64,000 bases of DNA from Pseudopyrenochaeta lycopersici (taxonomy: Eukaryota; Ascomycota; Dothideomycetes; Pleosporales; Pseudopyrenochaetaceae). Under the pieces are notes generated by a model. It had not been told where the DNA came from and searched no databases. It saw nothing but the letters and a program-made list of their open reading frames with translations. This document shows, one piece after another, positions 1 to 64,000 of the stretch (positions are counted from its first letter, which is position 1; each line of letters starts with the position of its first letter). A program made the position numbers and the translations under genes. The stretch lies in contig NHZP01000019.1 in the NCBI GenBank assembly GCA_003313425.1, forward strand, positions 806,001 to 870,000, given 5' to 3'.

Positions 1-2692
1 CCGAAAAGTCGGCGGCGCTAAGCCCGAGATAGCTGTCCAACTCTTCGCCCTCGATCCAAAACTTGAGCTTCTGGTATAACCGGACTAAAATACGCTGTAC
101 TAACAACAGCTTACCAGCCAACACACATTGTGACAGTAATTGCGGGTGATACACTGGCAGTGGGCCGTTGAGACGGCTGACAGCCGTGAAGATGTCAATC
201 GTGGCAGTCTTTCGCGATATTGTCCTTAGGCTGGGGAACAAGCCTTCAGTGACTGCAACATGTTCGTCTTGTATGAAGAGTTGGTTCCCGGCACCAATGA
301 CGAGGTTGCCACTACCCAACCATACTGAGTCGCCAATCGGATGAGGAGTGATGTCTCGAATCCGTATATCTCGGACCTGTACCCAAGAAGGACCAGCATT
401 GAGGTAGTCGTACCGTAGCTGTGCGTAGATGACCACTCGGTGTGGGAAGCCGACTGCGAGGATGGACTGGTTATCTGGAGTCGATGACCAATCTAAATCT
501 TGGATGACACCGTTTCCTTCGAACGTCTCTTGATATTCCAGTTGCGCGCTTCGCGTGTTCCATATTGTAAGCGTAGTTTTTTCAGTGTCAACCAGTGCAG
601 CTTTGCGTATTGAGGTACCGCTGGCAAGAGATGGGTTGTGCACACTTGTGTCGACCTCCGAAGTCAAAAGCCAGTCTAGCTTTCGATCCTCCAGATTGAC
701 GCGAGCGGTCCATGACTTGATGACCCCGGACTTGGTATACGAAATTGCAATATCACGCGCGAAGCTATCCAGGAAACCTGAGATGACTGGCTTTGAGCCT
801 GCAGGATCAACTGGTAAGACAAACGCAAGATCGTCTCCAGAGCCCATATCAAATTTGGAGTACTCTTCCAAAGTGATGTTCGAATAGCCATTCACATATC
901 CATTAGTGCTCCCGACGGTGGAGAACTTTCGTCCAGTAATCGGGTCCCGCTCCAGGAGCGGAAGTGTGACTTCCCAGCATATTCCCTTCATGTCAGAGCT
1001 GATTGTTGCAATATGTACCTTTCTACGTCCTGCCTCTGTCTCCGGAATGACGAGCAGGCATAGCGGTTTGCCTTGCAATGTGTATGCGCAGCGTGTTACT
1101 TCTACAGCATCATGGCCTCGTGTATCCCACAGTGAGATGTCGTTGTGATGAAGGAAAACGATGAAGTTCCCCTCCTGCAACAGCGCAGTGCGGTGGATGT
1201 GTTCGGTGACCTTGACACTACTGTGGCGATGAAGCGTCATGCCCTGCTCGCTCGCTCGTTGGAGCCACACTATACACTCGTCTGTGGTTGTTAGTGATGC
1301 TAGCGCTCGCCCACTAGCTGTGCGGTTGACCTTCTTGATGGCATGCGAGTGCCCGGTCCACATGGCCTTCCGTTGTATGCGTTGGGTTTGAGGGGAGGGG
1401 TCGAAAAGATAGTCGATACGTGATTCTAACCATTCTATCCGTCCGTCAAAATGATGTGACAAGATTGTAAACTCAGAGTCGGGCTTGTCGCCAATGAAAG
1501 CGTAGAATTGTACATTGTCTTCGATAGCTCTGGGTTCCTTGGCAAAGTGTAAATGCAGTCCATCGACATGTGCGATATTGAACACATCCGTGATTTTTTT
1601 GACGCTTGCGCCTACATTCTCAAAGCCCCATGCCGACATGTTTCCCCGGTCATCTAGTACTACGCAGACTTCAGGGTTGCGATTAGCGACTTCGATCAAG
1701 TGGTGCAGTGCAATTCCATGGTCCTTCTCTTCTGTCGAGGCCTGCTGCATGGCTCTTTCCGTTGCATGCGTGAAGTGCCTGCCGTCAATGAAGAAAGCAA
1801 ATCGCTTTTGTGATTGGTGCTCTAGGGGGATATGTCGTGACATGATCGACTCCACAAGATCGACCTCGGCCCACATATGCATTCCATGCATGCCATGATG
1901 TTCTCCAGGCACCCATACGCGCACCTTGTTGTCTGCACAAATTGTATATAGCACATTGTCTGCCGATTGCTCCTTGTGGAATGGATGTCGCCAATGCAGG
2001 CCCGTGATGGGCTTGGGGTGGGGCAGGTAGAAGTAGTCAAAGCTCTGGTCTGCTGAGCCAAAAGAGGTGCGGCGCCATATCTTCAGCAGCCGGTCGTACT
2101 TGCCTGTTGAAGCTATCAACTCGGCATCGGGTGAGAAGTGGGCGAATTTGACCGGGTTGGCCAGCTGCTTCGTCCATATCTGTTCGGTTGCGCTGTGTGT
2201 ATTGAAGAGGGTAAGGGATGCGCTGCCTGCAAGTAGCTCGTCTGGCATACCCCATGAGAGTGTCGTTATCGAATCGTCTGGGTCTGGGAGGGCCACGCTG
2301 CCCTGTAGCGACCACTGCGCACATTAGCGGCGCACTTTGTTTTGCCAGCACAACATGTCTACCTTGATAGCGCCCTCATCTTGTCCATAAGGCCGGTATA
2401 TGTATATGTGTCGCGCAGAGCATGCTGCAAGCTTCCCTGTTCCCTCGTCTAGTGCGACAGCTTCGAGCTCGAACTCTTCGTCGATGTAGACGGTTTGGAG
2501 GACATGATTTGGACGATCGAGGATGATGAGCGCATTGCCGGAGATATATGCCTAAGCAATTTCTTTGTATCAGTCAATGTGCTGGTCCAAGTTCGCGTGC
2601 AAGAGTCGTACAATGATCTGGATCCCCTCCCACAAGCCGTGAGCGACAGCTTGCAGCTTCGCCTGCGGCCGCCCCGGGAGAATGCCGCGCAT
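1..2692 (-). CDS. RAV1: RAV1 homolog, RAVE complex subunit (V-ATPase assembly), C-terminus off window
   Basis: Three exons: 2692-2612, 2551-2363 and 2314 to the left edge; introns 2552-2611 and 2315-2362 both keep phase 0, the second with a GCTAATG branch site. The N-terminus begins MRGILPGRPQAKLQAVAHG and runs into YISGNALIILDRPNHVLQTV, the family's N-terminal WD-repeat signature as I recall it. The long third exon carries WD40-like blades (for example DRLLKIWRR, VLYTICADNKVRVW) and reaches the Rav1 core with VWLGSGNLVIGAGNQLF. In yeast, Rav1 is the large scaffold of RAVE, which reassembles the V1 and Vo sectors of the vacuolar proton pump after glucose is restored. The gene is cut by the window edge, so about 860 N-terminal residues are visible. 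No break is seen. The start is the first ATG of the conserved N-terminus. Confidence 0.93.
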
Positions 2693-3226
2693 ATGGAGTT
2701 TGGCGCTACCAATTGCACGTCATCTCTGAAGAAATAAAGACCAAATAGAGCTTCCAAAACGAAGGCGGTCACCCTGCTATCAAGCTGTCATTGAGGCCTT
2801 CGTGCGTTCCGCGATCGATGGACAATCTGGGGTTCCTGAGCTCACGCGCACGGCCCACGTGGGTGCCGTCACTTCTACTCCCAATTTCACAACGGTGGAA
2901 GGATCAATGTACACTTGAAGAGGTAAACACCGAGCGTAGGCGTCAAACGATAGATATCTTCTTGGCCGCTTTGCATATCTTGCTATCAGTTCACAAAAGA
3001 TAAGCAATTATAAGCTCAAGCGCGAGCTGCAAGCCACCTTGTGCAAGTGCTGCCTCGGAATCGGAACCCTGCACGTGCAAGATCAGCCCGACATTATGGG
3101 CAGTTTGCTAGAATTGTAATATTTCACTTTCATGCTTGCTTTTGTTTAATGTAGGAGACGCTATCGTCTAGATATCATTACTTTCATTATTGCGAGGACG
3201 TCGCTTTCTTCATTGTCCTGTCGTGT
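2693..3226. promoter_or_regulatory. Intergenic: RAV1 5' side and PRMT3 3' side
   Basis: This gap of 534 bp holds the promoter of RAV1 and the 3' end of the next gene, which is read in the same direction. Only short overlapping frames occur on both strands and none has a recognisable protein. I see no distinct box I would defend. Confidence 0.5.
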
Positions 3227-4814
3227 TCATGCCATCGTTCGCTGCACCCTCCCCTCAACATCTCCTTGCTCGGCCCTCCCTTTCCAATCCACCGTCACCG
3301 TGATCCCCCGGTCATCGCCCTTCTCTTTTTCATACGTCAGGCTTCCTTCTAATACCGTTCCTGCCTTGAAGGACTGCTTCTCCGCGACGTCCTTGTCCAG
3401 CAGCAACACTGCTTGATGCCAATGTGTTGGAGTATTGCTAGGTCCAGTCGAGAATCCCAGACCAGGTATACCGTTCTTGCCCCAGTCGACGGTATCCAGC
3501 GTTTTGACATCTTGTGAGCTTCCGGAGTGGAGGAAAATAGTGTCGAACCATATCGCGATAGCGTGAAGAGATGCGATGTCGCGGTCAATTTTGATACTAA
3601 GGGGGATCTTGAAGCTCAGATCCTGCAGAGAAACCGTCTTCATCTCAAGCAAGTGCGACGTCGCAGATCCACAAAGTGCTTTCTCTGGAACATCAAATAC
3701 ACCAATTTCTTGCGTATTAAGAAGGCCCCCAGGTATCATAGGCGAGAAGTCGAAGCCATATACATTTTCCCAGAATTTCTCTCCGGTGTTGTCTACAATC
3801 CATTCGACATCCGAGATCGGTGCGAGGCGGATGTTGCAGTGACTGGGTACCAGAATGCCGTCTGCCTTTAGGTACATGTCACGTGCGCGGAGAACGGAGT
3901 CGAGCATGCCTTCGAAGAGCAGACCATAGCCCATCCATTCGGAGATGATGATGTCCACCTTCTCCTTCCCGATCAGTCGTTGTGTGTTGAAGTCTTCAAT
4001 GCGCCCTTGTATCACCTCAATGCGATCCTGAAAGCCGTTCTTTGCAATGATTTCTTTGGCCCTTACGACGATGCCGGAATTATCAACGGCAAAGACCTTT
4101 TTCGCACCTGCTCTTGCGCAGAATAGTGAGAGAATGCCAGTCCCGCATCCTACGTCTAAAACAGTCTTTCCCGCAAATACATGAGGATTCTTCTCAATAA
4201 AGTCCCGATAGCCTTCTGTTCTTACACGGTCCTCGATCATTTCTCGGTGAATGCCATTGCCTTTGTATGACTCGAAGTAGTCCTGGTCCCGATCATTGAT
4301 GAGCTTGACCTTTGAGAAGTCTTCTGGCGCATTCTTATGCAATGCAGCCTCGAATTCATCGTAATCAATGGCCTTGGTGTCGCCATCTGGCATGAGGTCT
4401 CCTAGCTCAAAGAGCAAAGCGTCGTCTTCAAGTACTGGCTGGAGGTAACTATCGCTCTCTAGGTCTTTCGACGATATGCTGATACTCTTAGCATCTGTAC
4501 CCTTTTTGGCCTCTGCTCGTAAGTAATTGATGAGCTTGATGATTGTGAGCTCGTCCGCATCTAAGGGACATGGTCAGTGATCAACCCAATGAGGTAAGGT
4601 GCACAAGTTATGGTGCGAACAGACCTGGTCCAAGGCTCTTGATAGTTTCAGATAAGTCGAAACTGTGGTCTGCCTTGCAATGCACGGTCATATCTGTTAC
4701 TCGACTACATTGTTGCTCGCAAAACAAACATTTAAAAGTTGTGGTATCGGGCTCGCTAGCGTCCTCCACGATACTTCCGACTGAGCTCGCGGTGTCTGAA
4801 TCGCTATCGGCCAT
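3227..4814 (-). CDS. Protein arginine N-methyltransferase, PRMT3 type
   Basis: Two exons (4814-4625 and 4560-3227) joined across a 64-nt intron give 507 residues. The N-terminus has a C2H2 zinc finger (C29, C32, H45, H50), which in PRMT3 binds the substrate ribosomal protein uS5 (Rps2). The C-terminal two thirds is a class I SAM-dependent methyltransferase: motif I VLDVGCGTGILSL near residues 197-209, the double-E loop SEWMGYGLLFE near 270-280 with both glutamates present, and the THW loop (PTHWHQAVLLL). All catalytic landmarks are intact, so an active, mainly cytosolic enzyme making asymmetric dimethylarginine is expected. Zinc finger plus PRMT core separates it from PRMT1 and PRMT5. Its 3' end faces the RAV1 promoter. 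Confidence 0.94.
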
Positions 4815-5656
4815 GCTGGCGGATCTATGACAGGGGACTATATGTGGAAGTACAAAAAATTAACTACTCGAAAGTTGACAGGAAGTAAGCGAAATTTTGG
4901 TCAAATTGCCTGTGGTGAAAGAAGGCTCTGCGGCTAGCGTTATTTTTGTGGGCGATATGGCGGGGTTGGTTTGTTGTGCCTTCCGTATCGTGTTGCTGCA
5001 CCACCTCTCTTCCCCACTTCTCCATCAATTTGCATACTATATCTCTTCACTTTTAATGGAGTCTTAATTCATTTAATATCCTAATTCTTCTATATTAAGG
5101 CGCTTATTGCCACACTTATCTATTGTAACATTCTGAGAATCCGCGCTTAAAAGCCATAAAGCTGAATCGGAGAAGGCTCCACGCTTTCATGATTGTCTCA
5201 CTTTCCTCAACCATATTCTCCACCTTTTCCATTGAATTCAGGGCCCCTTCCGCGAGGTGTCACTCTATCCTCACCCTGCGCCCATACATTGGCAAATCAA
5301 CTTTGTGAGTATGATCTGCCTATGCACAGCCGTCATCGCAGTCTTTAGAACTCATCCCCGCCTTAGCGGTCCAATACCGAAACCTGCAAAATTGAAAACT
5401 TTGGTCGAAATGCCGCCACGCGTACCTGATTCAAAGGTGGTGAATGTGCCCTTCCCCATTGAAGCTGCCTGCAAACTCCAGCAGTTAGTCCAGTTCACCG
5501 ACAATGCCATACGGCTTTATTGAACTCTCAAGGGTTCTCTGATCAGCACACTTCGTGTAATGAAAAAGAAATATTCTGACCTGTGAATCCCTCTACCACC
5601 GTATTGTGTTCAAACAAAATTCTTGCTGGGTTGGTCTCTAGTATCACAATCTCCTC
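4815..5656. other. Intergenic, core to accessory transition
   Basis: The first few hundred bases are the PRMT3 upstream region. The rest has only short frames without ATG starts or familiar protein; the open frame at 5257-5523 begins at GTG and is not convincing. Beyond this point gene density falls sharply. Confidence 0.4.
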
Positions 5657-6951
5657 TTACTGAGCGACTGTCTCATCCTTATAGTACATATTGAGCAAAT
5701 TGATGACTGGAGGGGCCATGGCTACATATGCACTCCTATTACGGGGGAGCTTAGCCCTTGTAACAGTAATATTAGGTCCGCTATAGAATGCTCCCTGATT
5801 ACAACCCAGACTACGGCGAAGAAGGGCCTGAGCACTTGTTCCGGATGCGTTGTGGAGATCGACCGCGGAAAACAAGGCTAGATTGTTCATCAAGGCCCCA
5901 GGAAGTTCTCCCATCCATTACTAGGTCTCCACATTCCATCTCTGGCTGATGTGTCTCACAGAATCATCCGCCGTTACTAGAGGATATTGTACTGATGGTA
6001 AACTCTCATTTTTGCCCGCATACGTTAGCCTTCCACGAAGAGTAGAAGTAATAGCATAGCCAAGAGAAGAAACGGAGTTTGAAAGCAATGTAACAATCAG
6101 AAGCGTAGAAAAGGTAAACGCTAGCACAAGGATCACGCTTGGTAATATCCACAATTTTCATCTATTCAGATCACCAAAAAACTTCCTGGGGAATGGCACA
6201 CCTCTTGTATCGCTTCCTAGCTACCATTGGTGCCGATTCTCTTTGCTGAAATTTTAATCTAGACTAGGGATTAACTGTACCTTGGAGTATTTGGCACGCG
6301 AAGTTTTGGTCATGCGAATGAGTGGTTGATTATGTCAAACTATTCTTCAAAACCTCGTGATCTAGCACACCTCCGAGTCCATCTAAATACATGTTAAGTA
6401 CGCGATATAGCTTCGCCATTCTATCTCTCGCTATGAATCTCTTCTCCCTTAATGATGGTAATTCATGAGGCGCAAGCCCACACCAACGTGTTTTTAAGGT
6501 CTTGGGGTTTCATTTTTGAAGCAAGATACGAAGGCGTAAAGTATGCCGAACCACTTGCATCGATCGTAACAACTTGCATACTCCCTGCTGAGCCACGTGT
6601 ACCCTGCAAAGAATCCACTAACTGAGCAGGCGTTGCATCACCGCCGCCATCAAGGTCGCGCCTCAGGTCGTAATACGTGACTAGGGGTATGTGCGCGGCT
6701 TGATTTGCAAGAATGAGGACAGTGCCCGCGTCGGAAACAGGGAAATCCCACTCGGAGCAACCGAACTCAGGCAGCATGGTCCGAAGTAGGATGGCGTTGT
6801 GGGCCAGGTACCGCATGTACGATGTTGTGTACTGAATTTCGTCTACCAGCGGTGTCCTGCGACGTGCACATCGATTGATGGTAAATGATTTCCTACATTT
6901 GGCTCCATTAAAGATCGTCGGCTGTAGGGCTGTGTAGCAACAACTATCCAA
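5657..6951 (-). pseudogene. Degraded gene relic, membrane-protein-like
   Basis: I do not recognise the gene. Two coding-looking blocks lie on the minus strand. Block one (6951-6463) is open for 163 codons but starts at TTG and ends in a stop. Block two (6154-5657) starts with a clear membrane helix (LPSVILVLAFTFSTLLIVTLL) and is interrupted by two tandem stops (TAG TAA, about 5915-5920), after which the same frame continues for 85 codons. A TGA sits just before the helix block, so no in-frame acceptor is available to join the two blocks. A membrane-anchored fungal protein that has decayed is the best reading. It could instead be two unrelated chance frames; the continuation past the double stop argues against that. 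Confidence 0.35.
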
Positions 6952-8391
6952 AATTCAGATATCTCACAATCACCAATTACAAGATGTATCTATACGAGTC
7001 TATGATATCCACAATGCAGCTTCCTTATCCTGTCAGATTCATTGCTCGCCGACTCCGTCAGGCCCTTATCGCGCATGTCCTTCAGAACCTGAAGCATTCT
7101 TCCAGTTTGTTTCCATCTGACGGTGAAGAAAGGAAATGCACACCGAAACGGAATGTGGGCAAGGCATGCGTTCTTCTATTTAGCCTGACTGCACCTTCCG
7201 TGCTTGTGCACTTTCAGCCCTGCACACTTTCTAAACGCTGACTGATCAGAAAAAAGGCGCCTTCGCACTTGCCATTCCCAGGTAGGCGGGCCGATTCACA
7301 TGATGAGGCTCACGGGGCGAAATTAAGCTTATTGCAGATACAGCCAGTCGGCGTCATTGCGATGCTCGTATTCGCTGACTTAATCAGAACCCTGCGCAAT
7401 TTCCTCAGCTCAACCAGGATCTAGATCTCAGAGGCGTGTTAGTTCGGAGAGGCGGTCTCTCCCGAGGCCTTGTCATAGCAGATGAACCGTGGAATTTGGA
7501 GACGTGTGACCATGACCTGGCTCGGCAGCTACAAGGGTGTAGGAACGGTAACGCCAACGCCTAGCCAACCTTGCTTGAAGCGATCCACGTAGGTACGGTC
7601 TTCACTTCATGTCTGTCAAGACGAATTACAGCCCATTCAACTGCAACGAATCTACTGTTGACGCCATTTTGACTTGGGCTGATTGTGGATAGGAAATAGA
7701 GTCATCTGAATTTCTCTTTTTTCTTTTTTGCTTTCTTTACTCCAAACCTGTACGCAAGCGGAATTTCCTCATCCAACAGGCGTGCACGGGTATGCGGCTA
7801 ATCATTGGGTTCATCTATCTCAACTTACGTGCAGATGACAGGGTATCTCTTGCGTGCAAGATGATTGATTGTACCTGTTTTAAAGCATCGATAGGATATG
7901 GACCCCATACCGCATTTCGGTCGGATCAAGGTCTTGCACAATTTCTATTGGTGAGAACTAGGAAATCGAACATGGATAGCTCCACATAGAATCCTTTCCT
8001 CCCCAAGCCATACCTCCACAACTCGAACATAACAGGTACGATCTGACCTGCTAGGCTTTGAAAGATAAGATTTGGACGCTATACGATGCGCCTCGTATCT
8101 CCCTTCGGGGCATTCAGTATCAATGTTTCTTTGGTATGGGACCATTTTCCAAAACCAGAAGTAGTAGACGACAGGACATGAACCTAGCTGGCAGCACGGA
8201 TGTTCTGTTGAGGAGAGACAGAAAGAGGAATATGTACTCCTCAGAGAATTGTATAAAGATGTCGTTGTGCTTCCCAACATCATAGCTGATCACTCTACTC
8301 GAGCATCACTCGCCAACAATTTTCGCTTCACTCGCCACATCTCCACGACAGCCCTCTATCCGCTTCGCCCCAAATTATCGAATAAATCAAC
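6952..8391. other. Gene-poor stretch with TATA-like box before the 8.4 kb gene
   Basis: Several short overlapping frames occur on both strands (for example 7945-8283), none with recognisable content or biased codon use. A TATAAAG at 8252-8258, about 134 bp before the next start codon, is a plausible promoter element for the small secreted protein gene. I see no repeat structure. Confidence 0.35.
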
Positions 8392-8778
8392 ATGCATTCT
8401 TCCGTCATCGTCACTTCACTGTTCCTTGCCCTCACCCCTTTGGCCTCTGCCGCCACCTGCAGTCACTCCTCGGAGCCCTTCAACCAAAATTATTTCGTCA
8501 CAGCTTACGGTGTCCAAGATCGCGCTGGCATTTGCGGAGGACTCTGGGACAATCTGAAACGGTTCCCAGATTGCGCAGTTCCCTCCTTCACTAATTGCTG
8601 GGGAGACAACGGTAATCTGTTCTGGAAATTTACAGCAGCTGCTGGCTGCAATGCTGGAGTAAGTTATTGCCAATGCCTTCAATTTGTGTTTTGAGCACTG
8701 CTAACATGATTCTAGATGGTTGAATCCACTTGGTGGGAGGCCACTCGCAATGCCTACGGCAGCATTGATTGTCCTTAA
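8392..8778 (+). CDS. Small secreted cysteine-rich protein 1
   Basis: Exons 8392-8658 and 8716-8778 join in phase 0 to give 109 residues. The intron (57 nt) has GTAAGT, a CTAAC branch site and TCTAG. The first 20 residues (MHSSVIVTSLFLALTPLASA) are a typical signal peptide with an A-x-A-like cleavage site. The mature chain of about 89 residues is rich in aromatic residues and has six cysteines, enough for three disulfides. I do not recognise a family. The size, cysteine content, secretion signal and isolated position in gene-poor DNA fit an apoplastic effector-like protein, but that is inference. A TATAAAG lies about 134 bp upstream of the ATG. Confidence 0.8.
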
Positions 8779-10382
8779 GAGAATCTTTCCATTTAAATCA
8801 GCCCAAAGAAAAGAGTGGGAAGTCAAATGAAAGAGCCGTAACTTGGAACTGTGATGAAGGGACAGCTATGTGTTTGTTTCTGAATGTTAGTGGGAAACAG
8901 TCGATATGAGGACGCGTACATGGGTGAACTTATCTGTGGCATCGACTGTGTTGAAAGGTGGTAATAGTCGCGCTGTGAATAGAAGAAAAGTGGGTTTAGA
9001 ATACGTGACCCCGTTACATGATAAATGGTGCACTGTGAGAACTATTTCAGCTACTCATGCTCATATCATAAAGCTATGCCAAAGGGTTTCTGGGTAAGTG
9101 AAGCCCGTACATCTGCTGCTCTATATCTTTGTCAATTGCCTGTCGTATAACACTTGAAATTTTGCACTATCGCGCATGTCAGTCCAAGCTAAGCGTTTAC
9201 ATACTGTATGTTAAGCCAATCACCCGACCAAGAAAGGCATTAAATCGAACACAAAAGAACGGCCTACCGGACTCCTCTCATTATACTATTCCAAAATCTT
9301 GCCAAAATGCCGCTAAAAATTTCTGAGCACGTTGTCAATCTCACTGATATGTGCAGCTTAGTACTGTTGCAACCCGATTATTTCGTAGAGTGGCCATTTG
9401 CTCGCAGTTCAAACACTTCCAGTCGAAATTTAGATCTATAGTCAGCCCTGTGCTCCATCTGTAACCTCTTTTAGATTATGAATGTGCTTTCTGCACTCCT
9501 TAGGAAGGCGCCTAAGCTCTTATAAGTAGATCTGAACGGTATATCCCGTTAAGGATTACTGGCTCCATTATGGAGAGCAGCTTAGGCGTACAAACTCAAA
9601 CCCATCTTTCTTTAGTCTACGTGCAGAAATTTGTAATCAAGTATGACTACGGAACGCACGATGAGATATGTCTATTATAGGATGTAAGATTGAAACCCTG
9701 ATAAGGTCTAATAAAAGGCTAAGTAAGCTTAAAAAAAAGGAGACTTCTGAGAAGAAAACTGCCTACCCAGCACCATTTCATCACCTCCGAAACTACTAAA
9801 TAAGGTACCTGAATAGGTCCGAAAATAGGCCAAGAATTCAAATTTGAACAAAAATACCGACAGAGGAGACGGTGTAAGAGCAGTAACAATGATATTCTTG
9901 GTCTTCAAAATCGCGCTAGAATAGACATAAAAGTGCAGGTATCAGCAGCGCATTAGGTTATTCTCCGTCTACTACGTTCTAAGTCTCACCTATGGCTAAT
10001 CGTGGCCGTGAAGTCACGATTTATGTTAGTTAGTAGGCTCTCTAGCTGGTGGCATCTGTGACTAAGAAATAGAACAAGAATAATGGTTCTCTCCCCCTAT
10101 TCTTTACTGCGGTCCTTCGTATCTTATTGTCTGTGAAGTCCCCTTTAGCATAAAATCATCTTGTTTGCACCCTTTGTTCTACTTCTACTTGTTGGTTCTC
10201 GAAACATGTATTGTAAACACGTCTGTGATTGCTCAAAACCTCTGGTCAAGTTCTCCTTGCCAATCGCGGGTTATAGGTGATCTCGTAGCAATCATTTCGT
10301 CGCCCATTTGACGATGGGATCTTCATTTCCTCCCCTATACTAGTCTCACTACTCTCGCAGAATATTCTAACGTCAATATGAT
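8779..10382. other. AT-rich gene-poor stretch
   Basis: The region contains only short frames (for example 8906-9097 and 9129-9326) with no recognisable protein. The sequence from about 9.3 to 10.2 kb is AT-rich with many stops on all strands, as expected of decayed DNA. Nothing else identified. Confidence 0.4.
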
Positions 10383-11549
10383 ATGGGACCTCAATCTTTG
10401 TCTGACCTACGACAAAAAAGTCGTAGTTCCCTTCCCCACTTCGCTTGCCTGGCACCGCACTCCTCCTTAGTATCCCCAAGCACGCCCTTCCAATTTCTCC
10501 ACCTTCCAGTTGACCTCCAACTCATCGTGTACGAGCACTGCGATGCATCCACACTGTCCAATTGTTGCGGACATGCGTACGCACACGTGACTGCGCAGCG
10601 AAACTATTCTGGGCCGACCCCGACCATTGGTATCACACTTATGACACGTCGCTGTTTAAATATGGCGAATACAGCCACCCCATTATGAGTCACTGCTCAG
10701 ATTTTGCACAGCGCATATCAAAGATAGAGATTGATCTCATTAGACTCGAACTTGTCTTTGTTGAGGAAGATGAGAGATACACAGGGTAAACACCTGGAAT
10801 GAGCACAGCAGACAAGGCGCAAATCTTCTGGGACAAAGTAAGCAGATTTTTCCCAGCTGTTAGAAGGGTCATATTATTGAGCATGTTACCACGAAAACCT
10901 TTACCACCCTCAGGCGGCGCATTTGATAGAGACTACACGACCATTGCGACGGTTGTGGAATGCGCGCCCCCCAAAATCGTCGTCAATATCGCTTTCGACA
11001 ATGGTAGAGACCAAGAACCGCGGTACGCTCTGTGGCGTGTGGCAACTACTCTGGAGCCTTTTATGGCATATCCTCGACGATTCCTGGACACCAAAGCGCG
11101 TCCTGTTGCAACGAAGGAAATTCTCATCCCATCCACTGAGAACTTTGATAACATTACTGAGAAGAGACCACTACCTAATTCTCGAAACGCATGGCATAGA
11201 CTGGCTGAGAATAGAATCGTATACAAGATATGCAATTGATGGCATTATCCATTGTCCACGGGAAGACTGCAAAGCTACTTTGACAGAGAAGTGGACTTGG
11301 GGCAAACATCTAGAGGAAACTAGTCATTTCCGATTTGAAACTAGGTTTGGATTCAGGGAATATGGCGATATGCAATTGCTTTGTTTCGAGGGGACTCCCG
11401 AGCCAGAGAAAGTGGCTATACAAACGCGTCAGCAGCGCATAGATGCACAATATCAACAACTAGAGATGATGAAGAAGCAGCTTGGATGTGACTGGGGTGA
11501 AGCAGGGACTGAGAAGCGGAGGTTATTTGATGAGAAGTTCTTTGCATAA
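10383..11549 (+). pseudogene. F-box protein pseudogene (two frameshifts, one stop)
   Basis: The first frame opens with ATG at 10383 and encodes an F-box-like segment (FQFLHLPVDLQLIVYEHCD). About 10,560 the meaningful reading shifts by one base: the next frame continues with LLRTCVRTRD and onward. That frame meets an in-frame TAA at about 10,787 and then continues as MSTADKAQIFWDKVSRFFP. Around 11,155-11,165 it shifts again, and the last part (from RDHYLILETHGIDW to the stop at 11,549) has a coherent C-terminus with a long helix. The gaps are too small for introns, so this looks like a dead copy of a fungal F-box protein of roughly 380 residues. In the family, F-box proteins recruit targets to SCF ubiquitin ligases. 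Confidence 0.7.
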
Positions 11550-14500
11550 TTAAGGGAGGAGAATCTGGATGCGCCCGGGGAGTTGAACGAGGGCCAATGC
11601 CCCTGGATTTCTAGCTTACACATGCATCTCGATCCGGTAGATGTTTACAACTAGCTCCTGAGCAGGTCAGTGCGACAATGACAATTAGTTTGTTGAACTA
11701 CATTGGGCGATAGTCGAGAGAGGATGGTTTCTATATTTTATGTACAGAGCAGCAAGACTGATTGATTCTGAATGTGCAGAGACTGCCATTGTCCCGTCCC
11801 CAATCTTCGGTCAAGTGAGTATGCTCCCCCCATCATCGCATTTTACCGGCCCACGCATGTGTCGCGTATGAATCAGTGCAATTCAAGTCAACAGAAACTT
11901 AATACGACCATGCTGAAGCTCACTTGCAGCCGGCTATGAGTTTACGAGGTGTATGAGGGGTAACTCCTGCCCTAGAATATTGGTCTACTTTTCCATACTC
12001 GCCATGCCTTTTTGATTGCGCTGTCATTTTTCAGCCACGATAGTCTACTTTTTCAATTTTGCCCGAAGTTCAGTATCAAAAATCTACAATATGTACAACG
12101 TGGGTGAAAAGCCGCTTATAAAATAATCATAGTATGGCTCTACATCCAAAACCATCGTGTGCTTTACTAGTTTCATCAATGAGACCCATGAAAATGCCCA
12201 CAAAGCGGATGGTTATTGCTTCGAAGGACCCCAGGAACCTAATTCCAATGCGTCAATATTTCCCGGCACAAGCCATGACGCCGCATCTTGATTATACAAG
12301 ACGATTCAGACCCAGATATGCGCCCCAGACACAAAGTCTGTTTCTTCAGCGCCCACCATCAACATTTTTTCTTGTCTCGATTCTCCTCCTATTCGATCTT
12401 CAACTACCTGGTGCGCCTGCCGCAACATTTTCAAATATTTCGAAAACCATCATACTGCTTACAACGAAGTCCTGGCAGCCGTTCACAAAATTTCACCGCC
12501 GAGGCACTTCAGAGCCCCCACAAAGAGATTCGTATACGAGTTTCATTAGGACTCGCTCGCTCGCAAAATTGGCAGCAAAATTCGCACACGACCCAAACCA
12601 AAAACGTAATCCATCATGCAATGACTTGTTTAGATTTTATTCATGAGTTTCCGCTGCCAAATTCTCTGCATGACACTACTTTTCTATGGTACTCGCTTTC
12701 CCCAACTGTAAGCGGTAGCTCGCAGAATTAATGGTGATGGGCCGACTACCATGTGATTATCAAGAGGCACTATACCACGGCGAGCCACGGAGTCAACGCC
12801 AAAAACAGCTGAGATGGTATGTGCTCACAATTTTTTTTTGGCGGTAAGGGACGAAATTAATTTTGGAAGTGACCGTGTTAGTACCGAAGCTACTGGGAGG
12901 TGGCGTGGTGGCGTGGTGTCGAGAAATGCGGCCCCACGCGTAGCGCGCTTCGTCTCCAGCATGGCGGTTCTTCTGGTAATGCACATCTTGGGTGACATAA
13001 TTGAAGTCGGCGATCCACCTTGATCACTGAGCCAACTCACGCGTAAGCAAAGCAAAGAGCCCGCAAAAATCAGAAACAACTCATAGTGCAACAAGAAACC
13101 ATTAAAACCCCAGAAAATGCCTGGAAGAAGAGGATACTCAGCGGTTGCCGCTGGGTGTAACAACTTCTATAAGGTCATTGCAGATAAACAGTGAGACGCA
13201 AGCACAGACGTAGACGTAGTGATTGCTGTGGACTTCAACCAACACGTTCACCTACGGGGAAGCAAAGGCTTGATAGCAGCCCTAGATTAAAAATGTTTCA
13301 GAGAATCATGTCCCATGGCGATGTGACAGCTCCTTGCTTCCACAATCGTACTGGTGGAGGACTAAGCCTCTAATGTCTGTATGCATGGCTTTAATGACAC
13401 ACCGGTGGGACTATACAGAAGAAGCCAATCGTTATTTTGTTTTCCGTAAACCCGAGCTTACCCTTCTTATCCACATCATCGGTTCATATTTTTGTGATCG
13501 TAAACTAGTACATTTTTTGGGACACTGTCTCGCATATCTTACGATAAGGTATGCTCTAATTGTTCTTGACATTTGATTTGCCGACTACAGGGAATGGAAT
13601 GTGCTCTGGTCTTTTTTATGTTGATGAAGCAAATGCAATTTCGACCTTTATTCGTAAGTACTGGTCAAAGGTTGCAAGGAAGAGTGCCAGATGGAAGCAC
13701 ACATACATTCAGCACTCCTGTCTATATTTCGAATATATGAGTTCTTCAGAACATCGCTCGAGGCAAGAGAATAGCAATAGTATACGAGCGTATATCGGGG
13801 ACGTATTATTAAAATGCAGATAAAGGAGTCTGAAAAACACTCGACTGGACATTCTTCTTGTTGCTGTGCTGTAGTATTCGGCATCTGGTAAGCGGCTGTT
13901 ACGCGAACTCTTTAAGTACGAGATGCTACTAGATTTTATCTGGCTACCTTAGCTGCTAGTATTCTGCAAACTAGACTTTGAGATTATTGCAATCGTGAGC
14001 TATCATTGCCCCGAAGGAGAGAATTTGGCCGTAGCAGTAAACCAAATATAGAGGTACCCGTGAACTCTGGTGTAGGGTAAAGGTATTTTTCGGTCCGACT
14101 GTGTTTGCCTGAGGTCTGTGAGCTCGTTTAATATCGGGGAGAGAAGCGCGTGACCTGCTATTGGCGATAATGCTTGTAATGGTCTATGTTCATAACCTTG
14201 CAAGCCGTTCCGCCACACGCTCTCAAATTCGGAACGAACAACACCTCTGCCCCTGTGCTCCAGTAATTTGTAGGTTTATTCCGATCTATCTTCCCCGTTT
14301 AAGTTAGCGAGGTTGTAACGATTGGTGGGATCATCATGATGCACGATCGCATGACTAATTAATTGATGAGGCTGAATGTTCTAGATGAGCCTAAGCTCAA
14401 TTAGGATAAAGATAAGCCACCCCCAACGGCCGTCCATTGACCGGGTCGGCTCGGTGCGGGAGGCAACGCAACGGAACGCACGCCATGTTATCCACACCAC

Positions 14501-15285
14501 ATCAGCCAATTGTGTTTCATCAATAGTTTGGTATTTCGTGCTCAATTTCGTATACTTGTAGACTCGGCCGTAAGCAGCGGAAGTTGGCCGACTTCGAAAA
14601 AATTTGACAGCCTACAAGTCATGATTTCTTTCACCAAAACCAAATCGAATTCCGTTTCCAAAATTTCATTCTGAAGTCTTGGGAAACGTGTCATGGTATA
14701 AGAGATAGCGTCTTCTGTTTTAAGCAAGCGTCTTAGATTTTTTACCCAAAATTCACACTAGGCCAGAGTCAATCTTAACACCGAAGTACGGTATCTTCCT
14801 TGATCTAGAGTGTTCCGTGCCTCTATTTGAAAAGATATCGAAGAACTGCAGGTATGAACTTAGTAATCTCAGGGTTGGGGCCACGATCCTTCCTATCGCC
14901 AAGTTCCGTGCTTCTCAGCGGCTTGTTATTCGTTGCTACCAGAAATACTTTCTATGGTAGTGTTGCAACACTATATACCCATAGCTTAGCACGTCCCACA
15001 TGCTCCGAGGGAGACCACGGGCAGGAGTTAAATCCCTAGCCCACTAGACGAAAACGAATACCGACAAACAGACAAAACCATGGATGTGGTTTAGTTCTGC
15101 AAGCTGAGGCCAGCTAGCATCTTGCAAGGCAAAGAGAGATATTGCATGTGGATTCCCTCCGTCTAAGAAATATAAATACCCTCAAACTTTCATCGTTTGA
15201 GTTTCACAGACCTCAACTGGCATTCAATACTTATCAAGTCCACTTTCAATTCCACGAAGAACAACCGGAACATCTCCCGTTCACA
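11550..15285. other. Gene-poor stretch, no gene recognised
   Basis: Overlapping frames at 12134-12646 and 12288-12731, and others at 12825-13163 and 13334-13823, show no known domain, no consistent splice pattern and no clear start context. Their shadows on the other strand are equally long, which argues against coding. A TATAAATA at 15171-15178 is a likely promoter element for the gene starting at 15286. Confidence 0.4.
15171..15178 (+). promoter_or_regulatory. TATA box of secreted protein gene 2
   Basis: TATAAATA about 108-115 bp upstream of the ATG at 15286, in a position expected for a TATA-dependent promoter with a short 5' leader. The other two small secreted protein genes have similar boxes at similar distances. 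Confidence 0.5.
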
Positions 15286-15960
15286 ATGAAACTCTCATCC
15301 ATCGCTCTCCTATCAGCCGCCTTCGGCTCTGCGCTGTCTCAGACCGTTACACTTCCTGAGCTTCCTGATGGAAGTTATGTCATGAGCATCGATGAGGATG
15401 GCAAACAAACCTGGACGGACATAACTGCCAACGTCACCAGCGCTCCTCCACCCGAGATTCCGAAACGCGATGTAGCAACCACCAGCTCACGGCTCCGCAA
15501 GCGATTCAATTGGCCATCCGGTACTTACCCATATTGCCCGGGTGGAGATTGGTTCCTGCAAAATGACTTTTACCAGCATGGCTGGGACGCCTTCTATGCT
15601 AATTGCAAATCGGGCGGCAGTTATAAGTTCCCCAAGGGCGCCATTTTAGCAGAGTACCAAGGGACATCTGTGTCGTATATGTGCGCATTTACTACCAACC
15701 CGTGCAACGTGGACGAATGGAATGATGCTGTCAACTGGGCTGCAGGCAATTGTGTTGGCCGCAGTGGTGGTTGGATGGAGCCCGGTAGGTTGATTAATGA
15801 GGCTTGATGACGGACCATTGAGCTAACAATTAAATTTAGGATTTCTCCATGTTTCTGCGTGGAACAAGGTAAGGACACACCGTTAATGGATTTTGAGATT
15901 AGAGGCTAATTCTAGTTACAGAGATACGGTTTTGCCAAGGCGGGAGCTTCTATTTGTTAG
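15286..15960 (+). CDS. Secreted pro-protein with Kex2 site (secreted protein 2)
   Basis: Exons 15286-15784, 15840-15868 and about 15922-15960 give 188 residues; the 29-nt middle exon is in frame on both sides. The last acceptor could be six bases earlier (adding Leu-Gln) without changing frame. The start MKLSSIALLSAAFGSALSQ is a signal peptide. A basic site, RLRKR, lies near residue 74 and should be cut by the Golgi protease Kex2, releasing a mature domain of about 114 residues that begins with FNWPSGTYPYC. The mature part has six cysteines (including the ones in YCPGGD, ANCKSG, YMCAF and the C-terminal ASIC) and many tryptophans. I do not recognise the family. It is plausible as an effector or a secreted toxin-like protein, without evidence for activity. 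Confidence 0.8.
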
Positions 15961-17439
15961 AAGCAATCATCTACTTGGATTCAGAGGTGATGTACCTGGG
16001 ATAGTGGCGTGGAATTAAAATTGGCGGACAAAACTGTAGCGCGTGTCTTTTCTTACATCTAGATTAAGCTTCATGTGAAATTTTCGTAAATACGAAGCTC
16101 TAGATAGCAAAAATTGCCGCTATAACGTCATCACATAACTCCAACTCGCCTTTTACGAGCACTAGACCATATGAAACCAATCTCTTTCAGTTGAAGTTAC
16201 TTTAAATCCATCAAGCTTGCTACCCAGTGTTGCTGTCTTTGAGGAAGAGTGGTATTAATGGAATCTATGTCCTAGCAGTATTGGCTCACTGCTTTCCCAC
16301 TAGCAGCACCAAATGTCGGCAAAATCTGTATGTTGTTCAAATTCGGCTGCTCTATTTCATATGAAACTGCTTTTGCTGCATCTGCCATCATTCTTAGACC
16401 CCTGAGCATTCAGAAACAGTGGCGTTGACAGGCTTTGACAGCCCACACTTTCTCCGATGACCGCAGCTCCTCTTGCAAAAGTACAAGTCTATTACCTGAA
16501 AAAGAAAACAAAGGCCCCATCCCTACTTTCCTCCTTTTTCCTTGCCACCTTGCTTAACGCTGTTAATGTCTATTGAACTCTTGATCTCACCATAACGCGG
16601 CTACCTATATAGAAGATGCTGTATGATCAGGTCTCTTAGACAAATCTTAATCTAGCTACACGGGTTTTTCACCTTCAGCTAGGGTTGAGCCTCTCTAATA
16701 GCTTGGCTTCCAATTCCTGAACTCGTATTGGTGCTTATCCTAAAGCAAAATGCTTTTCTTCGAAACTTTTAAAAGCCTTTTTGAAAAGTCTATTGCTCGT
16801 TAGAGAATGGTTTAATCGAAGTCGGCCTATTGTGTCGGCTTGTAAAAGTAGGCCTTTGCCTGTCTTTGGAAATACTTTTTGTAAAGGAATGGACAGTATC
16901 GCTGAATTGAGACTTTAGCATTGCTACAAGACAAGAGTTATGGTCTTGGTTACTATTCTACCTAAGATTCGGATAGACGTCGCCCTTCGCGATAAGTGCT
17001 CCGTCTACGCTAACTACAAATAGGATTTCAATTCCTCAAAAAGTAGTAGGTTTTTTTTGCACATTTATTAATCTTCATTAGGAAATGTACAGATGCCTAG
17101 TCCCGGTGAAGTTTGACGCGTTAAGTTAATGCAGAAACTCTTCGATAGAATTTAATTTTTTTTGGCATAGTTGAATAATTCTATCATTTAATAAAAGCAG
17201 ACTGAAATGGTATACCTTTTAACCACTTAAGACCATCTTTATAGTAAGACTACGCGCCAATTACGTGAGACACACCGTATATAGACATTTTCATTTCACG
17301 CTAACAGGTGATAGGTATCATTAAGCCAGGAGATTCGCGTCTGGGATATTTTTCTGATAATGTCGAGAAAGTGCACACTTTCTACATACTTGCAATAACA
17401 TCTATGCAATGACCATCGTCTCTATACCCTCTTCTACAT
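15961..17439. other. AT-rich intergenic stretch
   Basis: No supported gene. The sequence is AT-rich with frequent stops and runs of T and A (for example around 17,050 and 17,155). It separates the secreted protein gene from the 3' end of the split kinase gene. Confidence 0.4.
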
Positions 17440-19628
17440 TTATTTGAAGCCCACATCGACAACGTCGTAGTATAGCGCATCTGAGTTTTGTACAGGAGAG
17501 GAGTACCTTGGGCGCCAGGGTAGAATATTCCTCAGTATTGAGTTGGCGTTGAACGTGACCATCTCCTGTGGCTTACCATCAATACCCACTGAGAAAAACC
17601 TAAGATTCTTAACGTCAATTTTTAGATGTGTTGCAACTTTCGAGGCGAAAACATCGCACTTCATCTTCTTGCTCAATGCCAAAGCGAAAGATCGCGTGTC
17701 TGTGGCTTCCCTAGCTACTGGTGCGAGTTCGATAGTAATTTGGTCATCCAAATATTCATAAACCTTCAGAATTTCAATAGTAGCCTCTTCTTGTGATACA
17801 TTGTAGACACCCCCGCTACTAATTGGTTGTAACACGGTGATAATGTCGCCATCTTGCAGCCCGGCGCTTTCCAGCGTTTTTCTGGGTATAATCGCCTCAA
17901 TCATGGTAGGTTTAATCTCTTCAAATAGTCTAAAGTTAGTTACAGGTCGCCAGCCTAGCATTTTACTAATGCGAGAGTCGAGATCTGATATCTTGTCTTT
18001 AAAAGTCGCGTAGAAGGTGCCAATTCCAAGAAGTCTTCGAGTCTTCATGTCGAATTGCTTAAGAAAGAGCATGACTGTGTGATTATTTTTCTCGTTTTTG
18101 AGAGTTATCAGCTTGTCACCAAAGACGGGCACCCCGGTTTGGTCACGCTTCTCAGCTATTTCTATCCAGAGGCGAAACTTTCCCTCTTTAAAAGCACTCT
18201 CAGCAGCAGCTTCTTCAATTGATATATGATCATGTTCCAGAACCGCATCCGGACGGATTGTGCCATTTTGACGGCTCACTACGCGCCAAGGGCGTATCAT
18301 GTCTCGAGCCGTACCAAGGTCTTCACTAATGGTCTTCAGAAGGTCACCGAATGCCGTTCTTAGCCGTACTTTGTAGTTCTTTGGGTTCGCTCTTGAGTTA
18401 GTGTGGTCACCCCAATGAGCAATATCGAGACCTTGATAGGTTTTGAAGCCAACCTCCGACGCGACCGCAACGTCCAAATAATGATGCGAATTCTCGTCTT
18501 TAATTTCATGGCGCTCAAAGGCATATCTGGGCAGATAAGCGGTAAAACCGGAAAGATTGGTTGTGAATGGGTCCTTCTTCGATTGCGAAGTACTTGATAA
18601 ATTCTGGGGCGACACTGACTTCACTAAGCCCATGCGCGGTTTATTAACGTCTCCGATGCTCGGAATAGCCTTACGGTTCTGTGAGAGAGCTTTTGAGGGA
18701 ATTAGTTCGACAGGTACAACATCAGTGGTGTTGAGTGTGTTGAATGGATCGTCTTTGCTGGACTGCATTATTGTATTCTCTCCGGTAGCCGTATCTCGCC
18801 TAGTGCTACGTGATTCAAGTGGAACTACCACATCTTTGTCTTGTTCTGGCTGTAGATTTTCGTGGGGCTGACGCCCTCGACTTTGAGGAACGACTGTTAT
18901 TTCCTCTGTCAGAGCCAAGTCGTCTTCCAAGCTATCAGAAGAGTCGCCTTCGTCGCCATGAAGACAGCAAATCCCGCAAAAAGCACCAGGAGAGGAATCA
19001 GAGTCATCGTTACAAATGATCATGTCCAAAACCTGTGCAGCAAGAGGTCTTGCTTGTCGATCTATCAGTGTCATCTTCCTTATCCAGCGCAATGGCATAT
19101 GATCTTGCTTCCGCCAGGACGCCTCCCACTCATGTATTAGAGAATCAGTCGCGTTTGGATTGGCATGGAAATGCGTTGCTTTAGAGAATTTATTATTGAA
19201 ATAGTCTTTTATCCAATCCACTGCGATGCCATGAAGCGCTGCTGCCATCTCGAAGAAAACACATCCTAAAGACCAGATATCCGAAGAGGTATTACGGGCT
19301 GAGTAGGTAGCGACTTCAGGTGCGCAATAGCGTGCGGATGCAGGGGTAAGACCTGAAGTTGTACTTCCAGCATCGTCGAGGAAGTCGCGGGACAGCCCGA
19401 AGTCGGAGAATAGAATATTATCTTTGGTGACTAATATGTTCTGAGGCTTAATATCCTTGTGACGAACGGATTGATCGTGAAGATACGTCAAGGCAGATGC
19501 AAGGCATCCAAAATATCGCTTTAAGTTGGAGCACATTTCAGCCGCCGTGGCTTCGTGTCTAAATGGTGAAAGTAATGCAGCATCAGTTGAAGGGCCCCTC
19601 ATAAATTCACATATGCGCTGCATATATG

Positions 19629-19636
19629 ATGCGAGA
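19629..19636. repeat. Left 8-bp target site duplication
   Basis: ATGCGAGA, identical to the copy at 21363-21370. Joining the flanks with a single copy restores the kinase frame (protein sequence DLASYMQR across the site). Eight bases is the target duplication length of hAT transposons. Confidence 0.92.
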
Positions 19637-19647
19637 CAGGGTTGCAT
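19637..19647 (+). repeat. Left terminal inverted repeat of hAT element
   Basis: CAGGGTTGCAT; pairs with the right terminus at 9 of 11 positions. Confidence 0.8.
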
Positions 19648-19780
19648 ATTTACTAAGTAATAGTAATTACTATTACTAAGTACCTTTAGTAATTACTAAT
19701 TACTAAGTAGTAAAAGCTCTTTAGTAATAGTAATTACTAATTAGTAATTACTAAGTTACTATTTAGTAATTAGTAAAATT
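19648..19780. repeat. Left subterminal TAGTAATTACTAA repeat array
   Basis: Multiple overlapping copies of a short palindromic unit built from TAGTAATTA and TTACTAA in both orientations. A matching array occupies about 21,190-21,350 at the other end. Arrays of short subterminal motifs are where hAT transposases bind in known elements; here that role is inferred. Confidence 0.7.
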
Positions 19781-20015
19781 CTAAAAATAGAAACTCTATA
19801 TTTTTATAGTTCTATATCTAAAGCTTATAATATTTTTATATTATAACTATATATAGTAAATTAAACTTATTAAATATAAAATTTTAACTATAGATTTATA
19901 AACTACTCTTTCTATCTATATTATTATATATAATATTCTAGAAATTTAGAAATAATAGGAATTAGAAAATATAATATAGTCTTACTAAAAAAATATATAT
20001 TAAATAAAAAACTAG

Positions 20016-20303
20016 CTAATCTAAACTACCTAAAGAATTTAAGAAATCTATAGCTTCTAAATTAGAAGCTATAAAATCTTTATATAAATTATAAAAGTTT
20101 CTACTTAATTTAATCTCTTCTAGAGTATAAAACTCTTTATTATAAAGATTTAAATTATTTAAAAAATAGAAATCTTCTTTAATAAACTCCTCTTTTAAAG
20201 TAAAATAATTCTCTTTAATAGCTAGTTTAGCTTTTATATTATCTACTTCTTTAGAAGTAATTATAAGCTTATTTATAAAGCTTTTAATTATATCTATATA
20301 TAA
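20016..20303 (-). CDS. AT-only open frame inside the hAT element, function unknown
   Basis: A 95-codon minus-strand frame without ATG, made almost entirely of A/T-rich codons. The product is lysine, leucine, asparagine and phenylalanine rich and looks helical (for example KEEFIKEDFYFLNNLNLYNK). In DNA this AT-rich, TAA and TAG should occur every few codons by chance, so the open length is notable. It lies head to head with the transposase frame starting near 20,334. It could be an exon of a second element protein or a remnant. I do not recognise it. Confidence 0.35.
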   Translation of the reverse strand, partial: LYIDIIKSFINKLIITSKEVDNIKAKLAIKENYFTLKEEFIKEDFYFLNNLNLYNKEFYTLEEIKLSRNFYNLYKDFIASNLEAIDFLNSLGSLD

Positions 20304-20333
20304 TTAGTAATAGTTATATATATATATAAATAG

Positions 20334-20927
20334 ATAACTTACTATAATAGTAATAATAAAATATTTATATTACCTAATAAATCTATTAATAGTAACTGTA
20401 TAGAGAACAAAGTAGAACTATATTTAAAAGAACCTAGAATAACTAAGAATATAACTCTAGAAAACTACTATAATACTAATAAAGATAGATTTCCTATAAT
20501 ATATAAAATAGCTAAAGACTATTTAGCTATATTAGCTACTTCTAATCCTAGTAAATCTACTTTTTCTAAAATAGCTAATATAGTAACTAAATCTAGAAAT
20601 AGATTATTATCTAGTACTATTAAAAAATTAATTATATTAAAGGAATTAAATAGTATAGTAGATAAAGAAGAAATTATAAATAATAATTTATTTTTTAAAG
20701 ATAATATAATTAGTAATTATAATAATAAACAAAAGAAAAGAAAAGAAAAAGAAAAAGAAAGGATAAATATAGAAGAAGAAGAAGAAATAGAAGAAGATTT
20801 TAATATAGAAGATAAAAGTACTACTAGTATAACTAGTTTTAATACTAGTACTAATTTAAGTTCTAATACTAGTAGAAATAGTAGAAATAGTAGAAATATA
20901 AGTCCTAGTAGTGATAATTTAATATAG
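20334..20927 (+). pseudogene. hAT transposase C-terminal fragment (dimerisation domain)
   Basis: An open frame of 197 codons with no ATG start, closed by TAG at 20925-20927. It contains VELYLKEPRI, then YYNTNKDRFPIIYKIAKDYL, then LATSNPSKSTFSKIANIV and RNRLLSSTIKKLIILKEL. This is the order and spacing of the hAT C-terminal dimerisation domain (family pattern: an E-x-YL block, a WW-x-N-like block, FP-x-L-x-x-A-x-x-L, then A-x-S-x-x-S-E-x-x-F-S and a closing helix). The usual SERxFS is here SKSTFS. After the domain comes a lysine-rich stretch, an acidic run and an S/N/T/R-rich tail. The N-terminal BED finger and RNase H-like catalytic core are missing. Confidence 0.75.
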
Positions 20928-21189
20928 TATTATATATTACTATACTATAATATATAGAATAATAAGATATTTTAGTCTAAATATTATTAATATATAATAG
21001 TAGTGTTTATTTAGTTAGTTTTATAAATTTAGTTAGTTTAATAGATTAATAAAGATTTTTTATTTAAATTTAATTACTTTTTTTTAATATACAATTTATT
21101 AATATATTCTAGTCTCTAATAGTTAAAGAATCTAGATTTTACTACTAGTAACTATATAATATAAAATATAGATTACTAAATTTTTACTA

Positions 21190-21351
21190 ATTTATAATTT
21201 AGTAATTACTAATTAGTAATTAGTAATTACTAAGTATACCTTTAGTAATTAGTAATTAGTAATTAGTAATTAGTAATTACTAAGTAAAAATTAGTAATTA
21301 CTAAATTAGTAATTACTAAGTAATTACTAGATTTACTAATTACTAAATTTT
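21190..21351. repeat. Right subterminal TAGTAATTACTAA repeat array
   Basis: Tandem and inverted copies of TAGTAATTA/ TTACTAA units, mirror of the array at the left end of the hAT element. Confidence 0.7.
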
Positions 21352-21362
21352 GTGCATCCCTG
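21352..21362 (-). repeat. Right terminal inverted repeat of hAT element
   Basis: Reverse complement CAGGGATGCAC; 9 of 11 match to the left terminus. Confidence 0.8.
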
Positions 21363-21370
21363 ATGCGAGA
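21363..21370. repeat. Right 8-bp target site duplication
   Basis: ATGCGAGA, second copy of the hAT target duplication, perfect match to 19629-19636. Confidence 0.92.
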
Positions 21371-22014
21371 TCTGCTTCAGCGACTGGGGACATCAGCAAC
21401 CCGAGATAATGCCTATCAGTATAGCTACCGATGTACCTGACAATGTGTCGATGCTGCAAGCTCTTGACGATCTTCATCTCGTTCAGGAACCCTTTCAGAG
21501 CCTCTTTCGAATTGTTACCAAACACGGCTCGTCTACGTACGCGTTTGAGTGCATACTGGCGGAAGCTGGTCCGACTTGATACTCTGTCAACCTGACCTTG
21601 ACCACCGCTCCCTAGTCGGCCCAGGATTTCGAAGGGTAGTATCTCCTCCGATGCATAATGTCGATGCTTTCCATTCTCAAGATCAAGTGACTTCGTTAGA
21701 ACAAGGTATTGCTCCTGTACTATAGCAGATCTAGTACTGGGGGCTAAAAAGCTCGGCAGGCCGCGGGCTTGAACCGGAAATTCCTGATCGTTGAACCCGG
21801 CATTCAGAAGCTGTTCGAGTTGATTTAGCTGTCCAATCGACCGAAGGACGATATAAGTTCGAGGAGATGTATGGGCAAGATGACCAGATCGCTCAAGCAG
21901 CGTTGAGATCTGATCAATTTCAAAATCTTGGAAATGCCGGCGAGGCTGCGAGTATTCAAAGAACTCCGCGAGCCGCTCTTCCGCGGTCTTGAATGGTGGA
22001 TGAGTCGACTCCAT

Positions 22015-25000
22015 TAGCTTATCTTCAAACCAAAGAAAGCAAATAAATTTCCCAAACGCGCTCGGGGTTTTGGAAAGAGAAAGGCGAACCCAAGGTGATG
22101 GGTGAAGTGTAGATTCGCGACAGAGCTGAAGCTGCCCAGACCTGTACCCCACAACAATTCTTGGCGGCAAGAGCGAGCTCCCCAGCCGCGCAACACTACT
22201 CTATGCATAGCCTCATCTGCCTCAGCGTCAAGTAGGCATCCTTATGAGAACAATTGACGAAGCTGCCCTTCTTTGAGAGCTAACTCGCGCATGTATTTTT
22301 CATTTCTTTCTATTTCGGCTCCTCTTCTGGGCCCGATCAAGTCACCTCGCCATGCGGCTCCTGCAGATCCGTGTGGGTTTGATCAATTTGGCCTTGTCAA
22401 ACATTTAGGCAACGATATTTCACCTTATGCAGTTATATCACATGTCTATGCGTCTAATATAAAGGTGAAGTTACGTCCCAAGGCTTGTTTATCGATATAA
22501 GGAAATGACAGATTATGTTTTCACAAAGTCAGTTTTTACCGCAAGCAAATCGCAAGAGACGATATGCAGTATTTCTGGGCAGTATCTAGAAACGCCATGT
22601 TAGATATCAATGCTCTAGGGTAGGAGGGGCAATTGCTGCCAGATATGCTGCATCTTGGATTCATAAAGCCAGCAACGTATCGCCTGTGGAAGGTATCAAT
22701 ACAATTTTTCCTTGTTGCTAGCATGCGGGCAAGTGATAGGTATGTTGATCGGATTTCGAAATCGCAAGCTTTACTCCAGACGACCAGCTACTGCAGTAGA
22801 CCAAGTGTTTCACACAACGAAGAGTGCTGCAGGAACTCCTTGCTCCTGCTTCAGTCGAGTTCTTCTCCCAAAAGATGATATGTTAGAGGGAAAAAGTGCT
22901 CTAATAGTTCAAATTGCCGAGATCACAATTTTTTCCTTGGCGGCCTCAAATGGGAGCTCGTTCTGCTGATACAGCTTCGAAATATCGATGGCTTGGTGCA
23001 TGCGCGTAGTTGAACATAGCGCGATGCGAGACTCTTGTCTATTTAGCATTGTCAATATCCACATACTGTTCATAGAATATTAAGGGCGAATTAGCTCCAA
23101 AAATTACATAGATTGACATTCTCTGCGCAGTCATTGGGATCAATACGGACTAATACCCACATCAATTATTTTCCGTCGTGATAAATCTGATTGACAGATT
23201 AATCCGAATCCGATAGTCAGTGCAAGTCAAATACGGATATATACATCAGCCACTTCTACTGCCCGGAAGCATGTTCAACTTGTCAAACAATCTCGTACCC
23301 TACGATCGGTATACCCACCATTATTTCTATCTTCTTGATGGCTTTGACTATAATTCCAAAATCCTTCAAGTAGTCTACAGAGTTGAAACATTTTGCGGTT
23401 ATCCTCTAGGAAGGATAATGGTGTGTGCTTGGGGATGGAGGCGTAGCGCCTTTATAGCCGCGATAGCTCACCTCGGAATATCTCTCGAAAACATGTGGCG
23501 ACTTGTGGCCAAGAGGCTCCTCCAACGTGCGTCTTATCTTTTATATCTAATATGATATGGTAACTAGTATCAGACTTCGACGTTATGTCGTCGAGGCAGA
23601 TTGTGTTTGTTATGGTAATTCACAGGTGGATCTCGCAACCCCATGCCCTATGCGAAGTAGTGTCTAGAAGCTCTAGAAGCCCTTGTCACCTGGAATCTCT
23701 GTCAGTATCAATACTCATATCCCACCAACGGAGCCGGGCGTGGCGCATAAATTGCTAGTCGCAGCCGCCGATTCAGCCGCGACTGTTTGGCATGATAACT
23801 ATACCGAGTGTCACATCTGGTATTATGCACCCTACGGCGTATGCTTAGGAAGGCAGCCTATGAGGTACTGGTGTAGATGGGAATAAGACTCTTCAGCTGC
23901 GCGTAACCAATGTGTATTGAACCACTTGAGCGCTGAACATGAACATTGCATGATAGCCCGCATGATAGTACTCGATGTGACCGACAAGGATAACATTTTA
24001 ATGTAGAAAAACTCAAGTAACAAAGTACGCAATCACTCTACTTGGCATATAGGCCTGAGGCAGCTTGCAAATGTCTAGCAATATGGCAGGTGCAGACCTA
24101 GTGATCTATGCGCTCCGCGTGGCTGATAGGGACAAATGAACTAACGCAATCTCGTCACCGGAATACCGCCAAGACACTCTAAACCAAAAATTCGGGTCGG
24201 TGACGTTAACAACATGTATGTTGTTGACCTCCCAGATCCAGCAAGAGGTATTATTTGAAGCTAATTTTGGAACACGGTGAGGGCTGCAACATATGCGTTC
24301 TATGAAGGAGCAAGACTATCAATGGAGGCTTTACGTCGGGGCCGATTGCGCGCAGTGTACATTGGCTTCAACGAGCAGGATAAAGCAAAGTTCCAACACA
24401 GACGCAGTGCACTGGTACAGCCAAAGCCAGTCACGGGGCGGAAAGTTGCGGATGGCGCCTCGTGTCATGTCAGCACGATCATCCGCTGCACAGATGCTTG
24501 GGCGATTGCGGCCCGCGATTGGGACATCTTGGGTCAGGTCGACCGTAAGCGAGCCTCCTTCTGCGGTCCGTTCCCTGTTCCACTTCACAAGCCACAATTG
24601 TATTGAATGGTCATAATGCCCGTTGATATAACCCCGTCAGACAAGACGAATCCGTTTTGGCTCAAGATTAGGGTGCGTAACTCGTTGTTTGCAGCGACAA
24701 AGGGCAATCAAACCCAGATATCACAAAGATATTACAGGTTCTATTTGTTGCAGGTGAGCACCGGACCTTTAGTTGGCTAACCAGTGAGCAGCCAAAACTG
24801 TTGTATACCAATAGGAATCGTCGTGCATAAGCTTATGGACCGTCATAATCCTGAGGATGCGCACGCCTATAGGTTGCTTTTCAGGCGGTGTGTGCACATT
24901 GTGCGTTCTTACCATGAAATAGTGCTTGAATTGTAACCGAACACATCCCACATGGCTCTCCCACTAGCACACATCAGCTTCAGATGATTTGCAAAATCTG

Positions 25001-25644
25001 AATCTTTGCCAGAACATTCGTTCTAATAACAACTTCAAAGGGATCTACGCTCTAGAGATCATGCTGTAAGGGCTCTAAAGCAGCCATGCTGGTGAAAATC
25101 ACGCCTTCTGTTCTGCATGGCGGAGGCGACTTTACGCCACCTGGCTTTTGCCTTCTCCGATTACTACCACCAACATCTAGGCATGAGATGAGCATCCTCA
25201 ACAAACGCGCCTATAGTCCGAGCGTGATCACCAATCAAATACTTCGATTGTGGGTTGGTCGATGTTAGTGCGAGATCCATCTCGTACCACGAGATAAGAT
25301 GATGCAGTACTCAGCATACAAACGTTAGCGTGTCGTATATGCTAGTGCTCGCAGTCGACCGCTCACTTCATACGGCGCCATGTGGAGGCATCAGAGCGTG
25401 TGACCGGAATCCTCACAGTTGGTGTAAGACTTCGCCTCTTGTTGCTCAGCTTGCTCATAGCCTTACTGTTCATCACTTATGGAAAAGATGCTACATCCTT
25501 GACTCGCAAGAATGAATATAAAAGGTGAGCTCTTCACTCACAAATCAACTCACCACCCAGCTCGGTTCATCCCATCATCAACTTTACTTAAGGAACTTCC
25601 TTGCTTCAACCTCACCAAATTCAACCAATCTACCAACAGCCACT
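22015..25644. other. Gene-poor stretch, no gene recognised
   Basis: The first 150-200 bases are probably kinase 5' sequence, since its frame stays open upstream to about 22,170 without an ATG. Further on, frames at 22633-22969, 23220-23555 and 24277-24616 overlap on several strands and contain no motif I know. A TATAAAAG at 25517-25524 precedes the secreted protein gene at 25,645. Confidence 0.4.
25517..25524 (+). promoter_or_regulatory. TATA box of secreted protein gene 3
   Basis: TATAAAAG about 121-128 bp before the ATG at 25645. Confidence 0.5.
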
Positions 25645-26061
25645 ATGCAACTCACCAACATCATCGCTCTTCTCACTGCCGTCGTCGCCACTGGCGTGCA
25701 GGCTGCTCCTAGTTCTTCTATTGAGGAGCGCCAGGCCTTCATTGGCTACATCCGCTTCTATGCTGGTACTGGCTGTGAGGAGCCTTGGATTGAAGACACC
25801 GTCTTCCAACAAGGTGATAAGTGCCTGAGCAACACCTTCACTCGACCCTACGGAAGTTTTAAAGTCCAGGATAACTCTTTCACCCGCACCAGTGAGTCAT
25901 TCGTACCTTTCGATTCAGTGAAAGGCCATTGCTGACTCAGTCAAGTTCGTCTTTTCGCCAACCCCGTATGCAATAGCTTTGCACAGGGAAACTTTATCGA
26001 CGTTGCTCCAGGACAGACCGGCTGCTTCGCTGGCACGATTACCTCTTATAGCTTCTTGTAG
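25645..26061 (+). CDS. Small secreted protein 3
   Basis: Exon 25645-25891, intron 25892-25945 (GTGAGT donor, CTGAC branch, TCAAG acceptor), exon 25946-26061: 120 residues. The acceptor was chosen because it alone, with the strong donor, keeps the downstream frame that stays open to the TAG and contains LFANPVCNSF and PGQTGCFAGTI; the nearer ACTCAG acceptor leads to a frame without cysteines. The first 20 residues (MQLTNIIALLTAVVATGVQA) are a signal peptide. The mature chain has four cysteines and an alternating hydrophobic pattern suggesting a small beta-rich fold. Family not recognised. Effector-like by size, secretion and location. Confidence 0.72.
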
Positions 26062-27793
26062 ATAGATGCTGTCGGCTAAAAGGCGAAGGACAGTATATTT
26101 TTCGAGTTTGTTCCAAGAGAGACAGGTAGATGAGATGATTAGATTCATTAGCTGTGGAATTTCTCCGATAGTCACTCCTTAGATTATAAACATAGTTATT
26201 GCGATGACTTTTTACCTGATGGGTACTTGATACTTTGTTCACCATTGGCTATTGGATAAACCTTTCAAGGCAGGCGCTATGAGGATGCTAAGTGGCCTCG
26301 TCTATTCGAGTACGTCTATAAATAATGAAACCCAGTCGTAAAGGACGCGCAAGCATGTCCCAGATATTGACTGGATACCTTGTTGGAATGCCTCTAACAG
26401 CGATTGTTCGCTGAAGTTCGGACACCTGACTTATGATACCTTAACCCGCGTATGCCATTAGTGCTAATTGCTCTGAGTCGACTCATATACGCTTTGATAC
26501 TACACCGCTTCAGCCTTGCTAATATTCATGAATCACGCGTATGGCTAAATCTTAAGCGTGGATTGCGCCTCCCTAACCTTAGACGAAAGTCGAGGCTACG
26601 CCGCTTCCAGGCTTGTAGTCCACCCACTTTCGACTCCTCGATGATCCACGTGGTCTAAAACATCAATCAGATCGGAAACTGATATAGCGGACGAGGATAA
26701 TGTGAAATTTTCCACTTAATTCATCACCAAGGAGGCTGTTAGGAAGTCACCCTGTGGTAATCAAGACAATCTCCTCGCCTAGCTGCTTGTGAGATAGAAC
26801 ACCCGTAAGTGAGCTAACGTTCAGCAGGGTCCTTCATTAATCATGTATCCGCTCGAATAATATCACTGGAAAGTGTTGAACTCCTCTGCCTTCTGTCCAA
26901 TCTGTATTCGTTGACCATGCTCCAAATTTCTGCTCCTTGAAACACCGCTGCTGCTCGTGAGACTGGCACCCACGGATCAAATATTCAAAGGATTCATGAA
27001 TCAAGCCCGCAAATGTAGCACAGGTAAGACGATGAGAATCATGAGAGTCATCGCTATCTTAACCTCCTTTGGCAGTACATCAAATAATTTTGCGGCACAA
27101 AATTCGATAACAAATACCGCTTCAGCTACAAGGGCGTAGCATCGAAGATTTTTTGTTTTTCAGATTTTCTCGCTCTAAATATCACGTACATTTCTATTAG
27201 TCATTTAGTTTCCTATTATGCCTTGCTTAAACATGCCTTTCCAAGCGCAAGTATCTCATATTCGGAATCGTTATTAATGATTCTGTAAATTTTTAAGTGA
27301 TTGAATCCTTATTACTAGTCCTAACGTTAAGATCCTAGGTATAAGAGTACCAAAATCTTTAGAATAAATAGAGTTGTTTTTTAACTTGAGTTTGTTGAGG
27401 TTGAATGTGAGCCCTCATAGAGCGTAAAGGGTCCGAGCCTATGTAATCTGGCGGTACTATCACGTGCTATAATTAGCGCCACGACCAACGCTCCGAGCAG
27501 GTTTCCGGCTCGGGTTCTCCGTCGACACCTCGCCATTCATCAAATGCGGACGTGCTCCCATCTCCAAGTTAATGTTTTCAGAGGGAAGTGCAGCGAAAGA
27601 GCCTACCTGTGGACGCCACGCGCTCTGATGTTCTCTGGAAGAGCTGGGAGGTAGAAGGAATACTGCGTGAGAGGATCGACGCACCTTGCACATTCTTGCC
27701 ACACCTGGCGGCGATAGTTCTCTAGCATTCGTTTGGCCTGATGTTTTGAAGCAACTCCGATCCCACCATAATCAACATCCGAATATTTATCCG
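26062..27793. other. Gene-poor stretch upstream of the regulator gene
   Basis: Only short frames without domains (26452-26658, 26957-27139). The frame upstream of 27,794 stays open back to a TTG at 27,686, so the first exon of the regulator could extend slightly. No repeats recognised. Confidence 0.4.
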
Positions 27794-29233
27794 ATGCGGA
27801 AGAGAACAACAGCGAAGGGGGCCTGCGATCGATGCCACGCAGTCAAAGAAAAGTGTCGATGGCCTCCTGGCCAGCGCGTATGCGAACGCTGTCTCCGACT
27901 TCGTTCGCCATGTACATATCTTAGACCAATCGCAACAGCTGGACGGAAACCTCGATATCAGCTTGCCAATGCAACAGCCGGGCAAGAAACCCACCAACAG
28001 GGTAGCGAAAGCACCCTTTCGGTTTCATTACGTGATGATTTAGACAAAGAAGACATCACTGTGAAGGAATCCAATTTAAAGACATTTCATCTCTCAAGAA
28101 TGCTTTCAGTTTTTACAGACTTGAATGAACGGGAATTACAGCATCTTAATGGCATTCCCGGGGGCCAGACGCGGATTGACCAATTCCTACTCGGGCCGAG
28201 CTTCCGCGCATGCCACCAACAGACTCTTCTCCGACATATGTGCAAATCTACATCGTTGACCCGAGATGCAATGATAGCCTCTTCAGCTCTCATATCTTGC
28301 GAGGATAGCCTCCAAATGATTTCCCAAGACCGGGCAATCGGCCACAAACGGGCAGCTTCTGCAATCTCCGTCCTACGGTCTCTGAAACATTTCGACTCTG
28401 GTGATCTCTCTGCCGTTCTGATGCTGTCAATTATGGCTGTCACTTTTGCTCTACATATATCTGGTAGTGCGTTGGCAATATGCCGTCATAGCCTCCATAT
28501 TATCAAGCCCTTCTACGAGTCAGCTAAGGAGCTTGATTCTGACTGCTTAGCTTTTCTCATATGTTTAATACATTCTGAGACTGCGGAATGCATCCTGTGG
28601 TCTGAGGTTCCTACTATCCGGTTCAACGCACCAAATCGGGAATGTCTGATGGACCGCTTTCTGGGCATTGCACCGCCCATGCTCTCCCATTTTTACGATA
28701 TTTGTAAAATCAGCTACGATTTGCGCCATGCTAGAGACATCGACTTTGTTAAAATTATGACAGCTTTAGATGCAACTGAAAAGGCAGTCAACGAATGGAA
28801 GCCTACTGTGCCAATACAATTTGTCACTCGCATTGAACCAGACGAGGTCGTCAGCATATTGGCCCAAGCCAATATCTATCGTTGGTCCATACTGCTGATA
28901 TCTTATCGGCTGCGCTTTCCATATGGCACCGAAGGGTTGAAAGCAATAGCTTTGTCTGAAGCCATCATAGAGGAGCTTGACCTGACAATCAGACTCACGA
29001 AGCGGTCGATTCCGTGTGTCAACATTGCGTTCGTTGTCGCCTGCTTTGAGCTTACAGATCCAGCAAAGCGCCAAATGGCGCTAGAACGGACGAAGGTTAT
29101 TGTCCAATTTTCAAAACAGCTACAATTGAAAATAAATACTCTGTTACAGACATTTTGGGTTATCAGAGATTCAGAGGAGCGATTCTATTTGTACGATTTA
29201 GCCACTCTGCTTCCCCATGAGGAACTGCGATAA
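27794..29233 (+). CDS. Zn2Cys6 fungal transcription factor
   Basis: Single exon, 479 residues, starting MRKRTTAKGACDRC. The N-terminal binuclear zinc cluster is complete: C11-x2-C14-x6-C21-x8-C30-x2-C33-x6-C40, so it should bind DNA as a Gal4-class factor. The remaining 400 residues are helical and resemble the middle and C-terminal regions of small Zn2Cys6 regulators, without a motif that names a pathway. It lies about 700 bp upstream of the 3' end of an MFS transporter gene that is followed by an FAD oxidoreductase, so a local regulator of those two is a reasonable guess. The ATG at 27794 was chosen because the longer frame begins only with TTG. Confidence 0.88.
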   Translation: MRKRTTAKGACDRCHAVKEKCRWPPGQRVCERCLRLRSPCTYLRPIATAGRKPRYQLANATAGQETHQQGSESTLSVSLRDDLDKEDITVKESNLKTFHLSRMLSVFTDLNERELQHLNGIPGGQTRIDQFLLGPSFRACHQQTLLRHMCKSTSLTRDAMIASSALISCEDSLQMISQDRAIGHKRAASAISVLRSLKHFDSGDLSAVLMLSIMAVTFALHISGSALAICRHSLHIIKPFYESAKELDSDCLAFLICLIHSETAECILWSEVPTIRFNAPNRECLMDRFLGIAPPMLSHFYDICKISYDLRHARDIDFVKIMTALDATEKAVNEWKPTVPIQFVTRIEPDEVVSILAQANIYRWSILLISYRLRFPYGTEGLKAIALSEAIIEELDLTIRLTKRSIPCVNIAFVVACFELTDPAKRQMALERTKVIVQFSKQLQLKINTLLQTFWVIRDSEERFYLYDLATLLPHEELR

Positions 29234-29947
29234 AGACCATCTACCACACAGTTGGCTTATCCTAGAGACCGTTTACACGGAAGTAAAGCACTATTAGGCA
29301 ACAGGAATGATCTAAAGTCAGCGCTTCCATATATTTTTGTAAAACTCTACCGGGGACTGATCAATGTGCCGATTGAGGGTGGGGTGGCAGTCTCTTACCC
29401 GTACAACGCACGTACGCAAGGCATTACGAAACGCTCGGCCACGCAGACGCCAACACTGCAAATTGCTTATCTACCTTGAAAGTTTCGGTTAAAGGATTTA
29501 CACACAGCGGGCAGGCTCGTAGAGTCCATTAGCTGCTGTTTTGTCTCAGTGTCTTCTTGTGAAGGTCTAGCTGTTTGAGTAACATATTGTCCTTGCTAAC
29601 AACTCTTAAATGTGAACACCCACGTTGTTTTTATGATGATAAAAGTGGCACCATCACCTGCCTCCCCAGAGTCTATGCTTTTAGATGCTGGGCTTTATCA
29701 ATAATCGTATTCTTTCATACCTTATTTGGTACTTCAAAGCAAGCATTTTAAAAGATACGCCGTAAAGGCTGCATTAGGACAACAAATCCTATCTGCGGTA
29801 GTGCCGCAACCATGTAAACTTACAGCTCAGCACATTATATAATGCTCTCTTTAGACATTCAGGCAGCTGGAAGTAGCCTTGTTACTAAGAAAATTTAACA
29901 TCTACCGATCAAACAAGCAGGTGCCAGAATAAAAAGCATAAGACTCT
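29234..29947. other. Convergent intergenic region between regulator and transporter genes
   Basis: Both genes end toward this 714-bp gap, so it holds two 3' untranslated regions. The frame at 29252-29479 has no recognisable content. Confidence 0.45.
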
Positions 29948-31790
29948 TTACGAATGCTCTGTAAGTGCCCGATGGACTGGTTGCCGCATTGCCATACGTT
30001 CATATTTCTTTGCCGTCACAGTCCTTGCCTTTTTACCCCAGATCAGCAACGGAATAGGAATAATGAGGACCACGAAGCAGATGGCTGCTGTGAGGATATG
30101 CACATTTTGCACACCCATGGCATTAATCCATGGAGTGAGTGCAAAAAGCACAACAACAGAGAGCACATTCCGTACAAACACAATGCCTACTAAAGCGTCA
30201 CCGATTATCTGTGAGAAGCATTTGTCAGATTCTATGTTCGAAGAAGTACATAAAGAAAACGCTACATGCAGCTCACTTACGTCTTGATAGCAGTCTGTCG
30301 TATAAGCGAGGGCGATGTCACTAGTGAGAACGAAACTGAAGCCGAAAATACCGTAGCCGACGGCCAAGGCTGCCCAATGTACACCCTATGATATATTTAG
30401 CGGATCAGGATCATAACCGTTGGGCAAGTGGATACGAGGAACCTCGTACATACCCTGACTAATCCCAGGCCAAACATGAGAATCCCTCCAGGAAGTAGAA
30501 TGGTGGCTATGGGAGCCAACCATAAACGCATCTCCGGTTCATATATTCCTCCATTGCGTTTTGACAACCACAATATCGATTTGTCGCTAAGGTACCCGCC
30601 GACAAGAAAACCAAAAATCGAGCCAACAAACGGAGCGATATTCATTAGTCCAACCCCGGCTGCGCCAAAATTGTACGGCGCCTCGAGCAGATAAACTGCC
30701 TGAACCGAAGTCATAATAGCAAAGGAGGCTAGAACAGTGCCGTAAGTAAGAGCCGCGTAAGTCACAGCTGGAAAGGAAAGCAAGACTATAACTGGCTGAT
30801 AAAAATGATGGCCGATTGAACCTGCAGAAGGCGTGATAAGGGCAAGGCGCTGACTATAGGTTTTCCGTGTCATGGCGTTAGTCGTGGACTGTACAATTCG
30901 GAGACTGAATTGCTCGGAACCTTCAGCATGCTCTGTGGGTTCCCGAAACTTGGTATCATCATGGATACTCTTCGGTAGCGCTATACCAGTGTCTCCAGTA
31001 ACCTGGGAGACACCGCGGCCATGGTCGATTGGAATGTACTTTGATTCTTCGAAAAAGAATATGACAAGTACGAGATTTAGCGCCATAAAGATGACGCACC
31101 ACCACCACATCCATCTCCAGCCTTGCGACTCAACAACAAATCCGGAAGCAACTGGGCCAAGGAAAGCACCGATCGAGGTAAACATCAGATACCATCCGTT
31201 CATGGTCCCGTGTTGGTGAACGAAGAATACGTCCGCGATAGTGATCTGAACAATCGTCTCGCTGATGGCACCGCCCAGTCCAGAAAAGAGGTTGCTGCCC
31301 ATAAGATCACCAACGGTGCGTACTTCGGCCTGCCACACTACGGAAGCGAGTTGCAGTGCCGAGCTGAACAGGTACAAAGGACGTCGCCCATACTTGTGTA
31401 CAAATGGGATAAAGAAGATGCAGCCAATAGCCAGACCTCCATAGTTGATAGCAGCCCCGTTGTTCATCTCTTCAACTGTAAAGCCAAGCTCCTCCTGCAA
31501 AGGGCCCCATGCGGTGAAGCCTATATCGAGTTGAACAAATGTCCAGAGTATGAAGAAACATACGAGCGCGAAATTGACTGTTTTTCGCGAAGTACTCCAG
31601 TTCAAAGGATCATCAGGATCACTGCTAGGCACAGGATGTAGGATGAGAACTGTTGCGGAACCGGTCACTGAATTTTCGCGATTAGTCTGCGATTTGATGA
31701 CAACGGGACAAGACCTGAAAGATTACCATGTTCTAGCCGCACTGTACCAGGTGCCCAAAAGGCGCTATCTTCTTCTCTGTCGCTGTTCAT
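29948..31790 (-). CDS. Major facilitator superfamily transporter (DHA1-like)
   Basis: Four exons (31790-31727, 31667-30454, 30385-30281, 30208-29948) give 547 residues; all joins are frame-consistent. After the N-terminal DPDDPLNWS motif, typical of fungal drug:H+ antiporter-1 proteins of the Hol1 type, there are about twelve membrane helices. The loop 2-3 signature HKYGRRPLYL, the GLGGAISETIVQITIAD segment and the long central loop (HGRGVSQVTGDTG onward) fit the family. Substrate cannot be told from sequence; members export drugs or import small cationic or organic solutes. The start was chosen because a stop lies upstream in frame with only this ATG in between. It is divergent from the FAD oxidoreductase gene, suggesting shared regulation. 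Confidence 0.9.
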
Positions 31791-32353
31791 GTCGATTATT
31801 GCATCGGCTTCGCCCAAAGAGGGACGAGCGTGACCGGGATTCAAATGCGGAGGACTACTTGTTTGGAGCGGTTGTTGAAGAAGATGATGAGCTCCAACCT
31901 TTCATTCCACTTGGAAACCTTGCGGCCATTTATAGACAAGTTTCACATTGTCGGATGGCTTTGCCTTCCTCATCCTAATGTGAACTCACTTATCTTCGAC
32001 AACGAACCGCGGAATCTACCGAATGAGGGGGAAGCGTATCGGACCAATCACAAGGCAGAGAACTGGCCGGCTTGGCAAAATGCAAAGCTTCGAATGCATT
32101 GTCACGTGCGAGCTAGCAGCAATCTAGGACATCTTCCTGGTGATATTTACGTAGTGAGGCTTCGGGCCATCTCCGGCGATAATACTACAGTCTGCGAGTG
32201 TTCATTTTCATGGGTTTCACTGTGGAGCCTGTTTGGGCAGGTCCTTCCGAAGGACTAGATATTCCCCACCGCGGTACTACAATTTTTCAATGTCGCAAGT
32301 TGTAATATTTCAGCCTCAGTCTCAGTCCTATAACATTTCACAGTCCTACCGTA
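31791..32353. promoter_or_regulatory. Bidirectional promoter between MFS transporter and FAD oxidoreductase
   Basis: The 563 bp between two divergent start codons must hold both promoters. Binding sites of Zn2Cys6 factors are CGG-type triplets; several CGG/CCG triplets are present but I cannot pick out a defined operator. Short frames across it are not convincing. Confidence 0.5.
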
Positions 32354-33870
32354 ATGAGCCAAGCAATTCCAACGAGCGTACTTGACCTCTTGCATGCTCA
32401 GATGCTCGATGACCCTCAACTCCCTCGTGCAGATCCCACTACGTCTTTTTGGCAGGTACCACCACATCCTGTTGTCTCGGAAATTCAGACTGCCGAGTTA
32501 CCGCACAAGACAGACTACGCTATCATTGGATCTGGTGTGACGGGATGTAGTATTGCCAAAAACCTCCTCGAGCTCTCACCGTCTGGTTCCATCACTGTCT
32601 TTGAAGCCCGCTTGCTCTGCAGTGGTGCGACAGGTCGGAATGGTGGTCTTCTGACTACATTTGTTCCTGGTTATTTCACAAACTTAATGGAACACATTGG
32701 CCTAGAGGAGACAATAAAGATTGCCCGCTTTGCGAACCGGACACTAGAGAAGATGCATACCCTAGGCAACTCTAGTCCGGAGTTCAAGAATGTGAGCGAA
32801 GTCAGGCGAGTCCGTGATGTTGTGTCTTTCGGGGACGAAGCATCATTCGAGGCTGCCAAAACTTCGACAGCGCTCTACGAGGAGCATGTACCTGAGCATC
32901 GAGGAACATTCGAGGTCTTGTCTGCCGAGGAGGCTCGCTTGGTACATTACATTCATCATGAAACTTTGGACACAGCATAACTGACTGTACGAAACAGAAA
33001 TACAACGTCAAAGGCATTTCGGGAGTCATCGTCTCCAACTGCGGCGCTTTCTGGCCATACCGACTCATCACCGCTATATGGGCCCAATTGAAATCGCAGC
33101 ACTCATCTCGTCTCTCGATTGAGACCAAAACGCCAATCATAGCTGTGAATCTAGATTCTGAGTCCGACCCAAAGTACCCCTACATCCTGACGACGCCTCG
33201 CGGCACGGTTCGTGCAGCCCAGGTTATCCATGCAACCAACGGCTACACAGGTCACCTCCTTCCAAAACTGCGAGGTTCCATATTCCCTATACGTGGTACC
33301 ATGTCCACGCAAAAGCCTCCTAGTTCATTCGGAAATTTTGGTACTGAACGCGCGTGGTCCTTTTCGCATAAACCCCAGTTTAATGCCGTGGATAACGTGC
33401 TGGAGGTAGGCCTCTATTACTCGAACCAGAATCCCAAAAGTGGAGACGTCTTTATCGGCGGCGAGAAGGCCCGTCTTGATGAAATCTTTCTCGCAGACGA
33501 TACCGACACTAGCACTGTTTCCTCAGAAAATATTTCGGCCATCATTTCCAAGCTCTTTACCTTTGAAGAAGCCGCCGAGGTCCGAAAGATCTGGTCGGGT
33601 ATCATGGGCTTTACTGCCGACCACATGCCACTTATTGGGCGGCTACCCGCAAGCATAACCGGTCGTGGGGTTGGAGAGTGGATCGCGGCAGGTTTTAATG
33701 GATACGGCATGCCGCAATGCTGGTCGAGTGGTGAGGCTGTCGCGAAGATGGTTTTGGGGATGGATGTCAGTGATTTTCTGCCCGAAGTGTTTCTTGCCAG
33801 TGAGGAGCGGCTAGGAAATGCTGAAAGGATGGATTCAAAGGCATTCTTGAGGGATATGATGTTCACATAG
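32354..33870 (+). CDS. FAD-dependent oxidoreductase (DAO family)
   Basis: Exons 32354-32941 and 32998-33870 give 486 residues. The N-terminal dinucleotide fold has GSGVTG (residues 59-64) after YAII, an acidic residue at the end of the second strand (VFEA, E84), and the CSGATGRNGG block (89-98) shared by DAO-type enzymes of fungi. The C-terminus has the matching FAD segment GFTADHMPLIGRLP and a GFNGYGMPQCW glycine-rich loop. Members oxidise amines or amino acids such as glycine, sarcosine or D-amino acids, with FAD and oxygen. No signal peptide is seen. It is paired with the divergent transporter, so transporter-supplied substrate oxidation or detoxification is a plausible joint role. Confidence 0.9.
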
Positions 33871-34590
33871 ATAGTTTGCAGCTCCCACGCATATAGTTTG
33901 TGCTCCTTCTCAGACATCTGCTAAAACCGTTACATAATCATCAAGATTATGATGAAATCTGTTTTATTGTGGAGTTCCTACGTTGCAGATTTAACATATC
34001 ATTCCAAAGCCTTGCACATATAGCGATGGTGAAGACTTCCGTATAAGTTCTAGAGGCGATTGCCTTTTCACGCTTTCAATGATGTCGCAATATATTTGCC
34101 CCTCACCCCAAACGTTCTGCATTCTATCCCTCAGTTTGACAAAAGGTTTCTTCTCCCTCACTTTAATCTCCCCTTCAGTCTTGAACGAGGAGTCAAACAT
34201 ATTGAGCGTATTAGACCATATGGCAAGCTCATGTTCAAATGTAAATTGGTCGCCTTACTTTAATATTTTTTGTTGCTCTTTTAGGCTTTCTCCTTAGCCC
34301 CCAATTTTTCAAATAATCTTGACCATTTCTACTGGACTAAAGGGACGAGATTTGATTTGGCATTCTGGAAATTTCCTTCAGCGGACATTTCGGTTGAGCG
34401 TGGGCTATTACTAAGATGAGAATAATGACGACGAACATGACAAGCATGCAACTCGATTCCCATCATCAGATTTGAATAAGTTCGGTGAAGGGGGAGTTTG
34501 TATTTTAGACTTTACATTCAGATCATATACTCCACAGGAATATTTCTTGCACGAGTCATGCATAGCGGTTAACAAACTAGACGTCGACAA
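33871..34590. other. Intergenic, end of the transporter-oxidase cluster
   Basis: No supported gene; 3' regions of the FAD oxidoreductase and the small gene at 34.6 kb converge here. Confidence 0.4.
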
Positions 34591-34923
34591 CTATTTATGT
34601 TCCAATAAATTTGCAATTTCCGCACTTAATCGGCACAAATCAATGTGCTCCTTTGCTTTGTCATAGTCCTCCTGCTTCTCGAATAGATCTCTAGGATCAG
34701 TATTCGGATCGAGTAGGAGTTTCAAGTTGTCGTTGCATAAGCATCCTGGCATAGGCATGATCGCGATGTTAATGAGACCACGAGCTGCAGCAGATAGAGC
34801 ATCTGAACTGTATTTGATCTCGTGGACTACGTTCACAGCACCGGGTGGGAGGTTGGGGAAGCGTTCGGCGATGATGTTTGGTGTGAGAGCGGACAGGCTT
34901 TTGGGTTTATTACTGGAGTTCAT
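34591..34923 (-). CDS. Small hypothetical protein, about 110 residues
   Basis: Single exon of 110 residues from the ATG at 34923 (MNSSNKPKSLSALTPN). The frame stays open upstream to an ATG at 35061, but those 46 residues look like translated leader. The protein is hydrophilic, with no signal peptide or membrane helix, and a predicted helical C-terminus (EKQEDYDKAKEHIDLCRLSAEIANLL). I do not recognise it. It lies in mixed territory between the cluster and a larger hypothetical gene. Confidence 0.5.
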   Translation of the reverse strand: MNSSNKPKSLSALTPNIIAERFPNLPPGAVNVVHEIKYSSDALSAAARGLINIAIMPMPGCLCNDNLKLLLDPNTDPRDLFEKQEDYDKAKEHIDLCRLSAEIANLLEHK

Positions 34924-35573
34924 TTTGGAAGTCGCCTGGTTATAAAGATGACTTGAGCTTGGAAGTCGATAGGAATTTAATAATGATAACTGTGCACAAG
35001 GGAAGGGACATATATATTGTTCTCTCTTCGTAATTTGCTTAAGATCAGTCGCATGTTCCATAATGTCTCAGACATAACCCAGTTATATGATCAAGGAGGT
35101 CTCGGTGGCACTGTTGACTTGAAGGGTAGATTATGAGACATGAGGTCTTTAAATTCCGCAACGGAGCATTACAGTGCTTTTTACCAGATAGCATCATCGT
35201 CCAATACAGGCACAGTGAACACTTTGGTTATCTTTTCATACTCTTCTTTGATCAACAGGCGATGATAACTTCACTTATCCAACTGCTCCGTTCCGAGCGG
35301 TCAGGGTAGTGTGGTGATTTTCTTCCGCAGATAGTCTAAGTCGAAACAAGGTGCACATCACCAAGGAAATGCAAAAAAAAGAAGGCGTAGATGGAACAAT
35401 GAATGATTATGATGTAAAATTGAACCAAACGCCTTTATCCGATTGTGAAAAGTTTTGGAGCAGTCGTTGAACTGTATTGTTTTTTTGACAAAGCGATGAA
35501 CATGCCAGACGCCAATCACTTCATCAATCTTAACTGGACATCATGTTCCCGAATTCTCGTTCCTCAATTTTTC
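34924..35573. other. Intergenic
   Basis: Upstream region of the small gene and the 3' side of the gene ending at 35,574. The plus-strand frame at 35445-35732 overlaps that gene and looks like a shadow. Confidence 0.4.
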
Positions 35574-36618
35574 TCACCCATCTCCCTCATTCCTGTCCGT
35601 TCCTCCACCATTCGCCCGTCGATGTTTCTCCATCGCCCCTTTAGCCCAGTGACACGCTTCCCTCCATTCGCCCTCCATGTCGGCATCATCTATATTCCAC
35701 CCCATGCCTCGTTGTTCTACCGGCAGTCCTAGCATCTTCACTGCCATCTCACGGAAGAACCACCAGCTCGGCAAGAAGTTCAATTTCGCAAGTGCCGACA
35801 ATTTCAGTTGAGCAAACATGGCGCTGTACTGGCACGCAGCCTGAAGCATGCCGCCGTGCTCGAAGGCGAGCTGCCACATTGAGTGGGCGATGGCGTCGAT
35901 GTGTCTGCTGTTAATGGGGTTGGAGGAGGGGTCAGCGGGGAGAAGGGTAGGGTCTGAGCTGAGGGAGTGGGAGAGCAGGTTGCTGGCCATGTTTGCGGCA
36001 TTGCTGTTAGCATTTCTGAGGGATTGTTCCATGAAGGGGATTTCTGGGCCAAAGGTGTGGGAGGCCATTAATGCGTTAACCGGGGCTTGACCTGACGGAT
36101 GGGATGCGATTGTTTGAAACAATGTCTATAAGACGATCAGCAACGTTTTGAGATTGTCTCTGTTAGGATGACGAAATTACCTCATTCGTCTCCTCCATCA
36201 GCTTCCGCTTCTTTTGATGTGAATCCATTTGAGCTACCTGGAAGCCCGCTTTTGAATATGTCCGCATAGGTGGTGTCTTCATCAGTGAATCATTCTGTGG
36301 CCGTTTCGGTTAGGTATATCTTTGCAACTGCAAGATATTGTCACTTACTTCGGCCTTTGTCTCTCGCTTGTTGCTCGCCATCGGTGATCCTGCAGAACAT
36401 GCGGAAACTTTCCGCTGGTTTGCTGGAGAGCTTTGAGATGGCGTAGATACCTTCTGCTTTCGCTGACTGGCTGGTGACGCTTGAGAGCTGGATGTCCGTC
36501 TCTTCTGCTGGCTTGCAGGCGAAGATTGTGAACTGGATGTCTTCCGCATTTGTTGGCTTTTCCCAGAACTTGGAGGACCACTTGTTTTCGTCGCTGGAAC
36601 CTTCGCATTATTCAGCAT
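35574..36618 (-). CDS. Hypothetical protein with N-terminal Ser/Gln repeats
   Basis: Three exons (36618-36349, 36294-36181, 36125-35574), all joined in phase 0, give 311 residues. Introns of 54 and 55 nt have standard GTAAGT/GTAATT donors. The first 90 residues are disordered, with about three copies of a unit like SSSQSSPASQQKRR and SSSQASPASQRKQK. A basic segment (HQKKRKLMEETNE) ends exon 2 and could be a nuclear signal. The C-terminal half is ordered and helical (MWQLAFEHGGMLQAACQYSAM, LPSWWFFREMAVKMLG). Family unknown. The start could lie further upstream in another exon; MSPKTPMARK at about 36,680 is a tempting but out-of-frame candidate. Confidence 0.65.
36440..36560 (-). repeat. Degenerate 45-bp coding repeat (Ser/Gln-rich)
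   Basis: Three imperfect units encode SSSQ-S/A-SPASQ-type blocks in the disordered N-terminus of the hypothetical protein. Such repeats vary in number between strains; here three copies are visible. Confidence 0.55.
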
Positions 36619-37415
36619 TCGATATCAAGACCTCATTCTTTTGGGATCACTCGCCTTCCTCGCCATCGGCGTCTTAGGACTCATCGCCATAGCCACATAT
36701 GCTATACTTCTGATCGGCACTTAATCTGAGTATCGTGCCACTGTCTTGCCTGATATGTAGGTGAGAGAAGTAGACGAATTTAAAGGCAGTGTAAATAACT
36801 TGTATCTTCGCACGGTTGTTCGTTGATACAGATTGAGGGGAAGGTTGATGTGGAAAGTTGAAGTATGCTTCGGGAAATCCAGGTATAAAAACGCGAGGTG
36901 AAAGAGACTTTTAGAACTCTGGGGATCACCTATTTGGTGTAATTGACGGTCACAAGCGGCTTGAAAGTGAGCTGGGATCGCAGCGGCGTTTGTTTAGGAG
37001 TAAGGGAGTGAAAGAGCAAGCAAGGCAGGAGCGGGCATATGACATCTGCTGGGATCAACAGGGTGGAGATGAAGCGAAGTGCATAGAAGACCGAACAGTA
37101 TAATCTAAGGGTTAATAGAGGCGAAAATTGGAGCTTTAAAACACCACATGACTAGGCAGAAAAGAGGAAAAGAGAAAGCAAGAGGTGAGATAGAGAACGT
37201 TGTGGTGAAGTACGGTAAGGAAAATTGGCAGAAAGTGATGTCTCACCAAAGTATGCCTAGGATTGTGATTTTTGTGTATCGATGTGTCCATTCACGAGTG
37301 ATGAATCCGCACCTATCCCCAGACGCCATGCTATGCAAACTGCAGAAAAGCTTCCAAACGCCATCCTCATAGCTGCCATGTGCAGAAAAATCCAACGCCA
37401 GCACCATCAAACCCC
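36619..37415. other. Intergenic
   Basis: Upstream region of the repeat-containing gene, then the 3' end of the DnaJ gene. No convincing coding frame. Confidence 0.4.
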
Positions 37416-38583
37416 TTAATTCTTCGTGCTGACTCGTCCACGACCCTTCGCCTTGGTCTTCGCCTTCCGTGGCTTGACCTCTTCCTCGTCCTCGTCAGAG
37501 TCCTCGATATCCTCCTCGCCAAGGTCCATCTCCTCGTCCTCATCTTCATCCTTGGCCTTTTTCTTCGGCTTTGCATTCTGCTTCTGCTTCTGCTTCTTCC
37601 TCGCTGCCGTTGCTTGGAACGCCTCTTCAGGTGGCTCCTCCATCGGCGTTGACCTCTTGCTACCTCGAGACTTGGGCGCATACTTCGCTTCGAGGTTGTC
37701 GAAGAAGTTGCCAGCTCTTGACTTTTGACGTTGCTGGATAAGGGCCGCGAGGTCTGCCATATCGCCCCCAGCCTTTTTACTTTTGGCTGTCTTAGCTTTG
37801 CCGTTCGTCTTTTTAGCTTCCTTCTCCTCCTTGGCTTGACGCTTCTCGTAGTCTTCCCGCCTCTTCTGTTCAGCGTCTTTGGCTTTCTGGCGAGTCTCAT
37901 CCGTCTCCTTCGCATACTGGGAGTATGATTCAATCGTGCCTTTCTCAATCTCCTCGTCTAAGATCTGTCTGAATCGGTCGTCGTCCACTAAGATGTCAGA
38001 TAGCATGACAAGCTCATACATCGCATGCAGATTGCCCTTCGTCTTGTTGTACGCTTTGATCAGGTCTCGGCGCTCCTCGGAGCCACCCTTGTATTCGTCC
38101 GACACCTTGTTGATGGCCTCCTCATTGACGACATTTTCGAATTGGTCGCGGTAGAAACTCAGCCAGTCAAATTCATCGTCGTCCTCGAGCGTTTCGGCGG
38201 TACTGCCAGTGAGGTCGTAGCGCTTGCGTCGGCGATCATCTGAGAGCACCGCGTAGGCGAATGCGATCTCCTGAAACTTCTTGTTTGCGGCTTCCTTCTC
38301 GTCGTCTGTAGCCTTGTCTGCGAAGTTTATTAGCAGAATGCGCCCCACGCCATAAGTGACACACACCTGGATGATGCTTCAGAGCCAGCTTGCGATACGC
38401 TTTTTTGACATCGTCGGCAGTCGCCTCCTTCTCCAGTGCTAGAACCTTGTACGGGTCAATGACAGGCGGACCGTCCTCGCCCTCGATGTCTTCCTCGGAC
38501 TCCTCGTCGTTGACGAAGTCGCGCATAGCCTCCGCTTCGCGCTCTTTCGCACTTTGGGGCTTCATTTTCTTTTGGCGCGTCAT
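37416..38583 (-). CDS. DnaJ-domain co-chaperone, DNAJC9-like
   Basis: Exons 38583-38367 and 38317-37416 give 372 residues across a 49-nt intron; the join recreates the essential HPD motif (residues 71-73) inside the J domain (DPYKVLALEKEATADDVKKAY). After the J domain come a region like DNAJC9 (FDWLSFYRDQFENVV) and a charged coiled stretch, then an acidic and basic nuclear-like tail (DEDEDEEMDLGEED, KPRKAKTKAKGRGR). In animals DNAJC9 is a histone chaperone that recruits Hsp70; nuclear function is likely here. The divergent deaminase gene starts 200 bp away. The plus-strand hydrophobic frames over this gene are shadows of its Asp/Glu/Lys-rich tail. Confidence 0.9.
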
Positions 38584-38785
38584 AATTCTTGAAGTTGATA
38601 TGTGATATGTCGACGTGGGTACAAAAAGTGAATTATCGCTGTGGTCGAGCGCGCGTCGCGTCAGAACGTGAAATCGCAGAGTCGGAGTTTAGCCGGAGCT
38701 AGCAAGCGCGCCCCACTGTCCCTTCTCTCACTTGAACACATCCACCGAGCCATCTATCACTTTCACTCCTCCTCTCACAACGAAA
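38584..38785. promoter_or_regulatory. Short bidirectional promoter
   Basis: 202 bp separate the start codons of the DnaJ gene and the deaminase gene, which are divergently read, so they share this promoter. Confidence 0.6.
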
Positions 38786-39352
38786 ATGGCAGATGACCTA
38801 GGTCCTGTCAGAACATGGGATGGGCCAATTCCGCCAGCCCAGGCACCAGACCCCAATGACCATATGCAGTACATGCGTCTCGCCCTGGACCAAGCTCAAG
38901 AATCACCCCCAAAGCCATCGAACTTCCGGGTTGGAGCATTGCTGGTCGACGCAGATACTGGAGCTATATTATCTCGAGGCTACACACTGGAATGTGAAGG
39001 CAACACGCATGCTGAACAATGCTGTCTTCTGAAGTTTGCCCAAACACATGACCTATCTGAAGAGCGGGTTGGAGAGGCGTTACCATCAAATACAGTCCTC
39101 TACACTACCATGGAGCCCTGCAATCTCAGACTAAGTGGGAACCTGCCGTGCGCTGACCGTATCATTCGCACGAAGAGCAAGGCGGGCGAACAGAGAATCA
39201 AAAAGGTGTATCTAGGCGTCAAGGAGCCAGAAAAGTTCGTGGGAGAGAACCAGGGAAGAGCAAAGCTGGAAGAACATGGCATAGAATGCATTCATGTCCC
39301 TGGCCTTGAAGAACGAATATTGAGCGTTGCTACAGCTGGCCATATACAGTAG
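38786..39352 (+). CDS. RibD-like cytidine deaminase family protein
   Basis: Single exon of 188 residues from the ATG at 38786; the longer frame starts only at TTG. The zinc-binding catalytic motifs are HAE (residues 75-77, E77 as proton shuttle) and PC-x8-PC (C112 and C122), the spacing of RibD-type riboflavin-pathway deaminases rather than that of classic cytidine deaminases. Fungal enzymes of this type deaminate a pyrimidine intermediate in riboflavin synthesis, though the family also includes tRNA and drug-detoxifying deaminases. No reductase domain is attached. The gene is next to an unrelated chaperone, so context does not help. Confidence 0.85.
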   Translation: MADDLGPVRTWDGPIPPAQAPDPNDHMQYMRLALDQAQESPPKPSNFRVGALLVDADTGAILSRGYTLECEGNTHAEQCCLLKFAQTHDLSEERVGEALPSNTVLYTTMEPCNLRLSGNLPCADRIIRTKSKAGEQRIKKVYLGVKEPEKFVGENQGRAKLEEHGIECIHVPGLEERILSVATAGHIQ

Positions 39353-39676
39353 TGTTGTTGGTTCCATTAGGTGTGAATATATGAGAGGTCGCAAAGTAGG
39401 TATATACATGGTTTGAGACCGCTGTACGGTGTGGAGAACAAAGGGAAAATAAAAGGAAGACTTCATCCCTCAGGGGCTCGTTTGCACCAAGAACACCAAC
39501 GTCTATCCAGCCACCATCGTGTTAGATTCTATAGCGCTAGCGCGTGCACTTCAGCGCCCTCTTCTTCTAGCCCGACAAACTGTGGTTGTGGTGCCTCGGA
39601 TGGGTATAATAATGAGTGTGAGGGCGATTGTAGTCAATTATTGCGACCAGCGCGCACATACCAATCCGTCTCTTAA
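39353..39676. other. Short convergent intergenic region
   Basis: 3' regions of the deaminase gene and of the next gene converge here. No gene seen. Confidence 0.5.
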
Positions 39677-40342
39677 TCATGCCATATCCTCCCTTTTCGC
39701 CCCCGCCCTATCTGCCGGCACATCCGTCGTCCTCTCCTCACCCCTCATCTCCTCCAACTCCACATCATTCGTGTCCTCCATCTGAGTAAACTTCTTCCGG
39801 TCCTTGCCCTTCTGATTACCATGACTCTTCACCTTCAGGCCCATCTCGTACTTGAAGCGCTTCCACCTCGTCTTCCGTATTTCCGAAGGTTTCACACCGC
39901 CTGCTGAGCGTTTGTACACTTTCTTTGGAGGCGCTGGTGCTGTTGGTGCTGTTGACGCTTGCTGAGCAGTTTCAATGGTCTGTTTATCTGCTGCATCGTA
40001 CTCAATCGCTGTAGGGCTGACAGCCAGAAGAGAGATGAAGAGGGACGCAAAGCGACTTTGATGCTTAGTTACTGGAGCTGTAGCTGCTGGTGTTGATGCA
40101 TCAGAGGGATCTCGTTTGTCTGCCGTATTCAGTTTTGGTTTCGGTGTCGAAGAGGTGCGAGGTTTAGGTGTCGAATTAGTCCATGTTTGCGATTTGAATG
40201 TGACCTTTGGTTTCGAGGAGGATGCTTTGTGCTTAGAATTCGTCTTCGCTTTCGAGCCGCCATGCGCGTCGGATTCGGTCAACGCACGAGATGGTTTGCC
40301 GCCTGTCATCTCTGAAGCCCGCCGAGAAAATGTTCGCAACAT
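39677..40342 (-). CDS. Hypothetical basic, low-complexity protein
   Basis: Single exon of 221 residues from ATG 40342 (MLRTFSRRASEMTGG); the longer frame starts only with TTG. The N-terminal half is Ser/Thr/Pro/Lys-rich with a repeated STPKP-type unit (NSTPKPRTSSTPKPK). Near the middle a short hydrophobic segment (FASLFISLLAVS) could be a weak membrane segment. The C-terminus is strongly basic (RKTRWKRFKYEMGLKVKSHGNQ) followed by acidic residues. No domain recognised. Confidence 0.5.
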   Translation of the reverse strand: MLRTFSRRASEMTGGKPSRALTESDAHGGSKAKTNSKHKASSSKPKVTFKSQTWTNSTPKPRTSSTPKPKLNTADKRDPSDASTPAATAPVTKHQSRFASLFISLLAVSPTAIEYDAADKQTIETAQQASTAPTAPAPPKKVYKRSAGGVKPSEIRKTRWKRFKYEMGLKVKSHGNQKGKDRKKFTQMEDTNDVELEEMRGEERTTDVPADRAGAKREDMA

Positions 40343-41497
40343 AGTTGTCGAAATCGAAATCGAAATTGGAATTGTCGCAATCCTCAAATCCTTAAAGAAT
40401 ACAAACGAGGCGGGCTTATCACACAGATATACCTAAAGCCACGATGCCTGCCTCTAGGCCCACGGTCACAGGTCCTGGGGTGACCGAAGCTGAATCGCCT
40501 AAAAGAATGGCTGTACCGAAGGCTTGCAGCAACAACAACTCTATAATTGCGTAGCTGCTGGACCACCGCCTTATGTCAGTGCCGGGGCTTCAGCCCTTCT
40601 CGTCGACTCGCCCAGACAGTCAATCTCCTCAGTTGAATCCGCTGCACGAGGCGTCCAACCAACAGTAATGAGATTGCACGCGAGACATTACGCCTGCGAC
40701 TCAAGCCCTGCAAAATCCACCTGCCAGCCTGAATAAAAGAGTGGCGGTCGAAACAGTGTTCAGCCCTGCCAAAGCGGGCAAGGCGAGGGTGAGCTGTGCC
40801 AGTCAGCCAATGCACGCCGCCCTAACCGTCCACTTTCGGACGCCCTCGAGGCACTTCTTCGCTGAATAGCCCTATGCGGAGGTAGCCAAGCTTCCCTGGC
40901 TGGCTGTCCTGGACGCCTTGAGTCGCATAGCCCCGTGCACGCGAAAATAGCACCTTGGCTTCAGCTGTGCCGTGATCTAGAAGCCCCGAACATGAAAACA
41001 AACCATCGATGGTGGTGAGATGTAAGCAACAATGCACAAGGAAGGTATTCCATGAGGATTTTTGTCATAAAGGTGGTCTTGGTGTGGGCTTGGATGATTG
41101 GAGGATCGCGACGCCTGTTAGGAAGCAGGGCAGAGTGTTTGGTGCATCCCAGCCCTATGAAGCTAAAATGGAAAGCTCCCCCATCTCTATATCACAAGCC
41201 AACCGCGACCATCGCCTACAATGTACGGATATATTTTCACAAACGCTAATGATCGGCTTCAAATTGAGATATGTGGGAGCGCCCTTTTCCGGTCCCGAAC
41301 CCCACACTGTCCCGCTAGATTGGACCCTCGACCATCCCTTTGGCAATGGCGTCATGACTTTTGATCGTCGAACAGTCCAAACGCGTCCTGTGTATGATGA
41401 CCTGTGACGCGTACAGCACCATTCAATTGGATAAAGAGCGCCAATTAGCCGTATTCGTGGCGACATATGATATGATATGAAGCATTTTTAATTCAAC
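40343..41497. other. Intergenic, no gene recognised
   Basis: Frames at 41009-41407 (plus) and 41155-41466 (minus) overlap fully and neither has a known domain. GC content is higher than in the accessory parts. Confidence 0.4.
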
Positions 41498-42356
41498 ATG
41501 CGCCCGCTTGCCTTTCAAGTTTGCAGTAAATCGTTCAGATCTATTACGAAGCCGGCAATCAAACAAACACCAAGGATTAGTACAGCAAAAATGTCGACTG
41601 GTAACTCTTTTCGCTCCGTCTTAAACTGTCACATAGTAACCAAGTACGCAGGAGTTCCATCATCGTCAACTCTCAACATAGAGACCAAAAATATCACTAC
41701 TGCTCCCGGCCTAAAGCTATCAGACGAACAACACACTATTGTGGGCTCCGTGCTCGATCTTTTCGCAGGTCGCCCATCGCTTTCCAAACTCGCTCTCTGG
41801 CGCGATGACGCCACGTTCACCGACCCACTCACCATCGCAACCGGTCGCGACCGCTATGCCGCGCAGTGGTACGGCTTGCAGTCCGCCTTCTCCGAGATTG
41901 AGAGGTTGAATTACCAGGTCACCGATGTGGGAAACCCGATATTGATGGATCTGAAGACGAGATATGTAATCAAGGGGATCAATAAAGAGCAGACTATTCA
42001 GAGCGTTGTAGCGATCCATCTCGACGAACAAGGGAAGATCGCCAAGGTCGAGGATAAGTGGGATGGGAAGTTACCCGACGGCGCAATATCGAATGTAAGT
42101 TCAACATTACAATTGCTCAATCCTTTCTGGTGGATACATTACTGGATAGCCTGGGCATTTTGGCTTTGGAGCTTTACGTGGGATACTAGGGCCTGGAGGG
42201 TGCGTGCCTTTCACATGCCGACGGATTGCGCGGTGACGTTGAAGATATCTGCTGACTATTCTTATCCAGGCTTTCCGACACCTCAATGCCGTGACAGTAC
42301 CGAAGATGATCAGCGTACCGAAGAATGCAGAGGAAGATGCGAAGAGAGGTAATTGA
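41498..42356 (+). CDS. SnoaL/NTF2-like domain protein
   Basis: Exons 41498-42199 and 42270-42356 give 262 residues. The N-terminus is basic and Ser-rich (MRPLAFQVCSKSFRSITK) and may target mitochondria; the next Met is at residue 32. Residues about 75-190 look like an NTF2-like alpha-beta fold: LWRDDATFTDPLTIATGRDRYAAQWYGL, then YVIKG and VVAIHLDEQGKIAKVEDKWDG. A tryptophan-rich hydrophobic segment follows (WWIHYWIAWAFWLWSF, about 211-226), then AFRHLNAVTVPKMISVPKNAEEDA. I kept the Trp-rich segment as coding because it is in frame and proteins of this type carry one; using the earlier GTAAGT as donor would delete it. The function is not known. Confidence 0.8.
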
Positions 42357-42484
42357 ATGGTATCTTAATGTGAAATGAATCAGGGATCTAGCGCGTTGAA
42401 GCGGACATGTATTTCGTTAATCGTAACATCATAGAAAAATTCTGACCATACCAAACACATGGAAGACATTGATCGAACTCAGTA
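42357..42484. other. Short convergent gap
   Basis: 128 bp between two convergent genes; nothing else seen. Confidence 0.5.
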
Positions 42485-43145
42485 TCACCGCCTGTTGAAC
42501 ATCCGTCCAACTGCTAAGTGTAGAATTACGGCGACCACGCTAATTCCTACACCCACAGTGTTCAAACTCGGCGTACTCTCACTCACGATGAGTATTGTTC
42601 CACACTGTCCTTCTGCTGCCCTTGGTAGCCCTGGCCCGTCCATTGTTATAGTTGCGCAGAAGCCACCTTGTACTGGGTCGGGTTTGTTATGGACGGTCGT
42701 GCGAGGTGGTTTTGCATACACTACCGCTGTCTGCTGTTGCGAATACACGGTAACTGTAGTGACCTGCGCAACGTTCACAGTTCCTCCGCAAGAGTTGCCG
42801 CTTGGGCAGCAGCCGATGAGTCCATTTGAGTTACCAGGGACTGCGCAAACGTAGTTTGCGGGACAGCACCTGCGCATATTTAGTCTATGGTGGGTACGCT
42901 CCGCGTGTTTTGACTCACCAGCTGGGCTGATTGACATTACTACAGCTGACGGATGCAGAAGCAGGACACCAGTTGTTGTCTTGAGCCACAATTTGTTCAC
43001 CATTTGGATTTACGATATAAACCGCGCCAGAAAATGGGGCATTGTTTGTGAGCTGCTGTGGGAGCGCTTCTGGCTTAGCTATAGGCTCTGCGACGCCAAA
43101 GGCAAAAAATGGCAAGACCAGGCTCCACGGTGTAAAAAGTCGCAT
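42485..43145 (-). CDS. GPI-anchored cysteine-rich cell-surface protein
   Basis: Exons 43145-42919 and 42869-42485 give 203 residues; the join makes the tight pair WCCP. Signal peptide MRLFTPWSLVLPFFAFGVA, then two CCP-type clusters (WCCPANYVC and GCCPSGNSC), a Thr/Val-rich part and a C-terminal hydrophobic tail (VGVGISVVAVILHLAVG) that looks like a GPI-attachment signal. This pattern is common in small ascomycete wall-surface proteins. Function unknown; roles in adhesion or wall structure are usual guesses. Confidence 0.82.
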
Positions 43146-43923
43146 CCTGATGGAAATCGCGAGGCAGAGGGAAAGAACGCCAGATTAGAGGAGCTCGAAC
43201 GAAAGATAACAGGGAGCTCTGAGTGACGCTGGTGGTGAGCCGGCCAGAAGTACGGCAGAAGGGAGGGAGCTCTGCCTCGAGCAGATGAAGGAAACGTGAA
43301 CGCGGTCATCCGGCACAATTATGGACTACTGTCCTGCCTTATGACCTTGTTTCGAGCTCCAAGAAATCTCGTGGGCAAGCTGGGATAGCTCCAAGCTGGC
43401 TGCATGACAGGCTAGCTCATCGCGGACAGCTCCAGGGTAGGGTGGTGGGGTATGCGCATCATCAGCGCCTTGGAACGAACAGAGCTCATGATTACGGCAT
43501 TGTCATCCGATTATTTTGCTTGTTAATGGGCCGAAAAGACCTTAATGATGACACAATAGCGGTGTTGAGATGTGATGCAGCTTTGCTTGCATGGCAAACC
43601 TAGCTGTGAAGCCTGCTACCCCTCCCTCGAGGTAACTGCTGGCAGCATCGCATAGGGCAAGGGTACTAATTGTCAGCGGCACACAATCTTGATTGCTCGC
43701 TGCCGAAAAAAACATGTCTCACTTTCGGGAACGGCTCTTGCGGATGCGCAGAATGACGGCGTGGTTTTGCTGTATGCACGTCTTGCATGGAATCCCATCA
43801 TCTCGAGTCATTCAAGCCTGAAAGTCCAAGCCAAGAATACACGTGACAGCGTAAAGCGGCGGTTTCCCCAGACGCGTCTCCTCCGCTTTCATCTCGCCTC
43901 ACCCCTCGTCGACACAACATGAC
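43146..43923. other. Divergent intergenic region
   Basis: Upstream regions of the GPI protein gene and of STN1. The frames at 43079-43318 and 43689-43922 have no domain. No elements recognised. Confidence 0.45.
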
Positions 43924-44754
43924 ATGTCAACGCATCAACCAACGCGTCCATACCGTGTGTATCCGGCATATTATTTCCGGGCCTCGCCTACGTACAATGC
44001 CTGGGTGAAGCTCACTATTGCCGATGTCCAAGCCCTTCGATCTGAACCAGAATTTCAAGGTAACGTCCTCAACGATGCCTTAGATAAGAGCATAACTAAC
44101 GCGTGCGTGCGATTAGCACAACATATTTATTTCCAACTCAATCATCCCATCCGTTTCGTTCGTATCGTCGGTGTCATCGTAGCTGTCGATGACATCAACC
44201 CCAAGTATACCGTGCTCACCATCGACGATGGAAGCGGCGCAACCATCGAGCTTAAAATCATGCGGATTTCCCCCGAAGAGCAAAATCCCATAGATACATC
44301 GTCAAACACCATTATCGATAATGTGAACGTTATTAGCCGATTAGGTGTATTCGAGGTTTTGGTGGACAACCAGAGACTAGATATCGGCATGGTGATAAAG
44401 GCAAAGGGCATTATTTCCGAATTCAGGAGCATCAAGCAACTGGATCTGAGGAGAATCTGGATAGTTTCTACGACAAATGAGGAAGCGCAAGCATGGGTAG
44501 AGACCGCCGCATTCAAACAGAAAGTCTTGTTAAATCCCTGGCATCTCAGCTCAACAGAACGCAAGAAGATCAAGGACAAGATTAAATCAGACAAGAAGAA
44601 GATGAAGCAATACGAGAGACGTAAGGCAGAGCATGAAGCTAAGAAAATGGAGCAGAAAGAAGCTCAAGAAACGTACATGGCGCAAAGGGAAGCAAAGCTG
44701 GAGATGCGGCGGCGCCGGGAAGAGGCCATGATGAATTCTGGTGCCTTGAAATAG
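43924..44754 (+). CDS. STN1: Stn1-like telomere-capping protein
   Basis: Single exon of 276 residues from ATG 43924. It opens with YRVYPAYYFRASPTYNAWVKLTIADV and has an OB-fold region at about 70-170 (HPIRFVRIVGVIVAVDD, TVLTIDDGSGATIELKI, VFEVLVDNQRLDIGMVIKAKG), matching the fungal Stn1 N-terminal OB domain. The C-terminus is a long charged helix (KDKIKSDKKKMKQYERRKAEHE) and no winged-helix region is present, as in short fungal Stn1 proteins. Stn1 works with Ten1 (and Cdc13 or Ctc1) to protect telomere ends and start lagging-strand fill-in. The minus-strand frame at 44142-44594 is its shadow. Confidence 0.88.
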   Translation: MSTHQPTRPYRVYPAYYFRASPTYNAWVKLTIADVQALRSEPEFQGNVLNDALDKSITNACVRLAQHIYFQLNHPIRFVRIVGVIVAVDDINPKYTVLTIDDGSGATIELKIMRISPEEQNPIDTSSNTIIDNVNVISRLGVFEVLVDNQRLDIGMVIKAKGIISEFRSIKQLDLRRIWIVSTTNEEAQAWVETAAFKQKVLLNPWHLSSTERKKIKDKIKSDKKKMKQYERRKAEHEAKKMEQKEAQETYMAQREAKLEMRRRREEAMMNSGALK

Positions 44755-44987
44755 CCCACAGTGTTACGAGGCATACTCCAAGCCACTGCTGCTTTGTTTC
44801 CATCACCGAATTCGACCTAAGCTGCGATACACGTGATCTCACAAGTCAGCTGACGCAGTAGTATCATCGGCTTCATCCCGCGGCAACCCACGACACAGCT
44901 TCTAAATTTTCTGGTCTTCCCGAGATCATATCATTTCTGGGCATTGATTCAGACAAATAAGTTCATCAAACGACCCTTCTCTCAATA

Positions 44988-46751
44988 ATGGCGTTCGCGT
45001 ACAAGCCTCTTCCACACGAGCGCAGCATTCGCCTCCTGCAACTCCATCCTGGGTCGACGGATGACCCCATCCAGTGTTTCTTATTTCCTGCCGATCTCGA
45101 TAGTGACGGCCTCCAGTATGAAGCAATCTCGTATGCATGGGGCGATGCGAACGATCGCAAATCAATCATCTGCGATGGGTGCGTTGTGAGCATTACGCGG
45201 AGCCTCTTCGAGGCCCTGCAACGCTTCCGGTATGTCGGTACCGTGAGGGTTGTTTGGGCCGATGCATTGTGTATTGACCAGCAAAATACCGAGGAGAAAA
45301 ATATCCAGGTGCACCTCATGCATTTGATATATCGATATGCCACAAAAGTACTGATATGGCTCGGACTCGAAGACGATGAGGCGGTGCAGGCCGTGTTCGA
45401 TGCCTTATGCCAGTATTTGACCGGGCTCAACTCTGGGGAAAGTTATGCTTACACAGTCGGTGATCACGTTGTAACACAATTCCGTCGGAAGCTGTCGTTG
45501 TCTTTCGACCCTGAAACAGCAGAGATCGATGCTCTGGGTAGGATTTGTTCGTGTTCTTGGTTTAGCCGGGGTTGGGTGATACAAGAGGCGGCCCTATGCT
45601 CTGAGGTAGACATCTTCTGGGGCCAGGCACAAATACCGTTCGAATGGATTGGCACAGCTGCTTCGGAGGTCTTTGCAGATCCTGGCCGTTCGCAGCTTCT
45701 TATGGATTCTGAGGGGTTTCCTAAAGTGTATAATTGTATCTTGATCTATGCCGCCAAGCAATATCAAGATAGGCAAAACCATCCGGAGCCCTGGAGTTCT
45801 TTCTTTTTTCTGCTCCTCAGTTGCCTGAGGTTCACATTTAGTGATGCAAGAGACAGAGTGTACGGATTGCTAAGCTTACGCACGAGTGACAATGACGCTT
45901 TGAACGGACATCCTTTCATAAAACCGGATTACGGTATCACAGTTCAACAGTGCTTCGAGAAAATTACAAGACGAATGCTTTTTGAGCAGAAAGACTTGAG
46001 GGTGCTCTCGGCCGTTCAACATGAAGTTGGTATCGAAGACGATTGGCCCTCGTGGGTGCCTGATTGGAGTCGTGCGACATCACCGGTCCTAGCTGACGTA
46101 TCAGATGAGCATGTAGCATTAAGAGATGAAGCTATAGTAACGGAAGAGATTTGTGGAGCTCACAAGTGTGTTTGCATTCAGGGTTTCGTTGTCGGTGTCA
46201 TTGATCAGCGATTCGATTTAACCCTAGACGCAGCCAACTTTCACACGGACTTTGACCAATTCAGTCGCGCAAAAGCTCTGCTTCTTCACCTGCAGGATTT
46301 ATACAGCACTGATTGCGTTGCGCACACTTTCGGGAAAGCAATTCAAGAGTACCCATACCACTCCGGATACAAGGAGAATCTCTTTGAGAGCTATCGCTTG
46401 TTTCTTGAGTGGGATCCTGTCGATGGCAGCGACTTGTCCCATGCCTTTGAGCATAACACTTCATCGCCCTATCAATGGGCAGCTGTATTCTATGAATACT
46501 TTACGCGAGCTCTTACTGCGCGGAGACCGATCAAAACGGAGCAAGGCATGCTTGGGATAGCTCACAACGCCGTGCGCACTGGTGATGTTGTTGTACATTT
46601 AATAGGCGGCTCGATACCTTTCGTTCTCAGGCCCACCAACGGTCTTTGGAGATTCGTGGGAGAGTGTTATGCATACGATGTTGTGGAAGGCGCGGTCATC
46701 GAGGAGTGGAGGAAAAGCGGACAATCGGCAGAAAAGTTCTGCATCTATTGA
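44988..46751 (+). CDS. HET-domain protein 1
   Basis: Single exon, 587 residues. The HET domain (heterokaryon incompatibility, PF06985) spans about residues 44-200 with its three blocks: YEAISYAWGD (44-53), VVWADALCIDQQNTEEKN (88-105) with VLIWLG (121-126), and SWFSRGWVIQEAALC (190-204). The C-terminal part is like many HET proteins of this class, ending in a region with VHLIGGSIPFVLRP. Proteins of this family trigger cell death or vegetative incompatibility in fungi when unlike individuals fuse. The gene starts 233 bp after STN1. It looks intact with no frameshift. Confidence 0.93.
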   Translation: MAFAYKPLPHERSIRLLQLHPGSTDDPIQCFLFPADLDSDGLQYEAISYAWGDANDRKSIICDGCVVSITRSLFEALQRFRYVGTVRVVWADALCIDQQNTEEKNIQVHLMHLIYRYATKVLIWLGLEDDEAVQAVFDALCQYLTGLNSGESYAYTVGDHVVTQFRRKLSLSFDPETAEIDALGRICSCSWFSRGWVIQEAALCSEVDIFWGQAQIPFEWIGTAASEVFADPGRSQLLMDSEGFPKVYNCILIYAAKQYQDRQNHPEPWSSFFFLLLSCLRFTFSDARDRVYGLLSLRTSDNDALNGHPFIKPDYGITVQQCFEKITRRMLFEQKDLRVLSAVQHEVGIEDDWPSWVPDWSRATSPVLADVSDEHVALRDEAIVTEEICGAHKCVCIQGFVVGVIDQRFDLTLDAANFHTDFDQFSRAKALLLHLQDLYSTDCVAHTFGKAIQEYPYHSGYKENLFESYRLFLEWDPVDGSDLSHAFEHNTSSPYQWAAVFYEYFTRALTARRPIKTEQGMLGIAHNAVRTGDVVVHLIGGSIPFVLRPTNGLWRFVGECYAYDVVEGAVIEEWRKSGQSAEKFCIY

Positions 46752-46915
46752 ACCCCATAGCCGCGCGGTCATCAATCTAGCTGCAACACCTCTCGTCAGA
46801 ACAGCCAAAGGTAGCATGAAAGCGAAAGAAAGCCCTTGAATATATTCCTCGGGCTTTGTTGTCCTCTCTTTACTTTGCGTAAAGACTACCCAGAATCTGT
46901 AAAATCCAAGGCATA
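46752..46915. other. Short convergent gap
   Basis: 164 bp between the HET gene stop and the stop of the membrane protein gene. Confidence 0.5.
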
Positions 46916-48605
46916 TTAGTTGGCATATGGAAGGTCTGAGCACAAGAGAACTGAAATTTGATGGAGCAAAAGAGAAACTGTCAGCGCATCACAGCGTACC
47001 AGAAGGCGAAGGTTTGCAAATTTGACTCCGCATACTGATACGTGCCAACCAGAATTCCACCCTTTTCTCAAAGGCTTCTTCTCCTCTACCGTCCCGAATC
47101 CTGCCCTCCCCGTGCCTACCCCTTCTCCATCTAGCAATTCCCCATACCGTATCTCCATGTTCAGCAGCTCCTTTGACACAGTTTTTCCTCCAGATTCATC
47201 TCTTATAATAAGTTCCTCCATCTGCGTACGCCCTTTCGTTGTCATGATCCGCAAGAACCCTCCCTCGGCCGAAGCGCCGTTCTGCAACAAAGATCGCATC
47301 CCGATGCACACGAAGACAAAAACAAGTCCGAGGGAGAGCCCATAGGGGAGGATCAAAATAATTGGCTCTGAGAATCGATAGGTGCTGCGGTGTTCGCTTA
47401 TATTCACCAAAACCACGTCTTGCAAGGTTTTCAGGGATAACGCAGAGATGGTGACGTTTATGATGAATTCGTTCAACGTGGTCTCATTAAAAGCGTAAGT
47501 CTTCGTGCGGGTCAAAGCTAGAGCCCTTGTACGAGCTGTCATTGCTTGAGTTTTCTGAGTTCATGGGCCGATGGGGTCTGAAAACCGAATGCTCTAGGCT
47601 TGTGGGAGCTACTTATAAAGTGAGCTGGAGAATGCAAACGATAGACTTAAATTGGCGCATTTGGATTTGCTTTTAGATATAGAAGAATAAAACTTACAGT
47701 TCTTACTGCCTTCTTTGGCCGCCCAGAAAGCTCCTTCAACCCGAGTTCCAGTAAGAAAACCCCTCCAGGGCCATAAAGCAGACCAGTCTCGTTCCAGCTG
47801 TATTTTAAACTCTGCATAGAGGCATCCAATAAAGCAAATGCAAATGCGTTCCAATCCTGTAGTTGCTTATGCATGGTGGTCGTCCAGTTCTTGAACTCTG
47901 GGATTCTACGGGCACATCAGTCCTGTCTACACTCCCCTGTGTTGCGCTAGATCGAAGAGAAAATCTGTAGGTCGCGTTTAATATGGGGAGTAGTGTTGTA
48001 GGATTGTACTTGGAGGAAGTAATCTCTTGAACTCCCTTAAGGTATGGAACATTTAGGTTATATTGCGTCAAAGTAGGCTGACATTCCAGCACCTTTGTTC
48101 GAGCCAGAAGGTTTATCGTGGTACCCACGGTACCAATATCTCCAGGAACGCCATTACGTGTAAACATTGGGTACGTTCCAGTAATGTTGATGTCTGTTAT
48201 TGTCAGTGAGCTTTCGCGATTCCAAATGCTGTTGAAAGTAGTCCATTCAGCGCCGACCGTGAGTCCAACTTTTGCGAGTTGGAACGGGTTCGAGCAAATG
48301 CAGAACAGCTGCTCGATTCGATATATTCGAAGTGAATTTTGACGAACGATGCGCCAGAGGTGCTGTGTAAAAGATGAAATGACGGCCGATATTGAGCACG
48401 CTTTGAACGCGGTTGTAATGAGAAGTGATAAAGCTGTGACTTGTGGCTGCTGGAGGCGACGATCCTCGGTTAGTGTCTCATTGAGCATCTGGAAAAGAAC
48501 GAGGTGGCCGGCGGCGAGTCCGAAGGCTCCATGGATTAGCCATTTGTCTAGTGTTGGAGCTGCGGCCTTACCTGCAAAGAAGCAGCCAAATACAAGGGCA
48601 AGCAT
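46916..48605 (-). CDS. Multi-pass fungal membrane protein of unknown function
   Basis: Reading 48605-47933, 47897-47698 and 47554-46916 gives 503 residues in one frame; the intron joins are 35 nt and 143 nt. The pieces are otherwise in three different frames. The first two helices (SMLALVFGCFFAG and IHGAFGLAAGHLVLF) are followed by ALSLLITTAFKACSISAVISSFTQHLW and IEQLFCICSNPFQLAKV, then a large glycosylatable extracellular part (several N-x-S/T) and a C-terminal helix (ILILPYGLSLGLVFVFVCIGM) and cytosolic tail. This organisation is a large fungal family of unknown function. The first exon is probably incomplete: the frame is open to a TTG at 48698 and one more upstream exon is likely. The 35-nt join contains an ACTGAT branch-like site; without it the gene would be frameshifted. 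Confidence 0.65.
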
Positions 48606-49273
48606 GGACCATGGATATACATAGTTCAATATTTGTACAAAAATTTTAGTGCACTTGTACGCCTGTGATCGTTTGAGCGCGATAGAGAGCCGCTGCAAGG
48701 CAGGTTGCGACTTTAATTATAGAGTTGAAATAAGCTCGCAATGCATCGCAGCCTAATTACACAACAGGCTATCCTTGAATATTACATCCAGCTAGAATCA
48801 GGAATGCACAAAGAGATGCATGTTTGCTGGTTTGATCACCTATCAGGAGGCGCCCGAGGTGTGGCTCCAAAAGGTGTGGCCCCCAAAAGTGCAGGATCAG
48901 TAAACGAGTAATGGAGGGACTTTTAGTCTGAGTCTTTATCATCGATCGCTGCATCAATACCTTGGACCTGAGCGTTGTACAGCCCGAGATCAGAGTGATG
49001 CCAAATATACATGGCAATCCTTCTGATGGATCTATGAGGTCTATAAGTCCTAATATTTTGCCATTCTAGCAGTGCATCAAAGCGCCATCACCAGATGTCA
49101 ACCGGCTTTGGAGTACTTCAAATGAGAAAGTAGGTATTAAGAAAGCGGCGACGCGAAAGCCTTTATGATTATGAGTGGTTTGAATTAATGTCGGTTTATG
49201 GTTGCGGTCCGAGGGAAGACGCCAGGGTGGCGGCTCTGACGGCACCTTCGTTCATAAGTGGGACGATGATATC
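48606..49273. other. Upstream region of the membrane protein gene and 3' end of the DUF1295 gene
   Basis: A missing first exon of the membrane protein gene may lie here. The frame at 48769-49017 has no membrane helix or known domain. No other feature seen. Confidence 0.4.
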
Positions 49274-50324
49274 CTACCAAAACTTTGGAATAAACATAGG
49301 CGTCTCCTTCTTCCACTTTTGATAGTCCTTCCTCTCACCATATCGCTTGTCGTACTTATTCGCGCTTAATGGCACACCGCTAACCTTCAGCAACAAGAAG
49401 CTCACGAACGCTGGACTCGCAGCGCACATGCCCGTCACAAGTAGCTGGCTCAGCGCCGATCCGCTCAGACCAAGAGCGGCTTGAGCAGGTTGGCGAACGA
49501 GCAAGCCTGCAGCAGCAATGGCGATACCAGACCAGAGCGTCGATTCACCGAAGTAGTTCGGGTGCCGCGACTTCGACCAGAGGCCATGTGTGAGAAACTC
49601 TTCAGAGTGCTTCTTCGTCTTCTTTTCTTCGACCCACTTGCTCTTCTGCCTGTCTGCCACGACTTCAAAAGATAATCCAAATACAAAGATCGCAAGACCC
49701 AAGATATCCGTAAGGTATGGCTTCGCCGAGACAGCCGTTCCCAGGGCAGATGCAGCGTATGCGGAACGAGGAATTGAGTTTACGAGGATGACGGGAAGCG
49801 TGCAGAGCGAGACCCACGTAGCTTGCGCGAAGAAGGCGACGTAGAATTTTGAGGGCGAGACGCGGATCTTATCGAAGCGCGAGTCGCGCCCAGAGTCGGA
49901 GGAGATGCGTTGGAAGAGATAGGACCCCACTATCTTTTGATCAGAATTTCCAAATTGGCTTACATTGCTCTAGCATGGAATACCTACATCTTGTCGCCCA
50001 TATTCCCACAGCAGCACTCAAAAGCGCCTGTCTCCACCACCACGTGCCTTGCCCTAGGCCGTTACTACTAAAGTATTCTGCTACACCTCCTGTGATGGCG
50101 CCAGCACTTTTAGCCCGTAGATACGGGAGGAAGAGGCTCAATGCCGTACATGATAGATATGTCAAGCTTCCGCTTAAATCGTAGTAACGCTCCGTCTGCG
50201 CAGCAATTGAGGGTACGGCGACAGCAGTCTGGATGCCGTATGCGAGCGCGACAGAGGGCACGAGCGTGCGAAGCAATGGGCTCTTGAATGCGGTCGCGCG
50301 GAGCAGGGTTTGGAGAAGTGTCAT
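49274..50324 (-). CDS. DUF1295 family membrane protein (steroid reductase-like)
   Basis: Exons 50324-49988 and 49929-49274 give 330 residues; the join restores IWATRLGSYLFQRI. About six to seven hydrophobic segments are visible (for example VAFFAQATWVSLCTLPVILV and LTDILGLAIFVFGLSFEVVAD). The diagnostic block LTHGLWSKSRHPNYFGESTLWSGI is the DUF1295/3-oxo-5-alpha-steroid reductase C-terminal motif, shared with isoprenylcysteine methyltransferases and delta-14 reductases. Endoplasmic reticulum location is likely; the substrate is not known for the fungal members. The ATG at 50324 follows frame opening. Confidence 0.88.
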
Positions 50325-51274
50325 GTTGTTTGCTGTCGCACACGCGTGAAGCTTAGCGCGCAACGCGGATGAGGAGGTAGATTGGAATAATCACAAGATC
50401 CCGGGGTATTCAGGGTCTTTATCTGCCTCAAACCCAGTACCTGACACGCCAATCATTGTACGCGACGCGCATGCTCTTTGTCTGGTCCGAGATGTGCAGA
50501 GATCTGGACTTGCGGTCGCGATCGATGTCGTCACCAGTCGCCTAAAGTAGCGCTAATCAGAGCGAGGGTCGGGCCTCCAGGAAAACCACATGCCAGAGCT
50601 TTGAAGGTATGGACCATGTCAACACTGGATCAGTCGTATGCAACTCGGCACTTCAATGGGCCGACGGCATTCGTAAACTCCGGTTCTAGGTCCGAGAAAT
50701 TCAGACCTGTGGGCTGCCTGCGAGGCTGCAGTTACTCGTTCTTTCGACATACATTGAACGGATGCTTTTAAATAAAGACGATAAACCTCCATACGACTCC
50801 AAAACAAAAATAAATTTAGGTCGTGTGCGGCGTTGGCCATCCACTTGTCGTCCCCAATGTCTCAGTGCGAACGTGCACTCATCAAAACTTTTCCAACAAT
50901 AGTTGCTCCGAACAATTTCAATTTTGCCAATAGAATGCTAATGTTCTCAAGATCTCTGCTTCTTTCCTGATAGCTCGATGTTTTGTCAAACTCCACGCAC
51001 AAATTAATTATGAAAGCAGCACATTCTTCCCACATGCTTAACATTAGCTTGTTAGCAATCAGCAGGAAAGCGTTTGACAAGCTATCCGAGACAACAATTG
51101 CTGTCTCACGCACGGTTCATTATTCGCTATTATAACGAGTTCTGGTAGTATCTCAGTTCAACATCTTTTCCCTTTTCAGCTGCCATCTCGAAGTATACCT
51201 GACACATTAACAGAGCATCAACAACAGTGAAATAATTCTGTCACAGTACTGCTCATCCGCAAAGATTCATCGCA
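50325..51274. other. Divergent intergenic region
   Basis: Upstream sequences of the DUF1295 gene and the CCCH gene. Frames at 50619-50840 and 50862-51113 have no domain and no good start; I do not call them. Confidence 0.45.
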
Positions 51275-52810
51275 ATGGCCATTCAATCTCATTGTTCGTA
51301 TGTTCTACCAGAGGGTCTCCGCTACTATTTCGTGCGTGGCGGTGTCATGGTACCTCTTGTTCCCATCGACCAGTTGCCCTTCCGGCTTCAAGGTGTCCCT
51401 CGTGAGTTGACCCATCGCCAAATATCTGATGAGGCTTGGAAGTTCCTCACAGAGACCGATGAAAAATCATCGACAATCTCCGTTCAGGCCCCGACTACCA
51501 TGTTTCCCACCCAACCAGTCTCTGTGAAGCCCCGGTTTCTAGCTCCAGATCATCATGCGCGGATCGAGTCTCAATCGGTCAAAGTAGAGGGCCCTCGCCC
51601 TAATTGCTGGCCACTTCCCACACCAATCACTGAGACGGCACCAGGGCAGGTTCCTCACTCAACACCAGCATCAGAACCTGAATTTTCATCATCTTTGACT
51701 GACACCTTTGCTTCCATCTATCAGAAGGACGCACATCGTCTCGGATATCGCTCGCCTTACCCCTCCGGCATCGAACCGGATCCATCGAAGAAAGAGTACT
51801 GCACTCACTGGATTAAGACTGGCGAATGTGCCTTTATCTCAATCGGGTGCAAGTATAAGCATGAGATGCCGAGCGTTGAGAAGCTGCGTGACCTAGGCTT
51901 CATTCACGGCATGCCTAAGTGGTGGAAGGAGAAGATGGCCATCCCGGCGAGAGGCCAGACCTGGATGCAGCGTCGCCTGGCTCAAGGTAATGAGGAGGCT
52001 AGTTCCAACGAGGTTCCTGCCCCACGGGTATTTCCAGACCCTTCAACGTTCAGAGCCAGGCATATGGAAGAATCTATTCTACCTAACGACAATGCTCAAT
52101 ATTTGCCTGGTATTCTGAGAAAGCAGACTGTGACTGAAAAACCAACGGCTACCGGCCCGATTCCTCAAAATGAAACAACGCAAGGAGCAACTTCATCTGT
52201 ATTTCATATGTCAGGTCTACTGATCGACCTTGAGGACACGCCGGCTCATCCACCAAGTCCACAGCTGTCCAACATCTCATCAACTAGCGTTGAATCTAGC
52301 AATAATGACACACCAGCTCCTTCGAGTCAAACTTCCACCTCGCCGCGTCCGTCTCCAGTGCTTGCTAATGCCAATGTACAGGACTTGGAAGAAATAAAGC
52401 AGAAAGAGAGCAAGTCTCCCAAAAAGCCATGTATTCGCCGTCACTCTCAGATTTCCTGGACGTCTGAAAGTGAAGACGGTAAAACAACTCCCAAATCAAT
52501 CTCAAAGCGCAAGACTGTTCGTACGGTAGTCCGGTTGTCCACAGTCCTTGCAAAGCAACCCGGTTTGGCAAGATCTAAGTATGCCAGTGTCAAAAGCCAA
52601 GCTCAGGACAAGAACGCGGGGCATCACCGCCGCAGTTCCATCCGCAAAATCTCACAACGGAAGACTACTGGGGGTGGCGTGACTGAATTGCGACCTAGGA
52701 CCGAACGATCTTGTCGGGAAATCTCTCAAAAAAAGAAAGTGGAGAAGCACATACCTATCTCAGGGCAAAAGGCGAGTTCTAGCAACATTCAAGGTACATC
52801 AGCTAAGTAG
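51275..52810 (+). CDS. CCCH zinc-finger protein
   Basis: Single exon, 511 residues. One CCCH finger at about residues 176-196 (C176-x8-C185-x6-C192-x3-H196) in the segment EYCTHWIKTGECAFISIGCK, followed by the conserved VEKLRDLGFIHGMPKWWKEK. The rest is disordered, Ser/Pro/Thr-rich and ends in a strongly basic tail (SSIRKISQRKTTGGG, KKKVEKH). CCCH fingers bind RNA, so mRNA stability or processing is a likely role, but no specific homolog is evident to me. The frame has no breaks. The nearby 3' region has no other gene. Confidence 0.85.
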   Translation: MAIQSHCSYVLPEGLRYYFVRGGVMVPLVPIDQLPFRLQGVPRELTHRQISDEAWKFLTETDEKSSTISVQAPTTMFPTQPVSVKPRFLAPDHHARIESQSVKVEGPRPNCWPLPTPITETAPGQVPHSTPASEPEFSSSLTDTFASIYQKDAHRLGYRSPYPSGIEPDPSKKEYCTHWIKTGECAFISIGCKYKHEMPSVEKLRDLGFIHGMPKWWKEKMAIPARGQTWMQRRLAQGNEEASSNEVPAPRVFPDPSTFRARHMEESILPNDNAQYLPGILRKQTVTEKPTATGPIPQNETTQGATSSVFHMSGLLIDLEDTPAHPPSPQLSNISSTSVESSNNDTPAPSSQTSTSPRPSPVLANANVQDLEEIKQKESKSPKKPCIRRHSQISWTSESEDGKTTPKSISKRKTVRTVVRLSTVLAKQPGLARSKYASVKSQAQDKNAGHHRRSSIRKISQRKTTGGGVTELRPRTERSCREISQKKKVEKHIPISGQKASSSNIQGTSAK

Positions 52811-53253
52811 GACTCTACGGTGTGCTCAGGAACAGCACCTGTCACCAAAGGAAGTGAATTGTCTCAGCTCCATCCTTGATGTCAGTAGTAGCTGGTGATA
52901 TATGCAAGTCATGGGACGTTTAGTATAGCAGAGGTTGTTTGAGGTCCGGTCAACAAACCCTTCCTTGCATCAGGCATAGATATGGGTATTGATTTGTAAA
53001 GATTGTCCTCGCACACGGGTCTATAGAAGGTACATGAAAGTGAAGGACTACTGCACTAACAATCTAAACTTTGTCCGATATGGCCCAGTGAAAATAACCT
53101 AAAAGTCTATAAAAAAGTGAGTGGGGGAAAGTCAAAAATGCGACGGTGTGCACGGTTCTAATAGCTTTATTATTACTGCAGCTTATTTCCTAGCATTTGT
53201 GCTGTCCTTTTGATAATTTTCTTTCGTCTTCCTACAATATCCATCCGATCCAC
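52811..53253. other. Convergent intergenic region
   Basis: 443 bp between two convergent genes; contains the 3' untranslated regions. A low-complexity AT tract lies near 53,095-53,120. Confidence 0.45.
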
Positions 53254-54427
53254 TCAAGCCTCGTCAGGATCCGACGGCACCCCACCATCAAACCTCTCGC
53301 AAGTCGGCATGCGGTAATCTGTAGCTCTTGTTAGCATCATCAAAACTTCTAGGTCACTTTGCAACCATCTGCCATCCTATGAACCCGTTTAAAAAGCGCT
53401 AACTTACAATCACCCTCTGGACTCTCCCAGAAGTCCGAATTCTTCATGTAGCAGAAATCCGTCGTCTCGCTCCACCACGTCCCATTGGAGTTCGTCAAGC
53501 ACTGCAGCCATACTTCATCGTTGAACTCATATGTCTTCTCGGTTTTGCATGATTCCTTTGCGCATGAGCGGCAGTAGGCGTATTCTTCGCCCACAGTGAC
53601 GTTGATGAGATACATGACGCCGAGAGAAGCAGGTTCAGCGATGGGTGCAGGTGCAGTCTCAGGTTCTGCGTCGCGTTTATTAACATCGCTGGTGCCGTTT
53701 TCGTTGTGGTGCTTTTCGATCTCTAGCAGCGGGATGGGACCGCAGTTCTCTAGGTAGGTAATATCAGGTTTGGAGTAGAGGTTCTTCTGCGCGACGTAGC
53801 AGTTGTTTGTTGTTTTAAGCCAATAGCTGAAGTATGTGTCAGCGTCTTGTTCTGTTACTGTCTCGAGGCTTGGTAGCTTACGGATCGTCGATGATAAGCT
53901 GTCCTTCGGGATACCAGCAGGTCAGCTCGACATCTGTGTTTTCCCTCAGATATGCGATGACATCGCAGTTTAACTCCGGGCAAATCCTGCATTCGGTTTT
54001 ATATTTGAGCGTTGCGTCTTCGATAGTGAGATGCTGTTCTTCTGATTCGGGGCCGCAGTATGCAAGATCGGTTTCATCTGTCATGGCAGTCGTCAGTCTA
54101 TGGACATTTCTAACACTGCTTCAAACAGATATCGTGAAGCTCACATTCTCCATCGTACTCCAACACATCGTACTGTGTGATATAACATCCAGCCTCACTC
54201 TTCAGCCAAAGCCGATCACCCATAATCTTTGTGCCACGGGTCCAGCATGTTACGTTGAGTCTATCTTGCCAACCATAGTATAGCTGGTTTGGGCAAAGCG
54301 AGCGTGGGCATGTTTTGCACTCCGTGTTGTACTCCGCCTCCGTGGTGATGTACGGCTTTATCTCACCGAGTACAGATGGGGAGACGAGAAGAATGGTAGA
54401 GAGAAGCGAGAGCGTTATAAGACCCAT
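53254..54427 (-). CDS. Secreted protein with three Cys-rich SH3-like modules
   Basis: Four exons (54427-54115, 54077-53882, 53826-53408, 53318-53254) give 330 residues with the reading frame closed throughout; introns are 37, 55 and 89 nt. Signal peptide MGLITLSLLSTILLVSPSVLG. Three repeats of about 70-90 residues follow, each with a C-x2-C-x4/5-C opening (ECKTCPRSLC, ECRICPELNC, YCRSCAKESC), then a CW or QC position and a CY position. A linker has N-glycosylation sites and a Lys-Arg (NKRDAE) that may be cut by Kex2. The pattern resembles bacterial-type SH3 repeats, but that is an inference. Function unknown; a secreted carbohydrate- or wall-binding role is possible. The 37-nt intron has a CTGAC branch-like motif. 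Confidence 0.72.
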
Positions 54428-55198
54428 CTTTGGCTAAATACTCTATAGTAGGACAAGAAAGCAATGCCGTCAAGCGAGGGCAAAGAACTGGAGGAAGACG
54501 CAATAGCAGAGAGTAGATACGGTGCAGGGCAAAGATAATAATACCCCACATTGAGATCCATGCCGTGCATGTTGAGGAGCTGTCAGATCATCGGTCACAT
54601 TGGGATCGGGTTCCGAGGATATATGGTCTCGTATCTGTAGGTGGGAGAGGGGTTACAGATACATATTGAACTTGACGCAAGTGGAGTATGGTCTATTGCA
54701 ATCTTAACATGGCGCAAAATCCAGAATCTATGGTCGAAAAATGCTGACAACTTTAGATGTTTTGAGGTTCCGGAAATCTAATTGAACGGTGGTTGATTCA
54801 TAAATGAATACTTTCATGTTGCCGCGGAGGTCGCGTGTCCAACGAGCAGCAGTGGCACAGGCTGCATGTAATTTCACCAGCCAATATCTTAAGGCCTCTT
54901 AATTATATGACAGGCTGCAGTGATCGACATCTTAGGGTACGCTTTATGAGCCGCATATAGTGGGCTGGGCAATTTCAGGCTAAGCTCGGGCGGGGAAATA
55001 CCGATTGGAAAATTGTAACATACAAAATCGAGGAGCAAGAAGTTCTCAGAAAAAGATGCGAGCTCTCTTGCAAATGTTGAATGGAAAAATTCCAGGCACA
55101 TTAGTGCTTTGGAATACAACGAGCTGAAGCTTGTGTTTCTTGCCATTTCTTCCCCCTGCGAAAAGCTTTAGAATATCCCTCCCCTGGAAGTACTTCGT
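54428..55198. other. Intergenic
   Basis: Upstream region of the three-module gene and the 3' side of the cytochrome-domain gene. The minus frame at 54889-55146 has no domain and no start support. Confidence 0.4.
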
Positions 55199-55893
55199 TT
55201 AACCTAGGAAAGACCTGGCAACCTTTGGCGCGGCATAGGCTTTCCATGTATCAAATTTGTCGCTCCTTGCCTTGCTTAGGTCAAATACAGCCCTGCCTTG
55301 AGCAGTATGCTTTGAAACCGTGGACGCGGGATTGGTAACCTGAGCTGGTGCTGCTGAATTCAGTGCAAACCCAATGCTAGGCGCTGTGTCTGTTGTCTTA
55401 AAGGTAGTGCCATCAGATTGAATACACTTTGAGCAAAGGAATGTGTATGTCCAGTGTGTACTATTGACGTAAGTACCATTTGCGATGGGGGATTGTGTGA
55501 AGGTGCCAGTCGCCACGGCTGGGGAGCCATAGTTGCTAGTCAATTATGAGCGCTACCGTTGAAAATATGAAAGAAGGATGAGTGAGAAGCATACGCAGTC
55601 TTCCTAAAACTACCCACAACAGCTTGCGCATTTGGCCAAGCGACAATCAATAATTTGTTCAGCATGCCTCCTCCTAGACTGACGCCACTCCATCCTGTTC
55701 CCTTCCCGCCAATCGTAGCAATGAAGTCAGTGTTGGCTGTAGCATTGGTAGGTAGCGCCAGCCCAAAGAACATGCCGCTACTATGCTGAAAGGTGTTGAA
55801 CGTGATACCGGACTTAGCATCGGTGTATGGAGCTGGTGTTTGAGCAGCTGAAATGGAGGCAAGCGCAGTCGTGAGAAGAGTAGACAACTTCAT
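55199..55893 (-). CDS. Secreted CDH-type cytochrome b (DOMON) domain protein
   Basis: Exons 55893-55595 and 55535-55199 give 211 residues across a 59-nt intron. Signal peptide MKLSTLLTTALASISA. The single domain matches the cytochrome domain of cellobiose dehydrogenase (PF16010): TPAPYTDAKSGITFNTFQ, then GWSGVSLGGGMLNKLLIVAW, and a C-terminal HWTYTFLCSKC. Likely heme ligands are Met41 (SSGMFF) and the His in THWTY (about 127), as expected for a Met/His b-type heme. No flavin domain is attached, so it is a free heme domain of the sort that passes electrons to lytic polysaccharide monooxygenases. The start at 55893 is the first ATG; the frame above begins at GTG. Confidence 0.83.
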
Positions 55894-58800
55894 TGTAGCT
55901 AATAACACGAAATCGAAGGACAGAAGCTAGATCGCTATAGAAAGCGGTTTTGGTCTCAATCTTCACGTTTGCTTACCTTCCAACCGTTCTTATAGGTTTC
56001 ATTGTGTGCCTTTCAACTATCTGCATCCGGCATCGAGGACCAAATGCCGCTCCTCCATTATTTCTTGTGCCCTGGATTGCATCATTTCATAAATTTGCCC
56101 ACACAAAAAGAAGCCGTACCCCGTCCACAAGCCAGTTTTTTCCTCTCCGGTCTCATTGTGATGCTTGGTGGTAATTACACGGGGACGGATAATCCAGAAT
56201 GCCTCGTCGTGGATTGGCGGACAGGCCGCGGTTCCCCAAGACCGCGATATGAGGAAATGCGCGAATGTTGAGAGATCTCGCAGATTATAGATGAGCCTCA
56301 AGGTAAACTACTTGGGGTCGAATTTCAGGCGGAAAGTCCAGATTGCCAAATGGCCTGGGCGCAGCTATGCTCGGCTGGCAGACTTGATGGGCAGCCGACG
56401 CACAACGAGAACGTTTGTTCTGCGCCGCCCCACTTCACTCTTACGAACAGGAGCCAGCCGTCCCCAGAGGGCTGCCGTTTTCTGGCTATTATCTACGAGT
56501 ATGTACCTAGTGTCTCAAGAAGTGACATAGCTGTCTGTATTTCGTGTTCTTTCGACCTGTTGTTTCAGTGCGTATGCCGTTGCCCAAGCCTAGTGTTTGC
56601 GCGAATATATCAAGTTCGTAGAAGCGCTCTGCCTCATGTCTTGCGGCTGCAATACTATAAGCCTTTCTCCAGTGTTGAGCTGTCGTCTACGCTGGCTTAC
56701 CCTCGTTCCCCTAGGGCTTGTCATATGTTCCCTAATCTCTAGTATTCTACTGCGCTGTGCTACATCCCACTAGGTTCCTATATAGTTGTGTTCTGCGATG
56801 TAATTTGTCATCAAACGCAGCGTTGGGACTACATTGTCGTAATACAGCTCTACAAGAGCAATGATCCACTCTAAACAGTATTTTATAGGAAAGCTTAGAA
56901 CAGTCATAGCTATTTCTTCCAACTCCTTCCTTCTGACGTGACTAACATATAGTCGCTGAGGTGTATTCCACAGGTTATCTATATAACTTCAACGGAAGCT
57001 AGCTTAAGAACCTTTTCAGGAGCAGCTAAATAAGCCTCTAATTAATACTTCTCTCTCAGCAGAAAATCTTAACGCTTCAGTACGAAGCATTTCACAGAAT
57101 CCCTAGCCACATACCTTATTTTTAGTATTAAGATCCTTCTATTCTCTAGTATAAGCTCACTTTGCGTAATGGAATAATTTATTGCCTTCTTGAACCTGCA
57201 CTAGAACCCGCGAAACCTAATAAAGCTCTTATGTTTCGTGCTAATGTTAGAATGTCATCGTGAACTTATCTATCAAGCAATCTATTCTGCATGTCTAATT
57301 AGATTTTCAATTTGCCTCGCTCAATTTCGATTAGACTGAGAGGGTCTTAAATGATTTTTACCTCGTTCTGTTCCTTAAACTCAAACACTTTTAGATGCGG
57401 CAAAACGAACAATTCTATCTCTTTAACTGTCAAAAGCATGCCCCTAGGTGGTCCACAACCACCTCCAGCAATCTGCGACCTTCCATGGGTCGTGCAACTG
57501 TTAAACAAGCTCAAATCAACAACATAGTTGATAAAGCTAGGACACCTACAATAATCAGCCACTACAACCTCCCCACACATCCCCTAAAAATCGCCGATGT
57601 GCGGTTAATCGTTCTCTAAGTCTTATTCTACTGAAACTATACATCCGTCCTGCAATATACTAGTAAATGACGGCCTAAGGAAAGGCCTCCAGGGATCAGA
57701 TCATTTATATAGACACTATTGAAGATCACGTCAGTTCGATGACTTCGATGCTAAGCGGTGCCGTGCTGAGCAGTGTCATTGCTAGCTATTTTGATTCCAA
57801 CATGTCGTCTATGCAAGCTGTCATCGTATAATTATGCACAAGTTTCCCCACTATTACATCTTTCATCCACATAGGATCTAGGCATCTACAGATTCTTATT
57901 ATCCAAATAATTCACCCTACCCCAAGATGCCAAATGACTCAACTTCAGACAAACATAGAGCAGAGGTTTCTAAAAAAAAATGCAACCTTTACTAGAAGAA
58001 GGAGAAGATTCAACAGAGTTTAAACAGAGCTTAGATCCGCAAGCAGTACTTTAATTTATGGATAGGAAGCGCAAAAAGGACGTTACGTTTTTTCCTACCT
58101 TCTGTTCGTTTAGAAAAGCAACGTTCATTATTATAATTATCTTTTAACTACACATGACAAGCAATAGGGGCATTCTCCGGAAGCAGGTTTATTTTATAAG
58201 GCTCATTACACATTAGAGCGGCACTTTTGTTCTACTAACCTTAACGCCATTATAAAATGCTGTTCTTCCAGGTCCATTAATCAGAGGAGAGGTTCCTTAT
58301 ACGATATTATCTCTTCTGCGCTATTCTGGAATCGTGCCTTAACTCCTATTCGACCTGCTGCCCATTATTAACCTATTCTACAAATAGAAAACGCAGAAAG
58401 TCTTCCTCTAAATTACTCAGAACCCGTTCGCATCTTTCTCCTTAATATGGATCCTTTAAACAAGCTAAGCAAAGGGACTATCGCCTGAGTTTGCCTATTT
58501 ACTAGCATTACTTCCGCCCAGTGCTAATAGAGGCCGAACTTTTACTTCACTGTGTTCGCATGCAGCCCAAAGAAGCTAAAAGTCTGCTTCAAGGTAGCCC
58601 CCTGCCAGGGCGGGACCGTGAAAGTCGCGTCAGGCTTATCATTAACATAGTCGTTTTTTCAAGTTGGCACAAGGTCCAATAATAGGGACATGTTCAACAG
58701 CAGTTTCAGCTACCGTGATGTTTGACAGTAATCATGGGCTCAAGAATGGGAACCGTGATCAAGGCCTGAAAACGGGAACCACAATCCTAAATCCACATTC

Positions 58801-58899
58801 TGCGTACACGATAATCACTCTCAATTCACGAGTTAGCCTGGTAGTCCCTCCTACTGTTGCTCGTATGCCTGGGCTATGTTCTAGTTTCCAGGCGCCATA
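55894..58899. other. Degraded AT-rich stretch with unidentified relics
   Basis: 55.9-56.75 kb has normal base content and overlapping frames that look like pieces of a broken gene (for example CRFLAIIYEYVPS in the frame at 56350-56742), but no clear family. From about 56.75 to 58.66 kb the DNA is AT-rich with many stops in all frames, as in decayed repeats. No target duplications or terminal repeats were recognised. Confidence 0.4.
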
Positions 58900-59145
58900 A
58901 TCATGTCATCTCAGCAGCAATTGCAGCTACTAGCGCGCGCTGAGGCAAGACGAGCTGCGAACAACAACAACTAGAAGTTGTTCAAAACCCTCTACGAGAA
59001 GCTGACGAAGTTTTGCCAAGACTACGATATATATATTTACTTTCTCGCTCATCGCAATGGGCCGCTTCCACAACTCGTATCTGCGGGATAAGACGGGCCA
59101 GCCTTGGTCGCCACCAAGCCGAGATACTTTGGTAAGCCCGTCCAC
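58900..59145 (+). pseudogene. MADS-box-like (SRF-type) relic
   Basis: Starting MSSQQQLQLLARAEARRAANNNN, then TAG, then KLFKTLYEKLTKFCQDYDIYIYFLAHRNG and, after a +1 shift at about 59,060, GRFHNSYLRDKTGQPWSPPSRDTL. The order (R-rich start, K-x-L-x-K-L-x-x-L-C-x-x-x-x-V/I-x-I, then RNGR-x-x-x-Y, then SWPP) resembles MADS-like proteins found in many accessory regions of pleosporalean fungi. One stop and one frameshift make it a pseudogene. The family assignment is a recognition by pattern only. Confidence 0.45.
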
Positions 59146-60359
59146 TTCTAAAGCTAACAGAGACTAAATTATGTTAAAGACAAACTGTATATTCCCCGCT
59201 AACTATAAAGTCGCCATCCTATTGCCAGCGAGCCCGACGTGACAAAATGAAGCTGTAGTCCCGAGGAACGCAAGGCCAGAAAAAGACAAAAGAGCATGCT
59301 AGCCAGTGTTCCTCTGATTTGATATGAAGAATTGCTTCTGCTGTCTAATTACCCTGGGCCGAATCTTCGAGCTAATCAGAGTTGGAGTGGTGTGGCCACA
59401 TTTATTGATGAGACACTAAAGCGCCGTAGGCTTGGTGTAGCACGATGAGAACTTGACCTCAGCGTGGGACCTGTTCGGGCTTCGGGAACGCGCTATTAAT
59501 CAATAACTAGAACAGAAATGGAAACGGAAACGATATCGAAGGCGGTTGCATCACTTCGGCGATATCCTTCGATTAGTGTAAAGTGTTCCACCACCCGATG
59601 CACGTCCCAAGCTGATGTACGCGGAACAACATGGAGAGCGGGAAGCATTTGAAGCTATAGAGCCACCAACGATAGGTATTTTCAAGATATTTTCTGCCGG
59701 CACGATTAAATTACTATTATTAACAATCTAACAGCGAACGCACGTGCCCGTTGGGTTTTCTGCCTCGGCTAGCGCATGCGGCAGGAGTTCCAAGGGCCAG
59801 ATTCTGTTTCCTGAAAAGAAGCGCGGCGGCACGCCTGCGATGTTCTGTATGGGAAAAACTGATCTTGCCATAGTTCATTTCCGCTTTCAAACCTGAACAT
59901 ACAAGAAGTTAGAACTGAGCAGTGACTAAGTAAGCCAAGCTTGTGGCTGGCTGTGCAAGTCTGAGCAGCTCTTTTCAGCCTAAGCAAACCTGAGCAAGCT
60001 AAGTATTGGCCCAAATCTTGGACATCTGTCGTCCCAGATTCGGTCCTTGTGAGATGAAACGAGTGTCTTATCTGTCTAAGTTGAGCTAGAGAGAATAAAA
60101 GCATCAAATTCACGAGGAGAGTTACACAAGATCTAGCGCAGGACTCTAAGTGACAAGTACTATGGTTCGGCCTGCCATGCCGACGGCTGCCTGCGCTTGC
60201 TGGGCGTTTATAGACAGGGTTGGACCAATAAATACCTCTTGTACGGCAGGATGAAGAAAGCCGCTAGACACTACCATAATCTTGCTCAGAAAATAAAACA
60301 ATCTTGCATCCACAGGCAAACCCCATACATGTTAACTTATCAATTCCATATAAATGCCA
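59146..60359. other. Gene-poor stretch, broken frames
   Basis: No supported gene. Several short coherent pieces could belong to the same relic as the MADS-like fragment. The frame at 59769-60113 is unsupported. Confidence 0.35.
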
Positions 60360-61367
60360 CTACGTCGAACCACTAAGATTCAAGGACACCTGATGATTCC
60401 CATTTTCTATGCGTCTACAGGCCAAGAGGTGCTGTTCAAATGTTTCCTCATCATATCTCACCCGCCAGTCGCGTGGCCAATCGTTAGTGTTTCGACAAGC
60501 TTTACAATAGAATCCCCAATCCACAACCTTAGATGCCTTGTTGATAACTAGAAGCTCAATGACGGCCACAAACCGGCGCGGATTTGCCGACTTACGGTCG
60601 TATGGGGAAAAGCTTGCAGGTTTTCGTAAGCGCGACGACCTCAAACTCGCTTCAGTAGCTTCCAGAGTTCTTCAATGATACGAAGCCATAGACTCGGCAT
60701 GGTTATTCTCAATATAGGTGTTGAGTTTGTCCCTAGAGCCGTGGAAGGTAACTGCAGCTTATAGAGCAGACCAAGCATCGTACAAGACTACTGCTCTAGA
60801 AACCTTGCATCCACCAAGTGAGTAAACCCCAGGTAAGCACCTCATCTAAGGCAATAATTAGATTATTCTGTAGTTAAGACCGTATTTGCGCTTAATAAGA
60901 TTAATTGCGAGGGGGCAGTACTAATCAGCGTTCGACAAGCAGAGGAAGCAAACTCGCGCACACGTAATCAGGTACAGATATAGAGCGAAGTCTCCGCACT
61001 TCTCGCATGATCTCTTAAATAGCTGTTAATATAAATTTTTCACGGTAATTACCGCTGCAGTATTAATAGCAAGTGATCCCCGAAGCGCGTTCTAGCCATA
61101 ACGCGCGATAGTTTGGAACTCCAGTAACAAGTCAGCGAGATCAGCACATCGCTTATTAACATAACGGACGTTCAGTATGGATCTGAGATCCAGATGAACT
61201 AGGATCAAATGCAGAAGTTCGAGGGAAAGTGTTTCGAGAACGCCAGCGTTCCTCTCGGCCGGCTTGCGTTGAAGCGGCATTGCATACTCTAGAAGGTTTC
61301 TGTCTAGAGTGTGGTCGTCCAGATTGAGCTGAGGGAAGCTCAATTCTTTCCAGTTTTTGGGTAACAT
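60360..61367 (-). pseudogene. F-box protein pseudogene 2
   Basis: The first exon-like frame (61367-61092, with ATG) contains an F-box (VLETLSLELLHLILVHLDLRSILNVRYVNKRCADL). It ends at a TAG, and the same frame continues through several stops into NALRGSLAINTAAVITVKNLY, then CEKCGDFALYLYLITCARVCFLCL, a zinc-binding-like block typical of this fungal F-box family. A second open block (60644-60360) has WGFYCKACRNTNDWPRDWRVRY with EEFEQH-like C-terminus (DEETFEQHLLACRR), matching the family's end. At least three internal stops are seen; many are TAA or TAG where CAA or CAG would fit, which is the pattern of repeat-induced point mutation. The gene is dead. Confidence 0.7.
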
Positions 61368-61805
61368 GATTTCGCCTAATTTGCATATTGAGGCGTCATT
61401 AGGAACTTGAGTAGATCAAAAGACTGGCAATGAGGACAGAAAAGCGCGCGAAGCGCTTGGACGGATTAGGCTTGGCTGTGAAATCACGGGGTTCTCTGCG
61501 CTCAACTCGTGTATCTTAATCGGCTAGACTCATTTCATCGACGCTTAGTCAGCCTGAAAGCGACAAAACGTCATTGGGGGCCTGTACGAACTGTTGTGGT
61601 CAGGTCGCCATCAAACTCTGTCTTTCAACATGCATGATTTATCGCAGCAGTCTGCAGACTTCTCGATCTATCCTTCGTGACATGTATGACTATGCGGACG
61701 CGTGTTGCTAGAGTACCAATATCTCGTGTGTTCTTCAATCATAGCCTACCGTAGCGCTGGGATCGTCGCCGAATTGGACCGAGTGTAAACCCCTTGCATG
61801 AGAGC
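61368..61805. other. Intergenic, upstream of HET gene 2
   Basis: 438 bp without a supported gene. The two genes are divergent, so both promoters would lie here. Confidence 0.4.
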
Positions 61806-64000
61806 ATGGCGTCGCCAGAGTTACCCAAACAAGGCATCAATGCGTCTCTTAAGAAGCACTTCATACAACCCTTTCGAAGCCAGAAGCCAAAGCTCAAGTC
61901 CAGCGTATCTGCCACGAGTTCAACATCGCCCACCCATGCCGACGAGCGCACTGAAGCCTTGCCGATATTACAATATGGCTCTCTAGCACCAAACAAAAAG
62001 AGCGTCAGGCTGCTTGAGATATTTCCTGGACCAAACCACGAACCGATCAGAGGAAGCCTAAGGCCATGTGATCTGGACGAGAACCCATCATATATTGCAC
62101 TATCGTACATGTGGGACCAAGGTAGTGAACACAAAAATATCGAATGTCAAGGCACAAAAGTTAGGGTTGGTAAAAATTTGTGGAATTTCCTACACCAGTA
62201 TCGCGAAAAGATATCATTCCAACAGTATCTCGAGAAGGACCCACCAGTTCCTGCTCGGCTTTGGATAGACGCAGTGTGCATCAATCAAGCTGATATCGAA
62301 GAACGCGGTCAACAAGTTTCTCAGATGCGCGACATATACACAGTGGCAGACTCAGTCATTGTTTGGCTCGGACAAGCTCAGGGATCTGAAGAGCTGGCGT
62401 TCTTGCTCACCCGATACCCAAGCCTCCTGAAATCTGGCGACATGTCAGCCGCCTTGGTAGATCTCCTCAACAAATCATATTGGTCACGTGTATGGGTCGT
62501 ACAAGAGTTTGTCTTAGCTAAATCGGTAGAGATATGGTGCGGTAGTTTTCGAGCAGATGCCTCTGCCTTTGAAAGTCTCTGGCGGGACGAACACCCGCAA
62601 AAAGGGTACTCTGCACTTTCACAGCAGATTGGTAATAGCCATGCGTGGCCACTTTTCAAGTACCGAAGAGATTTCCGACACTCAAGAAAATATAAGAGAG
62701 AGCTCCTAGGTAGACGCAACAGTAAATCTCTCAAGTCTACTTTTCGGCTTCGCGACCTTCTCCAGTCTTTTGCAACGTCTCAAAGCTCTGAGGTGTACGA
62801 TAAAATCTACGGGTTTCTGGCAATAGCATCAACTGGTCGTGGAGAGAGAATTCGGCCCGACTATACGAGGGCTCCTGTCGAGCTTCTTGTCGATGTCCTC
62901 CAGAACCAGTGCCAAAGCAACACGAAAAGAGGCGAAGAAGACAACTACAAATTCCTTGCTTTCCTCAGACGTACCCTTGGGGTCTCACGTATGGAACTTG
63001 CGAGGTACGTCTTGCGGGGTGGCTCCGATGTTCAGCAGCATATCTACATACTCGCTGCTTCAGACTTTATGGCTGCCTCCGTGTCCTTCGTGAGCACCAT
63101 ATCCGATGTAGGCAATTTCGTGGAACATGCGGAGGCTTTTCAAGAAAGCACATGGAAAACAAGCTGGTCACGCTCTTCTATGCACCCAAAATCTTTATCG
63201 AACCAAGACATTCAAGATCTTCGCCCCATCGTACTTTCACCGGAAACGGCAGTGGTCTTGAGCTTCACTGACCAACACATCCCGGACGCCCTTTATCGGG
63301 GTAAATCAGAGGGCATACGTCAGAAAATCATTTCCAACTCAACTGAGATCGTAATACAAAGCATCATCAAGCCAACCACGGAGCAAGACATTGTTGGCCA
63401 AAGTCAGATCAGTGATATTGCCCTCCAAAAGCTTTTCTCTCACAGTATGGCTCAAGCGGCCGAGCTATATTTAGCCGCAAGGGAAGACCTTTCTGAGAAG
63501 GATAGAAATCTTCGTTATGAGAGATACGCCACGTTCGTGGGTACGAATGGCATCATAGGCCTCGCTTGTACAAGTGGTGGTGCGGGAATTCCCGAAATCG
63601 CAACTGGTGATAGAGTTTGCGTTTTTGCCGACACTACGGAATCTAGCAATGCTTTTATCGTTCGTCTGGACAACAGTGGAAGATGGGTTATCGCAGGCTT
63701 TGCGATTCTCCTTTTTCCGGCACCAAATGCCAAGCCCGTCAATATCTTGTCTCCAATTAACCGTGCTGACACGGAGACAACAATGATTGGTGACGATACT
63801 AATAGTATCAGCCGGCAGAAAACTCTAGAGACTGATAACTTGCTGTGTTTTCACTGTCACTTGACAGATCTTCTCGAACTGAACCGATGCGGGATTTTGA
63901 GCCCTTCTCAGCTGAATCATGTGCTCCAACAGTCCTTACGGGGCGAGCCTGATGATGAAACTCACCGATGCGGATTGGGATCAGGAGAGCACGATATTTT
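61806..64000 (+). CDS. HET-domain protein 2 (C-terminus off window)
   Basis: Open from ATG 61806 to the window end, 731 codons without a stop. The HET domain blocks are SYIALSYMWDQG (about 95-106), ARLWIDAVCINQADIEERG (150-168) with VIVWLGQ (184-190), and YWSRVWVVQEFVLA. Later positions include a YDKIYGFLAIA block, typical of HET proteins after the domain. Near the end of the window it has CFHCHLTDLLEL and LLFPAPNAK. The gene looks intact, with normal codon use. Incompatibility-type function is likely by family. It continues beyond the right edge. The N-terminus of about 60 residues before the conserved part is Lys- and Ser-rich. Confidence 0.92.
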   Translation, partial: MASPELPKQGINASLKKHFIQPFRSQKPKLKSSVSATSSTSPTHADERTEALPILQYGSLAPNKKSVRLLEIFPGPNHEPIRGSLRPCDLDENPSYIALSYMWDQGSEHKNIECQGTKVRVGKNLWNFLHQYREKISFQQYLEKDPPVPARLWIDAVCINQADIEERGQQVSQMRDIYTVADSVIVWLGQAQGSEELAFLLTRYPSLLKSGDMSAALVDLLNKSYWSRVWVVQEFVLAKSVEIWCGSFRADASAFESLWRDEHPQKGYSALSQQIGNSHAWPLFKYRRDFRHSRKYKRELLGRRNSKSLKSTFRLRDLLQSFATSQSSEVYDKIYGFLAIASTGRGERIRPDYTRAPVELLVDVLQNQCQSNTKRGEEDNYKFLAFLRRTLGVSRMELARYVLRGGSDVQQHIYILAASDFMAASVSFVSTISDVGNFVEHAEAFQESTWKTSWSRSSMHPKSLSNQDIQDLRPIVLSPETAVVLSFTDQHIPDALYRGKSEGIRQKIISNSTEIVIQSIIKPTTEQDIVGQSQISDIALQKLFSHSMAQAAELYLAAREDLSEKDRNLRYERYATFVGTNGIIGLACTSGGAGIPEIATGDRVCVFADTTESSNAFIVRLDNSGRWVIAGFAILLFPAPNAKPVNILSPINRADTETTMIGDDTNSISRQKTLETDNLLCFHCHLTDLLELNRCGILSPSQLNHVLQQSLRGEPDDETHRCGLGSGEHDI

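What the first reader, a model, noticed from the sequence alone, without database searches (positions are those of the whole stretch)
17440..22014. Protein kinase fused to the C-terminal half of USP7/Ubp15, without the protease
In one 946-codon frame (interrupted only by a transposon) a complete Ser/Thr kinase domain is followed by a region that matches the USP7 sequence order: the stretch after the protease, the ICP0-binding domain, and the terminal domain. The cysteine protease is missing. A kinase that uses USP7-type substrate-recognition domains would be a new design: it could phosphorylate proteins normally chosen for deubiquitination. The kinase residues, the HKD, DFG and APE motifs, and the ICP0-domain landmarks are all present.
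Basis: partly seen in the sequence, partly recalled or inferred. Interest (0 to 1): 0.88.

Follow-up and report, generated by a model that had tools for sequence, protein, structure and literature searches.

The report
Fungal kinase fused to USP7 recognition domains
In this fungus a protein kinase has been joined to the partner-binding middle of the deubiquitinase USP7/Ubp15 without its protease (this copy is cut by a transposon), and sister kinases carry pieces of other cell proteins, which looks like a family of kinases that borrow bait or docking domains.

Summary
An open 750-codon frame (17443-19692, minus) carries a kinase C-lobe, an FCGICC tail motif, a linker and a clear USP7_ICP0_bdg region (E 4.5e-57). 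A second frame (21363-22014) carries the start codon, an N-terminal domain and the kinase N-lobe. Between them lies a 1,726-bp hAT element with an exact 8-bp duplication. The fusion joint lies inside one open frame and does not depend on the transposon. The USP7 part is UBL1-3 only (human residues about 559-872): it begins behind the protease and ends where USP7_C2 begins, so the claimed terminal domain is absent. The genome keeps a separate Ubp15 (MATH-UCH-ICP0-C2), 49% identical, and the fused copy evolved under constraint. The kinase family has at least 14 loci. Seven run on past the tail motif; six of these seven carry a piece with a separate relative in the genome (Ubp15; a LIM-RhoGAP, GAP not found; a DnaJ protein, J domain not found; an EH-domain protein; two others). 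I read it as kinase fusions in which a borrowed, mostly non-catalytic domain is bait or docking site. Orthologs, transcripts and folds could not be tested.

The parts
21640..22014 (-). Start codon and N-terminal domain (about 125 aa) shared by the kinase family
   Evidence: ORF B aa 1-125; aligns from the first Met with L026 (64.5% over ORF B residues 1-218) and with 9 family rows, L026 included, in alignment A2; no Pfam family other than kinase in ORF B up to E 1
21364..21630 (-). Kinase N-lobe: glycine loop GSGGQG, lysine in ALKRV, glutamate in NEMKI (roles by recalled kinase anatomy)
   Evidence: Pfam Pkinase E 1.7e-11, profile 2-86; motif positions
21363..21370 (.). Target-site duplication, right copy (atgcgaga)
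19637..21362 (.). hAT-type transposon remnant, 1,726 bp, inverted ends CAGGGTTGCAT / CAGGGATGCAC
   Evidence: 11 other places at 93-98% identity covering at least 1,500 of the 1,731 query bases 19636-21366 (40 of 156 candidates scored)
20334..20927 (+). hAT dimerisation-domain ORF (197 aa) inside the insert
   Evidence: Pfam Dimer_Tnp_hAT E 2.9e-14
19629..19636 (.). Target-site duplication, left copy (atgcgaga)
19024..19617 (-). Kinase C-lobe with RHKDIKPQN, DFG, APE motifs
   Evidence: Pfam Pkinase E 2e-24, profile 75-259; motif positions
18964..18981 (-). FCGICC tail motif, the point near which the repeat-bearing sister kinases end
18529..18963 (-). Linker of about 145 aa, open only in this frame
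   Evidence: residues 246-388: 0 stops in this frame, 3 to 9 in the other five
17443..18528 (-). Ubp15/USP7 UBL1-3 region (ORF A aa 389-750), 49% identical to the genome's own Ubp15
   Evidence: human USP7 about 559-872
17521..18297 (-). USP7_ICP0_bdg (PF12436), full profile
   Evidence: E 4.5e-57; one of 3 places with this family in the genome
17845..17862 (-). UBL2 pocket stretch GLQDGD (aligned with human E759-D764)

Best explanation
SHOWN: one open frame joins a protein kinase C-lobe to UBL1-3 of a Ubp15/USP7-type protein, without protease and without USP7_C2. A separate Ubp15 exists in the genome. The fused part diverged from it under protein-level constraint. In the one allele seen, a hAT insertion splits the kinase. 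Sister kinases carry, after the same kind of tail motif, pieces of different conserved cell proteins. INFERRED: the kinase is the constant signalling part, and the C-terminal piece is a mostly non-catalytic copy of a cellular hub used as bait or docking surface. Something that binds Ubp15's UBL1-3 (a cell partner or a foreign protein) would dock on the copy and so be brought to the kinase, which then phosphorylates it, itself or a third protein. The mix of hubs across sister kinases makes a sensor role (integrated bait, as proposed for plant kinase fusion proteins) slightly more likely to me than plain retargeting of a kinase to Ubp15 substrates.
For: Domains and frame. Own Ubp15 with MATH_2 (9.8e-13), UCH (1.4e-46), ICP0 (3.6e-84), start of C2 (2.8e-10). 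Clean boundaries: fused copy matches Ubp15 ORF residues 326-689, UCH ends at 296, C2 begins at 679. Constraint: differences at codon positions 1/2/3 are 131/108/217 of 361 codons; 500 neutral simulations to the same divergence gave at least 4 stops each (mean 12) and on average 30% amino-acid identity, against 0 stops and 50%. Tree: 6 C-terminally extended and 6 repeat-bearing kinases fall on two sides of one branch, 97/97 (L019 and L035 not in it). Same design: L030 = kinase, linker, LIM and middle part of a LIM-RhoGAP whose separate relative has RhoGAP (E 2.2e-17), not found in the fusion; L037 ends like a DnaJ protein (relative's DnaJ E 1.8e-12), no J domain in L037; L019 has an EH domain (E 4.2e-15) with a separate relative at 47%; L031 ends in a piece 64-71% identical to a C1 gene. 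Two sister kinases, L027 and L028, have 13.5 and 5.3 tandem TPR copies at 91 and 90% DNA match, a kind of repeat enriched in fungal NLRs (PMC4986451, passages). Plant model: PMC10260397, passages.
Against: Of the 7 extended kinases only 3 (window, L030's first LIM, L031) have the catalytic kinase part and cargo in one stop-free frame; L019, L025, L026 and L037 are broken into frames (introns or decay). L030's first LIM is below Pfam's cut-off (20 of 22.9 bits), though a match to the C49 gene supports it (52%, E 8e-12). L026's cargo is RhoGAP itself, possibly catalytic, with no close separate relative. L025's piece has no Pfam hit; its Hsp70-like label is recalled, with weak Pfam support in a relative (HSP70 E 0.034). 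L031 lacks the HKD and DFG aspartates, so catalysis is not common to all. E759 is lost in the window copy. Only 2 of 6 repeat-bearing sisters have highly conserved repeats: L034 has 78%, and L029, L032 and L033 show no such array. The tree is unrooted, its bootstrap had not settled, and L031 is a long branch. The link to immunity is by analogy only.
Confidence: 0.45

Rival explanations
1. Retargeted kinase: UBL1-3 docks the kinase on normal Ubp15 partners (or competes with Ubp15 for them), and phosphorylation regulates those proteins; no immune role.
For: UBL1-3 is the USP7 part reported to bind ICP0 and GMPS, and its UBL2 pocket binds UHRF1 too (PMC4457826 passages); two of three key pocket residues are kept; kinase motifs are present.
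Against: E759 replaced by glycine, although E759A alone abolished ICP0-peptide binding in human USP7 (PMC4457826). Sister kinases carry unrelated cargo, and one lacks catalytic residues.
Confidence: 0.3
2. Non-functional relic: an accidental fusion by segmental duplication, now decaying; the hAT insertion is one step of the decay.
For: This allele is split by the insert. Sister L025 has two in-frame stop codons in its N-terminal match, and L035 has six.
Against: No stop codon in the two pieces of the window gene apart from the insert; codon pattern of long constraint; insert relatives 93-98% identical elsewhere, so the element's spread looks young against the saturated third positions of the fusion.
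Confidence: 0.2
3. Two neighbouring genes (kinase; short UBL protein) that happen to share a frame.
For: Methionines occur in the linker, so an internal start is formally possible.
Against: No stop from kinase C-lobe through linker to UBL3; linker open only in that frame; sisters L030 and L031 also read through from kinase to cargo in one frame.
Confidence: 0.04
4. Assembly chimera or contamination.
For: None found; only one assembly was seen.
Against: The joint lies inside one continuous open frame of a 1.1-Mb contig; kinase and UBL parts both have relatives in the same genome.
Confidence: 0.01

Closest known systems
USP7/Ubp15 deubiquitinase
   Same: UBL1-3 region with full ICP0-binding profile; UBL2 DGD motif
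   Different: No MATH/TRAF, no UCH protease, no USP7_C2/UBL4-5; kinase and family N-domain instead; E759 position is Gly
Triticeae kinase fusion proteins (Sr43, Lr9, Pm4; PMC10260397 passages)
   Same: A kinase fused to variable extra domains across different proteins; integrated-decoy model proposed there
   Different: Fungal; shared sequence was not tested; no phenotype known
Fungal NLR / non-self-recognition proteins (PMC4986451 passages)
   Same: Two sister kinases bear TPR arrays with high internal conservation
   Different: No NACHT or NB-ARC in the window ORFs; the kinase family is not an NLR
LIM-RhoGAP kinase fusion L030 in the same genome (the parent's name Lrg1 is recalled)
   Same: Same design: kinase plus non-catalytic part, separate gene with the catalytic domain kept elsewhere
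   Different: Different cargo (LIM domains)

Membership tests
Eukaryotic Ser/Thr protein kinase | Whole Pkinase profile with G-loop, VAIK Lys, HRD/HKD Asp, DFG, APE | tested here: met
   Profile 2-86 and 75-259 in the two pieces; motifs located. Split by the insert in this allele.
USP7/Ubp15 deubiquitinase | UCH cysteine-protease domain | tested here: not met
   No UCH hit in either ORF and no remnant at 15000-19692; so not a USP7 enzyme
USP7/Ubp15 deubiquitinase | ICP0-binding UBL1-3 region | tested here: met
   PF12436 full length E 4.5e-57; PDB USP7 E 7.7e-20
USP7/Ubp15 deubiquitinase | USP7_C2 (UBL4-5) terminal region | tested here: not met
USP7 UBL2 substrate pocket | E759, D762, D764 | tested here: inconclusive
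   Two Asp kept, E759 is Gly; binding untested
Kinase fusion protein with integrated bait | Constant kinase with varying C-terminal domains copied from other genes | tested here: met
   7 of 14 family loci looked at run on past the tail motif; 6 of these 7 have a separate relative of the cargo in the genome; only 3 of 7 in one open frame with the catalytic part
Kinase fusion protein with integrated bait | Recognition or defence phenotype | not testable with these tools
   No genetics available
Fungal NLR | NACHT or NB-ARC domain | tested here: not met
   Pfam scan of the window ORFs up to E 1; sister ORFs were scanned in part and two of their lists were capped at 25 rows
hAT transposon (the insert) | 8-bp duplication, CAGGG-type ends, hAT dimerisation domain | tested here: met

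The most novel reading that the evidence does not exclude
A fungal class of immune-type kinase fusion proteins: one kinase lineage has repeatedly captured copies of cellular hubs without their catalytic parts (Ubp15 UBL1-3, LIM region of a RhoGAP, tail of a J-protein, an EH domain, others) as integrated baits that report attack on those hubs, paralleling plant kinase fusion proteins but arisen independently.
Probability: 0.33. Interest if true: 0.88.

Novelty: new variant of a known kind. Interest (0 to 1): 0.72.

Why it matters
I found no description of a kinase carrying USP7 recognition domains without the protease in the listings (some lists were capped). Together with its sister fusions it suggests a rule: one kinase module, interchangeable borrowed domains. 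If the domains are baits, they name which fungal hubs are attacked by mycoviruses or competitors, and would show that plants and fungi reached kinase-bait fusions separately. If they are docking sites, they give natural kinases aimed at deubiquitinase partners. Either reading can be tested with purified pieces.

Tried and rejected
Rejected: presence of USP7_C2. Rejected: a remnant of the protease or MATH domain in the linker or downstream (best linker hit E 0.96). Rejected: the ICP0 domain as a chance match (E 4.5e-57). Rejected: two genes sharing a frame. A first sign of a leftover of the protease's last strand (FTAYL) is too short to count.

Led nowhere: the search for homologous proteins (database off), so orthologs in other fungi were not searched. 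dS could not be computed (NG86 gave -1, YN00 an error). Structure prediction failed and was then off (57, 58). NCBIfam gave generic kinase hits far below their cut-offs and one unrelated weak hit. The tool holds no relatives of this genome. Literature: (listings; searches show 15 of 49, 15 of 59 and 10 of 13) showed no kinase-USP7 fusion. PMC2838846 (one section and passages) reports kinase-associated domains in 30 fungi and does not hold a word starting with ubiquitin in its main text. PMC12295320 and PMC9599802 (passages) give UBP15 as MATH with USP7_ICP0_bdg, the latter also USP7_C2; the passages shown name no kinase fusion.

Full report
WHAT IS IN THE SEQUENCE. On the minus strand, ORF A (17443-19692) is 750 codons without a stop, and ORF B reads from an ATG at 22014 to the insert. 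Pfam places the kinase N-lobe in ORF B (profile 2-86, E 1.7e-11). In ORF A it places the C-lobe (75-259, E 2e-24) and the whole USP7_ICP0_bdg profile (1-241, E 4.5e-57). The motifs GSGGQG, ALKRV, NEMKI, RHKDIKPQN, SDFGL and CAPEV are present (their roles are recalled kinase anatomy). The start Met is shared with the nearest sister, L026. Between the ORFs lies a 1,726-bp element, 19637-21362, with an exact 8-bp duplication and CAGGG-type ends and a hAT dimerisation ORF. Eleven other places in the genome match it at 93-98% over at least 1,500 of 1,731 query bases (40 of 156 candidates scored). The coordinates leave 652 + 2186 nt = 946 codons if one duplication copy is counted; the letters were not joined. 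The fusion joint itself is inside ORF A and needs no repair.

WHAT THE USP7 PART IS. Residues 389-750 of ORF A match residues 326-689 of an ORF of the genome's own Ubp15 at 49%. That gene has MATH, UCH, ICP0 and the start of USP7_C2; its 3' exon was read by eye. In it UCH ends at residue 296 and C2 starts at 679, so the fused copy runs from just behind the protease to the first residues of C2 and then stops. Against human USP7 it spans about 559-872 (numbering of a 1,102-aa chain taken as the human one), close to the region 560-870 reported to bind ICP0 (PMC4457826, passages). No trace of UCH, MATH or C2 was found at 15000-19692 outside the UBL part. In the UBL2 pocket the two aspartates D762 and D764 are kept and E759 is glycine; the genome's Ubp15 has all three. 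Since E759A alone abolished ICP0-peptide binding in the human protein, the fused pocket may have a changed preference.

AGE AND CONSTRAINT. Fused copy and Ubp15 differ at 131, 108 and 217 of 361 codons at positions 1, 2 and 3; dS is saturated. Of 500 neutral simulations to the same nucleotide divergence, all had at least 4 stops (mean 12) and on average 30% amino-acid identity, against 0 stops and 50% observed. The UBL part was thus kept as protein for a long time. The insert, with 93-98% relatives, looks younger, though this dates the element's spread rather than this insertion. The simulation starts from the present Ubp15 and is a rough test.

THE FAMILY. Searching the genome with ORF B gave 30 places, the window included. 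In 12 other loci the match starts by residue 23 (C42 in two pieces), and I fetched all 12 (L025-L035 and L037). A further one, L019 on C8, starts at residue 86 in that search, but its N-domain lies in another frame; I count it too. The remaining places (C13 with six stops, C15 at 27%, and others starting at residue 105 or later) were not examined. So at least 14 loci with the window. One, L035, is too broken to place. Six (L027, L028, L029, L032, L033, L034) end 9-21 residues after an FCG(I/A)CC motif. Five of these have TPR repeats in front (for L033 in a separate frame upstream) and one (L029) has WD40. The other seven, window included, run on after the motif. In a tree of C-lobes 6 of the extended and the 6 repeat-bearing kinases fall on two sides of one branch (97/97, 0 of 500 shuffles as low; bootstrap not fully settled; unrooted; L019 not in it).

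OTHER CARGO. L030: kinase, long linker and a first LIM in one 900-aa frame (that LIM is under Pfam's cut-off, 20 of 22.9 bits), then LIM and middle region matching a separate LIM-RhoGAP gene (36% over 436 residues, E 1e-79; 63% over its best stretch). The relative has RhoGAP (E 2.2e-17, profile 1-84 in the ORF searched); no significant match to that ORF was found in L030 or in L047, which reaches 5.3 kb further, beyond one 17-residue collinear stretch. L037: its tail matches the end of a DnaJ protein, 31% over the last 154 residues and 51% over the last 66, down to the same final TATYVY; the relative has DnaJ (E 1.8e-12), and neither the kinase ORF nor the two tail ORFs of L037 do. L019: tail motif, linker and EH domain (E 4.2e-15) in one 518-aa frame with the end of the kinase; the kinase core lies in other frames; separate EH relatives at 47% and 33%. 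L031: a 1,447-aa frame whose residues 1305-1418 match a C1 gene at 64% (71%); its kinase lacks the HKD and DFG aspartates. L025: degenerate; its piece is 58% and 43% identical to two other loci, and the Hsp70-like label is recalled with weak support. L026: RhoGAP behind the kinase on the same strand (E 1.9e-11) but in other frames, with no close separate relative; here the cargo could be catalytic. So 6 of 7 extended kinases have a separate relative of their cargo in the genome, and 3 of 7 show the catalytic kinase part and cargo in one open frame.

HOW IT MAY WORK. A kinase on a flexible linker with a copied hub domain can bring whatever binds the hub close to the kinase. Two readings remain. 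As docking, it would phosphorylate Ubp15 partners. As bait, it would sense a foreign protein aimed at Ubp15 and signal. The second has support from the variety of hubs in sisters, from near-identical TPR repeats in 2 of the 6 repeat-bearing sisters (L027, L028; L034 78%; no such array in L029, L032, L033), a trait enriched in fungal NLRs (PMC4986451 passages, measured there on amino acids), and from the plant kinase-fusion model (PMC10260397 passages). It lacks any genetic evidence. A HET-domain ORF 23 kb away (44961-46748, E 3.2e-29) is suggestive at most; how common such genes are in this genome was not counted.

VERDICT. The architecture is real and unusual; the protein is not a USP7 enzyme. 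In this assembly the gene is broken. Its main interest lies in the pattern across the family. Orthologs, transcripts and structure were beyond reach here.

Noticed in passing
L030:563-4762 and L047:5342-5818 (C11), with L048 (C49): A second kinase fusion: kinase with LIM and middle region of a LIM-RhoGAP, GAP domain not found; a separate gene with RhoGAP is on C49.
   Followed up: yes
L037:1810-5449 (C30) and L053 (C17): Kinase whose tail matches the end of a DnaJ protein (31% over 154, 51% over the last 66 residues), without a J domain.
   Followed up: yes
L019:1086-3409 (C8): Kinase of the family in several frames, followed by tail motif, linker and an EH domain; separate EH relatives on C6 and C16.
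   Followed up: partly
L031:1305-5645 (C52): Family kinase lacking the HKD and DFG aspartates, with a tail 64-71% identical to a C1 gene.
   Followed up: partly
L026 (C19:677000-685000): Nearest sister kinase, on the same contig, followed by RhoGAP-like stretches in other frames; it is unclear whether they are one gene.
   Followed up: partly
L025 (C33): Sister kinase with in-frame stops, followed by an actin/Hsp70-like piece (label recalled).
   Followed up: partly
L036:3776-8143 (C9): 1,456-aa ORF with MATH, weak UCH, weak USP7_ICP0_bdg, MORN repeats and a RING finger: a ligase-like relative of USP7 in one frame.
   Followed up: no
window 44961-46748 (+): HET-domain (heterokaryon incompatibility) ORF 23 kb from the kinase fusion.
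   Followed up: no
L027:4906-6609 and L028:5413-6079: Tandem TPR arrays of 126-bp units with 90-91% match next to family kinases.
   Followed up: partly
window 19637-21362: Very AT-rich hAT remnant family with many copies in the genome.
   Followed up: partly
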